The notes under the pieces: model-generated
Told to the model about the DNA's origin: nothing
Database searches by the model: none
Seen by the model: only the letters and a program-made list of their open reading frames with translations
In this document: piece after piece, positions 1-64,000 of the stretch
Position numbering within the stretch: position 1 is the first letter of the stretch
Layout: the number at the start of each line of letters is the position of its first letter
Source: Candidatus Marinarcus aquaticus
GTDB taxonomy: Bacteria > Campylobacterota > Campylobacteria > Campylobacterales > Arcobacteraceae
DNA length: 64,000 nucleotides
NCBI RefSeq assembly: GCF_004116335.1
Contig: NZ_PDKN01000005.1
Span: 1-64,000 of the forward strand
Direction of reading: 5' to 3'
Made by a program: the position numbers and the translations under genes

Positions 1-118
1 TGCTGGTGGCTATAGAGAAGTGGAAATACCCAGCTCCATTCCGAACCTGGAAGTCAAGCACTTCATCGCTGATAATACTGCACCTTTCAGGTGTGGAAAC
101 GTAAGCCGCTGCCAGCTT
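1..118 (+). rRNA. rrf: 5S ribosomal RNA
   Basis: The sequence has the standard 5S layout. The first bases (GCTGGTGGC) pair with the last (GCTGCCAGC) to form helix I, and internal segments such as CCATTCCGAACCTGGAAG and the CAGGTGTGGAAACGTAAGCCG-like 3' part match bacterial 5S. The 5' end lies at the window edge, so a few bases may be missing. It is probably the last gene of an rRNA operon lying upstream, because a terminator follows at once. Confidence 0.93.
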
Positions 119-138
119 TGAGTATTTATTTATCTTTT

Positions 139-188
139 AGCCTTTAACAAACCTATCTCTTCGATGGACTTGTTAATGGCTTTTTTTT
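139..188 (+). terminator. Terminator of the rRNA operon
   Basis: AGCCTTTAACAA pairs with TTGTTAATGGCT (one mismatch) around a loop, and the right arm runs straight into a tract of eight T. It sits about 20 bases after the 5S end, where an rRNA operon would stop. Confidence 0.75.
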
Positions 189-462
189 ACCTCATTTTTT
201 CTCCTTTTTCCTCATTTGACTCCCTTATTATTATAGTAATATAACTTAAATCATTTTTAGACCAAAGAGTCTGTTTACACAATAAGATGGTTATTTAAAA
301 TTTAAATAAACTCATTGATGTTTAAATATAAAAAAATCAATCTTATACAATTGAGTATCGATTATATAAAAATAGAGGATATTTAAATGCACCCGTAAGC
401 TTTTAGAAGTTAACTTCAAACACCAAGAAATGGTCTAAAAAGTAGTTTAATATAAAATTGGA
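189..462. other. AT-rich spacer without a recognisable gene
   Basis: I see no open frame with coding character, tRNA or repeat element in this spacer between the rRNA operon and transketolase. The only structure is a perfect palindrome, TTATTTAAA-A-TTTAAATAA, at 291-309. It could be an operator or a chance product of the base composition. Confidence 0.5.
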
Positions 463-468
463 TATAAT
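463..468 (+). promoter_or_regulatory. Probable -10 box of tkt
   Basis: A perfect TATAAT lies 42 bases before the tkt start. No convincing -35 hexamer stands 17 bases upstream, which is common in Campylobacterota. The leader ends in AGGAAT before the start codon. Confidence 0.5.
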
Positions 469-510
469 CGCAATTACTTAAAAAACCAAGTTATAGAATA
501 TAGGAATATT

Positions 511-2421
511 ATGTCAGAAAATATTTATCAAAAACAAGCCGATACGATTCGTTTCTTAGCAGCGGATATGGTGCAAAAAGCAAACAGCGGACACCCAGGT
601 GCACCAATGGGTCTTGCTGATATTGCAACAGTATTAAGCAAACATTTAAATGTAAACCCAAATAATTCTTCATGGTTAAACAGAGACCGTTTAGTATTTA
701 GTGGTGGACATGCAACGGGGTTAGTATACTCATTGCTTCACTTATGGGGATTTGATGTCTCAGTAGAAGATATGAAAAATTTCAGACAAAGTGGTTCTAA
801 AACTCCAGGTCACCCCGAGTTTGGTCATACACATGGTGTAGAAATTACAACGGGACCTTTGGGACAAGGAATTGCCAATGCCGTTGGTTTTGCATGGGCT
901 GCTAAATATGCACAAAACCTTTTAGGGAAAGAGACCATCAATCATAAAGTGTACTGCTTATGTGGAGATGGAGATTTACAAGAGGGTATTTCATATGAGG
1001 CGTGTTCAACGGCAGGTCACCAAAAGCTTGATAACTTAGTGATTATTTATGATTCAAATAATATCACCATTGAAGGGGATACTTCTATTGCTTGGGATGA
1101 AGATGTATTACAACGATTTGAAGCGATGAACTTTGAAGTGTTGGAGATTGATGGACATGATCACAGAGTCATAGATGCTGCACTTGCAAAAGCAAAAAAC
1201 GCATCACGACCTGTTCTCATCAAAGCCAATACGGCTATTGGAAAAGGTGCAGCTACGATGGAAGGCAGTCATCACACACACGGTGCGCCATTAGGCGTTG
1301 ATGAGATTAAAGCGTCAAAAATAAAAGCAGGATTTGATCCTGAGGCTTCATTTGTAGTATCTGATGATGTGAAAGCAGCTTTTGATAAAACACAAAGTGG
1401 TCAAGCACTTGAAGATGCATGGAACAGTGCATTAACTCAAGAAGTAAAAGCAAAAATTGAGGCACTTCAAAATCCAGATTTTGATGCTATAGAGTATCCA
1501 GATTTTTCTGACGTACCTAAAACTGCAACCAGAGATTCAAACCATAAAATCTTAAATGCAATTGCAAAAGCAGTACCTGGGTTTATTGGTGGAAGTGCCG
1601 ATTTAGCACCATCAAACAAAACAGAACTTAAAGAGATGGGTGATTTTCCAAAGGGTAAGAACATTCACTTTGGAATTAAAGAGCATGCAATGGCTGCAAT
1701 GAGTAATGCGATGAACTTGTATGGACTTTTTAGAGTATTCTCTGCAACATTTTTTGTGTTCTCTGATTATTTAAAACCCGCTGCAAGAATTGCAGCGTTG
1801 GCAAATATTCCACAACATTTTATTTGGACACATGACTCTATTGGTGTAGGTGAAGATGGACCAACACACCAACCAATTGAACACTTATCTCAGTTTAGAG
1901 CGTTACCCAACTTTTATGTATTCAGACCTGCAGATGCAACTGAAAATGTGGCGTGTTGGAAAACTGCTCTTAAAATGAATGCACCAAGTGCATTTGTTTG
2001 TTCTCGACAAGGGTTAGAGACACTTAAACCAAAAAGAGATTTTGGTGAAGTCAGCAACGGCGGATACCTTATGAGAAAACGAGATGGTGCAACGGTTACT
2101 ATTATGGCCAGTGGGAGTGAATTGATGTTGGCACTTAAAGCAGGGTGTCAATTAGAAAAAGAGGGTGTCAAAGCAAACATTGTTTCTGTGCCTTGTTTTG
2201 ATCTGTTTGTAGAGCAAGATAAATCATACATTGATGCTGTGATTGATTCATCTACAAAAGTATTTGCGTTAGAAGCTGCACGTGGTCTGGAGTACTATAA
2301 ATTTGCGGACGAGGTGATTGGAATGGATACATTTGGAGCCAGTGGTCCAGCTGATGAACTCTTTAAAGAGTTCGGTTTCACCGTTGAATCAGTAGTAGCT
2401 AGAGTAAAAGCCTCTTTATAA
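511..2421 (+). CDS. tkt: Transketolase
   Basis: Thiamine diphosphate enzyme that moves two-carbon units between sugar phosphates in the non-oxidative pentose phosphate pathway, in the cytoplasm. At 636 residues it has near-normal family length. The N-terminal half carries the SGGHA segment (His67) and the cofactor motif GDGDLQEG from residue 152, followed by DSNNITIEGD. The middle domain has GGSADLAPSN and the transketolase segment IWTHDSIGVGEDGPTHQP, and the C-terminal domain follows. The start is supported by a TAGGAATATT leader. The partner enzyme transaldolase lies far away at 35490. The gene appears monocistronic, with its own promoter and a hairpin just after the stop. Confidence 0.97.
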   Translation: MSENIYQKQADTIRFLAADMVQKANSGHPGAPMGLADIATVLSKHLNVNPNNSSWLNRDRLVFSGGHATGLVYSLLHLWGFDVSVEDMKNFRQSGSKTPGHPEFGHTHGVEITTGPLGQGIANAVGFAWAAKYAQNLLGKETINHKVYCLCGDGDLQEGISYEACSTAGHQKLDNLVIIYDSNNITIEGDTSIAWDEDVLQRFEAMNFEVLEIDGHDHRVIDAALAKAKNASRPVLIKANTAIGKGAATMEGSHHTHGAPLGVDEIKASKIKAGFDPEASFVVSDDVKAAFDKTQSGQALEDAWNSALTQEVKAKIEALQNPDFDAIEYPDFSDVPKTATRDSNHKILNAIAKAVPGFIGGSADLAPSNKTELKEMGDFPKGKNIHFGIKEHAMAAMSNAMNLYGLFRVFSATFFVFSDYLKPAARIAALANIPQHFIWTHDSIGVGEDGPTHQPIEHLSQFRALPNFYVFRPADATENVACWKTALKMNAPSAFVCSRQGLETLKPKRDFGEVSNGGYLMRKRDGATVTIMASGSELMLALKAGCQLEKEGVKANIVSVPCFDLFVEQDKSYIDAVIDSSTKVFALEAARGLEYYKFADEVIGMDTFGASGPADELFKEFGFTVESVVARVKASL

Positions 2422-2430
2422 TAACACACT

Positions 2431-2457
2431 AAAACAGAAGAACCTCTCTTCTGTTTT
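2431..2457. terminator. Bidirectional terminator between tkt and the GlpM-like gene
   Basis: AAAACAGAAGA and TCTTCTGTTTT form a perfect 11-base-pair stem with a five-base loop. The A-run on one side and T-run on the other would act in both directions. The right arm touches the stop codon of the convergent gene (stop at 2456-2458). Confidence 0.7.
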
Positions 2458-2791
2458 ATACCAACTTCTGCCAAACAACAATCAAAATGGCTGCAAAAAT
2501 AATCCAAATAAATGTTGAAATCATTAAGTTCATCCAAAGATCATACTTTTCAGCTAAAATATACACACTTAAAAGATAGGCCAAATAAGGGATGATAGAG
2601 AATATTCCAAACAGAGCGGTGGTCTTTAATTCTACAGGACCTCGTTCGATGCCTACTATGGCGTGGGCAATCAGTGCAAAGGTTGGGAAAAGTGGTACTA
2701 AGCCTGCAATGTAGTAGTTTCTGCTTTTTGCTAGAAGTGCCATGATGATAACCATCACTGCACCAATGAGTGCTTTAAATGCTAATCCCAT
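2456..2791 (-). CDS. GlpM-family inner-membrane protein
   Basis: A 111-residue protein made almost wholly of four hydrophobic stretches, near residues 2-20, 24-45, 58-80 and 88-110. The segment SRNYYIAGLVPLFPTFALIA, followed by a conserved ERG, resembles the GlpM family, first linked to alginate and glycerol metabolism in Pseudomonas. The biochemical role is unknown. AGGAAG precedes the start codon. It is read toward tkt and shares the hairpin at its 3' end. The family assignment is by recognised sequence pattern; function is not inferred. Confidence 0.75.
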   Translation of the reverse strand: MGLAFKALIGAVMVIIMALLAKSRNYYIAGLVPLFPTFALIAHAIVGIERGPVELKTTALFGIFSIIPYLAYLLSVYILAEKYDLWMNLMISTFIWIIFAAILIVVWQKLV

Positions 2792-2842
2792 AATCTTCCT
2801 TTATCTGAATTATGAGATTATAGCACAACTAAAAGTTAAATA

Positions 2843-2956
2843 TTAAAGTGCAGATTTTCTTTTTCTTTTTCGTTCAAATTTACGTTTGGCATTTTTACCT
2901 GTTTCATAAGTTAAAGCAACTGTTATTAAAGCAGCTACGGGTAAAATAAATGGCAT
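2843..2956 (-). CDS. Small basic membrane peptide, 37 residues
   Basis: A short frame with ATG at 2956 and TAA at 2843. The leader has AAGGA followed by six bases before ATG, a good ribosome site. The product begins MPFILPVAALITVALTYETG, one hydrophobic segment, and continues as a strongly basic tail containing ERKRKRKS. This looks like a single-pass membrane peptide with a positively charged cytoplasmic tail. It lies between the GlpM-like gene and fur, in the same direction, and has a Fur-box-like sequence 12 bases upstream of its start. I do not recognise a family. The good ribosome site and the contrast between the two halves favour a real gene. Confidence 0.6.
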   Translation of the reverse strand: MPFILPVAALITVALTYETGKNAKRKFERKRKRKSAL

Positions 2957-2967
2957 TTTTATTCCTT

Positions 2968-2986
2968 AATAATGATAATGAATATT
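2968..2986. promoter_or_regulatory. Fur-box-like site upstream of the small peptide
   Basis: The 19 bases AATAATGATAATGAATATT match 15 of 19 positions of the classical Fur box GATAATGATAATCATTATC. The site lies between the 3' end of fur and the small basic peptide, where it could repress the peptide under iron-replete conditions. AT-rich DNA raises the chance of such matches. Confidence 0.45.
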
Positions 2987-3046
2987 AAAATTATAGTAAA
3001 ATATTCTGTGTTTTAACTTAAATGCAAAAAAAGTACCGTTGAGAAG

Positions 3047-3513
3047 CTATTTTGTTTGACATTTATTACAAATACCATATAAAACCATATTGTGGCTTTT
3101 GAGTTCAAAGCCTTTTTCTGAAGCAATGAGTTCTTGAAGTCGTTCCAGTTCACTGTCGTAAAACTCTACAACTTGACCACATTCATGGCAGACCAAGTGA
3201 TCATGATGTGGTTTAAAAGTGAGTTCATACCGTTTCACATTTTCATTTTCAATGCTTAAAGAGTGAATGATATGCATATCTTCTAAAAAGGTTAAGATAC
3301 GATAAACAGTTGCGATGGAGATGTTGACATTGTACTCTTCTTTGACTTTTTGTAAGATTTCATCTGCATTGAGATGTTCATGAGTATTAAAAAAGACTTT
3401 TAAGACATACTCTCTTTGAGTAGAAGTATTTAACCCTAATTACTGATAAGTCCACGAAACTTCACGATATATTCATCAAAAGTGATATTGTTTTCTATTT
3501 GATTTTTTGACAT
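3047..3513 (-). pseudogene. fur: Fur-family iron regulator, frame interrupted near the N-terminus
   Basis: From ATG at 3513 the frame reads MSKNQIENNITFDEYIVKFR... and meets TAG at 3436-3438. Going back one base at about 3437-3441 restores a complete Fur frame: ...STQREYVLKVFF, then NISIATVYRILTFLEDM (the winged helix recognition region), HHDHLVCHECG and the C-terminal metal residues to NKCQ. Adding one T (AATTAG to AATTTAG) would give about 155 residues, normal for the family and with matching spacing. The rest of the gene is intact, with no further stops. It may be a sequencing error, a recent loss, or a real -1 slip. A downstream ATG at 3277 would make only the dimerisation half. Confidence 0.85.
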
Positions 3514-3528
3514 GTGTACTCTTTATAT

Positions 3529-3547
3529 AAAAATGATAACTATAATC
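3529..3547. promoter_or_regulatory. Possible Fur site upstream of fur
   Basis: AAAAATGATAACTATAATC matches 14 of 19 positions of the classical Fur box. It lies just upstream of the fur start, where an autoregulatory site would be expected. The evidence is weak because the DNA is AT-rich. Confidence 0.3.
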
Positions 3548-3584
3548 AAAATTATATTTCCTTAACCTTAAAGCAATGTTATAA

Positions 3585-3612
3585 ATATTAATATATAAAG
3601 ATATATTGATAT
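3585..3612. promoter_or_regulatory. Probable ArsR operator of the arsenic operon
   Basis: ATATTAATATAT and ATATATTGATAT form 12-base arms with one mismatch around a four-base spacer. The site lies 45 bases before the arsR start. ArsR/SmtB proteins bind AT-rich inverted repeats of this kind in the promoters of their own operons. Confidence 0.55.
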
Positions 3613-3656
3613 ATAAGAAAAAAATCGCTATGATTTAAAAAACAAAAAGAGGCATA

Positions 3657-3965
3657 ATGGAACTTTTTTTAAATACTGTAGGTGCAATCAATGATGAGAC
3701 ACGTATCAAAATACTTGCTTTTATAAATCAAAATGAAGAGGTATGTGTTTGTGATATTGAACAATCTTTTAATATGATTCAATCGCGTATCTCGCGACAT
3801 CTTAAAATATTAAAAGAGGGAGGCTTTTTAAAAGTTAAACGTGAAGGGCGGTGGGCGTATTACAGTATTCGCTCCCCTTTAGATGTTTTTAGGCAATCAG
3901 TTTTAAAAGAGATATCCTGTTTGTCCATTGAATTACCAGAATATAAAAAGGGGTGTACTTTATAA
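3657..3965 (+). CDS. arsR: ArsR-family arsenic-responsive repressor
   Basis: A 102-residue winged-helix repressor that would release the operon when bound by arsenite. The core has DETRIKILAFI, then CVCDIEQSF (Cys pair like the ELCVC(D) metalloid site of ArsR), the recognition helix SRISRHLKILKEGG, and the wing KVKREGRWAYYSI. A C-terminal Cys pair region (SCLS...KKGC) could add ligands. AGAGGC precedes the start. The stop codon overlaps the probable start of the next gene (TAATG), showing translational coupling. It is the first gene of the ars operon and would regulate it through the inverted repeat upstream. Confidence 0.9.
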   Translation: MELFLNTVGAINDETRIKILAFINQNEEVCVCDIEQSFNMIQSRISRHLKILKEGGFLKVKREGRWAYYSIRSPLDVFRQSVLKEISCLSIELPEYKKGCTL

Positions 3966-5215
3966 TGATACTGGCTTCCGTTGTTTTTGCTTTGACTTTA
4001 TTGATGGTCATATTGCAACCTAAAAATATACAAATAGGTACAAGTGCGGTTATAGGAGCCATAGTTGCTCTTCTTTTAGGTATTGTCACTTTTGATGATG
4101 TAAAAGTGGTCACAGAAATTGTGTGGGATGCAACTTTGGCTTTTATAGGAATTATTATTCTCTCTATGGTTTTAGATGAGATTGGTTTTTTTGAGTGGTG
4201 TGCATTAAAAATGGCCAAACTTTCACATGGCAGTGGATTGAAAATGTTTATTTACTCGATTGTATTGGGTGCTTTTGTTTCCGCACTTTTTGCCAATGAT
4301 GGTGCAGCATTGATTTTAACGCCCATACTGTTAGCAAAAATGCGTATATTACAACTCAATATCAAAACCATTGTCGCTTTTTTACTTGCAGGTGGATTCA
4401 TCAGTGACAGTGCATCGTTGCCTTTTGTCTTTTCTAATTTGACTAATATTGTAACAGCAAACTATTTTGATATTGGGTTTGTAGAGTATTTGATGAACAT
4501 GTGGTTGCCTTATGTGGTGAGTGTGATTGTATCCATTGTTTTTTTATATCTGTTTTTACATAAAGATATTCCAAAGCAAGTTGATATTCGTTTGCTAAAG
4601 GAGCCTAAGAGTGCAATTAAAAATGAAAAATTGTTTAAATTATCATGGATGTTTTTGGCAGTTTTACTCGTGGGATATTTTATAGGTGATGCGTATGATT
4701 TACCCGTATCACTCTTTGCATTGGGAGGAGGATTGACTTTTCTAATGATTGCAAAGCAGTTTAAAGTAATCAAAGCACAAAAAATTATTCGTGAAGCACC
4801 TTGGCAGGTGGTGTGGTTCAGTATAGGTTTATACATTGTGGTGTATGGACTTAAAAATGCAGGTCTTACAGAGTACATAACCGTGGTATTGAAATACTTA
4901 AATGGACAAAATGAGACCGTTGCTATTATTGGTACAGGATTTATCAGTGCCTTTTTAAGTGCGATTATGAACAATATGCCAACGGTGATGGTTATGGACA
5001 TAGCGTTGCAAAATATCTCCAATGAAGCGTTGGCGTATGCCAATATCATAGGGTGTAACTTGGGACCAAAGATGACCCCATTTGGAAGTTTAGCAACACT
5101 GCTTTGGTTGCATGTATTGGCAAAAAAAGGGGTGGAAATATCATTTTTACAATACAGTAAGTTTGGTTTATTGATAACTCCACCCGTATTGTTACTTGTA
5201 TTATTAGCACTTTAA
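3965..5215 (+). CDS. arsB: ArsB/NhaD-type arsenite efflux permease
   Basis: About 416 residues with some eleven hydrophobic segments, of the ion-transporter superfamily that includes ArsB. ArsB expels arsenite across the inner membrane. Typical parts are FANDGAALILTPILLAKM in the first half and the second-half segment ISAFLSAIMNNMPTVMVMDIAL, with conserved Asn and Asp in membrane helices, then GCNLGPKMTPFGSLATLLWL. I prefer ATG at 3965, which overlaps the arsR stop and follows AAAAGGGG. A GTG at 3953 would add four residues. Neighbours on both sides are arsenic genes, which supports arsenite as substrate over sodium. Confidence 0.88.
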   Translation: MILASVVFALTLLMVILQPKNIQIGTSAVIGAIVALLLGIVTFDDVKVVTEIVWDATLAFIGIIILSMVLDEIGFFEWCALKMAKLSHGSGLKMFIYSIVLGAFVSALFANDGAALILTPILLAKMRILQLNIKTIVAFLLAGGFISDSASLPFVFSNLTNIVTANYFDIGFVEYLMNMWLPYVVSVIVSIVFLYLFLHKDIPKQVDIRLLKEPKSAIKNEKLFKLSWMFLAVLLVGYFIGDAYDLPVSLFALGGGLTFLMIAKQFKVIKAQKIIREAPWQVVWFSIGLYIVVYGLKNAGLTEYITVVLKYLNGQNETVAIIGTGFISAFLSAIMNNMPTVMVMDIALQNISNEALAYANIIGCNLGPKMTPFGSLATLLWLHVLAKKGVEISFLQYSKFGLLITPPVLLLVLLAL

Positions 5216-5223
5216 GGATAATA

Positions 5224-5778
5224 ATGGAACTTATATTAATTGCGATTGCATTGGCCATGGACAGTGTGGCTGTATCGATTGCCAGTGGGAGCAAATATCG
5301 GACAATTGATTTTTTAACCACACTGAAAATTGCACTCTTTTTTGGCTTTTTTCAAGGGTTGATGCCCTTAATTGGATACTTTTTAGGAAGCATGTTTGCG
5401 AAATTTGTGGACAGTTTTGACCACTACTTGGCATTTGCAATACTAATTTTCTTGGGGTATCGAATGATTAAAGAGGCCATGGAAGAGGATTTTGAAGAGG
5501 AAGTCAGTGATTTAAGAAACAAAACACTCTTTTTTTTAGCCATCGCTACAAGTATTGATGCTTTGGCCATTGGGATCACCTTCTCTTTTGATGACACCCC
5601 AATTTGGTATGCTGTTTCACTTATTGCTGGGATTACTTTTATTTTATGTATTATTGCTGTTTATATTGGAAAGATGTTGGGTGGATTTTTAGAAGATAAA
5701 GCAGAGTTTTTAGGTGGAGCCATATTGATTGTACTGGCATTTAAAATTTTATTGGAAGGAATAGGAGTTTTAGGATGA
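5224..5778 (+). CDS. mntP: MntP-like manganese/metal efflux protein
   Basis: A 184-residue membrane protein with six hydrophobic segments in two similar halves. Each half has an acidic membrane motif: ALAMDSVAVSIASG near residues 9-22 and ATSIDALAIGITFSF in the second half. This is the pattern of the MntP family (DUF204), which exports Mn(II) in E. coli. In this operon it sits between the arsenite pump and arsC, only eight bases after arsB, and overlaps arsC by four bases. The substrate here is therefore open: it may be manganese, or a metal relevant to arsenic stress. Confidence 0.85.
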   Translation: MELILIAIALAMDSVAVSIASGSKYRTIDFLTTLKIALFFGFFQGLMPLIGYFLGSMFAKFVDSFDHYLAFAILIFLGYRMIKEAMEEDFEEEVSDLRNKTLFFLAIATSIDALAIGITFSFDDTPIWYAVSLIAGITFILCIIAVYIGKMLGGFLEDKAEFLGGAILIVLAFKILLEGIGVLG

Positions 5779-6173
5779 AAAAAGTATTGGTTTTATGTAC
5801 AGGGAACAGTTGTCGAAGCATCATTGCAGAAGCTTTAATTAATGCCCAGTTAGAGGGAGTGCAGGCAGACTCTTCTGGAGTACGTGCAAGTGGACATGTG
5901 AATTCCAATGCGCAAAAACTGTTGGAACAAAAAGGCATCTGGAAAGAAGAATACCACTCAAAAACGATTGATACCGTGTTGGATAATGCTTATGATTTGG
6001 TTGTCACCGTGTGTGATCATGCCAATGAGACTTGTCCCATGTTCCCCAAAGCAGTTAAAGTGATTCATGTCGGTTTTGAAGACCCAGACGGAAAAGGATT
6101 TGATGCGTTTGAACAAACCTATAAAGAGATAGAAGAGGTGTTACTTCCAGCAGTGGTTGAGGCGTTAAAATAG
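5775..6173 (+). CDS. arsC: Arsenate reductase, low-molecular-weight phosphatase type
   Basis: A 132-residue cytoplasmic enzyme that reduces arsenate to arsenite for export. The P-loop CTGNSCRS (Cys8 to Ser15) is the catalytic motif shared with low-molecular-weight tyrosine phosphatases. VTVCDHANETCPMFP supplies the second and third redox cysteines of the thioredoxin-coupled ArsC class, and HVGFEDPDGKG contains the general-acid Asp region. It overlaps mntP by ATGA and abuts the next gene with no gap, so it is translated as part of the operon. The thioredoxin-like gene further down could be its reductant. Confidence 0.93.
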   Translation: MKKVLVLCTGNSCRSIIAEALINAQLEGVQADSSGVRASGHVNSNAQKLLEQKGIWKEEYHSKTIDTVLDNAYDLVVTVCDHANETCPMFPKAVKVIHVGFEDPDGKGFDAFEQTYKEIEEVLLPAVVEALK

Positions 6174-7136
6174 ATGTTTGATTGGCTTGTTGATGTAAGT
6201 GCGATATTGGTCTTTGAGATATTGGGAATAGGAGAGTTAACTCACTTTGGGAAAGCGTTGCACTTTTTTATTTATGATACGATTAAGATTTTTATTCTTC
6301 TTATTACGATTATTTATTTCGTAACTTTTTTACGAAGTTATTTTCCTGTTGAGAAAATTCGTGATTATTTAGTGGGAAAACACAGGTTCGTAGGACACAT
6401 CTTTGCTGCATTTTTTGGCATGCTGACGCCTTTTTGTTCATGCAGTGCCATTCCTTTATTTTTAGGTTTTTTACAAGCTCGAATTCCTTTGGGAGTCACT
6501 TTTTCATATCTTATTTCAGCGCCTTTAAGTGATGCCGTGGTGATTGCCTTATTGTTTTCAATGTTTGGTTGGAAAATTACTCTGCTTTATATTGGGTTTG
6601 CATTGCTCATAGCTATTATTTCAGGACTCATTATAGGAACGATGAAGTTAGAAAAAGAGGTTTTAATTGAAGTAAAACCCATAAACAGCTGTTGCAACGG
6701 TTCGATGGAAATAACTATATTGTTGCAACAACGATTCAAAGAGGCATGGGAATATACCATGGATATTTTTAAAAAAATCTATATTTATGTCATTATAGGT
6801 ATTGGAATTGGGGCCTTTATTCATGGATATATTCCTGCAGATTTCATCAGTAAATATGCTGGAGGAGATGTATGGTATGCCCCAATGGTGGCGGTACTTA
6901 TGGGAATTCCTATGTACTCTAATGCTGCAGGTATTTTACCTTTGGTTGAAGTGCTTACGCAAAAAGGGATGCTTTTAGGAACGGCACTGAGTTTCATGAT
7001 GGCAGTCGTGGCACTGAGCCTTCCTGAAGCAATGATTTTAAAACGTGTTTTAAGTATGAAACTTATAGGTATATTTTTTGGAATTGTAGGGTGTGCCATT
7101 TTATTGGTGGGATTTGTATTTAATATGATTTTATAA
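6174..7136 (+). CDS. arsP: ArsP/DUF318-type permease
   Basis: A 320-residue integral membrane protein with about eight hydrophobic helices. The hallmark of the family, a cysteine-rich TPFCSCSAIPLFLGFL followed by GVTFSYLISAPLSD, is present near residues 80-115. A central hydrophilic loop contains NSCCNGS, extra cysteines that could bind a soft metal. A second permease half carries GIPMYSNAAGILPLVEVL. ArsP exports trivalent organoarsenicals in Campylobacter jejuni, and related DUF318 proteins have other or unknown substrates. The start follows the arsC stop directly. Confidence 0.85.
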   Translation: MFDWLVDVSAILVFEILGIGELTHFGKALHFFIYDTIKIFILLITIIYFVTFLRSYFPVEKIRDYLVGKHRFVGHIFAAFFGMLTPFCSCSAIPLFLGFLQARIPLGVTFSYLISAPLSDAVVIALLFSMFGWKITLLYIGFALLIAIISGLIIGTMKLEKEVLIEVKPINSCCNGSMEITILLQQRFKEAWEYTMDIFKKIYIYVIIGIGIGAFIHGYIPADFISKYAGGDVWYAPMVAVLMGIPMYSNAAGILPLVEVLTQKGMLLGTALSFMMAVVALSLPEAMILKRVLSMKLIGIFFGIVGCAILLVGFVFNMIL

Positions 7137-7148
7137 AAAGGATAAGAG

Positions 7149-7382
7149 ATGAAAATAGAAGTTTTAGGAACAGGATGTACAAAGTGCACAACCTTAGAAG
7201 AAGCCGCCAAACAAGCTGTAGTACAAATAGGAGGCTTTCATGAGGTTAGTAAAGTAGAAGATATAGTTGAAATCATGAATTATGGTGTGATGAGTACACC
7301 CGCATTGGTTGTTGATGGTGTCGTTAAAAGTAGTGGAAAACTTTTAAGCGTGGATGAGATTGTACAATTGCTTAAGGACTAA
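7149..7382 (+). CDS. Small thioredoxin-fold protein with CxxC
   Basis: A 77-residue single-domain protein of the 'redox-active disulfide protein 2' type. It has the motif GTGCTKCTTLEE (CTKC near residues 10-13), a cis-proline region MSTPALVVDG, and a C-terminal helix. Proteins of this kind commonly sit beside DUF318 permeases. It could supply reducing equivalents to ArsC or carry a thiol-bound metal to the permease. Operon membership is clear from the 12-base gap. The leader has AAAAGGATAAG. Confidence 0.85.
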   Translation: MKIEVLGTGCTKCTTLEEAAKQAVVQIGGFHEVSKVEDIVEIMNYGVMSTPALVVDGVVKSSGKLLSVDEIVQLLKD

Positions 7383-7385
7383 AAT

Positions 7386-7715
7386 ATGATAATTAATTTG
7401 GGTTTATTTTTCTTAGCCGCTTTTTTTGAGATTTTTGGTTGTTTTGCTTTTTGGTTGTATTTTAGGCTTGAAAAAACACCGTGGTGGGTAGCTTTAGGGG
7501 TCATTTCATTAATGCTTTTTGCCTATGTATTAACCAAAATTGATGTAGAACATGCTGGGAGAGTTTATGCCATTTACGGAGGTATTTATATCGTAGCTTC
7601 GCTTATATGGTTGATATTGGTTGAAAAAGAGAGTTTTAATCGTTGGGATATTATAGGGGCGAGTGTCGCAATACTGGGAGCATTTATCATTTTTGCAGGC
7701 AATGCAAAAGTATAA
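7386..7715 (+). CDS. YnfA/UPF0060-family membrane protein
   Basis: A 109-residue protein with four membrane helices. It shows the family pattern AAFFEIFGCFAFWLYFRLEK at the N-terminus, AYVLTKIDVEHAGRVYAIYG in the middle and a C-terminal helix ending GAFIIFAGNAKV. YnfA-like proteins resemble small multidrug resistance exporters but their substrates are uncertain. It is the last gene of the ars operon, only three bases after the thioredoxin-like gene. The placement suggests an efflux role linked to metalloids, but this is inference. Confidence 0.85.
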   Translation: MIINLGLFFLAAFFEIFGCFAFWLYFRLEKTPWWVALGVISLMLFAYVLTKIDVEHAGRVYAIYGGIYIVASLIWLILVEKESFNRWDIIGASVAILGAFIIFAGNAKV

Positions 7716-7741
7716 GCTTCTACATTATCTGCAACTTTTAC

Positions 7742-10285
7742 TTAATGGTTGTTTGGAGTGTGGTTACAAATTAAATCGACAATTTCATCAGCATTAGCAC
7801 AAAAGTTTCCATTTTTTTCAATTAAAAATAGATCACGTGCTTTGCCACGACTGGTGTAGATTTTGGCACTCTCTATTTCAATATTAAAGTCATCAAAAAC
7901 TTTTGCAATATAGGCTAAAAGTCCTTTTTGGTCTTTTGTTTTTACTTTCATTGAGGCCAATTGTTGTGTATGATTGCAATCAATCTCTATTTCACTTTTT
8001 TTAATTTGGGGAATGATATGACGTGTATTTTTGGTCATATCAAATGAGTTTTGAATAATCTCTTCAATAAAGAGTAAATCTCCTTCATCGAGTTTTTCAC
8101 TGAAAATAACTTCAAAACACTTCTTCTCATCAAAGAGTTTAAATATACGCATATTGACAATATTTAAAAACTCCAGTTTCCCAAGTAGGTATCCTAAGTT
8201 TAAAGGAATGGCTCGAATAATTCGTATGGTCAGAGTCTCATCATTGATGATTTTATAGGTGTAGTCTTCGACTGTTTTTGCTCGAATGGCCAAATCTAAA
8301 ATGTCACTGGCTTTAAGTTGTAAAAAAATTTGGTTTGAAGCAATGTAGCTGATTTTTTTCTTCATAATCGCTGAGAGTTCTTTATATGCAGGCAGTTTTT
8401 TAATACTGTTGATTTTAGCCACTCTACGAGCGCTTTCATTGAGCAACTCTTCATTGTCAAATGCCGGCAAACTTTGTAAATAGAGCTCTTTTAAAAGTGT
8501 GGCTGTGGCACTGTTATAGATATGTTTTCCCACTGCTGAAATATCGGCATAGGTTACCACATAGAGCATGTCTAAGGCCAGTTTCGTTTTCATATTCGCT
8601 GTAAAAGCCAAAATGACTTTTTGTGAATAGATGTCTTCATTGGTGGCGACTTTACTCATCAGGTTGTGGTATCGAATGAGTCGTGCAATCAAGGAGGTCT
8701 CTTGTTTTGAAAAGCCATAGGCTCTGGCCATATTTTTAAAGAGCTTTTCTCCTGAAATGTGATGGTCTGTTTGTCGACCTTTGCCTACATCATGAAAGAG
8801 TGCCGCCAGTTTAGCCATGGATTGTTGATGAAGTGTTAAGTTATCATAGATATTTCTAACAAAAAGGTCTTGAATATCTTCGACAAACTTTAAGGTGTTA
8901 ATCGAATGAATGTCAACGGGTTGTTGATGATAACCATCAAATTGCGGTTGATTGATAATTTTTTTAGTGGTAGGGATAATGGCTTGAAACAGACTGCTGT
9001 TGTACAAAAGTTTAATGATAGGATAGAGTGTTGGTTGAAACAGCAACTGTTTAATCAATGTTTTGTGTTCATGAGTCTGTTTTTTAGGAAGTTGTGTTTT
9101 ACTTGCATAATAGATGTATGCACGGTCGAACTTCTCAATGCATTCAGGCAGACTTAATAACTCATTGAGAAACGCTTTGAGTTCTTTGGGACGGTTGTTA
9201 AAAGAGGTATACAGTGTGTTATCAATCACATAAAGGTTTTTTGAAAATCTGGACTTTTTTAAAGCACTTAATCGATGAGGTTCTAAATGCATTTTTCGTG
9301 TGAGTTTTTCAACCATCACCGTTGTAAAAAAATGAATGGCATGCAAGGCATTAAAGAGTTTTGAAACACACTGTCTCTCTTTTGTCAGACGGGGTGTATT
9401 ACTGAACCCCATTTTTAAACTGAGCTCTGGCATTACATCAAAGTTGACTTGATCGAGTTTTTTCTTAGAGATGGTGTGCAAAATACTTCGAGCTTGGAAG
9501 ATGAACTCCAATCCCATTCGATATCGTTTATACTCTTCATCACTGAAAAGTTGTCCGCTTAAGGATTTAACATCATCGACCCCATACAAAATATTGGCAA
9601 TCCAAAAAAGCATGTTGGCTTCTCTCATGCCTCCATAACCATCTTTGATGTTGGGTTCCATTTTAAGAGGGTATTTTAAAAGACGTTGTTTGTGCTCTTC
9701 CAGTTTTTCTAAAACAAAGGCTTTTTGATTGGTTCGTCGAATCTGTTTTAAAACACTTTGGTAACCATACCACAAATGTTTCGAACCGTAAATCATACGT
9801 GATTCTAAAATAGAGGTTTTAATGGTGATGTCTTCTTGTACACAACTGGAAACATCAAGCAACTCATGTACTCGTGAACCCAGTTTCAGTCCACAATCCC
9901 AAGCAAATGTGATGAACTCTTGAATCATGGGTTTCAGGTTGTATCCTGGAATATCTTCAAACAGAACCATCAAATCAATGTCCGAGTATAAACAGAGTTG
10001 TTCTCGTCCATAACTTCCAAGAGCAATCAGTGTAATCGGAATAGAACTTCCCATTGGCAAATAAGAGCCAAAATATTTTCGCAACATGTATTTATAGAGG
10101 GTTATAAGAAAACGGTCAATTTTTTTGGTGTGTTGTACAAAAAATTCTTTGCCACCGTTTTCATCAAACTGTGTATCTATGGAGTTTAAATACGCTTTAA
10201 GGTGTGTTTTAAATACTTTTGATATCTCAAAGTCATTTGCTTTTTTTTCAATCAAGTCTTCAACTTGGATATTCAAATCTGTCAT
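7742..10285 (-). CDS. glnD: GlnD: [protein-PII] uridylyltransferase / uridylyl-removing enzyme
   Basis: At 847 residues it has near-normal family length. The nucleotidyltransferase domain has GSYGREQLCLYSDID at residues 90-104. A helical region leads to an HD phosphohydrolase core, LAALFHDVGKGRQTDHH. The C-terminal part contains a degenerate first ACT-like stretch and a clear last ACT domain (SMKVKTKDQKGLLAYIAK... to the end). It adds UMP to PII in nitrogen shortage and removes it when glutamine is high. Two PII proteins with the target Tyr51 are encoded nearby. The start abuts the stop of the upstream gene (one-base overlap at 10285), so the two are coupled. Confidence 0.95.
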   Translation of the reverse strand: MTDLNIQVEDLIEKKANDFEISKVFKTHLKAYLNSIDTQFDENGGKEFFVQHTKKIDRFLITLYKYMLRKYFGSYLPMGSSIPITLIALGSYGREQLCLYSDIDLMVLFEDIPGYNLKPMIQEFITFAWDCGLKLGSRVHELLDVSSCVQEDITIKTSILESRMIYGSKHLWYGYQSVLKQIRRTNQKAFVLEKLEEHKQRLLKYPLKMEPNIKDGYGGMREANMLFWIANILYGVDDVKSLSGQLFSDEEYKRYRMGLEFIFQARSILHTISKKKLDQVNFDVMPELSLKMGFSNTPRLTKERQCVSKLFNALHAIHFFTTVMVEKLTRKMHLEPHRLSALKKSRFSKNLYVIDNTLYTSFNNRPKELKAFLNELLSLPECIEKFDRAYIYYASKTQLPKKQTHEHKTLIKQLLFQPTLYPIIKLLYNSSLFQAIIPTTKKIINQPQFDGYHQQPVDIHSINTLKFVEDIQDLFVRNIYDNLTLHQQSMAKLAALFHDVGKGRQTDHHISGEKLFKNMARAYGFSKQETSLIARLIRYHNLMSKVATNEDIYSQKVILAFTANMKTKLALDMLYVVTYADISAVGKHIYNSATATLLKELYLQSLPAFDNEELLNESARRVAKINSIKKLPAYKELSAIMKKKISYIASNQIFLQLKASDILDLAIRAKTVEDYTYKIINDETLTIRIIRAIPLNLGYLLGKLEFLNIVNMRIFKLFDEKKCFEVIFSEKLDEGDLLFIEEIIQNSFDMTKNTRHIIPQIKKSEIEIDCNHTQQLASMKVKTKDQKGLLAYIAKVFDDFNIEIESAKIYTSRGKARDLFLIEKNGNFCANADEIVDLICNHTPNNH

Positions 10286-11034
10286 TACAATAGCTCTTTA
10301 TGCATTTCCAACTTTTTTCGAAGGGTGATTCGGTTTAATCCCAGATGTTTTGACATCTGCAATTGACTTTTGTATTTCTTTTGACTTGCACGAAGCAGCG
10401 GTGCTTCAAAAAGGTAAAGGAAGTCTCTATAAGAGTTTTCCCCTTCCATATTATCAAGCATAAACTTCTCCATCAACATCATGATTTCATTTTCACCAAT
10501 GCTTTCAAACAGATACGAAAAGTAAATGGATTTTCGTAAGCTGATTGCATTTTGGGAGGTGTTGATAATGAGTTTTTCAGGTTTTTTTTCTGCCCCTAAA
10601 ATCTGCATGGCTTCTGCAGAGAACTTATTGGCTAAAGGTTTGATGTCCTCTTTACGGCTCTCTAAATTGGGAATAAACAGTGTAATACTGAAAAAATCTT
10701 TGAGTCTGTTGTTCAAATCATCTTTAAGTGAGGTGGCAATGACACGAATGTCATTCTCTTCGACCCATTTTAAAAAGAGCTCAATGTTGGTGATATCTTC
10801 AATACACTCTACAATGATTGATTCATGGCTGATGTGCATTACTTTATCTGCAATGTCTCTTTGAAGTTCATTGGCGTTATAGATTTTTGCTTCAGGAGTA
10901 ATATATGAAGCAAGGGTTTTTTTACCTGTACCTATGGAACCTGAAATCAAGGCATGAACACCCAGTGTTTTTAAAAGGGTTGCTGAGTTGAGAATCTCTT
11001 TTGAAGCGGGAGATACCGCTATGAATTGTTGCAT
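10285..11034 (-). CDS. NtrC-like regulator with degenerate AAA domain and Fis-type DNA-binding tail
   Basis: A 249-residue protein. The N-terminal part looks like a shortened AAA domain: GSIGTGKKTLASY (Walker A-like) near residues 33-45 and ESIIVECIED (Walker B-like) near 73-82. The C-terminus has the Fis-type helix-turn-helix QMSKHLGLNRITLRKKLEMH. I see no GAFTGA loop, so it probably does not activate sigma-54 polymerase in the usual way. It is co-transcribed with glnD, immediately upstream, suggesting a nitrogen-related regulator. Similar short 'Fis family' proteins occur next to glnD in related bacteria, by memory. Confidence 0.65.
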   Translation of the reverse strand: MQQFIAVSPASKEILNSATLLKTLGVHALISGSIGTGKKTLASYITPEAKIYNANELQRDIADKVMHISHESIIVECIEDITNIELFLKWVEENDIRVIATSLKDDLNNRLKDFFSITLFIPNLESRKEDIKPLANKFSAEAMQILGAEKKPEKLIINTSQNAISLRKSIYFSYLFESIGENEIMMLMEKFMLDNMEGENSYRDFLYLFEAPLLRASQKKYKSQLQMSKHLGLNRITLRKKLEMHKELL

Positions 11035-11097
11035 GTTATAAAACTCCAGTTACTTCTTTGGCATAGAATGGCACATTATACAAAATTGTCAATTAAA

Positions 11098-11967
11098 CTA
11101 CTTTTTACTTGGACGTTTGGTCAAATAAATAAAGAGTGAAAGCGCAATGATAATTAAAGATACCCCTGAGATCAGATAAAGAGCATTGACCATTTTATCA
11201 TAATCTTTAAGGGCAATTTTAAATACAACCATCAAGGCTTCAATACTTAATGCAATGATGATGGTGATTAAAAACTTGGTAATCATTTTGGTTTCCACTC
11301 TTGAATCTTGTGAATAGGATTTGAAAAAGACCTCTTGTTCCAAAATGGTTTTTGCTAAGTCAAAAATAGCAATTCCCAGCGTCAATGCAATGACGGGTTT
11401 AAATATCGCATCCAACGCAAAGTCATGTCCCAATAAAAAGTGGGTGACAAACTCATACATGGCATACAAAATAATAAACAAGGATAAAAATCCCATTGAA
11501 AACCCAGCCAATGCATAAAAAGCCTTGGTCACGGTGTGAAACGGTTTGTTAAACTCTATGAGATTGAGTTTTTCAAGTAAAATTTCAATGTTAAAATCTA
11601 AAAAGATAATCGAATCCCCATCTTTGACCGTTGCAGTAATGCAGTTGTTTCTTGTTGCACTGCTGACATACACAGAAGAGAAAGCGATATCATCTTGCTT
11701 GAAGTGCAGTTTAGAAAAGAGGTAACTTCGGTCGTGATCTTGTGCACTCTCATCAAGTTTATATCGATAATAATTAGGTGAGGTTTGTACTTGATTGTTT
11801 TTATCTACAGAATAAACCAGTTCCAAGGAAGGGAAAAGTGAAAAAAGCACTTTATAGTTTCCTTTCTCTAATTTTTTAAGTTCACCGATATTAATCAAAC
11901 TTTCGTGAATGAAATCTTCAATTTTATCTTTATGATTTTCGTATATGTTTAAATACTCTTTCATCAC
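11098..11967 (-). CDS. Membrane protein with cache-like sensor half and PsiE-like helices
   Basis: A 289-residue protein. Residues 1 to about 140 are soluble-looking and resemble a PDC/cache ligand-sensing fold (SLELVYSVDKNNQVQTSPNY, then RSYLFSKL and SSATRNNCITATVKDG). From about 150 there are four or five membrane helices, the last ones with a PsiE-like look. There is no N-terminal signal segment, so the sensor-like half might be cytoplasmic unless it is carried out by an unusual topology. A role in signalling is inferred. It is monocistronic, with a 63-base gap to the NtrC-like gene and GGAG before its start. Confidence 0.5.
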   Translation of the reverse strand: MMKEYLNIYENHKDKIEDFIHESLINIGELKKLEKGNYKVLFSLFPSLELVYSVDKNNQVQTSPNYYRYKLDESAQDHDRSYLFSKLHFKQDDIAFSSVYVSSATRNNCITATVKDGDSIIFLDFNIEILLEKLNLIEFNKPFHTVTKAFYALAGFSMGFLSLFIILYAMYEFVTHFLLGHDFALDAIFKPVIALTLGIAIFDLAKTILEQEVFFKSYSQDSRVETKMITKFLITIIIALSIEALMVVFKIALKDYDKMVNALYLISGVSLIIIALSLFIYLTKRPSKK

Positions 11968-12179
11968 TCTCCTTTATAAAATCTCTACATTATTTATATA
12001 TACGCAAAAGTATATCATGTCTTAATAGAAATTATTATTTAGTACTGACTATAAACTATACAATATTCAGAAGAAGTTAAAAAAATAATTTATTGTTTAT
12101 TTTTTATACAATAAGTCACTTCCCAATGAATATTTTTTATATTACAATTTGAACAGATTAAATTTCAAAAAGGACGAGT

Positions 12180-13394
12180 ATGGAAAATTTTACTGATGTA
12201 GGATTTATTCTTAACGGATTTCTGTTTGTAGTATCAGGAATTTTAGTTATGTGGATGGCGGCTGGGTTCGCTATGTTAGAAGCGGGATTAACCCGAAGTA
12301 AAAATAACGCAACGGTTTTAACTAAGAACATTGCATTATTTGCAATCTCTTGTGTAATGTATTACTTTGTTGGTTATCAACTTATGTATGGTGAAGGTGG
12401 AGCTTTCATGGGAAGCTTTGCAATCATGGATATGACAACAGGTGCAGATGCATCTTATCCTGCAGCTTCAGACTTCTTCTTCCAAGTAATGTTCGTAGCA
12501 ACTGCAGCTTCAGTTATTTCTGGAACAATTGCAGAGAGAATGAAATTGTGGCCATTCTTAATCTTCGTTGTTGTATTAAGTGGTGTTATTTACCCATTAC
12601 AAGGTCACTGGACATGGGGTGGATCTGAATTAGGTGGAATCATTGCTGGTTTCTCTGACTTTGCAGGGTCAACAATTGTTCACTCTGTTGGAGGATGGGC
12701 TGCGTTAGCAGGTGTTCTTATCTTAGGTGCTAGAAAAGGTAAATATAGTAAAGATGGTCAAGTAAAACCAATTCCTGGTTCAAATTTAACGCTTGCTACA
12801 TTGGGTACATTCATCTTATGGATGGGATGGTTTGGATTCAATGGTGGATCACAACTGGCTTTAGGTTCAAAAGCAGACATCGAAGGTATTGCGTTAGTTG
12901 TTGCTGATACAAACATGGCAGCAGCAGCAGGTGCGATTGCAGCAGCAATTTTAACTCAAATTATTTATAAAAAAGTGGATTTAACATTTGTTTTAAATGG
13001 TGCTTTAGCAGGTCTTGTTTCTTGTACAGCGGGTCCAGACTTAGGTATGATGGTTGCGTTTATTGAAGGTATCGTTGGTGGTATCCTTGTAGTATTAGCC
13101 GTACCATTCTTTGACAAATTAAGAATTGATGATCCTGTTGGTGCACTTTCTGTTCACTTAGTTGCAGGTATCTGGGGAACAATTGCAGTGGGTATTTTTA
13201 ATCCAGATGTTACAATTTTAGCTCAAATTAAAGGTATTGTTGTAATCGGTGTGTTTGTATTCGTAGCATCATTCATCGTATGGAAAATCCTTGACTTAAT
13301 TGTTGGATTAAGAGTTGATGAAGAGACTGAAGTAACTGGTTTAGATATTCATGAAACTGGTTTAGAGTGTTATCCTGAGTTCAAAAAAGCGTAA
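12180..13394 (+). CDS. amtB: Ammonium transporter, first copy
   Basis: A 404-residue Amt channel for ammonium entry, with about eleven membrane helices. The family signature is DFAGSTIVHSVGGWAAL, including the first pore histidine. The second pore histidine is in DPVGALSVHLVAGIWGT. The C-terminal tail, DEETEVTGLDIHETGLECYP, resembles the segment that binds PII. AGGACGAG precedes the start. It is followed by a PII gene with a 49-base gap containing a hairpin, forming the usual amtB-glnK pair. Confidence 0.95.
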   Translation: MENFTDVGFILNGFLFVVSGILVMWMAAGFAMLEAGLTRSKNNATVLTKNIALFAISCVMYYFVGYQLMYGEGGAFMGSFAIMDMTTGADASYPAASDFFFQVMFVATAASVISGTIAERMKLWPFLIFVVVLSGVIYPLQGHWTWGGSELGGIIAGFSDFAGSTIVHSVGGWAALAGVLILGARKGKYSKDGQVKPIPGSNLTLATLGTFILWMGWFGFNGGSQLALGSKADIEGIALVVADTNMAAAAGAIAAAILTQIIYKKVDLTFVLNGALAGLVSCTAGPDLGMMVAFIEGIVGGILVVLAVPFFDKLRIDDPVGALSVHLVAGIWGTIAVGIFNPDVTILAQIKGIVVIGVFVFVASFIVWKILDLIVGLRVDEETEVTGLDIHETGLECYPEFKKA

Positions 13395-13408
13395 TTCGCT
13401 TTTTTGAA
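13380..13408 (+). terminator. Hairpin at the amtB stop, between amtB and glnK
   Basis: TTCAAAAAAGCG and CGCTTTTTTGAA form a perfect 12-base-pair stem with loop TAATT, overlapping the amtB stop codon. The T-run is inside the stem, so termination is likely to be partial. It could lower glnK expression or stabilise the upstream message. Confidence 0.5.
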
Positions 13409-13440
13409 TAACTTGAATACAAAATAAGATTAAGGAATAA

Positions 13441-13782
<342 letters not shown>

Positions 13783-13823
13783 GCTTTTGGTTTGACATTT
13801 CCTTGTTGATTGAATAAAATCAA

Positions 13824-13850
13824 GTCAAAGAGAGGCTCCTCTCTTTTGAC
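13824..13850 (+). terminator. Hairpin after the first PII gene
   Basis: GTCAAAGAGAGG pairs with CCTCTCTTTTGAC with one bulged T and a two-base turn. It is followed by TGTTTAAAAA, a weak tail. It probably ends the first amtB-glnK unit. Confidence 0.55.
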
Positions 13851-13952
13851 TGTTTAAAAAATATACACTCAAAAACTTACTATACAATATAAGTTCTCAC
13901 ATTTGTATAAAAAATAAATAACCAATCCCTTTTTAGAAGTTCAGAAAAAGTC

Positions 13953-13958
13953 TATAAT
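13953..13958 (+). promoter_or_regulatory. Probable -10 box of the second amtB unit
   Basis: A perfect TATAAT lies 33 bases before the second amtB. It indicates that the second pair has its own promoter, after the hairpin that closes the first pair. Confidence 0.5.
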
Positions 13959-13990
13959 ACATTCTATATAAAACAGACAAAGGGAGTCTT

Positions 13991-15178
13991 ATGGATTTAA
14001 CAGAAGTGAATTATGTCATTGATACTTTTTTTACGCTATTTGCGATGACACTCATTATTTTTATGGTGCCAGGCTTTGCAATGCTTGAAGCAGGATTGGT
14101 TCGAACAAAAAATGTTTCAACAGTATTGATGGTCAATACCATGATTTATGCAGTAGCATCATTGGGGTTTTTACTCATTGGGTACTCCATTGCATTTGGA
14201 GATTTTGGAAGTGACAGCATGAGTGCTTGGGCAGCCTTTCTATTTCAAATGGCATTTGTAGGAAAAGTTGTGAATATCATGAGTGGTGGTGTGAGTGAAC
14301 GTGCAAGAGTGCTTCCATTGGCACTATTTACAGTGATTATGGGAAGTGTGTTGTACCCAATCATTGTGAACTGGACATGGGGAGCAAATATGCTTGAAGG
14401 AACCATGCTTGAATTGAGTATGTACGATTTGGCTGGATCTACAGTTATTCACAGTACTGGTGGTTGGGCACTGTTGGCTGCCATTTTAATCATTGGTTCA
14501 AGAAAAGGGCGTTATCCAAAAGAGGGTGGAGTTCGTGTTATTCCTGCATCAAATGTGCCATTAGTAACGTTAGGAGCGTTTCTTTTATGGATTGGATGGT
14601 TTGGATTCAATGGCGGAAGTGTAGGTTCAATTGCTTCTAAAGAGAGTGCCGATGCAGTAGCGTTGACAATTATGAATACCAATACAGCTGGACTTGCTGG
14701 AGCAATTGTGGTGGGTCTTTTAATGTATGTACAATACAGAAAACTGGATATTACAATGATTCTAAATGGGGCCTTAGGTGGTTTGGTTGCAATTACAGCA
14801 GGACCTGATTTGTATACGATTTATCAACCAATTATTATTGGTGCGATTGGTGGGGCATTGGTTGTATTTGCTGTACCACTGTTTGATAAGTTAAGAATCG
14901 ATGATCCTGTGGGTGCACTTTCTGTTCATTTGGTCAATGGTATTTGGGGAACACTTGCCGTGGGAATTTTTGCAAGTAATGGTGATAATATTACACTTTT
15001 AGGTCAGTTAAAAGGTGTGATTGTTGTAGGTGTGTTTGCATTTGTGGTATCATTTGTTATCTTGTTTATTATTAATAAACTTTTTGCATTAAGAGCGGCT
15101 AATGATGAAGAGATGCAAGGACTTGATGTAGAAGAGTGTGGTTTAGAAGCGTATCCTGAGTTTAAACGCGCATTCTAA
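13991..15178 (+). CDS. amtB: Ammonium transporter, second copy
   Basis: A 395-residue paralogue of the upstream transporter. It keeps the signature DLAGSTVIHSTGGWALLAAI, the second pore histidine in GALSVHLVNGIWGTL, and the tail LDVEECGLEAYPEFKR. Loop lengths and the N-terminus differ clearly from the first copy, so it is not a recent duplication. AGGGAGTCTT precedes ATG. Two copies may differ in affinity or in PII partner. A second PII gene follows 61 bases later. Confidence 0.95.
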   Translation: MDLTEVNYVIDTFFTLFAMTLIIFMVPGFAMLEAGLVRTKNVSTVLMVNTMIYAVASLGFLLIGYSIAFGDFGSDSMSAWAAFLFQMAFVGKVVNIMSGGVSERARVLPLALFTVIMGSVLYPIIVNWTWGANMLEGTMLELSMYDLAGSTVIHSTGGWALLAAILIIGSRKGRYPKEGGVRVIPASNVPLVTLGAFLLWIGWFGFNGGSVGSIASKESADAVALTIMNTNTAGLAGAIVVGLLMYVQYRKLDITMILNGALGGLVAITAGPDLYTIYQPIIIGAIGGALVVFAVPLFDKLRIDDPVGALSVHLVNGIWGTLAVGIFASNGDNITLLGQLKGVIVVGVFAFVVSFVILFIINKLFALRAANDEEMQGLDVEECGLEAYPEFKRAF

Positions 15179-15212
15179 TGAACCAATAAAGAATTTAAAA
15201 AAATTTTGTTAA

Positions 15213-15577
<365 letters not shown>

Positions 15578-15578
<1 letters not shown>

Positions 15579-16591
15579 TGGCTACTTCGTTGACACTGAA
15601 TACTCCTTTAGACATGCACCTTCATCTTCGTGATGAAGCGATGCTTAAATTGGTTGCTCCATTGACTGCTCAGACATTCAGCGGAGCGTTAGTAATGCCT
15701 AATCTTGTACCTCCTGTAACTACTTTTGAAGCATTAAAAGCGTATGAACAACGTATTTTGGATGCAGCTTCATATGAAGATTTTAAACCGTACATGACGC
15801 TTTTTTTCCAACAATATGACAAAGCTTTTTTAGAAAAAGTCAAAGAGCATATTATTGGAATTAAACTCTATCCTGCAGGAATTACAACCAACTCTGAAAC
15901 CGGTGTTTCATCGATTGATTCTGAGACATTACGACCTACATTGGAGGCCATGAGTGATTTAGGAATTCCATTGTGTGTACATGGTGAAACCAATGGTTTT
16001 GTGATGGACAGAGAGAAAGAGTTTATGCCCATTTATGAAAGCTTGGCTCAAAACTTTCCAAAGCTTAAAATCATCATGGAGCACATCACTACAAAAGATG
16101 CTGTAGAGTTACTTGATAAGTATGAGAATCTTTATGCAACGATTACCGTTCAACACCTTCTAATTACTCTTGATGATGTTGCTGGTGGAATGTTGCAACC
16201 CCATCTTTTTTGTAAACCCATTGCAAAACGATATGAAGACCGAGATGCTTTAGTGAAAGTGGCACTCAATGCTCACCCTAAAGTGATGTTTGGAAGTGAT
16301 TCTGCACCACACCCTAAACATAAAAAAGAGGCATGCGGATGCGCCGCTGGAGTTTTTACAGCACCTATCGCTTTACAGATACTTGCAGGGCTTTTTGAAA
16401 CGCACGGTAAGTTAGATAATCTTCAAGCATTCATCAGTGATAATGCATTGAATATTTATGGCATAACACCACCTAAAAAAGAGATTACATTAGTAAAAGA
16501 GCCTTTTTTAGTACCAGAAAATTACAGTGGTGAAGGGGAAATGGTTGTTCCTATGTATGCAGGACAAACACTCTCTTGGAGTTTGGCTTAG
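15578..16591 (+). CDS. pyrC: Dihydroorotase
   Basis: A 337-residue zinc enzyme of pyrimidine synthesis that closes carbamoyl aspartate to dihydroorotate. The metal motif DMHLHLRD lies at residues 12-19, the bridging lysine in [12 protein letters not shown], further histidines in CVHGE and EHITT, and the catalytic Asp in [10 protein letters not shown]. Length and motifs match the PyrC (type II) class. The GTG start overlaps the stop of the preceding PII gene, so expression is tied to nitrogen control, an unusual arrangement. A perfect hairpin covers the stop codon. Confidence 0.95.
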
Positions 16592-16612
16592 TTTGTAATT
16601 TTACAAACTAAG
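16587..16612. terminator. Perfect hairpin between convergent pyrC and fliM
   Basis: CTTAGTTTGTAA and TTACAAACTAAG are perfect 12-base arms with a two-base centre (TT), overlapping the pyrC stop and ending three bases from the fliM stop. There is no strong T-tract, but the position between convergent genes fits a shared terminator. Confidence 0.55.
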
Positions 16613-16614
16613 AC

Positions 16615-17712
16615 TTAAAATTTATTTCTCTCTTCAAGCAGTTTTTTAACGGTTTCAGTTTGTCGTTGTTGTTGTTCATTACGCTCTTCTCTCATTGTGC
16701 GTAACATCTCTAATGTCTCTTGTTTTTCATGATCAATATTGGCTTTAATCTGTACTGCTTTTCGGCCATTTGAAAGACCACTTATAGATAAAAACTTCTC
16801 TTTTTTATTGATATAGAGTTTCGCTTGTGGGGATGTGGCATTTTTATTAAAGACAATGACATCATCTTTTTTAAGGTTGAGTATATCAAATACATTGAGT
16901 TCCGTCTCTGCCATAATGGCATCAATATGCATTTTTGCCCCAGAAATCAACGTCGTAATATCTCGTTTTTTACTCACCTTTTTATTTCGCCCCTCTGAGA
17001 AGATTTTCTCAACAATTTTATGCAACAGCATATCAATGTATGAAATAGGGTAACAAATAGATAAAAACCCTGAGTCTTCATCAATCGTGATTTCAAGTAC
17101 CACTAAAAGAACAATTTCGTGGTCTGAAATAACTTGGATAGCATTGGCATTGGTATCACGTGATTCAATCTTAAAATTGATTCGTGTGATTTCATTCCAT
17201 GCTTTTTGCATGTGGGTCACCAGTACTTTATAAAAGTGTTCAAAAATCTCTACTTCAATCTCTGTGAGTTCTCTATCTAGGTTATCACTTGCTGCAATGG
17301 CACCACTTCCAAGAAGTTCTGCAATGATTTTGTGAGAAATACCAGGGTTACATTCAACAACAATCCGACCATCAAGTGGTTTAAGTGAGAGTGTGTTTAG
17401 CGAGGTGAGTTGAGGGATAGAGAGGATAAACTCTCCATAGGTCATTTGCTCAATAGAGTAAAGCTTGATATCCACAATTTTACGAAGCATTGCTGACAGA
17501 TCCGTAATAAGGTCTCGAAGCATTTTATCGTGAAGCGTTGAGAAGGCTTTAAACTGCTCATTGGAGATACGATTGGGCTTTTTAAAATCATAAATCGAGT
17601 AATTCTTCTCTTTAGAGACTATCTGCTCTTCTTCCGCTCCATCAATATCCTCGCCTTGTTCAGCGATATCTAAAAGTGCATCAATTTCATCTTGACTTAA
17701 AAATTCAGCCAT
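16615..17712 (-). CDS. fliM: Flagellar motor switch protein FliM
   Basis: A 365-residue protein of the C-ring that binds phosphorylated CheY and sets rotation direction. The N-terminal motif LSQDEIDALLDIAEQGED is the CheY-binding helix. The central domain includes LTSLNTLSLKPLDGRIVVE and the C-terminal SpoA-like domain KLYINKKEKFLSISGLSNGR. The last 40 residues form a charged helical extension. It starts one base after the flgI stop on the minus strand. Confidence 0.95.
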   Translation of the reverse strand: MAEFLSQDEIDALLDIAEQGEDIDGAEEEQIVSKEKNYSIYDFKKPNRISNEQFKAFSTLHDKMLRDLITDLSAMLRKIVDIKLYSIEQMTYGEFILSIPQLTSLNTLSLKPLDGRIVVECNPGISHKIIAELLGSGAIAASDNLDRELTEIEVEIFEHFYKVLVTHMQKAWNEITRINFKIESRDTNANAIQVISDHEIVLLVVLEITIDEDSGFLSICYPISYIDMLLHKIVEKIFSEGRNKKVSKKRDITTLISGAKMHIDAIMAETELNVFDILNLKKDDVIVFNKNATSPQAKLYINKKEKFLSISGLSNGRKAVQIKANIDHEKQETLEMLRTMREERNEQQQRQTETVKKLLEERNKF

Positions 17713-17713
17713 A

Positions 17714-18763
17714 TTAACCTCTAATTTCCATTTCTACATCAATTGCACCCATGTCACGAATCATTTTAAGTGTCTCTATGATATCGCTCATTGGTAGTTT
17801 CATCACTTTCATGGCACGCATTAAATCGGCAACAGTGGGTTGTTTCTTAGTATTTAATAAGGCATTGTCGATATTAACAACAGCAGGTTTATGATCCAGT
17901 CTGGCATCATCTCCAATATCTTTTCCTGAATTGACTGCTGGGTCTTTCCATTGCGTATCATTGAGTTCGGTTTGTTTGATACGCAGTGTGAATTTATCCC
18001 GTGTGATGGTGACGGGTTTGATTTCAACGTCAGCTCCCACAATTATACTCTCTTTTCTCATATCAATGATGATTTTCTTTTTAAATTCGGTCTCTATGTT
18101 AATGTTTTGAACAATGGATAAAAATTTAACTATCGAAATATCTTTGGGTTTTTTAGCAACAATGGTTCTTGTATCGACTGCTTTTGCAAGTTGTTGACCA
18201 AATCGTTGATTGATTTTTGTCTCTATTAAATCAGCATTTTTAGCAGATGCTTGTAAAAGACTGAGTGTGATATCCTCTTCATTTTGAAGAGAGTATTGCA
18301 CTTCGTTTTCAATAATCGCACCATCATAAATTGAACCTGTTGTGGCATTGTCATCTGAAAGAATGGTTCCTTGAGCTAATGCATAAACATTTCCATCAAC
18401 CCCTTTGAGTTGGGTCAATAAAAGTTCTCCTTGATTGATTGATTTGGCATCACCAATGGCGGAGACTTTAACAGGGATTTTATCTCCTTGTCGTGCAAAA
18501 GCAGGCAAATCTGCAGTGACCATTACAGCTGCAATATTTTTTGAATTAATTGATGAAGTAGGTATTTTGATATAAGAGTTTCGAAGCAAGTTTTGCAAAC
18601 TTTGCATCGTAAATTTACTTTTATCGCCTGTTCCAGCAAGTCCCACAACTAAACCATAACCAATAAGTTGGTTTTCTCGAATCCCAACCACAGAAGTAAT
18701 GTCTTTAATTGTTTGTGCATAAAGTGATGTAATAAGTAAAATAATACTCGCTATGTATCTCAA
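17714..18763 (-). CDS. flgI: Flagellar P-ring protein FlgI
   Basis: A 349-residue periplasmic protein that forms the P-ring around the rod. It starts with TTG at 18763 behind a GTAAGG leader and has a signal peptide RYIASIILLITSLYAQTI. The mature part opens with the family motif KDITSVVGIRENQLIGYGLV, then VGLAGTGDKS. MAVKMPxSDI-like ends appear as MRAMKVMKLPMSDIIETLK near the C-terminus. It is transcribed toward fliM, with divergent flagellar genes on the other side. Confidence 0.95.
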   Translation of the reverse strand: MRYIASIILLITSLYAQTIKDITSVVGIRENQLIGYGLVVGLAGTGDKSKFTMQSLQNLLRNSYIKIPTSSINSKNIAAVMVTADLPAFARQGDKIPVKVSAIGDAKSINQGELLLTQLKGVDGNVYALAQGTILSDDNATTGSIYDGAIIENEVQYSLQNEEDITLSLLQASAKNADLIETKINQRFGQQLAKAVDTRTIVAKKPKDISIVKFLSIVQNINIETEFKKKIIIDMRKESIIVGADVEIKPVTITRDKFTLRIKQTELNDTQWKDPAVNSGKDIGDDARLDHKPAVVNIDNALLNTKKQPTVADLMRAMKVMKLPMSDIIETLKMIRDMGAIDVEMEIRG

Positions 18764-18822
18764 TATAAAACCTTACGTAAGTTAACTTTGTCAATTTTAT
18801 CTAAAATTTTATAAAATATAGG

Positions 18823-18828
18823 TATAAT
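18823..18828 (+). promoter_or_regulatory. Probable -10 box of the rightward flagellar operon
   Basis: A perfect TATAAT (in GGTATAATGATT) lies 28 bases before the first rightward gene. It looks like a housekeeping promoter. I see no GG-N10-GC type sigma-54 pattern here. Confidence 0.5.
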
Positions 18829-18855
18829 GATTGTAAAAATAATTTAAGGTAGTGC

Positions 18856-19785
18856 GTGACTGTATATATTTACGGAAGTAAAAGTTTTAAGAATAGTATT
18901 CATGAAGTTTTGAACCATGCAAATATAAAGTTTAAGCTTGAAGAGGACGATTCTATTGAAGAGGTTAATTCCGTAATACGGTTGAAACAAGCCATAGAAG
19001 ATAATCCCAATAATATTTTTTTGATTGATGATGAAAAAATTCTTCGTAAAAACAGTTTGAATGATAAAATCAAGTTTTTACAGCCCAAAGATGGGATTGA
19101 AGAGGAGTTTTTAAAAGAGCATGGTATCGGAGATATGAGTGTTGACACCATCGAAGATATTGCAATACATGTCAAGCGAAGATTGGATGAAGTCCATAAT
19201 GAAAAGCATGGAGATGTGGATGATTATGAGGCTTTGAATGAAGCTCTTCAAGAGAATAATGCCAACTTAGTGTATGATAAAGAAGCAGAAGAACAAACAC
19301 TTGAATCCATTGAAGACTCTTCTTTGGATGAAGAAGATGATGCACTGCACTATAACTATGATGAAGATGATTTTGATATCGATGATGTGGTGAGCTATTT
19401 GGATAAAGATGATGAGTCCAGTGAACTGTCATTGGATGAATTGGATGAAGTTAAAGAAGAAAAAGAAGATATTGAACCAGACGATGATGTAAAAATAGAA
19501 GAAGATGATTTTGGTCTGGTTGTAGAAGAAATTGAGCAAAAAGGGGAAAGTGATATGTCAGATGAGTTTTCTGAATTGGATAATTTAAATGAAGATGAAA
19601 TGTTGGCTGCTTTAAACGGTATGGATACAGAAGCAACAGCTCCTGCAGCTGCAAAAGCTTCAAATAAAGACTCAAACAGCAATGAAGTTGAATTAAACAG
19701 CAGTAATATTAATGACTTGTCATCATTAATTACACAACTGCTTAATAATAAGACTTTGGAGATTACAATTAAGATAAAAGAGTAA
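18856..19785 (+). CDS. Acidic two-part protein of the flagellar operon, function unknown
   Basis: A 309-residue protein with GTG start after AAGG. Residues 1 to about 115 look like a small alternating beta/alpha domain (VYIYGSKSFKNSIHEVL, IFLIDDEKIL, KIKFLQPKDG) that recalls a CheY-type receiver without its full acidic site. Residues about 120-240 are very acidic, with many D/E runs. The end, NDLSSLITQLLNNKTLEITI, is a short ordered segment. It is three bases from fliQ. I do not recognise a family. Acidic linker proteins in this position might be scaffold, chaperone or export-related. Confidence 0.75.
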   Translation: MTVYIYGSKSFKNSIHEVLNHANIKFKLEEDDSIEEVNSVIRLKQAIEDNPNNIFLIDDEKILRKNSLNDKIKFLQPKDGIEEEFLKEHGIGDMSVDTIEDIAIHVKRRLDEVHNEKHGDVDDYEALNEALQENNANLVYDKEAEEQTLESIEDSSLDEEDDALHYNYDEDDFDIDDVVSYLDKDDESSELSLDELDEVKEEKEDIEPDDDVKIEEDDFGLVVEEIEQKGESDMSDEFSELDNLNEDEMLAALNGMDTEATAPAAAKASNKDSNSNEVELNSSNINDLSSLITQLLNNKTLEITIKIKE

Positions 19786-19787
19786 GC

Positions 19788-20051
19788 ATGGATTTACTTG
19801 CTATTGCTGAGAATACAGTTAAAGTTATTTTGCTTTTAGGGTTACCTTCTTTAATTGTAAGTATGGTGATTGGTCTTTTGATCAGTATTTTTCAGGCTGT
19901 GACGCAAGTAAGTGATGCTTCGTTAACATTTGTACCTAAAATGATTTTGGTGTCGGTGTTTATTTTGATTACCCTGCCTTGGATTGGAGACAGTATGAAT
20001 CAATATACACATGATTTGTGGGATTTAATCTTGGAATTTGGAGGTCAGTGA
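19788..20051 (+). CDS. fliQ: Flagellar export apparatus protein FliQ
   Basis: An 87-residue protein with two membrane hairpin helices, part of the type III export gate with FliP and FliR. The signature is GLLISIFQAVTQVSDASLTF followed by VPKMILV, and the second helix is followed by the family's terminal region. No fliP or fliR is next to it. The start follows the acidic protein gene by two bases, and the stop lies one base before the ATG of the next gene, so they are coupled. Confidence 0.93.
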   Translation: MDLLAIAENTVKVILLLGLPSLIVSMVIGLLISIFQAVTQVSDASLTFVPKMILVSVFILITLPWIGDSMNQYTHDLWDLILEFGGQ

Positions 20052-20052
20052 A

Positions 20053-20457
20053 ATGATTACAAAAATCTATAATTTAAAGAAAAATCAGACCGATCAAAAA
20101 ATTCTACAACGTGCTCGTGTACAAAATAAAATTGAAGAGCTCTCTGCTGAAATACTTATGACCCAAACCAAACTTGAAACGACCAGTGTAGATAAGTTTG
20201 GTGCCATCTCTGATTTTGCTATTTTACAAATTCATAAAAATACGATGAAAGCCCATATTGGAAAACTTAATATGGTCAAAAACCGGCTTGAACAAGAGGT
20301 TGAAAAAATTGATGAAGAGATCAAAGAGCTTCTAAAAGAGACCGAACAGTTTAAGTATCTTGTTGAAGAAGAGAAAAAAGAGGCCTTTAAAAAGCTTCTT
20401 AAAAAAGAAGAAGAGTTTACTGAAGAGTACGTTCAAAGTAAATATATTGCAAGTTAG
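20053..20457 (+). CDS. FliJ-like coiled-coil flagellar protein
   Basis: About 134 residues, nearly all helical and charged, with long heptad stretches (KNRLEQEVEKIDEEIKELL and EEEKKEAFKKLLKKEEEF). The ATG at 20053 is chosen because GGAGG lies eight bases upstream. Length, coiled-coil form and position in the export-gene cluster fit FliJ, the export chaperone-escort, but sequence identity to FliJ is not evident to me. It is followed after eight bases by the MotE-like gene. Confidence 0.6.
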   Translation: MITKIYNLKKNQTDQKILQRARVQNKIEELSAEILMTQTKLETTSVDKFGAISDFAILQIHKNTMKAHIGKLNMVKNRLEQEVEKIDEEIKELLKETEQFKYLVEEEKKEAFKKLLKKEEEFTEEYVQSKYIAS

Positions 20458-20465
20458 GAGAGACG

Positions 20466-20942
20466 TTGAGACGAAGTTTAATTCTATTTTTTATAACCGC
20501 AAGTATCGCTTTATCTGCACCACAAGATGAGTTGTCATACATCAAACAAAAAGATGAGATTAATGCATTAAAAAAAGAGTTGACACAGTTTTACAACACC
20601 AAAGAAGCAGAGTATCAAAAACAGAAAAAAGAACTTGAACAACTGCTTGCAACCATTCAAAAAGAGAAAAAAGAGACCACGGAGCTTGTCAAAAGAAATC
20701 AAGAGATTCTCAAAGACATTAAAGGTGAAGTAGCAAGTAAAACGGCAAAAATATATAATAAGATGAAACCAAAAGTAGCTGCAGCAATTCTCAATCAAAT
20801 GATGGATGAGGGAAAAGTTGAAGATGTTTTTGATATAATCTTAAAACTCAAAGAAAAAAACGTTACGACGTTAATGAAATTTCTAAGTGTTCCAAACGCT
20901 GCAACAATAACAGAGAAGTTAAAAAATTATCACACAAAATAA
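20466..20942 (+). CDS. MotE-like periplasmic flagellar protein
   Basis: A 158-residue protein with TTG start after AGGAGAGACG. It has a signal peptide (LILFFITASIALSAP), a coiled coil from about 25 to 85 and a globular tail, AKIYNKMKPKVAAAILNQM then KVEDVFDIILKLKEKN, of the MotE/MgtE-N helical kind. MotE proteins work with the stator/motor periplasmic parts; in Sinorhizobium MotE is a chaperone of MotC. A motor or stator accessory role is inferred from family and location. Confidence 0.75.
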   Translation: MRRSLILFFITASIALSAPQDELSYIKQKDEINALKKELTQFYNTKEAEYQKQKKELEQLLATIQKEKKETTELVKRNQEILKDIKGEVASKTAKIYNKMKPKVAAAILNQMMDEGKVEDVFDIILKLKEKNVTTLMKFLSVPNAATITEKLKNYHTK

Positions 20943-20954
20943 AGGGTAGATAGA

Positions 20955-21500
20955 ATGGCTGAAAATGAAGAAGTAGTAGTACAAGAGACGAAATCTGGTG
21001 GAAAAGGATTGATGATTGCACTCATTGCACTCATTGTTATTTTAATCTTAGTGGTCATTGGTGGGGGATATTTACTCTACTCAAATGGAGCATTCAGTTC
21101 AAACAATAATCCAACTGCTCAAAATGGTGCAGTCCAGCAAGAAGAGCCTCAAGCACGAACAGGTGATTATTTTAAAGTTGATATTAATGATATGGTTTTA
21201 AATATTACCAATGCTAAAGGGCGTGAGAAGTTGATGAAGTTGTCTTTTTCAATCAAGAGTACCGATGAGATGATTGAGCAACTTGTTGAAGAGAATAAAG
21301 CTGAAATCATTGATGTGGTGATTTCACAAATCAGTTCAAGAAACTCTGAAGAGCTTTTAACTGTTGGAGGGAAAGAGCTTTTAAAAGAGGAGTTGATTCA
21401 AGAGATTAATGCGGTGTTAAATCAAGCCATTGGAGAGAATACTGATTTTCAAAAAGACAGTGTGAAGAATATCTACTTCACAGCCTTTGTAATTAAATAG
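20955..21500 (+). CDS. fliL: Flagellar basal-body associated protein FliL
   Basis: A 181-residue protein with one membrane helix (GLMIALIALIVILILVVIGG, residues about 19-40) and a periplasmic domain. The domain contains KVDINDMVLNITNAKGREKL, LSFSIKS and EIIDVVISQISSRNSEELL, matching FliL, which rings the stator and supports torque. AAAGGGTAGATAGA precedes the start. It follows the MotE-like gene after 12 bases. Confidence 0.9.
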   Translation: MAENEEVVVQETKSGGKGLMIALIALIVILILVVIGGGYLLYSNGAFSSNNNPTAQNGAVQQEEPQARTGDYFKVDINDMVLNITNAKGREKLMKLSFSIKSTDEMIEQLVEENKAEIIDVVISQISSRNSEELLTVGGKELLKEELIQEINAVLNQAIGENTDFQKDSVKNIYFTAFVIK

Positions 21501-21510
21501 CGAGTCAAAC

Positions 21511-21930
21511 ATGATAGTAGCAGTCAAACGTTCAAGTTATAAAAAGATGGTCATCAAAGTAATATCATTTGTTGCATTGGTTACAATGTTTATTGCTTAC
21601 TATTTTCATATGAGTGAGAAATTTGCGCAAGAGGAACAAGCAAAAGCAGATTTGGCACAAGAACAAAAACTCAAACAAGAACGCTCAGCTGCCATTGAAA
21701 ATATCATTTATAATGAGGCACAAATTGCGGTGGATTTATTAAATCAGGAGCATGTAAGAAATATCAAAGTTATTGCAAATCGTCTTTATATTGTATGTGA
21801 TCCGCAAACAAATTTGGATGCATTGATGGTACGATATGGGGTGATGGCATTGGTAAAAACGTCGGTTAATGATACAAAAATTGCCATTGATTTAAAACAG
21901 ATTATTGAGAGTAAATATCGTGAAGAGTAA
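21511..21930 (+). CDS. Membrane-anchored protein of unknown function in the flagellar operon
   Basis: A 139-residue protein. Basic N-terminus, one membrane helix (VIKVISFVALVTMFIAYYF, about residues 13-31), a charged coiled coil (EQAKADLAQEQKLKQERSAA), and a small domain with IENIIYNEAQIAVDLLNQEH and NIKVIANRLYIVCDPQTNLD. It lies between fliL and flgH and overlaps flgH, so it is part of the flagellar unit. I know no named family. It could be another stator- or ring-associated periplasmic factor. Confidence 0.75.
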   Translation: MIVAVKRSSYKKMVIKVISFVALVTMFIAYYFHMSEKFAQEEQAKADLAQEQKLKQERSAAIENIIYNEAQIAVDLLNQEHVRNIKVIANRLYIVCDPQTNLDALMVRYGVMALVKTSVNDTKIAIDLKQIIESKYREE

Positions 21931-22636
21931 GCCTTTTTTATATCTTATAAGTGGGATGCTTGTGAGTGTTCTTTTTTCAGGGTGCGTACAAAAAGAGTTG
22001 GATTTTGAACAACCGAAGATACAGATTCCTAAAAAGCAAGAGCGACCACAAAATAAAAAAGGTTCTTTATACTCCAGTCAAGGAGGGTCGCTGTTTGCAG
22101 ATAAAAAAGATCTACAAATTGGGGATATCATTCAAGTCATTATTAATGAAGCTTTAACCGCCGACAGTGATAACAGTCGAGATACAACAGGTAATTCAAG
22201 TGGTGGCTTTAATGGAATTGTTTCAGGACCCAATGCAACCAATACCAACCCCTCTTCAACAATCAATAAACTCTCAGAGAAGTTGAACAGTAATTTAGGG
22301 TTTAATATTGATGTGGGCTCAAAGTCTTCATTTTCAGGTACGGCTGAAAAGCAAATTGATGAAAAGTTTGAAACAACGATTTCTGTGATCATTGAACAAA
22401 CCTACCAAAATGGAAACTACTTTATCAAAGGTTCCAAACAGATGCTCATTGATGGACAAAGCCAAGAGATTAAAGTAAGTGGTGTGATTCGTCCATATGA
22501 TATCTCTCCAGAAAACAGTGTACTCTCCTCACAAATTGCAAACTTAAAAATTATGTATGAAAAAGATGGTGAAGAAGCAGATGCATTACGTACACCGTGG
22601 GGTTTAAAGATACTTCGTGCATTATGGCCATTTTAA
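21920..22636 (+). CDS. flgH: Flagellar L-ring lipoprotein FlgH
   Basis: About 238 residues. I prefer GTG at 21920 (an upstream TTG at 21905 is possible) because it gives a compact lipoprotein signal ending VSVLFSGC, with the lipid-bearing Cys near residue 22. The mature part has GSLYSSQGGSLFADKK, LQIGDIIQVIINEALTADSD, IEQTYQNGNYFIKGSKQ and VSGVIRPYDISPENSVLSSQ, the classic FlgH motifs. It builds the outer-membrane ring matching the FlgI P-ring. The gene overlaps the previous one by 11 bases. Confidence 0.95.
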   Translation: MKSKPFLYLISGMLVSVLFSGCVQKELDFEQPKIQIPKKQERPQNKKGSLYSSQGGSLFADKKDLQIGDIIQVIINEALTADSDNSRDTTGNSSGGFNGIVSGPNATNTNPSSTINKLSEKLNSNLGFNIDVGSKSSFSGTAEKQIDEKFETTISVIIEQTYQNGNYFIKGSKQMLIDGQSQEIKVSGVIRPYDISPENSVLSSQIANLKIMYEKDGEEADALRTPWGLKILRALWPF

Positions 22637-22719
22637 TAAAAACTTGTAATAAATTATAAATTACTGTAAAATAGGTAAAAAATAATAAAAATACTTGATA
22701 AATAATAAAAAAAGTAATA

Positions 22720-22730
22720 TAATGTCAAAA
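22720..22730 (+). promoter_or_regulatory. Shared upstream motif TAATGTCAAAA, first flgK-like gene
   Basis: The 11 bases TAATGTCAAAA also occur before the second flgK-like gene (24738-24748). Here they overlap a TATAAT (22718-22723) and could be part of a promoter or a binding site. The gene starts 41 bases downstream. Confidence 0.35.
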
Positions 22731-22771
22731 AAGGGATTGTTTTAATCTAAAATTCAGAAAAGGAGTACGCT

Positions 22772-24688
22772 ATGTTAAATACATTGGATGTCGCCTATTC
22801 AGGGCTTTCAATATCGAAGCGTGCCGCAGATGCTGCCAATAACAATGTTGCAAATCAGATGAATAAAGAGTATGTTCGTCGTTCAACATCTATTTCAGAA
22901 GCTGCACATATTGATAATCGCGCAACAGGTCGTGGTGTGGATATCGGAGAAACCATTCGTAATGCCAATGATTTTATTTACCAAAACTTTCTTGGTGAAT
23001 CCACTTCAATGAACTATTATAAAGAGGTTTCAGATGCCTTAAGTACGATTGAATCATTTTTTAAAGAGACTGAAAACAGTGGTTTCTCAAAAGATTTGGA
23101 TGCCTTTTTTCAAGCCATTGAAGATTTAAAAAGCAATCCAAGTAATACAACATTTCAAGCAGAATTAAAAACACGAGGACAAATTGTCGTTGATGATTTA
23201 AAAGGGTTATATCAACATCTCAATACTCAAGAAGCAGAACTCAGATCTGAGTTAAAATCAGACGCACGAAATATCAATCGAATTGTGCATGATATTGCCA
23301 ATATCAATGAACATCTTGCAACAACGTTGGTGCCACAAAACACCCTTTTAGATAAACGTGATGCGTTGGAAAAAGAGTTGGCACAACTCGTGGATATCGA
23401 TGTGTCAAAACAAAACGGAGAATATATCCTTAAAATTGGAAACGTGACCGCGGTTCGAAATGATATTGCACGTGAATTTAGCTATGGTGAAGAGCATATT
23501 GCTCAATTGGATCGCTATACAAAAGAGGATGGTAGCGGAAATGTAATCAGTTCATTTGATGGTATCATGGGCAATGCCAATGATAAAGTTATTTATGAAT
23601 TGAATGATACCACGAGTATTGAACTCACATATGGACAAGCGGTGTATGATGCCAATGGAAATCAACTCGATTTAAATGGAGATAATATAATAGATGCTGC
23701 AGATGTGGTTGATGATACCAATATTGTTCGGGCTTTGGTTTTAACCATTAACAATGATCCTGAAATGAGTCAAATGATTACAGCATATAATGGGAATTAT
23801 ACCAAAGACAGTGATGGAAACATTACTCCCGACCCTGATAATACGGTTGATCGATATTTGGTCATTGAATCAAAAAAAGAGGGCGCTGAAGGAAAATTTA
23901 AAGGCGATTTGATCTATTTAACTGACAGTGATGCGAATAATCAATATGAAGTCTCTACGTACAATAAAGATGAAACTCGAAGTGTGGTTGGAAGCAGTGA
24001 GAGTTATATCAGCAGTTATGAACAAAAAGTTGAAATTGCAGGTGGACCGGTAAAAGCTAAAATTGAAAATTTGGATACCACGTCACCTAATAACTATATT
24101 CAGATGTTTAAAGATAAGTTGGATATGTTTGCTGCAACACTCAGTGATATGACAGAAAAGTATGTTTTAAATCAAGATGGCAGTTATATTTATGGAGAAA
24201 CCGCAATCAATAACAGTGGTGAAGAGTATAACAATAAACAAAGCATGAAACTCTTTAATGGAAACAGTATTGCAACGCTCTCATTTAATAAATCGACTGT
24301 GGCGTATTTAGACCAACAAGATTATGATTATCTCTCTTCTTTACAATATAAAAGTGATATTTTGTTCAGTTCAAAAGGGCAAGTCAGTACCACACAAACG
24401 TATGAAGATTTAACAAGTGATGGAACAAACGGTACGAGTTTTTCAAAATATTTTCAAGGATTCCAAGTCGATATTGCTTTTACAAAGAGTAATACAGATT
24501 ATAAATTTGATACACAACAAATTGTGACGCAATCTTTAGAGAACTCATACAATCAGTTGGTCAAGGTTGATGAAGATGTAGAGATGTTGAACATCATGAA
24601 ATTTCAAGCAGCATATGAAGCCAATGCTAAGATAGCAAGAGTGCTTCAAGATATGATACAAACGACTTTGAATATGGTGAATAAATAG
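22772..24688 (+). CDS. flgK: FlgK-like flagellar hook-associated protein, first copy
   Basis: A 638-residue secreted protein that joins hook to filament. It has the N-terminal rod motif LDVAYSGLSISKRAADAANN with ANNNVANQMNKEYVRR, a central acidic domain and the FlgK end MLNIMKFQAAYEANAKIARV. The central domain carries an EF-hand-like loop at residues 300-311: D300, N302, D304, I306, D308, D311. AGGAGTACGCT precedes the start. A paralogue follows at once, and which of the two is the main HAP1 is not clear from sequence. It has its own upstream spacer of 135 bases, so probably its own promoter. Confidence 0.85.
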   Translation: MLNTLDVAYSGLSISKRAADAANNNVANQMNKEYVRRSTSISEAAHIDNRATGRGVDIGETIRNANDFIYQNFLGESTSMNYYKEVSDALSTIESFFKETENSGFSKDLDAFFQAIEDLKSNPSNTTFQAELKTRGQIVVDDLKGLYQHLNTQEAELRSELKSDARNINRIVHDIANINEHLATTLVPQNTLLDKRDALEKELAQLVDIDVSKQNGEYILKIGNVTAVRNDIAREFSYGEEHIAQLDRYTKEDGSGNVISSFDGIMGNANDKVIYELNDTTSIELTYGQAVYDANGNQLDLNGDNIIDAADVVDDTNIVRALVLTINNDPEMSQMITAYNGNYTKDSDGNITPDPDNTVDRYLVIESKKEGAEGKFKGDLIYLTDSDANNQYEVSTYNKDETRSVVGSSESYISSYEQKVEIAGGPVKAKIENLDTTSPNNYIQMFKDKLDMFAATLSDMTEKYVLNQDGSYIYGETAINNSGEEYNNKQSMKLFNGNSIATLSFNKSTVAYLDQQDYDYLSSLQYKSDILFSSKGQVSTTQTYEDLTSDGTNGTSFSKYFQGFQVDIAFTKSNTDYKFDTQQIVTQSLENSYNQLVKVDEDVEMLNIMKFQAAYEANAKIARVLQDMIQTTLNMVNK

Positions 24689-24737
24689 AGTTTAAGAAAA
24701 AGAAGTAGATATAAAATTAATCTAGTTTTAAGAAATG

Positions 24738-24748
24738 TAATGTCAAAA
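24738..24748 (+). promoter_or_regulatory. Shared upstream motif TAATGTCAAAA, second flgK-like gene
   Basis: Same 11 bases as at 22720-22730, here 29 bases before the second flgK-like gene and followed by TATACTAAA. The repeat of an exact 11-mer in both leaders suggests common control. Confidence 0.35.
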
Positions 24749-24777
24749 TATACTAAATCTTATAAAAGGAGTATACA

Positions 24778-26652
24778 ATGTTAAATGGCATCTATATAGC
24801 AGAGTCTGGCTTATGGTCTGCTCGTGTCTCTCTTGAGAACGTCACTAACAATATTGCCAATGAAAATACTCCTGGTTATAAGAAACGAACCGTGAATGTT
24901 TCTGAAACAGGAAACAATAGTTCTGGTATTGGTCGAGGAACAACAGTTGGTGATGTGGTACGTGCTACAAGTGATTATTTGTATGATAACATCATGGATG
25001 AAACAACAAAAGAGGCCTATCTTGATGAATTATCAAGTATGCTTGGACAAATTGAGGCATTGTTTCAAGGTACTGAAACAGCAGGACTAGCAACAGATTT
25101 GGATAAGTACTTTAAAGCATTGGATAATTTAAAAAGTAATCCAACAGATGCCAATTATATCAGCAGTTATATTGCGCAAGCCAAAACACTCGTAGAAGAT
25201 CTTAAAACGATTTATTCAGGAATTGAAGCACAAGAAGCGATTGCAAAAGAGAGTGCTGAGCTTGATGTAAAAGAAGTGAACTCTTTATTGCAACAAATTG
25301 CAGATATCAATCATGAGTTAGGAACCAAATCTGAACCAACGAATGATTTATTGGATAAACGAGATTTATTGGAAAAACAGTTGGCGAAATATGTTGATAT
25401 TGAAGTACACCGTGAACAAGAACCCTACGAATTGAGTATCAATGGAGTCACTGCAGTTTGGCATGACAGCGCTCGAGAATTCAGCGTTGGACAAAGCGAT
25501 TCACCACAAAGAGATAAATATGTTGCGGCTGATGGCACCACAAGCTCCTTGGCTGCGCGTATTGGAACAATGGATGCAGACGATACGATTGTATATACGG
25601 TTAATAATGTGGGAAGTGTTGAAATCAAATTTGGTGAATTTGTGACCGATTCTCAAGGCAACGCTTTGGATATCAATGGTGACAATATTGTAGATGCTTC
25701 AGACAGAGTCGATGATACAAACTACGTACGTGCATTGGGTGTGGCAATCAATAATGACCCTTATATGAATAAACTTGTTACAGCTTATAATGGAAGTTAC
25801 AGCAAAGATGTCGATGGTAATATTATTGAACCTGATTTGAGCGCTGAGCGATATTTATTGGTTGAGGCAAAAAAGGGAGGCCCACAAGGTGACTTTGAAA
25901 GCACATTGGAGTTTAAACGGGCAGATGCTACGGGTGTTACTGAAAATATGGCATTTGAACGTACTGAATCACAAAGCCGAGATGGGAAAACAGAAGTCTA
26001 CTTAGAGAGCAAAGGTCGACGTGTTGATATCACGGGTGGTTCTTTGTTGGCACGTTTTGAAAACTTAACCACAGATTCAGGAAAAAATAAATATCAAGCG
26101 TATAAAGATTTATTGGATCAATTTGCATTTACATTCAGTGACTTGCACAGAGAATATGCAGTGTCTTCAACAGATGGTTCTTATTATTATGGGGAAGATT
26201 CTTTAAATAATGTGGGAACCAATGTGCAAAATGCACACGCATTAAATCTTTTTTCTGGAAGCAGTGTGAAGACATTGGAATTTAATGAGTTGGCTGTACA
26301 AGATTTGGATACTATGGATTTGGATTATTTAGTGACCTTACAATCAAAATCGGATCTTTCGTTTGAAAATGGACCACAAAACCCTGATTCAATTTCATCA
26401 ATGTCATTCATGGATTTTTATAAAGATATATTGGTCAAAGTCTCTTCAGATAAAGAGAATACAGACTTTTTATTGGAGTCTCAACTAAGTGTAACTCAAT
26501 CCTTGTCATCGACGTATGATCAAGTTGTTAAAGTCGATAAAGATGAACAGATGTTAGATTTGGTCAAGTTTCAAGCGGCTTACGAAGCCAATGCAAAAAC
26601 AATAACAGTAATGGATCAGATATTACAAACACTCTTAGGTATTAAGAGATAA
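24778..26652 (+). CDS. flgK: FlgK-like flagellar hook-associated protein, second copy
   Basis: A 624-residue paralogue of the preceding gene. N-terminus IYIAESGLWSARVSLENVTN with NNIANENTPGYKKRTVNV is closer to the consensus FlgK/FlgE opening (NTPGY) than the first copy. The end, MLDLVKFQAAYEANAKTITV, is typical FlgK. It too has an EF-hand-like loop at residues 298-309: D298, N300, D302, I304, D306, D309, at the same place as in copy one. AAAGGAGTATACA precedes the start, and fliD follows after 12 bases. Confidence 0.88.
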   Translation: MLNGIYIAESGLWSARVSLENVTNNIANENTPGYKKRTVNVSETGNNSSGIGRGTTVGDVVRATSDYLYDNIMDETTKEAYLDELSSMLGQIEALFQGTETAGLATDLDKYFKALDNLKSNPTDANYISSYIAQAKTLVEDLKTIYSGIEAQEAIAKESAELDVKEVNSLLQQIADINHELGTKSEPTNDLLDKRDLLEKQLAKYVDIEVHREQEPYELSINGVTAVWHDSAREFSVGQSDSPQRDKYVAADGTTSSLAARIGTMDADDTIVYTVNNVGSVEIKFGEFVTDSQGNALDINGDNIVDASDRVDDTNYVRALGVAINNDPYMNKLVTAYNGSYSKDVDGNIIEPDLSAERYLLVEAKKGGPQGDFESTLEFKRADATGVTENMAFERTESQSRDGKTEVYLESKGRRVDITGGSLLARFENLTTDSGKNKYQAYKDLLDQFAFTFSDLHREYAVSSTDGSYYYGEDSLNNVGTNVQNAHALNLFSGSSVKTLEFNELAVQDLDTMDLDYLVTLQSKSDLSFENGPQNPDSISSMSFMDFYKDILVKVSSDKENTDFLLESQLSVTQSLSSTYDQVVKVDKDEQMLDLVKFQAAYEANAKTITVMDQILQTLLGIKR

Positions 26653-26664
26653 TAGGAGGCTATT

Positions 26665-28245
26665 ATGGCTGATGGTATTTTAGGACTAGGAAGTTCAGGA
26701 TCAACAGGATTAAATCAAGAATTAATCGATAAATTAAAAGAGGCAGAAAGAAAAGCTCGTGTTCAACCCATTGAAACAAGACTTGAAGATTGGGATACAG
26801 AAGTTGAACAATTTGGAGAGTTTGAAGCGAAAGTTAATGAACTTTTAGCCATTGCAAAAGAGTTTGACTTATTTAAAAATGGGGCGAACGCATTTGAGCA
26901 AATCTTTGCAACTACCAGTGGAACTGCAGTTGCTTTTGATGCTGCAGATACCAGTAAACTTAAACCAGGTACAATCAATGTTGAAGTCACTCAACTGGCT
27001 CAAAAAGATGTCTACCAGTCAAGTATTATTGCAGATAAAACGGCAACAATGGATGCAGGAACCATATCCATTTCAGTGGGAGGTGATACCCCAATTGATT
27101 TTGACACAACCGGTAAGACGTATGAACAAATTGTAGCAGAGATGAACAACTATCCATCATTGGATGCTTCATTGGAACAAGTGGGTGACAGTGAATACCG
27201 TTTGATTATTAAAAGTGGAGAGAGTGGTCTGTCGAATGCTTTAGACATCACTCAAAGTGGTGGCGTTAACATTGGATTAGGTAACTCTGTGGTTGAAAGT
27301 GGCAGTACGATTGTGGGTACTGATATTCCAACGGCGGGGCAAGAGATTACTGTTAACGGCGTTACATTTGTGGCTGATGGTAATAAAACCTATAATGACA
27401 TTGCTTCAGAAATATCTTCAGATGGTTCAATTAACGTGACTGCAAGTATTAGTGATGGAAAATTTGTCATTACAAGTGATGATGGAAGTGCCATTTCGAT
27501 TACCAATGATACAATGTTGGGCTTAGAAGACAAAAGTCAAACCTTAACAGCACAAAATATGTTAGCTACAGTGGATGGAATTGATTATAATCTCTCTTCA
27601 AATCAGATTACGATGCAAAATGGATTGACAATCTCTGCTTTAGAAGTAGGTACAGGTTCTATCTCTATGCAACAAGATACGGCAAATATTGAGACAAAAA
27701 TGCAAGAGCTTGTTACAAAATATAATGAGTTGAATGATATAGTTTCAAACTATACCATCAGTGCCGATTCTAAAATCGAAGATAAAGCAACATTACGAAG
27801 CGTCATGAGCCAAGTAAAAGATATTCTTTTTGGTGCTTATGGTGAAAACGATGAAAAAAGTATTTTTAGTTATGGATTTAATTTAGATAAATCTGGACAT
27901 ATTACAATTGATTCGACTGAGTTTAATAAAGCTGTGACAGATGATTTAGATGGACTAAAGTCTCTCTTTATTGGTGTTGCTGAAGACAGAGGTATTGGTA
28001 CCAAACTTAAAGAGTATCTTGACGATTTAGACAGCTTTGAAGGTCTGTTGACGGTCTATGGGGATGCGATGTCCACACGAAAAGACAATTTAGAAGAGGA
28101 AAAAACAAAAGCAATTGAGGCACTGGACAGTAAATATGCTCAATTGGCCAATCAGTTTGCAGCGTATACAGCTATTATTTCTAAATTTGAAAGTGCGTTT
28201 GGTGGGTTACAAATGATGATTGCGCAGTCAAAAGCGAGCAACTAA
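26665..28245 (+). CDS. fliD: Flagellar filament cap protein FliD
   Basis: A 526-residue secreted cap protein (HAP2) that guides flagellin assembly. The N-terminal region has GSTGLNQELIDKLKEAERKA, as in the FliD N domain, followed by TINVEVTQLAQKDVYQSSII. The repeated beta domains lie in the middle, and the C-terminal coiled coil includes LEEEKTKAIEALDSKYAQLA and ANQFAAYTAIISKFESAFGG. AGGAGGCTATT precedes the ATG. It is linked to the second flgK and probably read together with it. Confidence 0.93.
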   Translation: MADGILGLGSSGSTGLNQELIDKLKEAERKARVQPIETRLEDWDTEVEQFGEFEAKVNELLAIAKEFDLFKNGANAFEQIFATTSGTAVAFDAADTSKLKPGTINVEVTQLAQKDVYQSSIIADKTATMDAGTISISVGGDTPIDFDTTGKTYEQIVAEMNNYPSLDASLEQVGDSEYRLIIKSGESGLSNALDITQSGGVNIGLGNSVVESGSTIVGTDIPTAGQEITVNGVTFVADGNKTYNDIASEISSDGSINVTASISDGKFVITSDDGSAISITNDTMLGLEDKSQTLTAQNMLATVDGIDYNLSSNQITMQNGLTISALEVGTGSISMQQDTANIETKMQELVTKYNELNDIVSNYTISADSKIEDKATLRSVMSQVKDILFGAYGENDEKSIFSYGFNLDKSGHITIDSTEFNKAVTDDLDGLKSLFIGVAEDRGIGTKLKEYLDDLDSFEGLLTVYGDAMSTRKDNLEEEKTKAIEALDSKYAQLANQFAAYTAIISKFESAFGGLQMMIAQSKASN

Positions 28246-28266
28246 TATAGTTATTTAAGCTTTTAT

Positions 28267-28304
28267 ATAATATACTTGTTGTGTTTTTATGACAAGTATA
28301 TTAT
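28267..28304 (+). other. Perfect 13-base inverted repeat in front of fliS
   Basis: ATAATATACTTGT and ACAAGTATATTAT are perfect 13-base arms around a 12-base loop. The right arm ends directly before GGAG (28305-28308), the ribosome site of fliS. It could be an RNA hairpin affecting fliS translation, a weak terminator of fliD, or a protein site. Confidence 0.7.
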
Positions 28305-28315
28305 GGAGTATTTAA

Positions 28316-28672
28316 ATGGGGATTGAAGTATACAACCAACAAAATGCTATCAGTGATGATCCTTATGTATTAATTTTAAAGCTGTATGAAGGACTCTTAA
28401 AATTTTTATCTCTTGCAAAAGCTGCAATGGAAGAGGGTGATATTGAAGCAAAATTCACTTATATCAACAAATCTATTGCTATTTTTGACGAGTTAAGAAA
28501 TGTGCTTGATTTTGATGGTGGAGATGTGGCGTATTATTTAGATGGATTATATCTTTACCAAATTGAAACACTTTTTTCTGCTGGAATTGATAATAATGTT
28601 GGTTCAATGAATCAAGTAATGAAAGTAGTTCAAGGATTAATTGAAGCATGGAAAGACGAGACTGGTCTTTAA
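28316..28672 (+). CDS. fliS: Flagellin export chaperone FliS
   Basis: A 118-residue helical cytoplasmic chaperone that keeps flagellin unfolded before export. Family motifs are VEVYNQQNAISDDPYVLILKLYEG-like at the N-terminus (IEVYNQQNAI, then LILKLYEGLLKFL), KFTYINKSIAIFDELRNVLD, and YLDGLYLYQIETLFSAGI. The last 25 bases overlap the next gene. GGAG lies seven bases before ATG. Confidence 0.93.
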   Translation: MGIEVYNQQNAISDDPYVLILKLYEGLLKFLSLAKAAMEEGDIEAKFTYINKSIAIFDELRNVLDFDGGDVAYYLDGLYLYQIETLFSAGIDNNVGSMNQVMKVVQGLIEAWKDETGL

Positions 28673-28923
28673 AAGCCCTCAAAGAGCTTCAATTTCTTGA
28701 TTCCTTAGATGACCAAGAGCGTGCAGATGGTTTGGTTCGTTGGGGCACAAAATATATCTCAAATGAAGATGAGAGTTTAGATTTCGACTTAGAAATCCAA
28801 GATTTAGAAAGACTTTCTGAGCTTTATTATAAAAATCTACAATTTTTAAAAAACTACAAAAATAAAATGCAAGATCAGATGCGAAAAAACAGAAAAATGC
28901 AGACTTTTTTAAAGAATGGATAA
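28648..28923 (+). CDS. Small flagellar-operon protein, FliT-sized
   Basis: A 91-residue protein whose ATG lies inside the end of fliS (25-base overlap), so translation is coupled. It is helical, with WSLKALKELQFLDSLDDQER at the front and a basic coiled end, KNLQFLKNYKNKMQDQMRKN. Its size and place right after fliS match FliT, the FliD chaperone, but I see no clear sequence signature. Its 3' end overlaps the end of tilS on the other strand by 15 bases. Confidence 0.7.
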   Translation: MERRDWSLKALKELQFLDSLDDQERADGLVRWGTKYISNEDESLDFDLEIQDLERLSELYYKNLQFLKNYKNKMQDQMRKNRKMQTFLKNG

Positions 28924-29880
28924 AAAGTCTACTTCTATACTCTTTTCAAATAAATAGGGACGAATCTTTTTTGGAATTCTTGCAATTCGACACTTCTCTT
29001 TAAACTCTTTTGGCATTTTGATTTCAACCACAGGTGCAATCCAAAGATGTGATGGAGTAATGGCAATTGCAAAATGATCAATCACACACTCTTGTTGTCT
29101 TAAGATCTCTTCTCTTTGGGCATGGCTGAGCAAATAGCCTCTTTTTTTTAGACTGTTATCAATGATACGAATCAGCTTGTTCTCATCCTGAGGTTTTTCA
29201 AACACTTCAAGCTTTTTCTTTTTTAAAAGCGGTGTGAGCTTAATATGTAAAGAGTGCAAATCTTTTTGTAAATATTCAAAAGAGTGTTTAATGCCACTTT
29301 CAAACTCTTTTAAAAACTTATTGGCAAACTCATGACGCATAAAATTACGTCTGTATTTGAGTTCATCATTGCTTTGATCATAGAAGTATTTTACTTTTTT
29401 TGCAATCAAATACTCTTCTAAACACTCTTTAGAGATATTTAGAAGGGGTCTAAGAAGTCTATAGTGCTCTTTTTGTGTCTGTTCTTGTAGTCCTAAAAGT
29501 TCAGACAGACCTGCTCCTTTAGAAAGTTGCATTAAGAACCACTCTAGTTTGTCATTGAGTTGGTGGGCAGTTAAAAGTGTTTCATAACTATACTCTTCAA
29601 TAATCTCTTCAAAGAACTCATATCGAATATCACGCGCATTTTTCTCAAAGTTGCTTTGGGAATCAAGCTTAACATCGTGAACAAAACACTGCTTGTTATA
29701 CTCAAGAGCCAAGCTTAAAGCGTAGGTCACTTCCTCTTTGGATTGCTCTCTTAAGTTATAATTCACAATGGCTATATCAAATGGAATATCTTGTTCTAAG
29801 AGCATAAAAAAAAGTGCAGTTGAGTCTACACCTGCAGAGAAGGCTAAAAGGTTTTTTTGTGTAGTGATATTAAGCTTCAT
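28909..29880 (-). CDS. tilS: tRNA(Ile)-lysidine synthase
   Basis: An ATP-dependent enzyme that changes C34 of the AUA-reading tRNA(Ile) to lysidine. The P-loop AFSAGVDSTALFFMLLEQ lies at the N-terminus, with AHQLNDKLEWFLMQLSKGAG and RRNFMRHEFANKFL further on. I choose ATG at 29880 (start MKLNITTQ). A further upstream ATG at 29913 would lie deep inside rimO. The P-loop has Ala where most members have Gly (SGGxDS). It overlaps the rimO stop by 11 bases, so both are coupled. Confidence 0.9.
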   Translation of the reverse strand: MKLNITTQKNLLAFSAGVDSTALFFMLLEQDIPFDIAIVNYNLREQSKEEVTYALSLALEYNKQCFVHDVKLDSQSNFEKNARDIRYEFFEEIIEEYSYETLLTAHQLNDKLEWFLMQLSKGAGLSELLGLQEQTQKEHYRLLRPLLNISKECLEEYLIAKKVKYFYDQSNDELKYRRNFMRHEFANKFLKEFESGIKHSFEYLQKDLHSLHIKLTPLLKKKKLEVFEKPQDENKLIRIIDNSLKKRGYLLSHAQREEILRQQECVIDHFAIAITPSHLWIAPVVEIKMPKEFKEKCRIARIPKKIRPYLFEKSIEVDFLSIL

Positions 29881-31210
29881 GTAAAATGGTGGCCAAGAGT
29901 TTATCACCAACAAGTTCTGAGATTTTCGCTTTGTAAATCACTCCAAATTTGATTTCGCCTTTTAGCTCATTGTCATTGATGTAAATCTCTCCGTCAATCT
30001 CAGGCGCCCAGAGAAGGTTTCTGGCACTAAGAAGATATTCATGTTCATCGCTCTCACCATCAACCACAACGTCTACTGTTTTTCCTACTTCATTTTCAAG
30101 GGAAGCAAGAGTGGTTTGCTCTATGAGTTCCCCTAGGATTTCAGCTCGTTCATCAATGATTTCTTGTGGAACTTTATCCTCTCTGTCATAAGCTGTTGTT
30201 CCCTCTTCATCTGAATAAGCAAACACATTGGCTCTGTCAAATCCATAACTTTGCACATATTCACACAGTTCATCAAAGTCTTCTTGAGTTTCACCGGGGT
30301 GTCCTACAATAAAGGTTGTTCTTACAAACGAATTAGGAGTATTTCTCATGTGCTGCATAAGCTCTTTGAGTTTCTCACTGCCTTTCCCTCGTTTCATGAT
30401 TTTAAGTATATTTTGACTGATGTGTTGAAGTGGCATGTCAAAGTAGTTTTGAAACACATTCGAAGCAGCAATTTTGTCAATGAGTCCTAATGAAGTGGTA
30501 GATGGATAAAGGTATAAAATACGTGCACTCTTAACTCCATCAATTTTCTCAATTTGTTCAATGAGTTGTTCTAATCCGTTATTTACTCCATGATCTCTTA
30601 GATATGAGGAGGAGTCTTGGGATACAAAAGAGAAGTCAAAATACCCTTTAGCAACCAAGTTTTTTACCTCTTTCACAAGAGACTCTAACGTACGTGAGAA
30701 AAGCTTTCCTTTAAATGAAGGAATGGCACAGAATGAACAGGTTTGATTACACCCTTCGCTGAGCTTAATATAAGCATGATAGTTTGAACCCGTAATCACC
30801 CGCTCATTAAGCTCTGTTTGTAAGAAGACTTCATTGGTAAATGAACTTCGCTTTTCATGTACAAGCGCATCAATCTTGTCATAATCTCCAACCCCTGTAA
30901 AGATATCGACTTCCACAAGCTCTTTTTGAAGCTCCTCTTTGTATCGTTCACTTAAACATCCCGCCATTACAAGAACAGATTCTTCTTTTCTTTGTTCGTG
31001 CAAGTTAAGAACAGTGTTGATGCTCTCCTCTTTGGCTGAGTCAATAAACCCACACGTATTGACAATAATCACATCCGCATTGTCAATATCATTGGTGAGT
31101 TCATATTCGTTGAGTTTTGAAAGCATTACTTCAGAGTCTACTAGGTTTTTAGTGCACCCAAGTGAGACCAAGTGGAGTTGTTTTTTAGGCTTGTTTGTTG
31201 TAAATTTCAT
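29870..31210 (-). CDS. rimO: Ribosomal protein S12 methylthiotransferase
   Basis: A 446-residue radical-SAM enzyme that methylthiolates Asp of ribosomal protein S12. The N-terminal domain has SLGCTKNLVDSEVM and NTCGFIDSAKEESI (cluster cysteines), with a third Cys in MAGCLSERY. The radical-SAM motif is EGCNQTCSFCAIP, and a TRAM-like RNA-binding end follows. VDSEVM distinguishes RimO from MiaB. It lies downstream of panC and upstream of tilS in one minus-strand unit. Confidence 0.95.
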   Translation of the reverse strand: MKFTTNKPKKQLHLVSLGCTKNLVDSEVMLSKLNEYELTNDIDNADVIIVNTCGFIDSAKEESINTVLNLHEQRKEESVLVMAGCLSERYKEELQKELVEVDIFTGVGDYDKIDALVHEKRSSFTNEVFLQTELNERVITGSNYHAYIKLSEGCNQTCSFCAIPSFKGKLFSRTLESLVKEVKNLVAKGYFDFSFVSQDSSSYLRDHGVNNGLEQLIEQIEKIDGVKSARILYLYPSTTSLGLIDKIAASNVFQNYFDMPLQHISQNILKIMKRGKGSEKLKELMQHMRNTPNSFVRTTFIVGHPGETQEDFDELCEYVQSYGFDRANVFAYSDEEGTTAYDREDKVPQEIIDERAEILGELIEQTTLASLENEVGKTVDVVVDGESDEHEYLLSARNLLWAPEIDGEIYINDNELKGEIKFGVIYKAKISELVGDKLLATILHEA

Positions 31211-31227
31211 ATAATATATTTTTCCTG

Positions 31228-32049
31228 TTATATCCAGATATTATCAATCAATCGTGTGTTGCCAACTTTAACGGCAACTAGGATAATACTGTTTTTTAAT
31301 TCTATGGTTTGAATCTCTTCAAATTGTCGGTTAACAAATGCGATGTATTCAACATCCAGTTGCGACATAATCGTTTGCATATGCTCTTTTATGACATGGC
31401 AATCAAACTCTTTTTTTCCAATAATAGCTGCAGCTGCATGAAGCGATTTTGAAATCGCTAAAGCATCACTTCGTTGTTCAGCCGTTAAGTAGACATTTCG
31501 ACTGCTCAAAGCCAAGCCATCACTCTCTCGTTTGATTTCACACTCAATGATGTCAATGCCTAAGAAGAGGTTTTCAACCATCTGTTTAATGAGGGCTAAC
31601 TGTTGGGCATCTTTCTTTCCAAAGTAAGCTCGATTAGGTTTGGTCAAACCAAAAAGTTTGAGTACCACTTGTAAAACACCATCAAAGTGTCCCGGTCGTC
31701 TTTCCCCTTCTAAGGTATAGCTTTTGATATTGGGTGCTTTTACAAGCACTTCATCTTCACCATACATGGTAGAAATTTGAGGCAAAAAGAGATAATTGAC
31801 TTTGCACAGTTCGCAAATCTTGCTGTCCGCTTCTATTTTTTTAGGGTATTTATCTAAATCTTCCCCTTTTAAAAATTGTGTTGGATTTACAAAAATAGAG
31901 ACAATGACAATGTCGTTTTCACTGCGCGCTTGTTTGATTAATGAGATGTGTCCATCATGCAATGCACCCATTGTTGGAACAAATCCCACACTGCTTGAAA
32001 TGCTTTTTCGTATCTCTTGTAACTCTTCAATGGTTTGAATAATTTTCAA
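31228..32049 (-). CDS. panC: Pantothenate synthetase
   Basis: A 273-residue enzyme that joins pantoate and beta-alanine using ATP, in pantothenate/CoA synthesis. Motifs are [19 protein letters not shown] (nucleotide-binding HxGH-like), [33 protein letters not shown] and [16 protein letters not shown]. The first gene of the panC-rimO-tilS unit, with AAGGACC before ATG and a TATAAT promoter upstream. Confidence 0.95.
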
Positions 32050-32080
32050 TCATGGTCCTTAAAACGATTTAAAAGAGAGA

Positions 32081-32086
32081 ATTATA
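32081..32086 (-). promoter_or_regulatory. Probable -10 box of panC-rimO-tilS
   Basis: On the minus strand TATAAT reads in AGTATAATTCTC, 31 bases before the panC start. It is the only good promoter-like sequence in the gap. Confidence 0.5.
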
Positions 32087-32145
32087 CTATAAAATGACTG
32101 ATTGAAATTTAAAAAGATGAGTTAACTTTGAGAGTTCTTCTTGGG

Positions 32146-33105
32146 TTATTGTTGGTCATAGTTTGGATTGAGTTTTAAAAGTATAACATCTGCTAACATA
32201 TTTCCTAAAAGTGTTAGAAATGCCCCAATGATAAGTATCCCCATAATGACTGGATAATCGTGACTTAACGCACTTTGATAAAACAATAATCCCATTCCAT
32301 CAATAGAAAAAATCGATTCTAAAATAACACTTCCTCCAATAATTCCTGGAAGTGAAAGTCCAAGCAATGTTATCACTGGTGGATAAAGGTTGGGCAAAAT
32401 ATAGTGTCTGAGAATTTGTTTATTGTTTAAGCCTCTGGCTTTTGCAAAAAAGATGTAATCACTTTTTAAAATCTCAATGGTCAGAGAGCGAATATACAAT
32501 GTCAAACTTCCAATCCCACCAAAAGTGATAATGGAAATTGGTAAGATGAGGTGCCATGCCATATCTAAATAGTACTCTAATCCAGTAACATTGGTTTTTG
32601 AGTGAAGCCCCGCAATGGGTAAAATCTCTAAATACAGAGAAAAAACCATGACCAAAAGCAGGGCCAAGTAAAATGAGGGCATTGAAAAACTCAAAAGTGA
32701 GAGTTGTCCTGTGAATTTATCTATCCATCTGTTTTTATTAAGTGCTGCTTTAATGCCTAAATATAATGAGAGTATAAAGACCAATACCATACTGATGATA
32801 TTGATGGTCAATGTAATAGGAATACGAGATAAAATCTCCTCTTTAACCATCGCTCCACTTGCAAATGAGATACCAAAATCAAGTTGTACAATGGCTGCAG
32901 CCCAAGAGAAGTATTGCACATACAGTGGTTTATCCAAACCATAAATAGCCTTTAAGTGTTCAATGCTCTCTTGCGTAATATTGGGGTTGAGTTCACCGCT
33001 TGCAAAAAATGAGTTGGGTGCAAGGTGAATCGCCAAAAAAGAGATGAGGCTAATGATAAACAGCATGATGATAAGGTATAATACCTTCTTGATAAACAGT
33101 TTCAT
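32146..33105 (-). CDS. OppB/DppB-type ABC transporter permease
   Basis: A 319-residue inner-membrane protein with six hydrophobic segments. The binding-protein-dependent permease signature is FFAKARGLNNKQILRHYILP (EAA-type loop), and the N-terminal segment LISFLAIHLAP is typical of the peptide/nickel family. No partner permease, ATPase or binding protein lies in the window. It stands alone between panC and the divergent acpS. The substrate cannot be deduced: peptides or nickel complexes are the family's usual cargo. Confidence 0.85.
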   Translation of the reverse strand: MKLFIKKVLYLIIMLFIISLISFLAIHLAPNSFFASGELNPNITQESIEHLKAIYGLDKPLYVQYFSWAAAIVQLDFGISFASGAMVKEEILSRIPITLTINIISMVLVFILSLYLGIKAALNKNRWIDKFTGQLSLLSFSMPSFYLALLLVMVFSLYLEILPIAGLHSKTNVTGLEYYLDMAWHLILPISIITFGGIGSLTLYIRSLTIEILKSDYIFFAKARGLNNKQILRHYILPNLYPPVITLLGLSLPGIIGGSVILESIFSIDGMGLLFYQSALSHDYPVIMGILIIGAFLTLLGNMLADVILLKLNPNYDQQ

Positions 33106-33143
33106 ATCAGTATTATAATCAATTATGATTAATAGGAGTTTTA

Positions 33144-33494
33144 ATGATTGGTATTGACATCACTTCCATAGATAGAATTGACAGACTCATTCAAAAGTAT
33201 GATCAAAAAGCGTTAAAACGTTTTTTAAATGCTGAAGAGATAGAACTGGTTAAATCAAGTTCCACCGCAGCTGGTTTTTGGGCAGTGAAAGAAGCAACAA
33301 GTAAAGCTTTAGGATGTGGGATTGGAAAGACCTGCGGGTTTCATGATATTAAAATTTCGAAAACAAAAAAGAATGCCCCAAAAGTCAAACTCAAAAAAAG
33401 ACTCATGAAAAAGTTTGATATTAAAAGTGTAAGTGTCAGCATCACGCATGACGGTGGCTTTGCAGCAGCCGTTGTTCACATAGAACAACACTAA
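33144..33494 (+). CDS. acpS: Holo-[acyl-carrier-protein] synthase
   Basis: A 116-residue enzyme that attaches the phosphopantetheine arm of CoA to acyl carrier protein. [14 protein letters not shown] at the N-terminus holds the metal-binding Asp, [17 protein letters not shown] contains the conserved Glu and Lys, and [15 protein letters not shown] closes the domain. ATTAGGAGTTTTA precedes the start. The 3' end overlaps the convergent ruvX by four bases. Confidence 0.95.
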
Positions 33495-33877
33495 CGTTTG
33501 GCTAAAAAACGCTCCAAAATAATTTTGGCAGCAATGGAATCTACGCGTCCATCACGTTTGTATTTGATTTCACCTTTCATCAAATCCTCTGCTTCAATGG
33601 AGCTCATATTCTCTTCTTGAAACTCATAAGGTATGTGAAGTTCAAGCAGATTAACAAAGTGAGCAATGCGTTTTTGCATATCTTCTGAAGCACTGGGAAG
33701 ACCGACAATAAGTTTGTCAATCTCCCACTCTTTTAAAAACGCATTCACCTCTCGTGCTGCTTGGTTTCTGTTTTTTCGTAAGATGGCTTCTTGTGGTGTG
33801 ACGATGTCGCCATGCAGACACACAGCCATACCAATGCGCTTCAGCCCTATGTCAATGCAGGCAAGTTTGAAACTCAT
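33491..33877 (-). CDS. ruvX: YqgF/RuvX-type Holliday junction resolvase-like protein
   Basis: A 128-residue RNase H-fold protein, linked to 16S rRNA 5' processing in E. coli. It opens with [15 protein letters not shown], has [16 protein letters not shown] and a C-terminal [15 protein letters not shown] with a catalytic Asp. It overlaps the upstream gene by ATGA, so they share a message. Confidence 0.9.
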
Positions 33878-34791
33878 CGATTGTTGATTAACTCGTTGGC
33901 CAACCCAAAGTTATTGGCCGTCATCAAATGAATTTTAGGATGAAACTTTTGTAAATCCTCAAAGAGTTTGTGGTTGAGCTCAAGTCCCACTTTTTTCTCC
34001 TCTTCTTCCCCTTTTTGATTTGCTTTTTCAAGTTTATCAATCCATGATTGTGGTACATGAATTCCTGGAACTTGCGCTGATAAAAACAGAGCTGTTCGAA
34101 GTTTCACTATAGGAAACAGCCCAAAGATAAGTTGACACTCTTGTTTGTGGTCACTCACATGCTCTTTGGCATTTTCAAAACTCTCCAAAAGTTGTTTGGC
34201 ATTGTCAAGTTCATACACCGGTTGTGAGATAATTCCCACTGCACCTTCTTGGATTTTTTTATGCATTTTTTTCTCTAACGATTTAAAACTTTTTGAAAAA
34301 GAGTTGGTCACTGCAAAGGGATAAATAGGCTTTGGTTCTACTTTAAAAGGACGTCCTGCAAAATCCATTCCGTGATTAAAGGATTTGATGATTTTTAAAA
34401 GCATGGTTGAATTGCTTTCAAACACCCCTTTGGTGTTAGGCTGATCACTCATTTTTGCAGGGTCTCCTGTAAGACATAAAAAACTTCGTATGTCAAAATC
34501 ATTGGCACCCATGATGTCTGATTGCAAGGCAATTTTGTTTCGATCTCTCATAGTAAGAGTAGTTATGACGGGTTTTTTAAACTCCATTTGAAGTTTGAGT
34601 GCGGCTAAAATGGAATTGTATTTTAGTTTGGCTAAAGGGCTATCTGTTGCAGAGAAACCATCAATTTTTGAGACCAAATCATATTGTTTGATTTTGTCAA
34701 TAATAGTATCCATCGTAGGTTCATGTTGAGGGGTGGTCTCTAGGGTTAAATAGCTTCCATTTTTGAGCTTATCTATGAGCGCATCAAACAT
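33874..34791 (-). CDS. Methylenetetrahydrofolate reductase-family protein
   Basis: A 305-residue TIM-barrel-like protein. The N-terminal YLTLETTPQHEPTMDTIIDK takes the place of the FEFFPP-type opening of MetF, and DGFSATDSPLAKLK, then TTLTMRDRNKIALQSDIMG and LCLTGDPAK, match the folate/FAD region of MTHFR. The divergent opening means it may act on a different folate step or with a different reductant. It would produce 5-methyl-THF for methionine synthesis if it is a true MetF. It is coupled to ruvX. Confidence 0.7.
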   Translation of the reverse strand: MFDALIDKLKNGSYLTLETTPQHEPTMDTIIDKIKQYDLVSKIDGFSATDSPLAKLKYNSILAALKLQMEFKKPVITTLTMRDRNKIALQSDIMGANDFDIRSFLCLTGDPAKMSDQPNTKGVFESNSTMLLKIIKSFNHGMDFAGRPFKVEPKPIYPFAVTNSFSKSFKSLEKKMHKKIQEGAVGIISQPVYELDNAKQLLESFENAKEHVSDHKQECQLIFGLFPIVKLRTALFLSAQVPGIHVPQSWIDKLEKANQKGEEEEKKVGLELNHKLFEDLQKFHPKIHLMTANNFGLANELINNR

Positions 34792-34820
34792 TAAAATTGC
34801 TTCCTTAATAGTTATTTAGC

Positions 34821-34826
34821 TATAAT
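34821..34826 (+). promoter_or_regulatory. Probable -10 box of serB
   Basis: TATAAT in AGCTATAATTATACC lies 30 bases before the serB start, in the 65-base gap between divergent genes. Confidence 0.45.
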
Positions 34827-34856
34827 TATACCCTTTAAATATTAAACTTAGGATTT

Positions 34857-35480
34857 ATGATGAAATTAGCCGTGTTTGATTTTGATTCAACATTAATGGA
34901 TGGCGAAACAATTGATTTTTTAGCACAAGAGTTAGGAATTAAAGAGAAAGTAGCAAGAATAACTGAAGAAGCAATGTCCGGACGTTTAGATTTTTTTGAG
35001 AGTTTAACGACACGTGTGGCACTGCTTCAAGGGATGCCGTACCAAAAGGCGGTTGATATTTGTGCAGCACTTCCAGCAATGCCAGGAGCACAAGAGACGA
35101 TTAAAGAGTTACAAAAAATGGGTTACAAAGTGGTCTGTTTTTCAGGTGGTTTTCGAATAGGAACACAACCTTTTAAAGAAAAATATGGCTTAGATGCAGA
35201 TTTTTCAAACGTTCTTCACCAAAAAGATGGGCTTTTAACAGGTCTTATTGGTGGTGAGATGATGTTTGGATTTTCTAAAGGGGACATGCTTCAAAGAATG
35301 CAAGCGGTTATGGGAATTTCTGCAAAAGATACTTTGGTTGCAGGTGATGGAGCAAACGATGTCTCTATGTTTGCACATGCAGACAAACGTGTGGCATTTT
35401 GTGCGCACGATATTTTGAAAAAAGAGGCAAATATTGTGATTGAACAAAAAGATTTGACTCAAATTTTAGAGAAAATTTAA
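34857..35480 (+). CDS. serB: Phosphoserine phosphatase
   Basis: A 207-residue HAD-type phosphatase that releases serine from phosphoserine. Motif I is AVFDFDSTLMDGETIDFLA, motif II is VVCFSGGFRIG, and the last motif is VAGDGANDVSMFAHAD. Two ATG codons follow each other; the second, at 34860, is better spaced from AGGA. It lies nine bases before transaldolase. Confidence 0.93.
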   Translation: MMKLAVFDFDSTLMDGETIDFLAQELGIKEKVARITEEAMSGRLDFFESLTTRVALLQGMPYQKAVDICAALPAMPGAQETIKELQKMGYKVVCFSGGFRIGTQPFKEKYGLDADFSNVLHQKDGLLTGLIGGEMMFGFSKGDMLQRMQAVMGISAKDTLVAGDGANDVSMFAHADKRVAFCAHDILKKEANIVIEQKDLTQILEKI

Positions 35481-35489
35481 AGGAAACAG

Positions 35490-36482
35490 ATGGCTTTAAA
35501 AGAGGATATTAATTTTTCACTTTGGTGTGATTTTATTGAGAGAGATTTCTTAGAGAATCAATTTAAAGAGTTGATTGACAAAGAGATTATTCATGGAGCT
35601 ACTAGTAATCCTGCGATTTTTGAATCAGCTATTTCTAACTCAGTGGCGTATCGACAACAACTGGACATGCTTCAAGCCAATCCAGAAAAAGTGATTTATG
35701 AAGAGTTGGCCGTTACAGATATTAAACGAGCTTCTGAAATTTTAGCACCACTGCATGATGAAAATGCCGATGACGGGTTTATCTCAATTGAAGTAGACCC
35801 ACTTTTATGTGATGATGAAAAAGGTACAATTGAAGAGGGACTTCGGCTTTTTAACACTATTGGAAATGATAATGTTATGATTAAAGTACCTGCAACTAAG
35901 GCTGGGTATGGAGCAATGAAAGCGTTAACTTCTCAAGGAATTCATGTCAATGCGACACTTATTTTCTCACCCCAACAAGCCATAGAGTGTGCTAAAGCAT
36001 TGGATGAAGGAATTAAAGAGAGCAACAAAGACATCAAAGCAGTCATTTCTGTTTTTGTAAGTCGACTGGACAGAATGTGTGATCCACTTTTAGAGAGTAA
36101 AGGAATACCTACTTCAAAGCTTGGGATTATCAATGCAACGAAGTGTTATCATGAAGTCAATAAAATTAAAAACAGGAATATTCGAACACTCTTTGCAAGT
36201 ACTGGAGTAAAATCTGAAGAGTTACCACAAAGCTACTATGTGGATAATCTTTTATATCCAAACTCCGTCAACACAGCACCTCTTTTAACCATTGAACATT
36301 GGGTGAATGATGGTCAAAAAGAGAAAAGCAAAATCATGACTGAAGAGCGTTGTGATGAATTTTTCAAAATTTTAGAAGAGAAAAATGTGAATATGAAAGC
36401 AGTTTATGATGATCTTTTAAAAGATGGTTTGGATGCTTTCAAAGACTCCTTTAAGGACTTGTTGTCTAAATTAGTATCATAA
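35490..36482 (+). CDS. tal: Transaldolase
   Basis: A 330-residue enzyme of the pentose phosphate pathway, transferring a dihydroxyacetone unit. The Schiff-base lysine is in VMIKVPATKAGYGAM, with GATSNPAIFESAI near the N-terminus and NATLIFSPQQAIECAKA in the middle. AAAGGAAACAG precedes the start. It pairs functionally with the transketolase at 511, but it is co-transcribed with serB here. Confidence 0.95.
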   Translation: MALKEDINFSLWCDFIERDFLENQFKELIDKEIIHGATSNPAIFESAISNSVAYRQQLDMLQANPEKVIYEELAVTDIKRASEILAPLHDENADDGFISIEVDPLLCDDEKGTIEEGLRLFNTIGNDNVMIKVPATKAGYGAMKALTSQGIHVNATLIFSPQQAIECAKALDEGIKESNKDIKAVISVFVSRLDRMCDPLLESKGIPTSKLGIINATKCYHEVNKIKNRNIRTLFASTGVKSEELPQSYYVDNLLYPNSVNTAPLLTIEHWVNDGQKEKSKIMTEERCDEFFKILEEKNVNMKAVYDDLLKDGLDAFKDSFKDLLSKLVS

Positions 36483-36494
36483 AAAAGGGTTTAA

Positions 36495-38501
36495 ATGATC
36501 AATTGTTCGTTGAACTATAAAAACCATGAACAACTTAAAAACTTTATTAACGAACAATCGTGGAGTGAAGAAAAATCATTGTTGATTCAAGTTTTTACAG
36601 GCATCAATGAACATCGATTTATACAAATGCTTTTGAATGAACTGAATGCTTTATTGCCTCACGCCCAAATAATAGGAACGACCACTGCAGGAGAGATATC
36701 CCAAGAGGATATTTTAACGCATTCAACGGTTCTTTCTTTTACCTATTTTGAACACACCCATATAAAAACTTTTATTCAACCCAATGAGACTGCTTGCAGT
36801 TTTGAACTGGGACAAACGATGATGCAAAATATTGACAAAGAGCATCACAACCAGAAACTCAAAACAATCATTACCTTTACAGATGGTCTGAAGACCAATG
36901 GGGAAGAGTATTTAAATGGTATGAACAGTATTGATTCCAATATACCTATTGCAGGAGGAATGGCAGGAGACAATTCCCTGTTTACACAAACGTATGTTTT
37001 TGCAAAAAATACCATTGTTGAACAAGGTGCAGTGTGTGTGGCTTTGTATAACAATGATTTGCAAGTCTATATGGATTATAACTTCTCTTGGCAATCTTTG
37101 GGCAAAAGTCATGTGATAGAGAAATCTGAAAAAAACAGAGTCTATACCATTGATGGTATGAGTGCGATAGATTTTTATGCGTATTATTTGGGCGATGAGA
37201 TTGCACAGATGTTGCCTTCTGTGGGAGTTGAATTTCCACTGGTGATTAAAAAAGATGGCCTGGATATTGCGCGAGCTGTGCTCAATCGTTTTGATGATGG
37301 CAGTTTGGGATTTGCAGGCAATATTCCCCAAGACAGTTTGGTTAAGTTTGGTTATGGGGATGTGCAAATGATTTTGCAACGAGGACTTTTTAAAGCCAAA
37401 CAATTGATCAATCAACCCGTTGAAGCCATTTTTATCTACTCTTGTACTGCACGAAAAGCACTCTTGCAAGATGAAATTCGCCATGAAATTAAACCATTAA
37501 ATCAAATAGCTCCTACCACAGGCTTTTTTACCTATGGGGAGTTTTATTATGGTAATAAATATGCACGACTTTTAAATCAAAGCATGACGATTTTAGCGCT
37601 TTCTGAAAGTGAGGATATACACCATATCGAGGAAGACTCTTTGCAAGTAAAAGTGGCTGAAAAAGAGCAATCCATGCATTTTTATAGAACACAAGCCCTT
37701 TCAAAACTGATCTCAAAAACCACCAAAGAGTTAGAAGAACTCAATGATACCTTGGAACAACGCGTACGTGATGAGGTTCGCAAAAGTTTGGAAAAAGATG
37801 AAGTGCTTTATGCTACAGCACGACATGCACAAATGGGTGAAATTCTTGATATGATTGTACACCAATGGCGACAACCACTGAATGTTTTCTCTGCGGGAGT
37901 AAGCTCTTTACAACTCTATCATAATATGGGGGTTTTAACAGATGAAGTTTTTAATCAAACCACCATGCAAGTTTTAAAAAACGTCGATTTTTTAAACAGT
38001 ACCATTGAAGATTTCCGAGGCTTTTTTAAAAATACACAAGTTAAAGAGCGCATTGAGCCTTCAAAAATTTTGGATAAATGTTGTGTGTTGTTTGAATCGA
38101 TGTTTAAGAAATTGGGCATTGAATTGCATCGTAAAGTTGAGTTTGATGAAACCTTTGAAGTGTGCAGCAGCGAACTCATACAAGTGGTGTTAAACATCTT
38201 TAAAAATGCGGTGGATGCTATTGAAGAGAATGATATTACTTCCCCCGTGATTGCATGTCGTGTCTATAAACAAAAGAACTGCTGTATTTTTGAAATCATG
38301 GACAATGCGGGGGGAATTCCACTGGATATTTTACCCAAAATATTTGATAAGCGTTTTACGACTAAAGGAGAAACTCATGGAACAGGAATTGGTCTTGATA
38401 TGAGTAAAACGATTGTTGAAGAGCACTTACATGGCACTCTTACTGCTGGAAATGTGAAACAAGGTGCAGTTTTTACGATTACAATTCCGTTACATACATG
38501 A
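36495..38501 (+). CDS. FIST-domain sensor histidine kinase
   Basis: A 668-residue protein with no obvious membrane helix. The first 390 residues are FIST N and C domains (AQIIGTTTAGEISQEDILTH, then TITFTDGL-like and SNIPIAGGMAGDNS; SCTARKALL later in the C half). FIST domains are thought to bind small ligands such as amino acids. A coiled linker (TTKELEELNDTLEQRVRD) leads to the kinase: H-box ILDMIVHQWRQPLNVFSAG, N-box NIFKNAVDAIEEND, then DNAGGIPLDILPKIF and THGTGIGLDMSKTIV. No response regulator is adjacent. It is 12 bases after transaldolase. Confidence 0.88.
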   Translation: MINCSLNYKNHEQLKNFINEQSWSEEKSLLIQVFTGINEHRFIQMLLNELNALLPHAQIIGTTTAGEISQEDILTHSTVLSFTYFEHTHIKTFIQPNETACSFELGQTMMQNIDKEHHNQKLKTIITFTDGLKTNGEEYLNGMNSIDSNIPIAGGMAGDNSLFTQTYVFAKNTIVEQGAVCVALYNNDLQVYMDYNFSWQSLGKSHVIEKSEKNRVYTIDGMSAIDFYAYYLGDEIAQMLPSVGVEFPLVIKKDGLDIARAVLNRFDDGSLGFAGNIPQDSLVKFGYGDVQMILQRGLFKAKQLINQPVEAIFIYSCTARKALLQDEIRHEIKPLNQIAPTTGFFTYGEFYYGNKYARLLNQSMTILALSESEDIHHIEEDSLQVKVAEKEQSMHFYRTQALSKLISKTTKELEELNDTLEQRVRDEVRKSLEKDEVLYATARHAQMGEILDMIVHQWRQPLNVFSAGVSSLQLYHNMGVLTDEVFNQTTMQVLKNVDFLNSTIEDFRGFFKNTQVKERIEPSKILDKCCVLFESMFKKLGIELHRKVEFDETFEVCSSELIQVVLNIFKNAVDAIEENDITSPVIACRVYKQKNCCIFEIMDNAGGIPLDILPKIFDKRFTTKGETHGTGIGLDMSKTIVEEHLHGTLTAGNVKQGAVFTITIPLHT

Positions 38502-38573
38502 GCTTAAGCCTAGATTGAAATTAAGTAAGAATTGGTTAGAATATTTGCTTAATTAAACAAACAGAGGTATTTT

Positions 38574-39935
38574 ATGATGAATTGGAATCCCAACAGTTGG
38601 AGAAACTTTCCAATAAAACAACAACCTATTTATACAGACTTGGACAAACTTAAAAAAGTTGAAGCCGAATTAAAATCATACCCACCACTTATTTTTGCAG
38701 GGGAAGCACTGAAATTAAAAGGTGATTTAGCAGATGTAGTAAACCGAAAAGCATTTTTACTTCAAGGTGGAGATTGTGCTGAGAGTTTTACCTCTTTTGA
38801 TGCCAATAATATTAAAGATTTATTCAAAGTTATGATGCAAATGGCTGTCGTGTTGACGTTTTCAGGTGGATGCCCGATTGTAAAAGTGGGACGAGTAGCA
38901 GGACAATTTGCGAAACCCAGAAGTGCTGATTTTGAAGAGATCAATGGTATTTCACTGCCTTCATATCGAGGAGACATTGTCAATGGTGTTGATTTTGATG
39001 AAAAATCAAGGGTACCCAAAGCAAAGAAGTTGTTAAAAGCATACAATCAAAGTGCGGCAACACTGAACCTTCTTCGAGCATTTGCGCGAGGTGGAATGGC
39101 AGATTTAAATCAAGTACATTTATGGAATTTGGATTTTGTTAAAGGGAATGCTTTAGGTGAAAAGTATGAAGAGTTGGCCAATGAAATTTCAAAAACATTG
39201 AAGTTTATGAAAGCGTGTGGTATCACAAGTCAAAACACACCACAACTGAATCAAACAACACTTTATACCTCACATGAAGCACTTTTATTAAACTACGAAG
39301 AGGCACTGACACGACGTGATTCAATCACAGGTGATTGGTTCGATTGTTCTGCTCATATGTTATGGATTGGAGATCGAACACGAGGACTGAATGATGCACA
39401 TATTGAGTATTTCAGAGGGATTAAAAACCCTATTGGGTGTAAAGTGGGACCATCAATGAAAGAGGATGAACTCATTGAACTTATTGATGCTTTGAACCCA
39501 GATAATGAAGCAGGGCGACTCAACTTGATTGTTCGAATGGGAGCTCAAAAAGTGGCAGATATTTTCCCAAATCTTTTACGAAAAGTAAAAGCAGAGGGGA
39601 AAAATGTATTATGGTCGTGTGACCCAATGCATGGAAATACCATCAAAGCAGACAACGGTTATAAAACTCGAGATTTTGAGGCGATTTTAAGTGAAGTAAA
39701 ACAGTTCTTCCAAATCCATAAAGCTGAAGGTACGTATGCAGGTGGAATTCACTTAGAGATGACAGGGCAAAATGTAACTGAGTGTACAGGTTCATGCTCT
39801 TCAGCTATTACACAAGAGGGATTAGCAAGCAGATATCACACACAATGTGACCCAAGATTGAATGCAGACCAAGCATTGGAACTTGCTTTTATGATTGCCG
39901 ATACGCTTAAAGAGGCGCGTTCTAACTTAGCATAA
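38574..39935 (+). CDS. Class II 3-deoxy-7-phosphoheptulonate (DAHP) synthase
   Basis: A 453-residue enzyme of the first shikimate step, joining phosphoenolpyruvate and erythrose 4-phosphate. The plant-like class II signature is visible: [15 protein letters not shown] near residues 61-75, [40 protein letters not shown] and [18 protein letters not shown]. The manganese Cys is in the GGDCAE part. AGAGGTATTTT precedes ATG (a second ATG follows directly). Confidence 0.95.
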
Positions 39936-39938
39936 CTT

Positions 39939-39960
39939 TAACAGAGAAAACTCTCTGTTA
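39939..39960. terminator. Hairpin between DAHP synthase and the Spx-like gene
   Basis: TAACAGAGA and TCTCTGTTA form a perfect nine-base-pair stem with loop AAAC, in the 22-base gap between two convergent genes. A short T-run (ATTTTTC) follows on the plus strand. Confidence 0.65.
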
Positions 39961-40302
39961 GAGAAATTTTTCTTTATAAAGCTCTTCATTAAATCCAATA
40001 ACAACATCGTCATTAAACTCAATCACGGGTCGTTTTAAAAGCATAGGCTCTTTACATAACCACTCAAATTTTCCCTTTTCATCAAGGTTAAGTTCTTTGA
40101 GTTTTAAAGTTCGATATTTGGTTCCTTTTGAGTTAAAAGCGATATTAATATCGGTTTTATCCACCCAGTTTTCGATTTTGCTTGGTTCTGGTGTCTCTTT
40201 TTTAAAATCAAAGAACTCTACGTCCATGCCATTTTCTTTAAAAAATTTCAGTGCTTTTTGTACACTTCCACAGGTTTTAATTCCGTATACTGTAATCATC
40301 AA
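39958..40302 (-). CDS. Spx/ArsC (YffB)-family thioredoxin-fold protein
   Basis: A 114-residue protein of the glutaredoxin-like ArsC family. TVYGIKTCGSVQKALKFF has a single active Cys (CGSV, not CxxC), and LLKRPVIEFNDDVVIGF is the family's conserved Arg-Pro-Val loop. Most relatives of this kind are not arsenate reductases, and the operon-linked arsC at 5775 is of another class. Its exact role is unknown. The message may start upstream at gatC or inside the structured spacer. Confidence 0.85.
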   Translation of the reverse strand: MMITVYGIKTCGSVQKALKFFKENGMDVEFFDFKKETPEPSKIENWVDKTDINIAFNSKGTKYRTLKLKELNLDEKGKFEWLCKEPMLLKRPVIEFNDDVVIGFNEELYKEKFL

Positions 40303-40351
40303 TATCCTTTAAAAATGTCCCATTTTGAAAGGGACCTATAATCATATATGT

Positions 40352-40429
40352 CTACTTTTTTGCCTTCACTGTGTTCGTCACAAGACTACGCTATGAAGAC
40401 CAATGGATGTAAAATCCATTTAAAAGTAG
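40352..40429. other. Intergenic element able to fold as a three-way junction
   Basis: The outer stem is CTACTTTT (40352-40359) with AAAAGTAG (40422-40429). Inside are CTTCA (40364-40368) with TGAAG (40394-40398), enclosing GTG-TTCGT-CAC, and AATGGAT (40402-40408) with ATCCATT (40414-40420). It occupies the 158-base gap between gatC and the Spx-like gene, both on the minus strand. It is not a tRNA: there is no T-loop or CCA. It may be a leader RNA, a small RNA or processing site. Confidence 0.4.
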
Positions 40430-40460
40430 CAAAACCCTAAAGGGCTATATAAATAAAGCG

Positions 40461-40751
40461 TTACTCAATAATCTTTGGAACGATGAAGAATCCCTCTTCA
40501 CTTTTGGGTGCATGTTTTACAATATGCTCTGAAACCTCCAAATCTTGTTTGGCAACATCTTCTCTTAAAGGTGTTCCACCTTCAACCGTTGTAAACGTGG
40601 CTTCAATGTGGCTTACATCAATCTCATTGAGGTTTTCAACGAAGTTAATGATGTCTCCAAGCTCTTGTTTTAGGCTCTCTTTTTTTGCATCATCAATCTC
40701 TAAACTTGAAAGTTTTGCCAGTTTTTCTATTGTTTTATCATCAATTGTCAT
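40461..40751 (-). CDS. gatC: Asp-tRNA(Asn)/Glu-tRNA(Gln) amidotransferase subunit C
   Basis: A 96-residue GatC subunit that holds GatA and GatB together. It has MTIDDKTIEKLAKLSSLEID, then LGDIINFVENLNEIDVSHIE, and the C-terminal LREDV and EEGFFIVPKIIE typical of the family. AAAGGGATAAACAAG precedes the start. gatA and gatB are not in the window. Confidence 0.93.
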   Translation of the reverse strand: MTIDDKTIEKLAKLSSLEIDDAKKESLKQELGDIINFVENLNEIDVSHIEATFTTVEGGTPLREDVAKQDLEVSEHIVKHAPKSEEGFFIVPKIIE

Positions 40752-40828
40752 CTTGTTTATCCCTTTAAAGGAGGATTCTTCTATTGTGAATCCGTCTTAA
40801 TCAATTTTTTATTTTATCGAAAAGTAGT

Positions 40829-41950
40829 TTATTTGCTTCTTTTGGCGTAAAACTCTTTTTTAAACTCAGGCCATCTTTGCTGTAAAATAGCTTCTCGTGC
40901 TTGACGCATTAAATCCAAATAGTAGTGGATATTATGAATGGATGCCAGTCTAAAATAAGTGATTTCTCCCGCTCTAAAGAGGTGGTTTAAGTACGCTTTT
41001 GAGAAGTTCTTACAGGTATAACACTCGCACGTTTCATCAATAGGCTTTTCATCCTCTTTGAAGCACGCTTTTTTAATATTGACTCGACCAAAAGAGGTAA
41101 AGAGGGTTCCATTTCGTGCATTTCGTGTGGGCATAACGCAGTCAAACATATCCACGCCACGGTCAATGTTTTCAATCAAATCTTCAGGCGTTCCTACCCC
41201 CATTAAGTATCGAGGTTTGTCTGTTGGCATAAATTGTGTGGTCCACTCAACCGTGTCATACATATCTTCATTGGCTTCACCCACTGAAAGTCCACCAATA
41301 GCAAAACCATCATAATCTTCAAGTGCGCAAAGTTGCTGGGCACTGAGTTTTCGAAACTCCTTATCAATTCCCCCTTGAATAATGGCAAAGATATTTTGCT
41401 CTAGACCGATGCCTTTGGCTTGTTGCTCTTTGTGGTACTTTATGGCTTCTTGTGCCCATTTGGTCGTTCTCTCAATTGAGAGTTTGATACGCTCTTTGGT
41501 ATTGGGTAAAGCAACCAAGTCATCTAAAATCATCATAATATCAGAACCCAAATCGTATTGCGTATCTAAAACACTTTGAGGTGTAAAGTAGTGTTTACTT
41601 CCATCAATGTGTGAACGAAACATGATTCCATTTTCATCTGGTTTTGAGTTATCACTGAGTGAAAAGGCTTGAAAGCCTCCCGAATCGGTTAAAAATGAGT
41701 TGGGAAATTTTGAAAATCCATGAAGTCCACCAAACTTTTTAATCAGTTTGCTTCCAGGGCGTAAGTAGAGGTGATAGGTGTTTCCCAAAATGATTTGAGC
41801 GCCTAATGAGAGCATATCATTGGCATCGAGTGCTTTGACCGTTGCTTGCGTTCCAACTGGCATAAATACAGGAGTTTGAATGGTACTGTGCGCCGTTTTA
41901 ATCGTACAAGCACGTGCTTTGTTTTGCGTTGCATCAATGTTGAATTGCAT
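40829..41950 (-). CDS. tgt: Queuine tRNA-ribosyltransferase
   Basis: A 373-residue enzyme that swaps guanine at tRNA position 34 for preQ1. Motifs include [32 protein letters not shown] (catalytic Asp), [24 protein letters not shown] and [17 protein letters not shown]. The zinc site is [18 protein letters not shown]. It starts behind AAGGACAATAAATTTA, with a 140-base divergent gap to the next gene. Confidence 0.96.
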
Positions 41951-42077
41951 TAAATTTATTGTCCTTTGTTTATCTAAAATTGTATTGTATCAAAAACTAT
42001 ATGTGTAATATATTTAGCATGAAACGCCATATTTCAAAATTGTGAATGGTTTTCAAATTGTTATCATAATATTTCGA

Positions 42078-42083
42078 TATAAT
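42078..42083 (+). promoter_or_regulatory. -10 box very close to the next start: possible leaderless message
   Basis: TATAAT sits within the perfect palindrome CGATATAATATCG, and ends only eight bases before the ATG at 42091. A transcript from this box would begin at or next to the start codon. No ribosome site (GGAG-like) lies between. Confidence 0.5.
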
Positions 42084-42090
42084 ATCGCTT

Positions 42091-43521
42091 ATGAAAAAGA
42101 TACTCGTTATACTCGATGGTATTGTTGCAAAGAAGTTGCTTCACAGAATTGTGGAGTCCAATACTGGTGAAAATTACTATGATGTTATTTACATTAATGA
42201 CCAAATTATGCCAGCAAAAAAACCATCTAATTTTACATTTTATAAGTTTGACCCCACTTCATTTTCAAAACTGGGAATGATTTTAGATAAAAACGTACAC
42301 ACAGAGGCTTTGATTGCGTTAAACTCAAAAGATGAGATGCTGAATGTTATTGAAAACATCAAGCGAAAAAAAGCCAACATGCAGATGAATGTTCTGGATT
42401 ACTGGGGTATTGATTTGAAAGACCCGTATGTCAATATCTACAAAGGAATTGATGTCTTAGCCAATGGTATGATTGAAAGACTCCCTAATATTCCTGTGGT
42501 TGCACAAAACATTGGTTTGCGACAAGGGGAAATTATGGAGATACGAATTCCTTTTGGAAGTTCGTATGCCTATCGTTACATTGGTTCGATTGAACAAGTC
42601 GAGTGGAAAATCTTTGGTTTGTATCGCAATGATCGACTTATTGCTGTAAAGCCTTCATTGATTTTAAAACCCAATGATGTGATTTTGGTTATTGGAAAAC
42701 CAAAAGTATTGATGCAAGTCTATAATGCAATGTCTAAAAACGAGGGTCAGTTTCCGATGCCATTTGGACATAATATCTATTTGTACTTGGATCTTGTGGC
42801 TCAAAAAGAGTATGAGGTCATTAAAGCCGTTAAAGAGGCAAAGTTTTTACATGAACGACTTAAAAACAGAGCTTTAATTGTCAAAGTGACTCGACCAACC
42901 AATGTGCATATTATGAATGCCATCAAAGAAGAGTTATTTGATGTAGAAGATGTGATTTTAGAGATTGACTACCATAGTTTGGGCTTTAAAAGAATCATAT
43001 CGATGGATGTTAAAAAGTATGATGTGGGAATGTTTATGCTTTCATATGAACTCTTTAAAGATAAAGTACAAATGCGAGAGTTGATTACCTTGCGTATTCC
43101 TATTTTAAAACTGGGATTAGATAAAATTGAAAAAATCAAAGAGACCGTGGTGGTATTAGATGATAAGAAATCATATGAGCAGATTTCACCCATTGTATTT
43201 GATATTTCAACGCAAATTAAAACCAAAACAAAACTCTTTAACCTTGACCCAATAGGGGATGAAGAAGAGGATAAAACCGATATTTTAGATCACTTTGAGA
43301 ATTTGGCAAAAATCTTTAACCAAAAGATTCAAATTGTTAATGATGAAAAGAACCCCATTCGAGTACTTAAAGAGCAACGAGATATTTTACAAATATTACC
43401 ATTGAAGCAATCGATGTTTAAAAAGCGATATTTTTATGAATTTTTCTATACAAACTCCGATTTATTAGCGTTTGATTTATCGCGATTTAATCAGTTGCTT
43501 ATACCAATTATTGAAGATTAG
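42091..43521 (+). CDS. TrkA-C domain NAD-binding protein (COG3400-like)
   Basis: A 476-residue cytoplasmic protein. The N-terminus KKILVILDGIVAKKLLHRIV resembles the TrkA-N fold but lacks a clean GxGxxG. A TrkA-C (RCK C) domain covers about residues 145-215: IMEIRIPFGSSYAYRYIGS, then PNDVILVIGKP. The C-terminal half has unfamiliar sequence. RCK domains sense ligands and gate potassium transport. No channel lies nearby, so a regulatory role in ion or nucleotide signalling is inferred only. It seems to have a leaderless promoter and runs to the aminotransferase 25 bases later. Confidence 0.75.
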   Translation: MKKILVILDGIVAKKLLHRIVESNTGENYYDVIYINDQIMPAKKPSNFTFYKFDPTSFSKLGMILDKNVHTEALIALNSKDEMLNVIENIKRKKANMQMNVLDYWGIDLKDPYVNIYKGIDVLANGMIERLPNIPVVAQNIGLRQGEIMEIRIPFGSSYAYRYIGSIEQVEWKIFGLYRNDRLIAVKPSLILKPNDVILVIGKPKVLMQVYNAMSKNEGQFPMPFGHNIYLYLDLVAQKEYEVIKAVKEAKFLHERLKNRALIVKVTRPTNVHIMNAIKEELFDVEDVILEIDYHSLGFKRIISMDVKKYDVGMFMLSYELFKDKVQMRELITLRIPILKLGLDKIEKIKETVVVLDDKKSYEQISPIVFDISTQIKTKTKLFNLDPIGDEEEDKTDILDHFENLAKIFNQKIQIVNDEKNPIRVLKEQRDILQILPLKQSMFKKRYFYEFFYTNSDLLAFDLSRFNQLLIPIIED

Positions 43522-43545
43522 TTTTTTATATTTTAAAGGAAATAG

Positions 43546-44682
43546 ATGAATTTTGAGACCTATCCGTTCGAGAAATTGAACGATTTGTTAGAAGATATTA
43601 CCTCAAACAGTGAGTATGAGCTCAGCTCTTTGACCATTGGGGAACCACAATTTGATACCCCACAATTTATTCAAAGAAGTCTGCAAGACTCAAGCACTCT
43701 TTTAAACAAATACCCAAAAACAGCTGGGGAAGAGTACTTAAAAGATGCCATGCAGGGGTTTATTCAAAAACGATTTGGTGTGGAGTTGTCTGCTTCACAA
43801 ATCATACCTACGTTTGGAACAAGAGAAGTACTCTTTAACTTTCCACAGTTTTATTTGTTTGATAAAACAAACCCAACGATTGCATTTACAAACCCTTTTT
43901 ACCAAATTTATGAGGGTGCAGCCATTGCAAGTCGAGCAGAAATTATTCACATTGATTTAACCAAAGAGAATGATTTTCAACCCATTTTAGATGATGAAAC
44001 ACTTAAAAAATGTGATTTGGTGATTTTAAACTATCCAAATAACCCAACTTCTGCCAACATCTCAGTGGATGATTTGGCTACTTGGGTTAAAAAAGCCGTA
44101 GAGTTTGATTTTGTTTTAATCAATGATGAGTGCTACAGTGAGATTTACTTCGATGAAAACAACAAACCATGCTCAGTTTTAGAAGCCTCAATTAAAGCAG
44201 GGAACCCAACATTTAAAAATGTGTTGGCATTGAACTCTATTTCAAAACGAAGCAGTGCACCAGGTCTTAGAAGTGGATTTATTGCGGGAGATGAAGCACT
44301 GTTAAAAGAGTACATGAAGTATCGCACTTATGTGGGGTGTGCTTCTCCTATCCCTTTGCAAAAAGCTGCTGCAACGGCATGGAGTGATGAAGCACATGTA
44401 AAAGTATTTCAAGAAACCTATAAAGAGAACTTTGAAATTGCCAAAGAGTTATTGGGTGTTGAGATACCCCAAGCGACCTTTTACATCTGGTTGGAAGTCA
44501 AAGATGAGTTGAAATTTACGCAAGAACTCTACAAAGAAAAACACATCAAAGTGCTTCCAGGAAGCTTCTTAGGACGAAATGGTATGGGACAAGGGTATGT
44601 TCGAATCGCACTTGTTGAGAGTGCTCAAAAAACACGAAAAGTATTAACACGATTGAAGGATTTTATTGATGGACAAAGCTGA
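43546..44682 (+). CDS. dapC: Class I/II aminotransferase, probably succinyldiaminopimelate transaminase
   Basis: A 378-residue PLP enzyme. It has LTIGEPQFDTPQFIQRSL, NYPNNPTSANISVDDL, the pyridine-binding Asp in INDECYSEIY, and the PLP lysine in LNSISKRSSAPGLRSGF (Lys in SISKRS). Fold type I relatives in Campylobacterota are commonly annotated as the lysine-pathway transaminase. Its neighbour murC uses diaminopimelate later in cell-wall synthesis, which agrees. The exact substrate is not certain. It overlaps the next gene by 14 bases. Confidence 0.8.
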   Translation: MNFETYPFEKLNDLLEDITSNSEYELSSLTIGEPQFDTPQFIQRSLQDSSTLLNKYPKTAGEEYLKDAMQGFIQKRFGVELSASQIIPTFGTREVLFNFPQFYLFDKTNPTIAFTNPFYQIYEGAAIASRAEIIHIDLTKENDFQPILDDETLKKCDLVILNYPNNPTSANISVDDLATWVKKAVEFDFVLINDECYSEIYFDENNKPCSVLEASIKAGNPTFKNVLALNSISKRSSAPGLRSGFIAGDEALLKEYMKYRTYVGCASPIPLQKAAATAWSDEAHVKVFQETYKENFEIAKELLGVEIPQATFYIWLEVKDELKFTQELYKEKHIKVLPGSFLGRNGMGQGYVRIALVESAQKTRKVLTRLKDFIDGQS

Positions 44683-45247
44683 ACTTCATGAAGCTCGTAC
44701 CAATCCAGACTTTCTAAACTATTTAGAACAGACACGATTGGATGCGATTGAAACAGAGAATATTTCTGCGCTTTATGAGGTGCTTGACTCCATGTTGATT
44801 TTAGATTTAGATGAAGAGAAAATCAACAATGTCTATGAAAATATTTTAAAAATTTCATTTGAACAAATTGAGAAGATTGTCAATGCCAATAAAAAACTCA
44901 AACTGCAAAATGATGAGATTTTATATATCCGTTCTTTTTATGAGCATGCGATTGAAAAGTGGAGTTACAATGATTTTGAAGGGGCAAAAGAGTTCTTGTT
45001 TCTTTTGATTCATATCATTGAAGATGAAAAACTCATCAACGCCTTAACCGTACACTTTATTGCATGTTGCGATAAATTAGATTTAGATGGTTTCTATGAG
45101 ACAAAAGTAGACACCAATGTGATGGATGTGGTGGAGCAGTATGGATACTTTATCATTCACTTTTTGTTTGATGAAGCAAGTTATATCAAAGAGCATGAAG
45201 CAGTGTTGAACGTTGAGTTTGCAAAACTCAAACATTTATTGGATTAA
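44669..45247 (+). CDS. Helical cytoplasmic protein, function unknown
   Basis: About 192 residues, starting MDKAELHEAR within the end of dapC, a coupled start. It is acidic and alpha-helical, with LYEVLDSMLILDLDEEKINN, then FYEHAIEKWSYNDFEGAKEF, suggestive of TPR-like helices. No signal peptide. It is nine bases before murC. I do not recognise a family. By context it may serve cell-wall precursor synthesis. Confidence 0.75.
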   Translation: MDKAELHEARTNPDFLNYLEQTRLDAIETENISALYEVLDSMLILDLDEEKINNVYENILKISFEQIEKIVNANKKLKLQNDEILYIRSFYEHAIEKWSYNDFEGAKEFLFLLIHIIEDEKLINALTVHFIACCDKLDLDGFYETKVDTNVMDVVEQYGYFIIHFLFDEASYIKEHEAVLNVEFAKLKHLLD

Positions 45248-45256
45248 AGAGAGAAG

Positions 45257-46555
45257 ATGAACATACATTTTGTTGGAATTGGGGGAATAGGCCTGTCTGC
45301 TTTGGCACGTTTTTTAAAGCATGATGGTCACACAGTAAGCGGGTCAGATATGAAAGCATCACCGTTGACAAAACAGTTAGAAGATGAAGGCATTAAAGTC
45401 AATATTCCACACGATGGAAGCGCAATAAATGCCCAAGATATTATCATCTACTCTGCAGCAGTCAAAGAGGACAACGCTGAACTTGTTGAAGCAAACAAAC
45501 AGCAGATTAAAACCATCTCTCGAAAAGCAGCATTACCACTGATTTTAGGCGATAAAAAGAATTACTGTGTAGCTGGAGCGCATGGAAAGAGTACGACCAC
45601 AGCGATACTGGCATCTATTTTAAACTCTTCGGCACTCATTGGGGCTATTTCAAAAGAGTTTGACTCAAACTTCAGATATGTGAATGATTTGGTTGCGTTT
45701 GAAGCAGATGAAAGTGATGGAAGTTTCCTTTTATCAAATCCATATTGTGCGATAGTTACAAATGCTGAACCAGAGCACATGGAGTACTATAAACACGATT
45801 TAAAAACCTTTCAAGATGCCTATCGACAGTTTTTAGATATTGCAAAAGTGCGTGTGATTAATGCAGAAGATGAACTCATGGCACAATTTTCTGATTTAGA
45901 AGCGACACGACTTTACCCTTCAAAAGATATCAGAAATATCTCATTTACACTGTGTGAAGGGGAACCGTATACAGCGTTTGAACTTAAAGATTTGGGTGAA
46001 TTTAAAGTATGGGGATTTGGATACCATATTGCACTTGATGCCTCTTTGGCTATTTTAGCAGCACTTAACGAAATGGATTTACAGAGCATTAAAACCAATA
46101 TTCAAAACTATCGTGGCATTAAAAAGCGATTTGATATTGTACAACGTACGAATGGTTTGGTTGTCATTGATGATTATGCACACCATCCAACAGAGATTAA
46201 AGCCACGATTAAATCAGTGAGTTTATACAGTGATTTAAAGAAAATGAATAAAACCGTTGTGATTTGGCAACCACATAAATATTCACGAACCATTGATAAC
46301 CTTGCAGAGTTTAAAGAGTGTTTTCAAGGGGTGGATGAACTCATTATTCTTCCTGTGTACAGTGCAGGTGAAAAAGAGGTGAAAATTGACTTCCAAGAGG
46401 AGTTTAAACGTTATAACCCAATGTTTGCCGAGCGTATTGTTTCGCACAATGGAAAAGTAGAAATCTTAAGTAACAGTGGCATCATGAAGAGTTATGAGCA
46501 CGGCTTGCTTGTAGGTGTTGGTGCAGGAGATATCACCTATCAGTTACGACCGTAA
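45257..46555 (+). CDS. murC: UDP-N-acetylmuramate--L-alanine ligase
   Basis: A 432-residue ATP-dependent ligase of peptidoglycan synthesis. It has HFVGIGGIGLSALARFLKHD, the ATP loop VAGAHGKSTTTAILASIL, FEADESDGSFLLS, and the third-domain motif VIDDYAHHPTEIKATI followed by WQPHKYSRT. AGAGAGAAG precedes ATG. It is the last gene of the TrkA-C/dapC/unknown/murC unit. Confidence 0.96.
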   Translation: MNIHFVGIGGIGLSALARFLKHDGHTVSGSDMKASPLTKQLEDEGIKVNIPHDGSAINAQDIIIYSAAVKEDNAELVEANKQQIKTISRKAALPLILGDKKNYCVAGAHGKSTTTAILASILNSSALIGAISKEFDSNFRYVNDLVAFEADESDGSFLLSNPYCAIVTNAEPEHMEYYKHDLKTFQDAYRQFLDIAKVRVINAEDELMAQFSDLEATRLYPSKDIRNISFTLCEGEPYTAFELKDLGEFKVWGFGYHIALDASLAILAALNEMDLQSIKTNIQNYRGIKKRFDIVQRTNGLVVIDDYAHHPTEIKATIKSVSLYSDLKKMNKTVVIWQPHKYSRTIDNLAEFKECFQGVDELIILPVYSAGEKEVKIDFQEEFKRYNPMFAERIVSHNGKVEILSNSGIMKSYEHGLLVGVGAGDITYQLRP

Positions 46556-46609
46556 TTGAAAATTTTATAAAAACATTGTACACTAAAGCAAAGACTTAAA
46601 AGGATCAAT

Positions 46610-47797
46610 GTGAGAATTTTAGTTAAAGAGTTTATTAAAAAAGAGTCCTCTGCTGGGATTATTCTTATTTTTATAACATTCTTAGCTTTAAGCTTGCGAA
46701 ATTCTCCTTTGTCTGAATATTACACCCTTATTTTATACACCAACGTGGAAGTCTATGTGGGAGAGTTACTCTCTTTAGAAAAACCTTTGGTGCTTTGGAT
46801 CAATGATGGTCTCATGGCACTTTTCTTTTTGCTTATTGGACTTGAAATCAAACGTGAACTGCTTGCTGGACACCTTTCCAGTTTCTCTAAAATTGCACTG
46901 CCTGGATTTGCTGCTTTAGGTGGTATGCTTGTGCCTGCTTTGATTTTTATTGCCTTTAATCATGGAGATGAGTTTGCAATGCGAGGATGGGCAATCCCTA
47001 CTGCCACAGACATCGCTTTTGCATTAGGGATTTTGTCGCTTTTAGGTGGGCGAATTCCTGCTTCTTTGAAAGTTTTTTTAATGGCATTGGCCATCATTGA
47101 TGATATTGGTGCAATTATCATCATTTCTGTTTTTTATACCACCGAACTCTCTTATATTTCTATGCTTTTAGCCTTAGGCTGTTTTGTTATTTTGCTTATT
47201 ATGAATAAGCTTAATGTGGTGCGAATTACAGCATATATTATCATAGGAATTATTCTTTGGATTTCTGTTTTAAAATCAGGAGTTCATGCCACACTTGCAG
47301 GCATTATCTTAGCTTTCACCATACCATTGAATGTGAAGCGTGAACATGAAAAACATATTTCACCTTCACGTATATTAGAGAAGAACTTGCACTTTTGGGT
47401 GGCTTACTTTGTCTTGCCTATCTTTGCTTTTATGAATGCAGGGGTGGATTTAAAAAGTATATCTGTGCAGGATTTTGTTAATCCTGTCTCTTTAGGGGTT
47501 ATTTTAGGTCTGTTTTTAGGGAAACAAATTGGAGTAATGTTGTGTGTGTTTATTGCTGTGCGATTGCATTGGGCACAACTGCCCAAGTGTGTAACGTGGA
47601 TGCAGATGTACGGTGTAGCAGTGCTCACGGGGATTGGATTTACCATGAGTCTGTTTGTCGATTCCTTGGCATATTACGACTCCAATGCATTTATGCACAC
47701 AGATAAACTCTCTATTTTAATTGGTTCTTTGCTTTCTGGTGTGGTTGGATTTGTGATTTTAAGAATCGCAAAAAAACGTAAAGCGTGTAATATTTAA
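46610..47797 (+). CDS. nhaA: Na+/H+ antiporter NhaA
   Basis: A 395-residue membrane antiporter with about twelve hydrophobic helices. The key pair of aspartates is in the helix motif LAIIDDIGAIIIISVFY, and other typical parts are FFLLIGLEIKRELLAGHLS and PTATDIAFALGILSLLGGR, and the late TGIGFTMSLFVDSLA. GTG start after AAAGGATCAA. A sodium antiporter suits a salt-water habitat. Confidence 0.95.
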   Translation: MRILVKEFIKKESSAGIILIFITFLALSLRNSPLSEYYTLILYTNVEVYVGELLSLEKPLVLWINDGLMALFFLLIGLEIKRELLAGHLSSFSKIALPGFAALGGMLVPALIFIAFNHGDEFAMRGWAIPTATDIAFALGILSLLGGRIPASLKVFLMALAIIDDIGAIIIISVFYTTELSYISMLLALGCFVILLIMNKLNVVRITAYIIIGIILWISVLKSGVHATLAGIILAFTIPLNVKREHEKHISPSRILEKNLHFWVAYFVLPIFAFMNAGVDLKSISVQDFVNPVSLGVILGLFLGKQIGVMLCVFIAVRLHWAQLPKCVTWMQMYGVAVLTGIGFTMSLFVDSLAYYDSNAFMHTDKLSILIGSLLSGVVGFVILRIAKKRKACNI

Positions 47798-47828
47798 AAC
47801 TTATTTTCTTTTTAAATATTGACTTCTC

Positions 47829-47862
47829 TTTTTTCATATGATAAAATTATCATATGAAAAAA
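47829..47862. promoter_or_regulatory. Perfect 16-base inverted repeat: probable operator of the copper unit
   Basis: TTTTTTCATATGATAA and TTATCATATGAAAAAA are perfect arms with an AA centre. The site is 23 bases before the copZ-like start, and an ArsR/SmtB-family repressor is encoded next in the unit. The palindrome is the length and AT-rich type bound by such repressors. Confidence 0.7.
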
Positions 47863-47884
47863 ACATCATATAGAAGGATACAGA

Positions 47885-48091
47885 GTGAAAAAAACTTATA
47901 AAGCCAATAATATTTCGTGTGGAAACTGCGCGAATATGATTAAAGCCTCTTTAACTGAAGAGTTTGGAGAAATCAGTGTGAACTTAGAGGCCAATCCAAA
48001 AGAGGTAACGGTGGAGATTAAAAACGAGGCTCAAGAGCAAAAATTCAAAGATGAGATGAAAGATATTGGATTTGATGTTATAGAAGAGTAG
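47885..48091 (+). CDS. copZ: CopZ-like heavy-metal-associated (HMA) copper chaperone
   Basis: A 68-residue single HMA domain protein that would hand Cu(I) to the P-type ATPase. The metal motif is ANNISCGNCANMIKA (CxxC at SCGNC), with GFDVIEE at the end. GTG start after AGAAGGATACA. The next gene follows after one base. Confidence 0.85.
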   Translation: MKKTYKANNISCGNCANMIKASLTEEFGEISVNLEANPKEVTVEIKNEAQEQKFKDEMKDIGFDVIEE

Positions 48092-48092
48092 T

Positions 48093-48458
48093 ATGAAAAC
48101 AAAAGATGAAAAAAAGCTTGTGCGTTCATGTTGTGAAGGGGTGAGTTATATCTCAGATATTAATAAACAACTTCCAACAAACAATGAACTTATCAATATA
48201 ACCAATGTATTTAAAGCATTGAGTGACCCAACTCGTGTGAAGATGTTGTATGCTCTAATGGAATATGAGATTTGTGTGGGGGAGATGTCCAATTTGCTTC
48301 AAATACCTCAATCGCATGTTTCACATCAATTGCGTATATTAAAGAAGTATGGTATTGTGGATTTTGAAAAAGATAAAAAAATGTCTTTTTATCACATCAA
48401 AGAGGAGTATATACGTGAACTCTTACAGTTCATGCTCAGTAAAAGAAAGGAGCCGTAA
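48093..48458 (+). CDS. ArsR/SmtB-family metal-responsive repressor
   Basis: A 121-residue repressor. The N-terminus has a Cys pair (VRSCCEGVSY). The core is ALSDPTRVKMLYALMEYEIC, then VGEMSNLLQIPQSHVSHQLR (recognition helix) and the wing FEKDKKMSFYHIKEEY. The EICVGEM part recalls the ELCVGDL of SmtB. It would sense a metal, presumably copper from its partners, and act at the palindrome upstream. Cu-responsive regulators are usually of other families, so the pairing is noteworthy. Its stop shares a base with the copA start. Confidence 0.85.
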   Translation: MKTKDEKKLVRSCCEGVSYISDINKQLPTNNELINITNVFKALSDPTRVKMLYALMEYEICVGEMSNLLQIPQSHVSHQLRILKKYGIVDFEKDKKMSFYHIKEEYIRELLQFMLSKRKEP

Positions 48459-50635
48459 TGTCAAAAGAGAAGATTCATTTGAATATTTCAGGAATGACGT
48501 GTGTGAACTGCTCAAATGGAATTGAAAAGTTTTTAAATAAAGATGCTGGAGTAAAAAGTGCACAAGTGAGTTTTGCATCCAGTGAGGGTGAGTTTACCAT
48601 TGACACAGAACAAATCTCAAAAGAGAAACTCATCAGTAAAATTGAGCTTTTAGGATATGGGGTTCAAGAAGATTTCAAACATTTAGAAGCCGCACAACTT
48701 AAAGCCTTTACGAAACTTAAATATGTCTTTACGGTTTCGATGTCGTTAACCATTCTCATTTTTATTTTAGCCATGACCTCTTTGATTGCAGAGCCTTTAA
48801 ATATGTATTTGGTGTTTGCTTTGGCTTCAATAGTACAGTTTTATTGCGGAAGCAGATTTTATACGCTTTCCTATAAAGCCCTTAAAAATAGAAATTATGA
48901 CATGAATGTATTGGTCGCACTGGGAACAAGTGCAGCATATTTTTACTCTACTTTGGTGGTCTTTGCTCCTACACTTTTTCCTGAACATTTACGATTTGCT
49001 TATTTTGATGGCGCAGCTGTGATTATCACTTTTGTACTTTTAGGACGATACCTTGAAGAGTGTTCAAAACAAAAAGCGAGTGATTTTTTAAAGAAATTGA
49101 TGACCTTAGCTCCAGAGATTGCCAATTTACTACAAGAAGATGGCAGTACAAAATCTGTGGATGTTAAAGAGCTTCAAATAGGCGATAAGGTTTTAGTCAA
49201 GTCGGGTGAAAAGATTGCCACAGATGGTGTGATTGTTGAAGGGAAAGCCGATGTGGATACTTCAATGATAACAGGGGAGTCGATGCCTGTATATAAAAGC
49301 ATTGATGATGAGGTATTATCCGGAACACTCAATACCAATGGAGTGATAACTATTGAGGTATCAAAACTCTCAAACGATACCACGCTTTCAAAAATCATTC
49401 ATCTTCTTAAATCTGCACAAAGCAAACAAATACCTATCAGCCGCTTTGCAGATAAGATTGCCAATATTTTTGTACCTACAGTGATTTCTTTATCGATTCT
49501 AACTTTTATTGTTTGGTCGTTAGTAGGAGATATGCAAAATGCCATTTTAGCCAGTATCAGTGTATTGATTATCTCTTGCCCATGCGCTCTAGGTTTAGCA
49601 ACACCCATTGCAATTGTAAGTTCTGTGAGTAAAGGAGCCAATGAAGGAATCCTTATTAAAAATCCAGAGATTTTAGAGGTGATCAAAGAGATTAAATTTG
49701 CAGTGTTTGATAAAACAGGTACGGTTACAAAAGGTGAAATCAGTGTGGCTCAAACCAATGTGAGTAAAGAGTACTTCTCTTTGATTGGTTCCATTGAAAA
49801 ATTAAGTGAACACCCCATATCAAAAGCCATTGTAAAGTATCTTAAAAACAATGATGTTGCAATGAATATGCATGTTGAAGATGTAGATATTTTTGTGGGG
49901 AAAGGCATAAAAGCCACCGTAGATGGAAAAACAGTTCTATTGGGAAATAAAAAACTTTTAGATGAGTATGCGATCAAGATTTCACAAGAACATTTGAATA
50001 TGTATAAAAGCGAACTTGAAAGTGCCAATGGAGTTATTTTAGCTGCGATTGATGGTCAAAGTATTGGTTCTTTTTCACTGGAAGACCAGCTCAAAGATGA
50101 CTCAAAGCAGATGATTGAACGGCTTAAAAAAATGGGCATCGAACCTATTTTACTCACGGGAGATAATGAAATCACTGCACACAATATCGCTTTACAGCTG
50201 GGAATTGAAAAGGTTTACAGTGAAGTGATTCCGACAGAAAAATATGGGGTGATAGAGCGTCTACAACAAGAGGGAAAAGTGATGTTTGTGGGTGATGGGA
50301 TTAATGATGCACCATCCATTAAACAAGCCGATATTGGGGTGACGTTGAACTCAGGTGCAGATATCAGTAAAGATGCGGGAGATATTATCTTAGTGAACAA
50401 TGAGATGCTCTCAGTGACTAAAAGCATTAACCTCTCTGCTGCCACCATGAAAATCATCAAACAAAATCTGTTTTGGGCATTTATTTACAATGCTTTAGGT
50501 ATTCCAATTGCTGCAGGTATTTTATACCCAATTTGGGGTGTGATGCTTACTCCAATGTATGCTGGAATTGCAATGAGTTTTAGTTCCGTTACTGTGGTAT
50601 TGAACTCTTTACGATTAAAATTTAAAAAATTATAG
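48458..50635 (+). CDS. copA: Copper-exporting P-type ATPase CopA
   Basis: A 725-residue P1B ATPase. An N-terminal HMA domain has SGMTCVNCSNGIEKF, then about eight membrane helices. The ion-binding motif is ISCPCALGLATPIAIV (CPC), the phosphorylation site VFDKTGTVTKGEI, the actuator TGES in MITGESMPVYK, and the hinge MFVGDGINDAPSIKQADIG. YNALGIPIAAG and MSFSSVTVVLNSLRL in the last helices are Cu(I)-type features. It is coupled to the repressor gene. Its stop lies six bases inside the convergent dprA end. Confidence 0.95.
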   Translation: MSKEKIHLNISGMTCVNCSNGIEKFLNKDAGVKSAQVSFASSEGEFTIDTEQISKEKLISKIELLGYGVQEDFKHLEAAQLKAFTKLKYVFTVSMSLTILIFILAMTSLIAEPLNMYLVFALASIVQFYCGSRFYTLSYKALKNRNYDMNVLVALGTSAAYFYSTLVVFAPTLFPEHLRFAYFDGAAVIITFVLLGRYLEECSKQKASDFLKKLMTLAPEIANLLQEDGSTKSVDVKELQIGDKVLVKSGEKIATDGVIVEGKADVDTSMITGESMPVYKSIDDEVLSGTLNTNGVITIEVSKLSNDTTLSKIIHLLKSAQSKQIPISRFADKIANIFVPTVISLSILTFIVWSLVGDMQNAILASISVLIISCPCALGLATPIAIVSSVSKGANEGILIKNPEILEVIKEIKFAVFDKTGTVTKGEISVAQTNVSKEYFSLIGSIEKLSEHPISKAIVKYLKNNDVAMNMHVEDVDIFVGKGIKATVDGKTVLLGNKKLLDEYAIKISQEHLNMYKSELESANGVILAAIDGQSIGSFSLEDQLKDDSKQMIERLKKMGIEPILLTGDNEITAHNIALQLGIEKVYSEVIPTEKYGVIERLQQEGKVMFVGDGINDAPSIKQADIGVTLNSGADISKDAGDIILVNNEMLSVTKSINLSAATMKIIKQNLFWAFIYNALGIPIAAGILYPIWGVMLTPMYAGIAMSFSSVTVVLNSLRLKFKKL

Positions 50636-51403
50636 CAGTTGCACTCGACCGTTGATAATTTGAATCTCACCATTGAGTTCCGCTTCAAAGAGTTCTTTTT
50701 TGAACTCTTTAAGTGCCTCTTCATATAAAGGAGTACTTTTACAATAATTTAAAAAAGAGGATGAAGTTTGTAAAAAACTCTCTTTAGAACTGTAAGTTTG
50801 AACAAAAGCATCGATGTCGTAAATCGCTTGAGCTAACCCTTCCTTTAAAAGATAGTTTGTGCCTTCACTTTGTCCAATTTGATGAGGCAGAACATAAATA
50901 GGCTTTTGCATCTTCAGAGCAAACTCCACACTTCTCATACTGCCACTTTTTAAATCACACTGAGTGACAACCAAGCATTCTCCCAAAGCAACAACGACTT
51001 CATTTCTTTGAACGAAACTGTAAGGTGTGGCTTCGTAATTGGGTTCAAATTGACTCATAACCAAAGCAGTGTGCTCTAACTCTTCAATAAGCTTTTTGTT
51101 TATTTTGGGATATCTGTGATTAATACCACAAGGACTTATCATAATGGTGTATGGCTTACTTGCTTTATGGGCAATGGCATCTACACCCATGGCACCGCCA
51201 CTGACTACTGTTGTATTGGCTTGAGCTAATTTATTACTAAGTTGAAAGGTGAAATTTTTGGTATATTGATTGGGATGACGGGTGCCTACCACAGAGACTT
51301 TTTGTGATTGTAAAAGTTCAATATTGCCTTTATAATAGAACATTTCAAGGGGATTGGTCATCTGTTGTAACTCTTCAAGAGTATGGTGGATTTGTTGATA
51401 CAT
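50630..51403 (-). CDS. dprA: DNA processing protein DprA
   Basis: A 257-residue protein that protects incoming single-stranded DNA and loads RecA in natural transformation. The Rossmann core has VSVVGTRHPNQYTKNFTFQL, TTVVSGGAMGVDAIAHKAS, and QRNEVVVALGECLVVTQCDL, plus KSGSMRSVEFALKM. The C-terminal part lacks an obvious winged-helix tail, so it is on the short side. It starts in the gap shared with the cytochrome c peroxidase. Confidence 0.9.
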   Translation of the reverse strand: MYQQIHHTLEELQQMTNPLEMFYYKGNIELLQSQKVSVVGTRHPNQYTKNFTFQLSNKLAQANTTVVSGGAMGVDAIAHKASKPYTIMISPCGINHRYPKINKKLIEELEHTALVMSQFEPNYEATPYSFVQRNEVVVALGECLVVTQCDLKSGSMRSVEFALKMQKPIYVLPHQIGQSEGTNYLLKEGLAQAIYDIDAFVQTYSSKESFLQTSSSFLNYCKSTPLYEEALKEFKKELFEAELNGEIQIINGRVQLL

Positions 51404-51465
51404 GTGAACTCCTGAATTATTATAACTTTATTCCCATAAGATTACAAAAATGTAACTTTGTTATG

Positions 51466-51481
51466 TTATACTAGAGTATAA
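51466..51481. promoter_or_regulatory. Perfect inverted repeat upstream of the peroxidase gene
   Basis: TTATACT-AG-AGTATAA is a perfect 7-2-7 palindrome between the divergent dprA and peroxidase genes. Its use is unknown. It could be an operator for either gene. Confidence 0.4.
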
Positions 51482-51486
51482 ATATT

Positions 51487-51501
51487 TTATAATAATTATT
51501 T
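51487..51501. promoter_or_regulatory. PerR/Fur-like box upstream of the peroxidase gene
   Basis: TTATAATAATTATTT matches 12 of 14 informative positions of the PerR box TTATAATnATTATAA. It lies just upstream of the -10 box of a peroxide-removing enzyme, a plausible PerR target. The AT-rich DNA weakens the case. Confidence 0.4.
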
Positions 51502-51521
51502 TCTTTTAATAAAACTTATTC

Positions 51522-51527
51522 TATAAT
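51522..51527 (+). promoter_or_regulatory. Probable -10 box of the peroxidase gene
   Basis: TATAAT in TTCTATAATTGTAC, 27 bases before ATG, downstream of the two possible operator sites. Confidence 0.5.
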
Positions 51528-51554
51528 TGTACATCTCAAAATTAAGGAGAAGAG

Positions 51555-52577
51555 ATGAAAACAACAAAAATAGTAAGCACACTGTTATTAGTGTCAAGTT
51601 TTGTTTGTGCAGATGCACTTGTAGAAAAAGTAAAAAAAAGTGGGATTAAAGCAATTCCACAAAGTCAACATGAACTTCTTACCATTATTGATGATAAGAA
51701 AGACCCAATTACCAGTGAAAAAGTAGAGTTAGGTAAAAAACTCTATTTTGATCCACGACTTTCACGAAGTAATTTAATCAGCTGTAATACATGTCACAAC
51801 TTAGCTCTGGGGGGAGCAGACGGTATCAGTGCGGCAATTGGTCATAAATGGACAGCCAATCCTCATCATTTAAATTCACCCACAGTATACAACTCAGTCT
51901 TTTTTGATGCTCAGTTCTGGGATGGGCGAAGTGCTCACTTAGCTGACCAAGCTCAAGGTCCTGTTCAAGCAGGTCCAGAAATGGCTTCGCCTAAAGAGCT
52001 AGTGGAACAAAGAGTGAACTCTATTCCTGCATACGTGGAAGAGTTCAAAAAAGCGTATGGGGATAAAGTGGATGTAAACTTCGAGCGAATTACATCAACG
52101 ATTGCAATTTTCGAAAAAACATTGGTTACACCTTCAAGATTTGACCAATTTTTAAATGGAAATGCCAATGCTTTGACAAAAGCTGAGAAAAAAGGTCTCA
52201 ATACTTTTATTGATAAAGGGTGTGCCTCTTGTCATAATGGTATTGCATTAGGTGGAACACTTCAACCGTTTGAAATAGCGGCTAAGTATAAATTTTCTGA
52301 AGTGGGAGATTTTAAAGGTAATGCTAATGGTATGGTAAAAACACCAACACTGAGAAACATTACTGAAACAGGTCCTTATTTCCATAATGGTGCTATCTGG
52401 TCTTTAACTGAAGCAGTTAAAGAGATGGGTTCTGTACAATTAGGAATTAACATCAGTGATAAAGAAGCCGGGGAAATTGTAACGTTCTTAAACTCTTTAA
52501 CAGGAGAGAAACCTACAATTACCTATCCAATTCTTCCAGCAAGTACGGATAAAACTCCAAAACCTTCATTTGATTAG
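51555..52577 (+). CDS. Di-haem cytochrome c peroxidase
   Basis: A 340-residue periplasmic enzyme that reduces hydrogen peroxide with electrons from cytochrome c. It begins with a signal peptide (STLLLVSSFVCADA). The first haem site is ISCNTCHNLALGG and the second is GCASCHNGIALGG. WDGRSAHLADQAQGP and FHNGAIWSLTEAV are typical of the bacterial class. AAGGAGAAGAG precedes ATG. It stands alone, with possible oxidative-stress operators upstream. Confidence 0.95.
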   Translation: MKTTKIVSTLLLVSSFVCADALVEKVKKSGIKAIPQSQHELLTIIDDKKDPITSEKVELGKKLYFDPRLSRSNLISCNTCHNLALGGADGISAAIGHKWTANPHHLNSPTVYNSVFFDAQFWDGRSAHLADQAQGPVQAGPEMASPKELVEQRVNSIPAYVEEFKKAYGDKVDVNFERITSTIAIFEKTLVTPSRFDQFLNGNANALTKAEKKGLNTFIDKGCASCHNGIALGGTLQPFEIAAKYKFSEVGDFKGNANGMVKTPTLRNITETGPYFHNGAIWSLTEAVKEMGSVQLGINISDKEAGEIVTFLNSLTGEKPTITYPILPASTDKTPKPSFD

Positions 52578-52581
52578 TCAG

Positions 52582-52605
52582 ACTAAAAGCCTTCGGGCTT
52601 TTAGT
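52582..52605. terminator. Bidirectional terminator with UUCG loop
   Basis: ACTAAAAGCC and GGCTTTTAGT form a perfect ten-base-pair stem closed by TTCG, a very stable tetraloop. It lies right after the peroxidase stop and overlaps the stop codon of the convergent deacetylase gene. Confidence 0.75.
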
Positions 52606-53614
52606 TTATCGGCAACTCATTGATATAAACAACATCTAAATCTTTTAATAAATCTTTTGACTCTTTTAGAACTTGAATCGTAATGGAATGTGGATGTCCA
52701 ATGGCAATAGCATAACCACTTTTTTTCGCAATGGCGATTGCTTTTTTGAGTTGACCTTGAATGTAATCATATTTTAACTCATTATCTAAAAAGATATTAC
52801 GTGCTAAAAAGGGTACACCATATTTGGTTGCATACTCTTTTGCAACGGTTTTTGCTGTGGTTCGACTGTCTAAGAACGAAAAATTATATTTTTTAAGTGC
52901 TCTGAACAGTTTGTCCATTGAATCATGGTCGGATGTGAATTTACTTCCGGTGTGATTGTTTGTAAAAACAGCTTCTGGATAAAACTCTCTTATGGCTTTT
53001 ACACGTTGTTCAATTTTTTCATAACTGTCCCCAATATGCAAAGTGTTCGCTTCTTCAAATTTAAAGCTGTTGGCTTGCATTGGAAAATGTATCATATAAA
53101 AAGGAAGATTTTGTGCAATTTTCGCAGAATTTGGATGTGTTTTTGTAGGTGGCATAAAAGACATGTTTACTTTGTAATTAATGTTTTGTAAGTTTTTTAC
53201 TTGTGATTTTAAGGTCACATCGTCAATCACAATGGCAATTTTAGGCTTATCACTTTTAGTTGTTGCTTTTGGTTGTTCAGGGTTTATTACAGAAGGTTTT
53301 TCTGTTGGTAAAACAGGTTCATGCGTGTAATCTTTTTTCAGTTCATCTGTGTACTCTTCAAATGCTTTTTCAACATGGGTTAATTCTTCTTGAATCTTTT
53401 GAGTTACAGAAGGTTTTTTAACGGTTGTTTTTTTTTGAGTTTCAGTTTTTGTTTGTGAAGTGGTTTGTTTGTCTTGTAAAATAAAGTAGTAACTTATGAT
53501 AGTGACACTCAGTGTAATCACCAGAATCAGTAAAATAATATTAATGATTTTTAATTTTGTATGATTTTGATTTTTTTTTGCGGTTGTTTTTTTTCTAGTT
53601 TTTCTTTTTGCCAT
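52601..53614 (-). CDS. Divergent polysaccharide deacetylase-family protein
   Basis: A 337-residue protein. A basic N-terminal tail is followed by a membrane helix (IINIILLILVITLSVTIISY, about residues 24-43), then a linker rich in K, T and E/Q. The catalytic-like domain starts with KIAIVIDDVTLKSQVKNLQN and has SFMPPTKTHPNSAKIAQ, FYMIHFPMQAN, FTNNHTGSKFTSD and AIAIGHPHSITIQVLKES. This is the 'divergent' (YibQ-like) deacetylase family. Function is presumably cell-envelope related, but its substrate is unknown. Confidence 0.85.
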   Translation of the reverse strand: MAKRKTRKKTTAKKNQNHTKLKIINIILLILVITLSVTIISYYFILQDKQTTSQTKTETQKKTTVKKPSVTQKIQEELTHVEKAFEEYTDELKKDYTHEPVLPTEKPSVINPEQPKATTKSDKPKIAIVIDDVTLKSQVKNLQNINYKVNMSFMPPTKTHPNSAKIAQNLPFYMIHFPMQANSFKFEEANTLHIGDSYEKIEQRVKAIREFYPEAVFTNNHTGSKFTSDHDSMDKLFRALKKYNFSFLDSRTTAKTVAKEYATKYGVPFLARNIFLDNELKYDYIQGQLKKAIAIAKKSGYAIAIGHPHSITIQVLKESKDLLKDLDVVYINELPIN

Positions 53615-53632
53615 TCAGTGCCGTTTGAGATA

Positions 53633-53655
53633 TTGCGAGGCGCATTGCCTCACAA
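53633..53655 (-). terminator. Hairpin after ilvC
   Basis: On the minus strand TTGTGAGGC and GCCTCGCAA pair (one U-G wobble) around AATGC. It lies seven bases after the ilvC stop in the direction of transcription. There is no T-run, so termination strength is uncertain. Confidence 0.45.
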
Positions 53656-53662
53656 TAAGAAA

Positions 53663-54733
<1,071 letters not shown>

Positions 54734-56803
54734 CTAAATTTTAGGTAATGTTATTTTAAAGCAAGCGCCCGTATATTTTTCGCCTGAAAACTCATTGGTT
54801 TCGTTATAGACGGTGATAAGTCCTTTGAGGTGTTTTTCGATGATGTCTTTGCTGATATAAAGCCCAATACCAGTTCCTTGACTTTGGTGTTTGGTTGTAA
54901 AGTATGGGTCAAAAATTTTATCGATGACCTCTTTTTTAATCCCCCCTGCGTTGTCTACTATTTCAATGATATGCATTTCTTCTTGAGTATAAGCACGGAT
55001 TTTTACAAATTTTTTCTCAACTTTGTTCTCTATAAGCGCATCTTTGGAGTTGGTTAAAAGATTTAAAAAGACTTGTGAAAGCTCATTGGGAAGCCCAAAC
55101 GATTCTAAATTTTGATTTTCATACTCTTTGATGATTTCAATACGTTGGTTTTTATACGTTGCATGTGTGATGTTGATGGTTTTTTCCATGACATCTAAAA
55201 TATCAATATTTACGAGTTGTTTATCTTGTTTAAAGAAGCTTCTAAAATCTTCAATGGTGTGGGTTAAAAAATCAACATATTTCATGATGTCTGAGTAGGA
55301 TTTGTCCACATCCTCTTGCGAAGCAATCTGGATTTGTCGTTGCAGTTGCATGGCTGACACGGTTGAAGAGATTGCACTTAAGGGTTGTCGCCATTGGTGT
55401 GCAATATTACCAATCATCTCTCCCATCGAAGCAAAGCGGGATTGTTGGATAAGTTGTTTATCTCTTTGACGGTTAATCTCAACCTCTTTTTTGATACGTT
55501 GTTCGAGGTTATCATTGAGTTTTTTAAGTTCATTGGTCTTTTTATTGACCATGCCTTCAAGGTTATCATTGAGCGATTTGAGTTTGGTTTGAGCATAAAT
55601 AAGCTCAGTAATATCGTTGAGTGAAACCACCACAATAAAATTCTCTTTATCGATGTAATTCTTTTTTGCTGTGATGGTAAAATAGTGCAGTTCATGACCT
55701 TTGTACATGGCAACTTTATGAATTCGATTAGGGGTTTCAAGAATGTATTCATACCATTTTTTTCCCTTCCCATAATCTTTGTCTGTGATATATTCATCGT
55801 TGTTGAGATTTTCAAAATAATCACAAATACATGCATGTTTTTTCTTAAAGTCTTCAAAACTGTCATAGCCTTCAAAAAAATCAATGAGTGCTTCATTGGA
55901 ATCGATCATTTTCTCTCCATCACTGACAACAACAATATTGGGTTGTGAATCCAAAATACCCCGAATAAATTTCTCTTGACGTTTAAGGTCAAACATGCTA
56001 TTAGCAAGTTCTTCATTGAGGTTTTGCAGTTTTTTACTGTTTTGGTGTATCTGTTTGGCAATGATGTATCCCAATAAAATCACACATAAAACAATGACTA
56101 AAACCGTCAAAATCTCAATATACAAGTAGAAACTTTTCTCTTTTAAAATATTTTCTTCAAGCTTGGCTAATTCAATCTCCCCTTCATACAAAAGTCGACT
56201 GGTGTTTTCGCTCATTCGTGTAAAATATGCAGGTGTGGTTTTATAAAAACGTTTGATTTCCCGAGAGTATTCAAAATACTTCTCTTTGTCATTGAGTTGT
56301 AAAAAACTGTCTCTTTTTTGCACCAAATGCGTCAGCATTTGAGTCATTTCAACCAACTCTTCAATTTTAGGTCGAATATCAATGGTTTCAAGTGAAATAT
56401 TGTGCGATACATTTTCATAAGTGATGGTTTTTGTGGTTTTAAGATGCCCCGTGATATTGAGTTTAATCTCTCGTGTAAACTCTCCACCATGTTCTAAAAT
56501 ATTTAAAATTTCGCGTATGATACTGATACGATGGTTGATTTTATCTATGATAAGAAGACGCCCTTTTTCATTGGATGTGGTCGTAGCTAATTCATAAAAA
56601 TCAGCACGTATTTTATACAAATCTGTAACGATGTATTCGCCCAGTTGTATTTTTGCTTTGAGGTTATCGGTTTTTTTATCGAGTTTATCAATGAGTTTTA
56701 TAAACACAAGATGAATAGAAATGAGCAGTAAAATACCAACAAAAAATACACTTAAAAGCAGAATGAGTTTTTTGAGTGTTAATGTAAGTGTATTTTGTAT
56801 CAT
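54734..56803 (-). CDS. Membrane sensor histidine kinase
   Basis: A 689-residue two-helix sensor. A first membrane helix (about residues 12-34), a periplasmic helical domain to about 225, and a second helix (LTVLVIVLCVILLGYIIAK). A PAS-like domain with HACICDYF and WYEYILETPN follows, then a coiled coil and the kinase: MIGNIAHQWRQPLSAISSTV (H-box), LLTNSKDALIENK (N-box), DNAGGIKKEVIDKIFDPYFT and GTGIGLYISKDII. It starts at the base after the stop of the binding-protein gene upstream, so it most likely reads that protein's ligand. No response regulator is adjacent. Confidence 0.9.
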   Translation of the reverse strand: MIQNTLTLTLKKLILLLSVFFVGILLLISIHLVFIKLIDKLDKKTDNLKAKIQLGEYIVTDLYKIRADFYELATTTSNEKGRLLIIDKINHRISIIREILNILEHGGEFTREIKLNITGHLKTTKTITYENVSHNISLETIDIRPKIEELVEMTQMLTHLVQKRDSFLQLNDKEKYFEYSREIKRFYKTTPAYFTRMSENTSRLLYEGEIELAKLEENILKEKSFYLYIEILTVLVIVLCVILLGYIIAKQIHQNSKKLQNLNEELANSMFDLKRQEKFIRGILDSQPNIVVVSDGEKMIDSNEALIDFFEGYDSFEDFKKKHACICDYFENLNNDEYITDKDYGKGKKWYEYILETPNRIHKVAMYKGHELHYFTITAKKNYIDKENFIVVVSLNDITELIYAQTKLKSLNDNLEGMVNKKTNELKKLNDNLEQRIKKEVEINRQRDKQLIQQSRFASMGEMIGNIAHQWRQPLSAISSTVSAMQLQRQIQIASQEDVDKSYSDIMKYVDFLTHTIEDFRSFFKQDKQLVNIDILDVMEKTINITHATYKNQRIEIIKEYENQNLESFGLPNELSQVFLNLLTNSKDALIENKVEKKFVKIRAYTQEEMHIIEIVDNAGGIKKEVIDKIFDPYFTTKHQSQGTGIGLYISKDIIEKHLKGLITVYNETNEFSGEKYTGACFKITLPKI

Positions 56804-57565
56804 TTATAAAAATCCATATTTTTTCATGATGGCTTGACCCTCTTTGGAAGCTGCGAAATTGATAAAATCACGGGCAATCTCTTTGTGTTGTGAAAAACTG
56901 AGCAGATTGATTACAAGTTTTTTTTTCGAAGCAATCTCTTCGGGCAATTCAAGGACGTCAATGTGTTGATTGTTTTCAGGCCAAAATGCAGTAGCTCGCC
57001 AGTTGATGGTTAAATCCGCTTTTTTTTCAATCAACGCTTTATTTAAATTACGAGAATCTGTCCCAATTTGGGACGCATTGTCAAAGACTTTATAAAAAAA
57101 GGCTTCGTCTTTATAAGTAACCAGACTCTTTTTTGTCATACGTCCAATACTTCCACTGTTGGGATCACATAAAATTACAGAGAGGTCCTGTCTTATCAAG
57201 TCATCTAATCCTTGTATATGCAAAGGGTTGCCTTTTTGTACAAAAAGAGCTGCTTGATTGTATCCAATGTATTTAGAGTCCAATAAGAAACCATCTTTTA
57301 AATTGTTTTTTCGGTATGAGTCACTTCCAGGGAGGTAAAGATCCCCTTTTTGACTAAATTTGAGAGCATCGTAAAGGTCTTTGGAACCACCTTGTGAGAT
57401 TTTAATTTCACAATTGTGTTTTTTTTCGATGATTTTTGCCATTTCTGTAATGGGTTTGACCATGGTAATACCACAATAAAAAATGAGTATGGATTTGTCA
57501 TGAGCAAAGGTGTTTGTTGAGAAGTACAAAAAGCTGATCATAGAAAATAACAGTCGTTTGAACAT
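56804..57565 (-). CDS. Periplasmic substrate-binding protein, ModA/PstS-like
   Basis: A 253-residue exported protein with signal peptide RLLFSMISFLYFSTNTFA. The mature part has ILIFYCGITMVKPITEMAKI, then KISQGGSKDLYDAL, GDLYLPGSDSY, CDPNSGSIGRMTKKSL, and ends DFINFAASKEGQAIMKKYG, the pattern of molybdate/phosphate-type binding proteins. No ABC permease or ATPase follows. The kinase gene begins right after its stop codon (TAA then ATG), so it is more likely a sensory partner than a transporter subunit. The ligand is an oxyanion by analogy only. Confidence 0.85.
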   Translation of the reverse strand: MFKRLLFSMISFLYFSTNTFAHDKSILIFYCGITMVKPITEMAKIIEKKHNCEIKISQGGSKDLYDALKFSQKGDLYLPGSDSYRKNNLKDGFLLDSKYIGYNQAALFVQKGNPLHIQGLDDLIRQDLSVILCDPNSGSIGRMTKKSLVTYKDEAFFYKVFDNASQIGTDSRNLNKALIEKKADLTINWRATAFWPENNQHIDVLELPEEIASKKKLVINLLSFSQHKEIARDFINFAASKEGQAIMKKYGFL

Positions 57566-57660
57566 TACAGACCCCTTAAATAAACTTTATGGTAATATAA
57601 TTTGCATTAAAAGATTATATTATAAAATAATTAAAAATTATATTTTTACAAAGGTTTCTT

Positions 57661-59520
57661 TTGAAAAAAGAGGTTTTAAAAGCGCTTTATGACGGCTTTG
57701 TCACAAATGATGAAGAGGAATTAAAGTTTCTAAATAATTTACAAAAAGCAGAGATTGTAAAAGAGGAAAATGGAGAATTTACACTCAATCGAAAATATAA
57801 GATTGGTGTTTTAGAATTTCAAAAAAATTTTGCCATTTTAAAAGATATCTCCAATGAACATAAAAATATTAAACTGGAGTTTGAAAATCTTAATGGCGCA
57901 TTGGATGATGATTTGGTCATAGTAAAGCGTTCCTTTAATCCACGAAGTCAAACCAAATCAAAAGTGGTGAAGATTGTAAACTCCTCTAAAACAGCTGTAC
58001 TTACGTTTATTCAAGAAGGGAAAATCTATACACTTAAAGAGTCATTGCTTTTAAGTAATAAAAAACCAGAACAACTTCAAGAGGGTGATGTATTTGTTTT
58101 TAACAACAAAAGCAATGAAGTGTTGGAATTCTTTGGAAATATCACCGATGCAACCATTGATGAAAAAATCTCTTTGTATTTGTATGGAGAGGATTATCGT
58201 TTAAAAACACATGTGGATATCAACCCTGACGATTATGATTTAAAGGATTTCTCAAAAAGAGTCGATTTGACGCATCTGCCTTTTAGTACGATTGACCCAG
58301 CAAGTGCAAAAGACCATGATGATACTATTTATTATGATGCTAAGAATAACGAGCTTTATGTAGCCATTGCGGATGTTTCCTATTTTGTGGAGCAAAACAG
58401 TGAGTTGGACAAACTTGCGTTTCAAAAATCAACGAGTATTTATTTGCCCAATAAAGTATTACCAATGTTGCCTGCGAGTTTAAGTGAGGAGTTGTGTTCA
58501 CTTAAAGAGAATGTCAATCGATATGCGTATGTTTTTAAAATCAAGCTCAATGAGAAGTGTGAAGTAGAAGGTTCAGAACTGTTTGAAGCGGTGATTCAAT
58601 CGCGTAAAAAGTTTTCATACGGTCGAATCGACAGAGTATTAGAAGGGCACTTTGACCAATATTCTGAAATAGAAAAGATTATTTTTGACTCACTGGTGAG
58701 TTTGTATAAAGTCACTCAACAAACACGAGCTAAACGGCTTGAAACGGGGTATGACTTTAGAACCATTGAGTACCGACAACGCTTAAATCACAAAGGAGAG
58801 TTAGAGAGTATCAGCTCTGAAGAGTCAAGTTCTTCTCACCAATTGGTTGAAGAGTGTATGCTTTTAGCCAATATTGAAGCGAGTAAAAAAGTGAACACTG
58901 TAGGCATTTATAGAGTACACGAAGACCCTTCGTTTGAAGCGATTTCAAAACTGGTGGATACGGTGAATACTTTGGGAATCAAAGTAAAAATGCAAGGCAA
59001 TGTGCACGATACCATTGTGGCCATTCAAGAGAAAGCCAAACGTACTTTGTATGCAGCAGAAGTGGATGAGTTGATTATTCAATCACAAGTACAAGCCCAC
59101 TACAGTTCAACCAATCAAGGGCACTTTGGTTTAGGATTTAAATCCTACAGTCACTTCACTTCACCTATTCGAAGATATGCAGACTTGGTGTTGCACCGTA
59201 TGTTAAAAACCAAACAAACACCTGAAGAGATTGATACCATTTGCGACCATATTTCCAATCAACAACGAAAAGTGGACCAACTGGTCTGGGATTTGGAAGA
59301 CAGAAAGTACGCACGTTGGGCGGCACAAAATATTGGTCAAGAGTTAAAAGCGAAAATCAATACCACTGAACCAGCACGTTGTATCACGTATGGAGAGCTT
59401 CCAGGAATGAAGATTTTGATTGATAATTACAAAGGTCAACTTTTGTGTACAAAAATAAGAGTAATTTTAAAATCTTCTAATATAATTTCAAAAACCATTA
59501 TTGGTTCAATTAAATACTAA
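57661..59520 (+). CDS. rnr: Ribonuclease R
   Basis: A 619-residue exoribonuclease of the RNB family, digesting structured RNA from the 3' end. N-terminal RNA-binding parts precede the catalytic RNB domain: VDLTHLPFSTIDPASAKDHD with DDTIYYDAK (Asp cluster), AIADVSYFVEQNSELD, YLPNKVLPMLPASLSEELCS and the late GFKSYSHFTSPIRRYADLVL. The C-terminal S1-like segment is short, so the protein is on the shorter side, as in related bacteria. TTG start after AAAGG. Confidence 0.93.
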   Translation: MKKEVLKALYDGFVTNDEEELKFLNNLQKAEIVKEENGEFTLNRKYKIGVLEFQKNFAILKDISNEHKNIKLEFENLNGALDDDLVIVKRSFNPRSQTKSKVVKIVNSSKTAVLTFIQEGKIYTLKESLLLSNKKPEQLQEGDVFVFNNKSNEVLEFFGNITDATIDEKISLYLYGEDYRLKTHVDINPDDYDLKDFSKRVDLTHLPFSTIDPASAKDHDDTIYYDAKNNELYVAIADVSYFVEQNSELDKLAFQKSTSIYLPNKVLPMLPASLSEELCSLKENVNRYAYVFKIKLNEKCEVEGSELFEAVIQSRKKFSYGRIDRVLEGHFDQYSEIEKIIFDSLVSLYKVTQQTRAKRLETGYDFRTIEYRQRLNHKGELESISSEESSSSHQLVEECMLLANIEASKKVNTVGIYRVHEDPSFEAISKLVDTVNTLGIKVKMQGNVHDTIVAIQEKAKRTLYAAEVDELIIQSQVQAHYSSTNQGHFGLGFKSYSHFTSPIRRYADLVLHRMLKTKQTPEEIDTICDHISNQQRKVDQLVWDLEDRKYARWAAQNIGQELKAKINTTEPARCITYGELPGMKILIDNYKGQLLCTKIRVILKSSNIISKTIIGSIKY

Positions 59521-59530
59521 GCGAGTAAAC

Positions 59531-60544
59531 ATGGCAAAAAAACGTATGCCAGCAGAGTGGGAAAAACAAGCTTTTGTGCAGTTGGTTTTCCCTCATCAAA
59601 AGACCGATTGGGCACCTTATTTAGAGGATGCCATTGTTAATTTTGTCAATATAGCAAAAGCCATACAACAATTTCAACCTTGTTTGATTGTGGCGCAAAA
59701 CCTTAAAGAAGTAAAAGCTCTTTTTGAAGATAAAACCAACTTGATGTTTGTGCAAGCTAAGAACAATGATACGTGGAGTCGTGATTTTGGTGGTATTACG
59801 ATTCAAGAGGGTAAAAAATCAACTATTTTAAATTTCAGTTTTAATGCGTGGGGTGGAAAGTTTGCTTTTAATGAAGACAACCAAATCACACAAAAACTTT
59901 ATAAAAAAGGTTTTTTTGAAGGCTATGGACTTAAAACCTATAACTTTGTGTTAGAAGGTGGTGCGATTGAGAGCGATGGTAATGGTGTGATTATGACCAC
60001 TTCAAACTGTCTGCTTGAACCCAACAGAAATCCACAGTTTTCAAAAAAAGAGATAACACGAACTTTAAAAGAGTATTTAGGGGCACAAAAAGTGTTGTGG
60101 TTGAACCATGGCTTTTTAGCAGGGGATGACACCGATGCACATATTGACACACTGGCTCGATTTGCCAATGAAAACACCATCATCTATCAAGGGTGTGATG
60201 ATAAAAATGATGAGCACTATAAAGCATTTAAAAAGATGAAAAAACAGTTGCGAACGTTTAAAAATGTGGACGGAAAACTTTATAAACTTGTAGAGCTTCC
60301 ATGGATTGAAGCAAAGATTTTTGACGATGAACGATTGCCTGCAACGTATGCAAACTTTTTAATCATCAACGGGGCAGTATTGGTACCAACATACAATGAC
60401 AAAAACGATAAAAAAGCATTAGAAGTATTCAAAGAGGTCTTTAAAAAAGAGGAAATTATTCCCATTGATTGTTCAACCTTGATTAAACAGCATGGTTCAC
60501 TGCACTGTGTGACGATGCAATATCCAGTATTAAAAGGAATGTAA
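59531..60544 (+). CDS. aguA: Agmatine deiminase
   Basis: About 337 residues. The enzyme hydrolyses agmatine to N-carbamoylputrescine. Motifs are MPAEWEKQAFVQLVFPH, NDTWSRDFGGITI, VLEGGAIESDGNGVIMTTSN and the catalytic end SLHCVTMQYPVL (nucleophilic Cys). I choose ATG at 59531 (MAKKRMPAEW), ten bases after the rnr stop; the upstream TTG at 59501 lies inside rnr. It is followed by the next enzyme of the pathway. Confidence 0.93.
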   Translation: MAKKRMPAEWEKQAFVQLVFPHQKTDWAPYLEDAIVNFVNIAKAIQQFQPCLIVAQNLKEVKALFEDKTNLMFVQAKNNDTWSRDFGGITIQEGKKSTILNFSFNAWGGKFAFNEDNQITQKLYKKGFFEGYGLKTYNFVLEGGAIESDGNGVIMTTSNCLLEPNRNPQFSKKEITRTLKEYLGAQKVLWLNHGFLAGDDTDAHIDTLARFANENTIIYQGCDDKNDEHYKAFKKMKKQLRTFKNVDGKLYKLVELPWIEAKIFDDERLPATYANFLIINGAVLVPTYNDKNDKKALEVFKEVFKKEEIIPIDCSTLIKQHGSLHCVTMQYPVLKGM

Positions 60545-60545
60545 G

Positions 60546-61421
60546 ATGTGTAAAGTTGCAATGATTCAACAAAAATATTACGGAAGCAAAGAAGCAACCA
60601 TTGAAAAAACAGTTGCAATGATTGAGCAAGCGGTCAAAGCTAAAGCGCAATTGGTGATTTTACAAGAGTTGCACCAAACACACTATTTTTGCCAAAATGA
60701 AAACGTCGATACGTTTAATTTAGCGAACTCTTGGGAAGAGGACATTGTTTTTTGGTCAAGCATTGCAAAAAAGAATGGCGTTGTATTGGTCACCTCTTTG
60801 TTTGAAAAAAGAGCTGCTGGGTTGTATCACAACACTGCTGTGGTGTTTGAAAAAGATGGCAGTGTGGCTGGAAAATACAGAAAGATGCACATACCTGATG
60901 ATCCAGGGTTTTATGAAAAATTCTATTTCACTCCTGGAGACATGGGATTTGAGCCTATTCAAACGAGTGTGGGGAAATTGGGAGTATTGGTCTGTTGGGA
61001 TCAATGGTATCCTGAAGCCGCACGTCTTATGGCTTTAAAAGGGGCACAAATGCTCATTTACCCAACGGCCATTGGATGGTTTGAAGGAGATGAACAAGAT
61101 GAAAAACAACGACAGCTCGATGCTTGGATTGCGGTTCAACGAGGACATGCTGTGGCCAATGGGTTGCCTGTATTAACGGTTAATCGAGTAGGGTTTGAAG
61201 CCGATGATGCCAAAGTAATGGCAGGCACAAAGTTTTGGGGGAACTCATTTATTTTTGGACCTCAAGGAGAACTTTTAAAACATGCAAGTTCAGATCAAGA
61301 AGAGATTATTTTGTGTGATATTGACTTACAACGAAGTGAAAATGTGCGACGATGGTGGCCATTTTTACGAGACAGACGAATTGAAAACTACGCTGATATT
61401 ACAAAACGATATGCAGATTAA
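60546..61421 (+). CDS. aguB: N-carbamoylputrescine amidase
   Basis: A 291-residue nitrilase-superfamily enzyme, completing putrescine formation from agmatine. The catalytic triad is visible: Glu in LVILQELHQTHYF, Lys in GKYRKMHIPDDPGF, and Cys in GVLVCWDQWYPEAARLMAL. It follows aguA by one base, so the pair is one unit. Putrescine may support growth or stress tolerance. Confidence 0.93.
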   Translation: MCKVAMIQQKYYGSKEATIEKTVAMIEQAVKAKAQLVILQELHQTHYFCQNENVDTFNLANSWEEDIVFWSSIAKKNGVVLVTSLFEKRAAGLYHNTAVVFEKDGSVAGKYRKMHIPDDPGFYEKFYFTPGDMGFEPIQTSVGKLGVLVCWDQWYPEAARLMALKGAQMLIYPTAIGWFEGDEQDEKQRQLDAWIAVQRGHAVANGLPVLTVNRVGFEADDAKVMAGTKFWGNSFIFGPQGELLKHASSDQEEIILCDIDLQRSENVRRWWPFLRDRRIENYADITKRYAD

Positions 61422-61435
61422 GGCAAATGTGACTG

Positions 61436-62416
61436 ATGTATAAAAACGAATTTGATAACTTATTACGACAAAACAAGAAGTTCAGTGCTTATATGTTTTA
61501 TGGGCAAAGTAACTACTTAATAGAGTATTATGCACTGCAAGTGGCATTGTCCTTTGCACCTGTAGAAGATATAGAGAAAATTTATTATGATGAGTATAAC
61601 TTCAAATATTGTAAAGATAAGTTATTACAGTCATCGCTGTTTGCATCAAGCAATGTGGTGATTATAAAAATCGATAAAAAATTGCCAAAGGCTGAGGTGA
61701 CGGAACTCATTCAAGCGTGCACGACCAATAGTGATAGTACGGTCATATTTGCATGCATGGGGGACAGTGATTTTAAAGCGATGGAAGGCTACTTTACACA
61801 AAAAAATGATGCCGTTGCAGTACGAATGTTTCAACCTTTCCCCAATGAAGCCATACGACTCATAGAAGAGCAAGCCAGAGCTTTAAACTTACAGTATGAA
61901 GTCTCAGCACTCAATCATCTTTACTTTATGCATCGACATGATTTATCGTTGACCATGAATGACTTAAAGAAACTTGCTGTGTTAAATGAAACCATCACAG
62001 CAAAAACAGTAGAACAACAATGTTTTGGTTTTGGTGCCGTTTCTTTGGAGGATTTTTTACATAAATTGCTCAGTGGAGAGAATATTGATTTGGATTTGGT
62101 GGCGCTTTTAGATGAGGGGATGAATGAGATTTATCTCATTACTCAAATTACAGCTTTTATCCAACAACTCTTTATGATAAGTGCGTATGCCAGAACCGTA
62201 GGTGCACCTAATGCCAAAGAGATTTTAGGCTTTGTTCCTCCCAAACCTGTGTGGGAAAAGAAGAGTAAACTTGCTATTTCAATTAAACCCAATACTTTTT
62301 TAGAGATGATGGATTTTTTAAATCATTTAGAGTTAGAGCTGAAAACTTTGAAAATAAATGACCAAAATGCATATGTGCAAGCTCACCTTAGAAAATTTTC
62401 AGCTTTGTTTAGATAA
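61436..62416 (+). CDS. holA: DNA polymerase III delta subunit (HolA-like)
   Basis: A 326-residue clamp-loader subunit. The N-terminus has KKFSAYMFYGQSNYLIEYYA, and the centre has LSLTMNDLKKLAVLNETITA, leading to the helical collar QITAFIQQLFMISAYA and a C-terminal NDQNAYVQAHLRKFSALFR. Sequence conservation in this family is low, and the assignment rests on length, fold pattern and position beside rpsF. It lies 14 bases after aguB. Confidence 0.75.
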   Translation: MYKNEFDNLLRQNKKFSAYMFYGQSNYLIEYYALQVALSFAPVEDIEKIYYDEYNFKYCKDKLLQSSLFASSNVVIIKIDKKLPKAEVTELIQACTTNSDSTVIFACMGDSDFKAMEGYFTQKNDAVAVRMFQPFPNEAIRLIEEQARALNLQYEVSALNHLYFMHRHDLSLTMNDLKKLAVLNETITAKTVEQQCFGFGAVSLEDFLHKLLSGENIDLDLVALLDEGMNEIYLITQITAFIQQLFMISAYARTVGAPNAKEILGFVPPKPVWEKKSKLAISIKPNTFLEMMDFLNHLELELKTLKINDQNAYVQAHLRKFSALFR

Positions 62417-62483
62417 AATCACAGACTTTATAAAAAACCTTGCTGATATTTTAGAATACCGGCGAAATCTAGAAGGAGATTAA

Positions 62484-62837
62484 ATGTCAAAAGTTAAACA
62501 TTATGAAACAATGTTTATTTTGAAGCCAACGCTAACTGAAGAAGAGACTGCGGCTCAAATCGATTTAGTTAAATCTAACATCGAAAAAAATGGTGGTGAG
62601 ATCGTTGCATGCGATGATATGGGTACTCGACCTTTAGCATACGAGATTCAAAAGAACAAAAGAGGTTACTATTTCGTAGCTTACTTTAAAGCTGCTCCAA
62701 GTGCAATCTTAGAGTTAGAGAGAAACTACAGAATCAACGAAAACATTATCCGATTCATTTTTATTAAATATGAGAGCAAAAAAGAAGTTGTTGCATGGAC
62801 AAAAATGAGTGAAGAGGCTGCTAAAAAAGCAAACTAA
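62484..62837 (+). CDS. rpsF: Ribosomal protein S6
   Basis: A 117-residue 30S protein. It has [36 protein letters not shown] and [18 protein letters not shown], as in S6. AGAAGGAGATTAA is a strong ribosome site. First gene of the conserved rpsF-ssb-rpsR operon. Confidence 0.97.
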
Positions 62838-62858
62838 TCAATAAGATAGGAACCTGTT

Positions 62859-63380
62859 ATGTATAATAAAGTAGTAATGGTCGGAAATTTAACCAGAGAT
62901 ATTGAATTAAGATATTTACCAAGTGGTGCAGCAATTGCTAAAAGTGCAATCGCAACTTCTTATAAATATAAAACATCAACTGGAGAACAAAAAGATGAAG
63001 TTTGTTTTTTAGATTTCAATATTTTTGGAAGAAGTGCAGAAGTTGCAAATCAATATTTACGAAAAGGTTCTAAAGTTTTATTAGAAGGGCGACTTGTATT
63101 AGAGCAGTGGACAGCACAAGATGGAACAAACAGAAGTAAACACTCTTTAAGAGTGGACAACATGAAAATGTTGGATTCTAAATCTGATGCTCAAAACAAC
63201 ACTCAAGGTGATTATAACAACTCAGAGTATGCTCAATCAAATGCGAACCAATATGGACAAGGGCAACAACCAAATAACTATGGTAATGCTCCTCAACAAG
63301 GTGGTGGTATGAGTAACCAACCAAAACAAGAGTACTCAATACCTGAAATTGATATTGATGAAGACGAAATACCGTTTTAG
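62859..63380 (+). CDS. ssb: Single-stranded DNA-binding protein
   Basis: A 173-residue SSB. The OB fold has NKVVMVGNLTRDIELRYLPS and AEVANQYLRKGSKVLLEGRL. A flexible Gln/Asn/Gly linker follows, and the acidic tail DIDEDEIPF binds partner proteins. It lies between rpsF and rpsR as in many bacteria. Confidence 0.97.
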   Translation: MYNKVVMVGNLTRDIELRYLPSGAAIAKSAIATSYKYKTSTGEQKDEVCFLDFNIFGRSAEVANQYLRKGSKVLLEGRLVLEQWTAQDGTNRSKHSLRVDNMKMLDSKSDAQNNTQGDYNNSEYAQSNANQYGQGQQPNNYGNAPQQGGGMSNQPKQEYSIPEIDIDEDEIPF

Positions 63381-63394
63381 AATAAGGATATACA

Positions 63395-63652
63395 ATGGCT
63401 GAAAGAAGAAAATACGGAAAAAAATATTGTAAATATACTGAGATGAAAGTTGATTTCATTGACTATAAAAATGTAGATTTACTTAAATTATCTATGAGTG
63501 AAAGAGGAAAAATTATGCCTCGAAGACTTACTGGTAACTCTAAAAGTGCTCAAGAGATGGTAGAAATGGCAATCAAAAGAGCAAGACACATGGCATTAGT
63601 TCCATATATTGTTGATACTAAAAACGTTACTGACGCAGCATTCGCTAGATAA
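63395..63652 (+). CDS. rpsR: Ribosomal protein S18
   Basis: An 85-residue 30S protein with [18 protein letters not shown], then [19 protein letters not shown] and [15 protein letters not shown]. It pairs with S6 in the ribosome platform. AAGGATATACA precedes ATG. Last gene of the operon. Confidence 0.97.
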
Positions 63653-63671
63653 GTAAAAGTTTACGACAAGG

Positions 63672-63704
63672 AAAAAGGGGAAGCAGATTGCTTCCCCTTT
63701 TTTT
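63672..63704 (+). terminator. Terminator of rpsF-ssb-rpsR
   Basis: AAAAAGGGGAAGC and GCTTCCCCTTTTT form a perfect 13-base-pair stem with loop AGATT, continuing into more T. Textbook intrinsic terminator, 20 bases after the rpsR stop. Confidence 0.92.
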
Positions 63705-63923
63705 ATGCCTTATTTAAAATCCATCTTTTAACAAATCTCTTCGTCATACAGAGAAATTTTTTGCTCATTTATTTATAGTAAATTTACTTCTAAATTTATT
63801 TCTCTTTCTTGAACTTCTTTAAAATATAAATTTTTATTTTGATGTTTTATCTTTATATACATTGATAAAAAGCTAAGAATTAGAAAATACTTTGCTATAA
63901 AAAGCAAGTGTGCACTTTCTGCA

Positions 63924-64000
63924 TTAATTAATTAAATGCATGAAGTGCATGTGTTTCTCATACTGGTCAACCACATCATTTCGAATGCTCTCTTTATCCC
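63924..64000 (-). CDS. 3' end of an unidentified gene
   Basis: On the minus strand a frame enters from the right edge and ends at TAA (63924-63926). Its last residues read DKESIRNDVVDQYEKHMHFM followed by HLIN. It has coding character but is too short to identify. The 219 bases between the terminator and this stop show no gene. Confidence 0.45.
   Translation of the reverse strand, partial: DKESIRNDVVDQYEKHMHFMHLIN

Follow-up and report, generated by a model that had tools for sequence, protein, structure and literature searches.

The fur2 gene near the beginning of the window, the stretch of 64,000 nucleotides of Candidatus Marinarcus aquaticus DNA analyzed here, is probably a recent pseudogene of an accessory, orphaned paralogue of Fur, and not a loss of the Fur of the cell. 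Fur2 is the name given here to the clade of Fur-family paralogues to which the window gene belongs. The frameshift is present in the assembly. From the comparisons presented below we infer the order of events, the regulatory role of Fur2 and a real mutation rather than an assembly error. The pieces of the gene are arranged as follows.

3436..3513, minus strand: 5' piece of fur2, from ATG 3513 to TAG 3438-3436, 25 codons encoding MSKNQIENNITFDEYIVKFRGLISN, which matches the N-terminal end of intact Fur2 proteins in the alignment
3047..3439, minus strand: 3' piece of fur2, open in the neighbouring frame over 130 codons and the stop, from TTA 3439-3437 down to 3047, with the DNA-binding and metal-binding parts and no ATG, GTG or TTG until 3277
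3437..3439, minus strand: sole joining point of the two frames, where the gene is one base short compared with intact orthologues

In the alignment with intact homologues the two pieces abut without gap or overlap inside one conserved stretch, and the end of the first frame is the start of the second. Immediately upstream of the junction the second frame has the stop codon TAA (3442-3440), which leaves a single point for joining the frames. A frameshift-aware alignment with the intact gene of the congener (genome G001) places one 'short' shift at 3437 and scores 38 units above the best unshifted alignment. A complete Fur-family gene would code the whole protein in one ORF, while the window gene is interrupted by the TAG and continues in the other frame; it carries, as a pseudogene does, a disrupting change relative to its intact orthologues. 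The initial annotation had described a fur gene split by a single missing base, and the stop codon, the open neighbouring frame and the exact joining with intact homologues all agree with that description. Its remark that the downstream sequence is undecayed also holds. The window gene keeps 29 of 32 near-invariant columns, against 30 of 32 in the orthologues of the congener and of G011, a genome of another genus, and its end branch in the tree is 0.36, compared with 0.50 for the intact gene of the congener. With the 3' part in this condition, a true loss must be very recent.

The membership of the gene in the Fur family is clear from the 3' piece alone, which scores 118 bits with the Pfam FUR model of the winged-helix and dimerisation domain (PF01475, curated cut-off 23.1). 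The HHDH motif and both CxxC pairs are kept, and the segments HHDHLVCHECG and CNKC align with the Fur sequences of the PDB. Among proteins of solved structure, its best matches are Fur proteins. Those of Campylobacterota, for example PDB 4ETS/6D57 and 2XIG, share the family with the window gene over the whole 129-residue fragment (E 2e-31), but differ from it in that the window gene has a broken frame and belongs to an accessory clade. The NCBIfam Fur model gives it 128 bits under a cut-off of 200; the canonical copy of the same genome, at 153 bits, is likewise under the cut-off.

The genome (2.53 Mb in 20 contigs, 99.98% complete) contains four Fur-family genes. The canonical Fur is intact on contig C6 (C6:137499-137879), is about 50% identical to the window gene and groups in the tree with the Fur proteins of related genomes. 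Besides these two, C2 carries a PerR-like gene and C1 the fourth member of the family. Synteny between C6 and the congener shows that the intact Fur belongs to the genome and that the contig is not a contaminant. The tree places the window gene outside the canonical Fur clade, in the separate Fur2 clade, together with the orthologues of the congener (67%) and G011 (59%) with support of 100/95, and with remoter members in other genera. A search of a database of genome contigs returned remote Fur genes only. Among the options offered earlier was a cell without Fur, and this one falls, because C6 carries an intact canonical Fur and what is broken is a second Fur, of the accessory type. Two of the other options stand, a very recent loss and an assembly error; the remaining one, recoding by a -1 shift, is not supported.

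The congener has an intact orthologue at the matching locus (G001:C11:92641-93018), between an arsR/arsB cluster and a glpM-transketolase pair. Unlike the window gene, this fur2 has an operon with ATPase and ferritin-like genes directly downstream, which it heads; the same is true of the intact orthologue in G011. The gene order in the congener is fur2, an HMA_2 protein, a ferritin-like protein, small proteins, a P1B-type ATPase and a small ORF. The flanks are conserved in the window, but there the small ORF comes about 60 bases behind fur2, about 4.1 kb of the congener's operon is missing, and DNA homology with the congener resumes just before the small ORF. The features of the locus are listed here.

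511..2421, plus strand: transketolase, syntenic flank, 83% to the congener
2456..2791, minus strand: GlpM-family gene, syntenic flank
2843..2956, minus strand: 37-codon ORF, homologous to the small ORF behind the ATPase gene in the congener's operon
2996..3056, minus strand: about 60 bases in place of about 4.1 kb in the congener (HMA_2 protein to P1B ATPase), from the locus comparison
3657..3965, plus strand: ArsR-family regulator at the head of the arsenic-resistance cluster, syntenic flank

Of the operon behind fur2, the window keeps the 37-codon ORF alone. On the other side of fur2, a gene for a methyl-accepting chemotaxis protein (MCP) and a histidine kinase gene that precede it in the congener are both absent from the window.

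It is important to compare this locus with those of other genera. The operon adjoining Fur2-type genes encodes an HMA_2 protein, a ferritin-like protein (rubrerythrin domain), small proteins and a P1B-type ATPase, and it adjoins the Fur2-type gene in 9 of the 17 examined genomes that carry such a gene (G001, G011, G003, G009, G012, G014, G015, G017 and G033). This adjacency in nine genomes suggests that it is probably the older state and that the operon was lost in the window lineage rather than inserted in the congener. The usual adjacency also suggests that Fur2 may be a local metal-responsive regulator of the adjoining operon. In G019, a genome of another genus, the HMA_2 gene of the operon is immediately preceded by a Fur2 relic that is heavily decayed and contains several stops (contig G019:C29, L186 about 4430-4600). 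This independent case shows that the loss of Fur2 recurs. The Fur2-type protein of G014 (L055 2905-3354) is intact but departs from 8 of the 32 near-invariant Fur columns, and is possibly changing function or drifting.

The genome has its own copy of the operon at 145-153 kb of contig C1 (C1:145456-152505, that is L067 5456-12505). This copy is intact, lies beside feoB without a fur2 gene, and encodes two P1B-type ATPases (one more than usual), an HMA_2 protein, a ferritin-like protein and small conserved proteins. It is 65.6% identical to the operon of the congener and about 66% to that of G011 or G021, while the transketolase is 83% identical to the congener's. Such uniform distance, set against the transketolase value, points to a separate acquisition or an old divergence, and the C1 operon looks separately acquired. 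A simple relocation from the fur2 locus to C1 is not favoured, the C1 copy being no closer to the operon of the congener than to those of other genera.

These comparisons allow us to propose an order of events. The operon genes beside fur2 would have been lost from the site shared with the congener, while a different version of the operon, lacking fur2, stands beside feoB on C1. An orphaned regulator is expected to be dispensable, and fur2, then under little selection, could have lost the one base that ends its frame after 25 codons. The canonical Fur remains and could still serve the small ORF and the Fur-box-like sites. Against this proposal, Fur2-type genes occur without the adjoining operon in G002, G018 and G026, so orphaning does not force decay; the undecayed 3' part demands a very recent loss; and a one-off assembly or base-calling error has to be weighed.

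Two Fur-box-like sites lie close to fur2, as was noticed in the initial annotation, and both are confirmed as matches with two mismatches each to TGATAATNATTATCA.

3534..3548: Fur-box-like palindrome located 20 bases upstream of the ATG of fur2; the congener has a 3-mismatch site at the equivalent position
2973..2987: Fur-box-like palindrome upstream of the 37-codon ORF; the congener has a matching 2-mismatch site (L059 15162-15176)

They are the only sites with at most two mismatches in the 64 kb window, where 1.1 would be expected by chance, and their weight therefore comes only from where they lie and from the conservation of these positions. These two features would fit autoregulation of fur2 and a Fur-controlled small ORF, and the conserved sites are probably covered by the canonical Fur.

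The alternative that survives best is an assembly or base-calling error, in which the fur2 of the living cell is intact and the missing base is an artefact. It would agree with the undecayed and conserved 3' part and with the position of the gene, about 3 kb from a contig start in a draft of 20 contigs; moreover, a single error is always possible, and this is the assembly of one strain. However, in a frameshift-aware comparison of 0.98 Mb of the genome with 1.58 Mb of the congener, fur2 was the only convincing frameshift among 508 orthologue pairs (146,635 aligned amino acids, about 440 kb of coding sequence), convincing meaning that no start codon follows within ten codons behind the shift. 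The assembly is thus not generally indel-prone, which lowers the chance of a single error but does not remove it. Several other apparent frameshifts relative to the congener were seen at the first pass; the strongest of them, on inspection, were over-extended starts with a likely true start just behind each shift. In the reverse comparison, a large apparent shift in the fliG-like gene of the congener, its strongest candidate, was a run of N. The fur2 shift site is also outside any long homopolymer, and while an error would strike a random gene, the gene struck here is a regulator without its neighbouring operon that is also decaying in another genus. A search of viral contigs found no second copy of the fur2 junction. 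An error is accordingly rather unlikely, and a real mutation of fur2 is the probable reading.

It could also be supposed that translation restarts at ATG 3277 and gives a shorter protein of 76 amino acids, restricted to the metal-binding and dimerisation part, which would act on other Fur proteins. This start codon is in the right frame and the C-terminal region shows conservation, but membership in Fur2 explains that conservation equally simply. About 54 codons separate the shift from the first ATG, GTG or TTG, a protein started there would be without the DNA-binding helices, and no homologue seen in the analysis is organized as such a short form, which makes this restart very improbable.

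Programmed -1 recoding at AAT TAG, also put forward in the initial annotation, would make full-length Fur2. The full conservation of the downstream frame is in its favour, but it can be considered practically negligible, since AGT AAT TAG contains no X XXY YYZ slippery heptamer, a one-base slip would leave AAT to pair with TAA (a poor re-pairing), the 70 nt downstream fold at -5.8 kcal/mol and are no more stable than shuffles (-6.4 +/- 2.4), and the orthologues of the congener and G011 encode Fur2 in one frame, so that the shift is not a conserved device. The junction thus has neither of the two elements of programmed -1 frameshifting, the slippery heptamer and the downstream stimulator. An Rfam search gave only a sub-threshold chance match.

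With a recent pseudogene as the preferred reading, a potentially misleading claim, that of a bacterium deficient in iron regulation, is corrected to a modest one: a spare regulator would have been lost after its operon. A broader proposal can be made only tentatively, and on balance it is doubtful. Fur2 may be devoted to the control of a widespread, little-described operon resembling a metal-storage system (P1B ATPases, HMA_2 protein, ferritin-like protein) in this family of Campylobacterales. It would be discarded again and again, with the operon itself retained, moved or replaced and control passing to the canonical Fur; the present genome would then have been caught at the first mutation. 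If the linkage holds, Fur2 and the operon would form a testable metal-storage system, and the genome would show the loss of a regulator at an early stage.

With its genes for an HMA_2 protein, a ferritin-like protein and an ATPase, the operon invites comparison with the iron-storage clusters of ferrosomes (fez). Both the ferrosome clusters and the operon adjoining Fur2 contain a P-type ATPase, and both concern metal storage or handling. A ferrosome cluster is characterized by a FezC-type DUF4405 cytochrome together with a P1B-6 ATPase. The FezC protein of these clusters is a DUF4405-like cytochrome (PMC11334425). The DUF4405 domain was not found in the five operon proteins of the congener scanned against Pfam. 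The C1 operon is possibly a metal-storage system and is no clear case of a ferrosome cluster. Among named plasmid homologues of the ATPase, the nearest are from Arcobacter, at 64-69%, which points to the organism being probably a member of Arcobacteraceae. In the window itself, the arsenic and metal cluster at 3657-7715 encodes ArsR, ArsB, an MntP-like efflux protein, a protein similar to low-molecular-weight phosphatase/arsenate reductase, a permease and a thioredoxin-like protein.

Follow-up and report, generated by a model that had tools for sequence, protein, structure and literature searches.

Tandem FlgK paralogues in Candidatus Marinarcus aquaticus: calcium-type loops in domain D2 and a diverged rod motif in one copy

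The locus described here raises the question of why a bacterium should keep two adjacent genes for FlgK, and whether the acidic loops that occupy the same place in both products bear on the answer. It lies in the stretch of 64,000 nucleotides of Candidatus Marinarcus aquaticus DNA that was analysed as a whole, hereafter the window (contig NZ_PDKN01000005.1, positions 1 to 64,000); all features located below are on its forward (+) strand. FlgK is the hook-filament junction protein, and the Salmonella junction, as described in the part of PMC12221982 consulted, contains one kind of FlgK in eleven copies forming a single layer.

The two genes are genuine tandem FlgK paralogues. The reading frames flgK1 (K1; 22772..24688, 638 aa) and flgK2 (K2; 24778..26652, 624 aa) are both open, AAAAGGAG precedes each, and their products score above the cut-off (170.75) of TIGR02492, the NCBI FlgK equivalog, with 186.7 bits for K1, where the alignment begins at residue 3, and 236.7 bits for K2; the original prediction of two FlgK-like proteins at these positions is thereby borne out. 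Both also match FlgK_D1 (PF22638; 106.6 and 119.3 bits for K1 and K2) and Flg_bbr_C, the C-terminal rod-type D0 (24.9 and 34.6 bits, cut-off 23). They are 42% identical over their full length and provide the only FlgK_D1 matches in their own genome. The neighbouring genes are flgH on the 5' side of K1 (21905..22636; PF02107, 154.1 bits) and, on the 3' side of K2, fliD (26665..28245; FliD_C and FliD_N matches) and fliS (28316..28672; PF02561, 100.6 bits). A sigma-70-like promoter consensus (TTGATA-17-TATAAT, 11/12 match) is found 5' of K1 at 22695..22723; this is a consensus match only, and the region has 23 such sites on both strands against a mean of 18.2 in shuffles.

Predicted structures agree with this assignment. 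The two AlphaFold models, made with 7 sequences, have mean pLDDT of 69.3 and 67.6 and fall below 50 at the ends. The K1 model superposes on Salmonella FlgK 2D4Y (Z 28.5, 2.5 Å over 316) and Campylobacter jejuni FlgK 5XBJ (Z 25.1, 3.2 Å over 343), and the K2 model does likewise (Z 28.9, 2.6 Å over 314, and Z 26.1, 3.0 Å over 334). K1 and K2 thus share sequence models, domain order and fold with the known FlgK (HAP1) proteins of C. jejuni (5XBJ, 9GSX) and Salmonella (2D4Y, 9GO6), but differ in occurring as two tandem copies per genome, in the diverged rod motif of K1 and in an acidic 12-residue loop in D2.

The pair appears to be peculiar to the genus. It was found in both genomes examined there, those of the window species and of its sister species UBA4036. 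Among the matches listed for the other 102 genomes of the family, of which the best 12 candidates at most were scored per genome, 91 genomes have a FlgK match of any kind and none has an adjacent second full-length FlgK; the other 246 genomes of the order sample, including 13 further multi-match genomes inspected individually, likewise contain no tandem flgK. In two quick trees made without bootstrap, one of 42 family rows with 4 outgroups and the other of 60 rows, the K1 and K2 of both species group together in a single clade, with SH-aLRT 97 and 98; within it the two K1s separate from the two K2s, each couple with a support of 100 in the 42-row tree. The trees indicate a tandem duplication in the ancestor of the genus, before the window species and UBA4036 separated. 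An assembly artefact is unlikely because the same pair recurs in the second assembly, that of UBA4036, where the orthologues are 58% (K1) and 63% identical to those of the window. Between the species dN/dS is about 0.17 for K1 and about 0.11 for K2, with dS near saturation, and the comparison indicates purifying selection on both copies.

Two other explanations of an extra FlgK were considered. A second flagellar system finds no support as the source: the short-type FlgKs of the family (423-560 aa, n=10) do not have the loop (0/10), and the four placed in a tree branch outside the K1/K2 clade. Seven of these short proteins come from genomes with a long-type FlgK elsewhere; three genomes (G055, G058 and G002) have no long-type FlgK among the matches listed, so the label "second" is not true of all. 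When P0001 was compared with plasmids, weak matches of FlgK type appeared in five records. It is also unlikely that FlgL was lost and K1 serves as its substitute, as a 471-aa FlgL-like protein is present. It adjoins fliI (757.6 bits, cut-off 644) and matches TIGR02550 (FlgL) from end to end; its name is uncertain because the score of 117 bits is under the cut-off of 127.2, and its Pfam Flagellin_N score is likewise below cut-off. Across the family the D-x-[DN]-x-D core occurs somewhere in 10 of 30 FlgLs, and a full EF-type 12-mer in 2 of 30, at scattered places. Literature searches for two, duplicated, tandem or paralogous FlgKs, with PMC9321776 consulted in part, gave nothing on point among the matches listed; the label "flgK2" does appear, once each, in four papers whose titles concern other bacteria or protein interactions.

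The loops themselves are found where they were first read. Residues 300-311 of K1 (DLNGDNIIDAAD; 23669..23704; model pLDDT about 75-78) and 298-309 of K2 (DINGDNIVDASD; 25669..25704; about 85) are calcium-type 12-residue loops in a motif scan, both fit D-x-N-x-D-x-I-x-D-x-x-D, and both lie at the same site in domain D2. Aligned sequence places a second acidic loop in the same domain of K1 (residues 346-356, DSDGNITPDPD; 23807..23839) and in K2 (residues 344-353, DVDGNIIEPD; 25807..25836). Each protein has the 12-residue pattern once, and no other stop-to-stop frame of at least 100 codons in the window contains it; its DNA form matches at six sites across the 2.53 Mb genome, these two loops included, and the reversed pattern at one. 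In 20,000 composition-preserving shuffles the exact 12-mer appears in 0.015% (K1) and 0.02% (K2), and the general EF-hand-like D-x-[DN]-x-D-x-x-[ILV]-D-x-x-[DE] in 0.23% and 0.29%. The looser Dx[DN]xD[GSN] is weak evidence on its own, since 18-19% of shuffles contain a match, and, the genes being paralogues, the occurrences in K1 and K2 do not count as independent. The window's two proteins resemble each other most closely around the loop (68%, against 42% overall). Recent gene conversion finds no support as the cause: identical residues around the loop have identical codons in 14 of 33 cases, compared with 128 of 257 gene-wide, and the lack of an excess suggests that the likeness reflects constraint on the amino acids.

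A calcium loop of dockerin/EF-hand type had been proposed here, and the ligand positions uphold that proposal while the surroundings do not. Asp, Asn and Asp are present at positions 1, 3 and 5, a hydrophobic residue at 8 and Asp at 9 and 12, so that both loops have acidic or amide ligands at 1, 3, 5, 9 and 12, and a helix begins a few residues later as in dockerin and EF-hand domains. An EF-hand has a helix on each side. In the predicted models a strand (K1 281-286; K2 279-284, followed by a turn) precedes the loop and a helix (K1 318-328; K2 316-326) comes after it. A dockerin consists of two loop-helix repeats within one domain, whereas K1 and K2 have a single loop of this kind. Pfam searches gave no EF-hand match at cut-off for the full-length proteins (E 0.1) or the D2 fragments, the best profile being EF-hand_5 in the K1 fragment only (E = 6, 7.0 bits, cut-off 25.9); no dockerin match was listed for proteins or fragments, and the fragments contained no other domain at threshold. 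The PROSITE EF-hand pattern fits K1 and fails at the last position of K2.

A closer likeness is to the Dx[DN]xDG calcium loops, which, in the part of Rigden et al. 2011 (PMC3123361) consulted, occur in many folds and often among relatives with or without a longer loop. K1 and K2 share with them the Asp-x-(Asp/Asn)-x-Asp core, the hydrophobic residue at 8 and Asp at 9 and 12, and the FlgK family likewise has a long loop in some members and a short, motif-free loop in others. They differ from that group (PMC3123361) at position 6, where Asn replaces the usual Gly, and are best called candidate metal sites. UBA4036 K2 has Ser at this position. Calcium binding by the loops is plausible. Domain D2 is exposed in the solved junction, according to the part of PMC12221982 consulted, and we incline slightly to the view that each loop would take up one structural Ca2+ after secretion, once the protein reaches the calcium-rich exterior, and so stiffen or fold the D2 turn. 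Searches for FlgK with EF-hand or calcium, Arcobacter FlgK with calcium and flagellar calcium loops gave nothing on point among the matches listed, and a term search of the main text of two FlgK structure papers did not find "calcium".

The loop is, however, not a special feature of the pair, as the idea of a two-component junction had implied. The comparison used 61 long-type FlgKs of the family collection (Arcobacter group), comprising the K1 and K2 of the genus and 57 further proteins, one each from 57 of the 102 remaining genomes of the family; short-type rows (n=10) were counted separately and, like L010 (Acidobacteriaceae), excluded. Three more rows, L008, L009 and L078, were omitted: L008 and L009 agree in length and score with L048 and L078, and L078/L009 is a truncated protein. 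The D-x-[DN]-x-D core is present at the aligned D2 site in 40 of the 61 (66%) and in 0/10 short-type FlgKs, and is widespread in genomes with no tandem pair. The typical site is a length-variable turn, D-x-[DN]-x-D(G), between a beta strand and a helix starting near VDxTNYxRAL. If a loop could be read in either of two registers, the more EF-like one was counted, and three of the 40 loops (L044, L045 and L074) fit poorly. The full acidic 12-residue pattern is found in 8/40. The matching position of the loops in K1 and K2 is, on this comparison, a matter of descent, an old family trait rather than one specific to the pair.

The same survey bears on whether any metal is bound. There is a real possibility, though short of even, that the loop binds none and is a fast-evolving acidic surface turn, its EF-hand spacing a product of drift in an Asp/Asn/Gly-rich loop. 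The loops of the family differ greatly in length and sequence, the core is missing in 21/61, and the trait has changed at least eight times on the 60-row tree (with the truncated L060 left out), so the loop is not essential to FlgK; the Asn at position 6, the lack of an EF-hand model at threshold and the scatter of calcium-like patterns in family FlgLs (core 10/30, full 12-mer 2/30) would fit drift as well. Against this, the core recurs at one site in 66% of the proteins compared with 1.8% of windows elsewhere in these proteins (120/6735) and 3.5% of shuffles, 36 of the 40 core loops have D/E/S/T/N at position 9 and 34 have Gly at 6, and no other stretch is as well conserved between the window's K1 and K2 as that around the loop. 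Chance origin was rejected both for the strict 12-mer, by its shuffles, and for the family-wide site, by these controls.

More unusual than the loop is a change in K1 at an assembly end that is normally well kept. The original prediction held that both copies keep FlgK ends; this is so for Flg_bbr_C in both and for Flg_bb_rod in K2 (29.0 bits, cut-off 20.7), but Pfam finds no Flg_bb_rod match in K1. The N-terminal rod motif, residues 20-40 of K1 (22829..22891), is mostly NNIANENTPGYKKR in the family, and K1 matches the consensus at 29%, UBA4036 K1 at 52%, K2 at 86% and UBA4036 K2 at 90%. With the truncated L060 left out, the minimum among 56 FlgKs outside the genus is 67%, so that both K1s fall below all 56 and the window's K1 is the most divergent of 60. 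The N-terminal stretch 1-62 of the window's K2 is also low, at 55%, with 1/56 others no higher, and in D1 (residues 65-240) each of the four copies ranks close to the bottom, with 1-2/56 no higher; the whole pair is fast-evolving, and the drift of K1 is therefore clear-cut only in the rod motif and the C-terminal D0.

It might be supposed that K1 is decaying, a partly redundant dosage copy whose D0 is under relaxed constraint. Its higher dN/dS, the divergence of the rod motif in both species and the loss of both the first and second acidic loops from UBA4036 K1 would be in keeping with this. We consider it unlikely: neither K1 orthologue has lost its reading frame of about 600 codons, and the two are 58% identical in spite of near-saturated synonymous sites. 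The drift of K1 at the rod motif and the C-terminal D0 suggests instead that it probably has a specialised part to play at the hook-filament junction, for instance as a minor component of the FlgK layer or as a replacement used under certain conditions, while K2, in which the rod motif is kept, would be the ordinary junction FlgK.

A further reading, that of the original prediction, is that both proteins build a mixed K1/K2 junction in one flagellum and that the loops are a calcium-clamping adaptation for sea water. The genes are adjacent, conserved and open, the loop is in both window copies, the FlgL-like protein of the genus also has an EF-like stretch, and, as the genome contains one FliD_N match (fliD next to K2) and one match for the FlgL-like protein, a single set of partners seems to serve both FlgKs. 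We nevertheless regard it as quite improbable, because the loop is common where there is no tandem pair and is lost in UBA4036 K1, and because the rod motif of K1 is diverged; stacked FlgK layers were moreover modelled to clash in Salmonella (PMC12221982), a result that does not count against mixing inside a single layer. More doubtful still is an elaborated form in which the genus junction would consist of FlgK1, FlgK2 and FlgL, hetero-oligomeric and responsive to outside calcium; a calcium ion would clamp D2 in FlgK2 and in FlgL (in the window species also in FlgK1), and FlgK1 would have a distinct position in the 11-subunit layer or a separate tier.

Taken as a whole, the account we favour, and hold to be rather probable, is that flgK was duplicated in tandem in the ancestor of the genus, that both copies have been retained under purifying selection, that their loops were inherited from the long-type FlgKs of the family and putatively hold a metal in the D2 turn, and that K1 has become specialised. 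With two FlgKs retained and a D0-end motif altered in one of them, the genus offers a natural test of how strictly the FlgK layer is specified. Should the D2 loops prove to bind calcium, an outward-facing metal site on the flagellum would be common to many FlgKs of the family, one of which our literature searches found no description, and the strength of the junction could depend on the medium.

The flagellar gene run of the window starts with fliL at 20955 and continues through a small open reading frame at 21511, which has weak similarity of the FliL type, and flgH at 21905 to two adjacent genes, flgK1 (22772-24688, plus strand, 638 aa) and flgK2 (24778-26652, plus strand, 624 aa), followed by fliD at 26665 and fliS at 28316. 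The products, K1 and K2, both score above the NCBI FlgK cut-off and are 42% identical over their full length. The original prediction of a FlgK pair with acidic 12-residue loops (D-x-N-x-D-x-I-x-D-x-x-D) proved precise, the 12-mers lying at residues 300-311 of K1 and 298-309 of K2. The leaders of the two genes also have TAATGTCAAAA in common (22720-22730 and 24738-24748, 52 and 40 bases upstream of the start codon), perhaps as a duplicated 5' leader; this 11-mer occurs once more on the same strand, at 48456.

The strict 12-mer appears in 0.015-0.02% of shuffled K1 and K2 copies and in no other frame of at least 100 codons in the window, and its DNA form occurs at only six sites in the 2.53 Mb genome, the two FlgK loops among them. 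The FlgK pair aside, the clearest calcium-type loops of these six matches are at 66185-66318 of contig C9, where two full EF-type patterns, DVDQDGVVDNLE and DSDFDGVIDDKE (standard code), stand in the same frame 99 bases apart. Seven sequences underlie the AlphaFold models of K2 and K1 (mean pLDDT 69.3 and 67.6), which resemble the FlgK structures 2D4Y (Z 28.9 and 28.5) and 5XBJ (Z 26.1 and 25.1). In the D2 domain of K2 they place the loop after strand 279-284 and before helix 316-326, at a pLDDT of about 85; the K1 loop has the equivalent place, at about 75-78. Passages of a paper on the solved junction describe D2 as facing outside (PMC12221982).

Within the Arcobacter group, the core of the loop, D-x-[DN]-x-D, is present at the aligned D2 site in 40 of 61 long-type FlgKs (four from the window's genus, the rest from 57 other genomes of the family, one from each) as against none of 10 short-type FlgKs. 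The latter are encoded at other loci than the long type, seven of them in genomes with a long-type copy as well and three in genomes with none among the matches listed. Control rates for the core are 3.5% in shuffles and 120 of 6735 in other windows of the same proteins. Loop forms span DWNGDGTATTDT and DTDGDGNPDFTV up to the full EF-type DLNNDGNVDAGE in genus g18, whose four examined FlgKs belong to genomes without an adjacent second copy. The full acidic 12-residue pattern is seen in eight of the 40 core-bearing loops, including three from the window's genus, and the family tree requires eight or more changes of loop state. The loop thus belongs to the D2 turn as an inherited but labile trait, and is not a special device of the duplicated genes. 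The sharpest test of a need for the loop in both copies is the same tandem pair in the sister species UBA4036; there K2 retains the loop as DINGDSIVDAND, but in K1 a short turn stands in its place and the second acidic loop is gone as well, so a loop in both copies is not needed by the genus. A different Dx[DN]xD motif in FlgK, a block of the D[DN]NxD[NG] type, is carried by 22 of 30 order-level FlgKs (L089-L118), about 190-205 residues before the C-terminus except in the truncated L112; none was seen in the family rows scanned by the same pattern.

That the FlgK loop is a calcium site seems to us slightly the better reading. It is favoured by ligand spacing and enrichment at a single aligned site, by 68% agreement over the loop stretch against 42% overall between the diverged K1 and K2, without codon identity, and by the origin of Dx[DN]xDG loops through turn lengthening in some relatives, as described in parts of PMC3123361. 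Against it stand Asn at position 6, the lack of a helix before the loop, the frequent loss of the loop and the failure of any family model to reach threshold. In their main text, neither the paper describing the Campylobacter FlgK crystal nor the one on the Salmonella/Campylobacter junction contains the word 'calcium'. The original interpretation is upheld in part: the loops are real and a calcium role is plausible, if unproven, but they are inherited family features.

A FlgL-like junction protein encoded outside the window (L125; contig C6, 112107-113519; TIGR02550 117 bits, below the cut-off of 127.2) carries IDNGDGIVDGGDD, an EF-like stretch without the first Asp in register that is identical in its UBA4036 counterpart (L126). 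Of 52 genomes with a match, 30 were scanned, and none of the 28 other family FlgLs had this stretch. Ten of the 28 have the D-x-[DN]-x-D core at another place, and two of those ten (L147, L151) have a complete EF-type 12-mer. Since loops of this kind are not unusual in FlgL, IDNGDGIVDGGDD adds little weight to the original idea. Flagellin_N matches on contigs C7, C13 and C15 of the window's genome begin only at model position 65, those on C7 and C15 at base 4 of the contig, and the assembly was probably broken here by repeated flagellin genes. Two more matches fall within open reading frames coding for 293 and 303 aa, and a 268-aa protein barely over the Flagellin_N cut-off (L087; contig C2, 271124-271501) adjoins an exopolyphosphatase-type gene.

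The four FlgKs of the genus form one clade (SH-aLRT 97 and 98 in two quick trees without bootstrap) in which the two K1 proteins pair with each other, as do the two K2 proteins, a grouping that points to one tandem duplication earlier than the split of the two species. Between species, dN/dS is about 0.17 for K1 and 0.11 for K2, with synonymous sites near saturation. No second full-length FlgK lies beside the first in any of the other 102 genomes of the family (91 with any match; at most 12 candidates per genome scored), and no tandem FlgK was found in the other 246 genomes of the order sample (207 of 248 with a match). Thirteen further order-sample genomes have two FlgK matches; on inspection of each, the extra match was a piece of one open reading frame, a contig fragment, a distant short-type copy or sub-threshold, apart from one genome (G177) with two copies of like size on separate contigs. 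The portions of the literature searched gave no description of a tandem FlgK pair.

The D0 end of FlgK is where subunits polymerise, and a change of role would therefore show there. D0 is reported to face the channel in the solved junction, in passages of PMC12221982. Most of the family has NNIANENTPGYKKR at residues 20-40; here, consensus match falls to 29% in the window's K1 and 52% in that of UBA4036; the two K2 proteins reach 86% and 90%, and the minimum of 56 other proteins is 67%. The Pfam rod model matched K2 and not K1, and in the C-terminal D0 both K1 proteins have a 57% consensus match, equal to the lowest of the others. The window's K2 is also low when residues 1-62 are taken together, at 55% (one of the 56 others is no higher), and all four proteins of the genus rank near the bottom of the family range in D1. 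The K1/K2 pair as a whole is therefore fast-evolving, which tells against clear-cut separate roles for its two members. The genus-specific tandem duplication, with its rod-motif-altered K1, is a more unusual finding than the loops.
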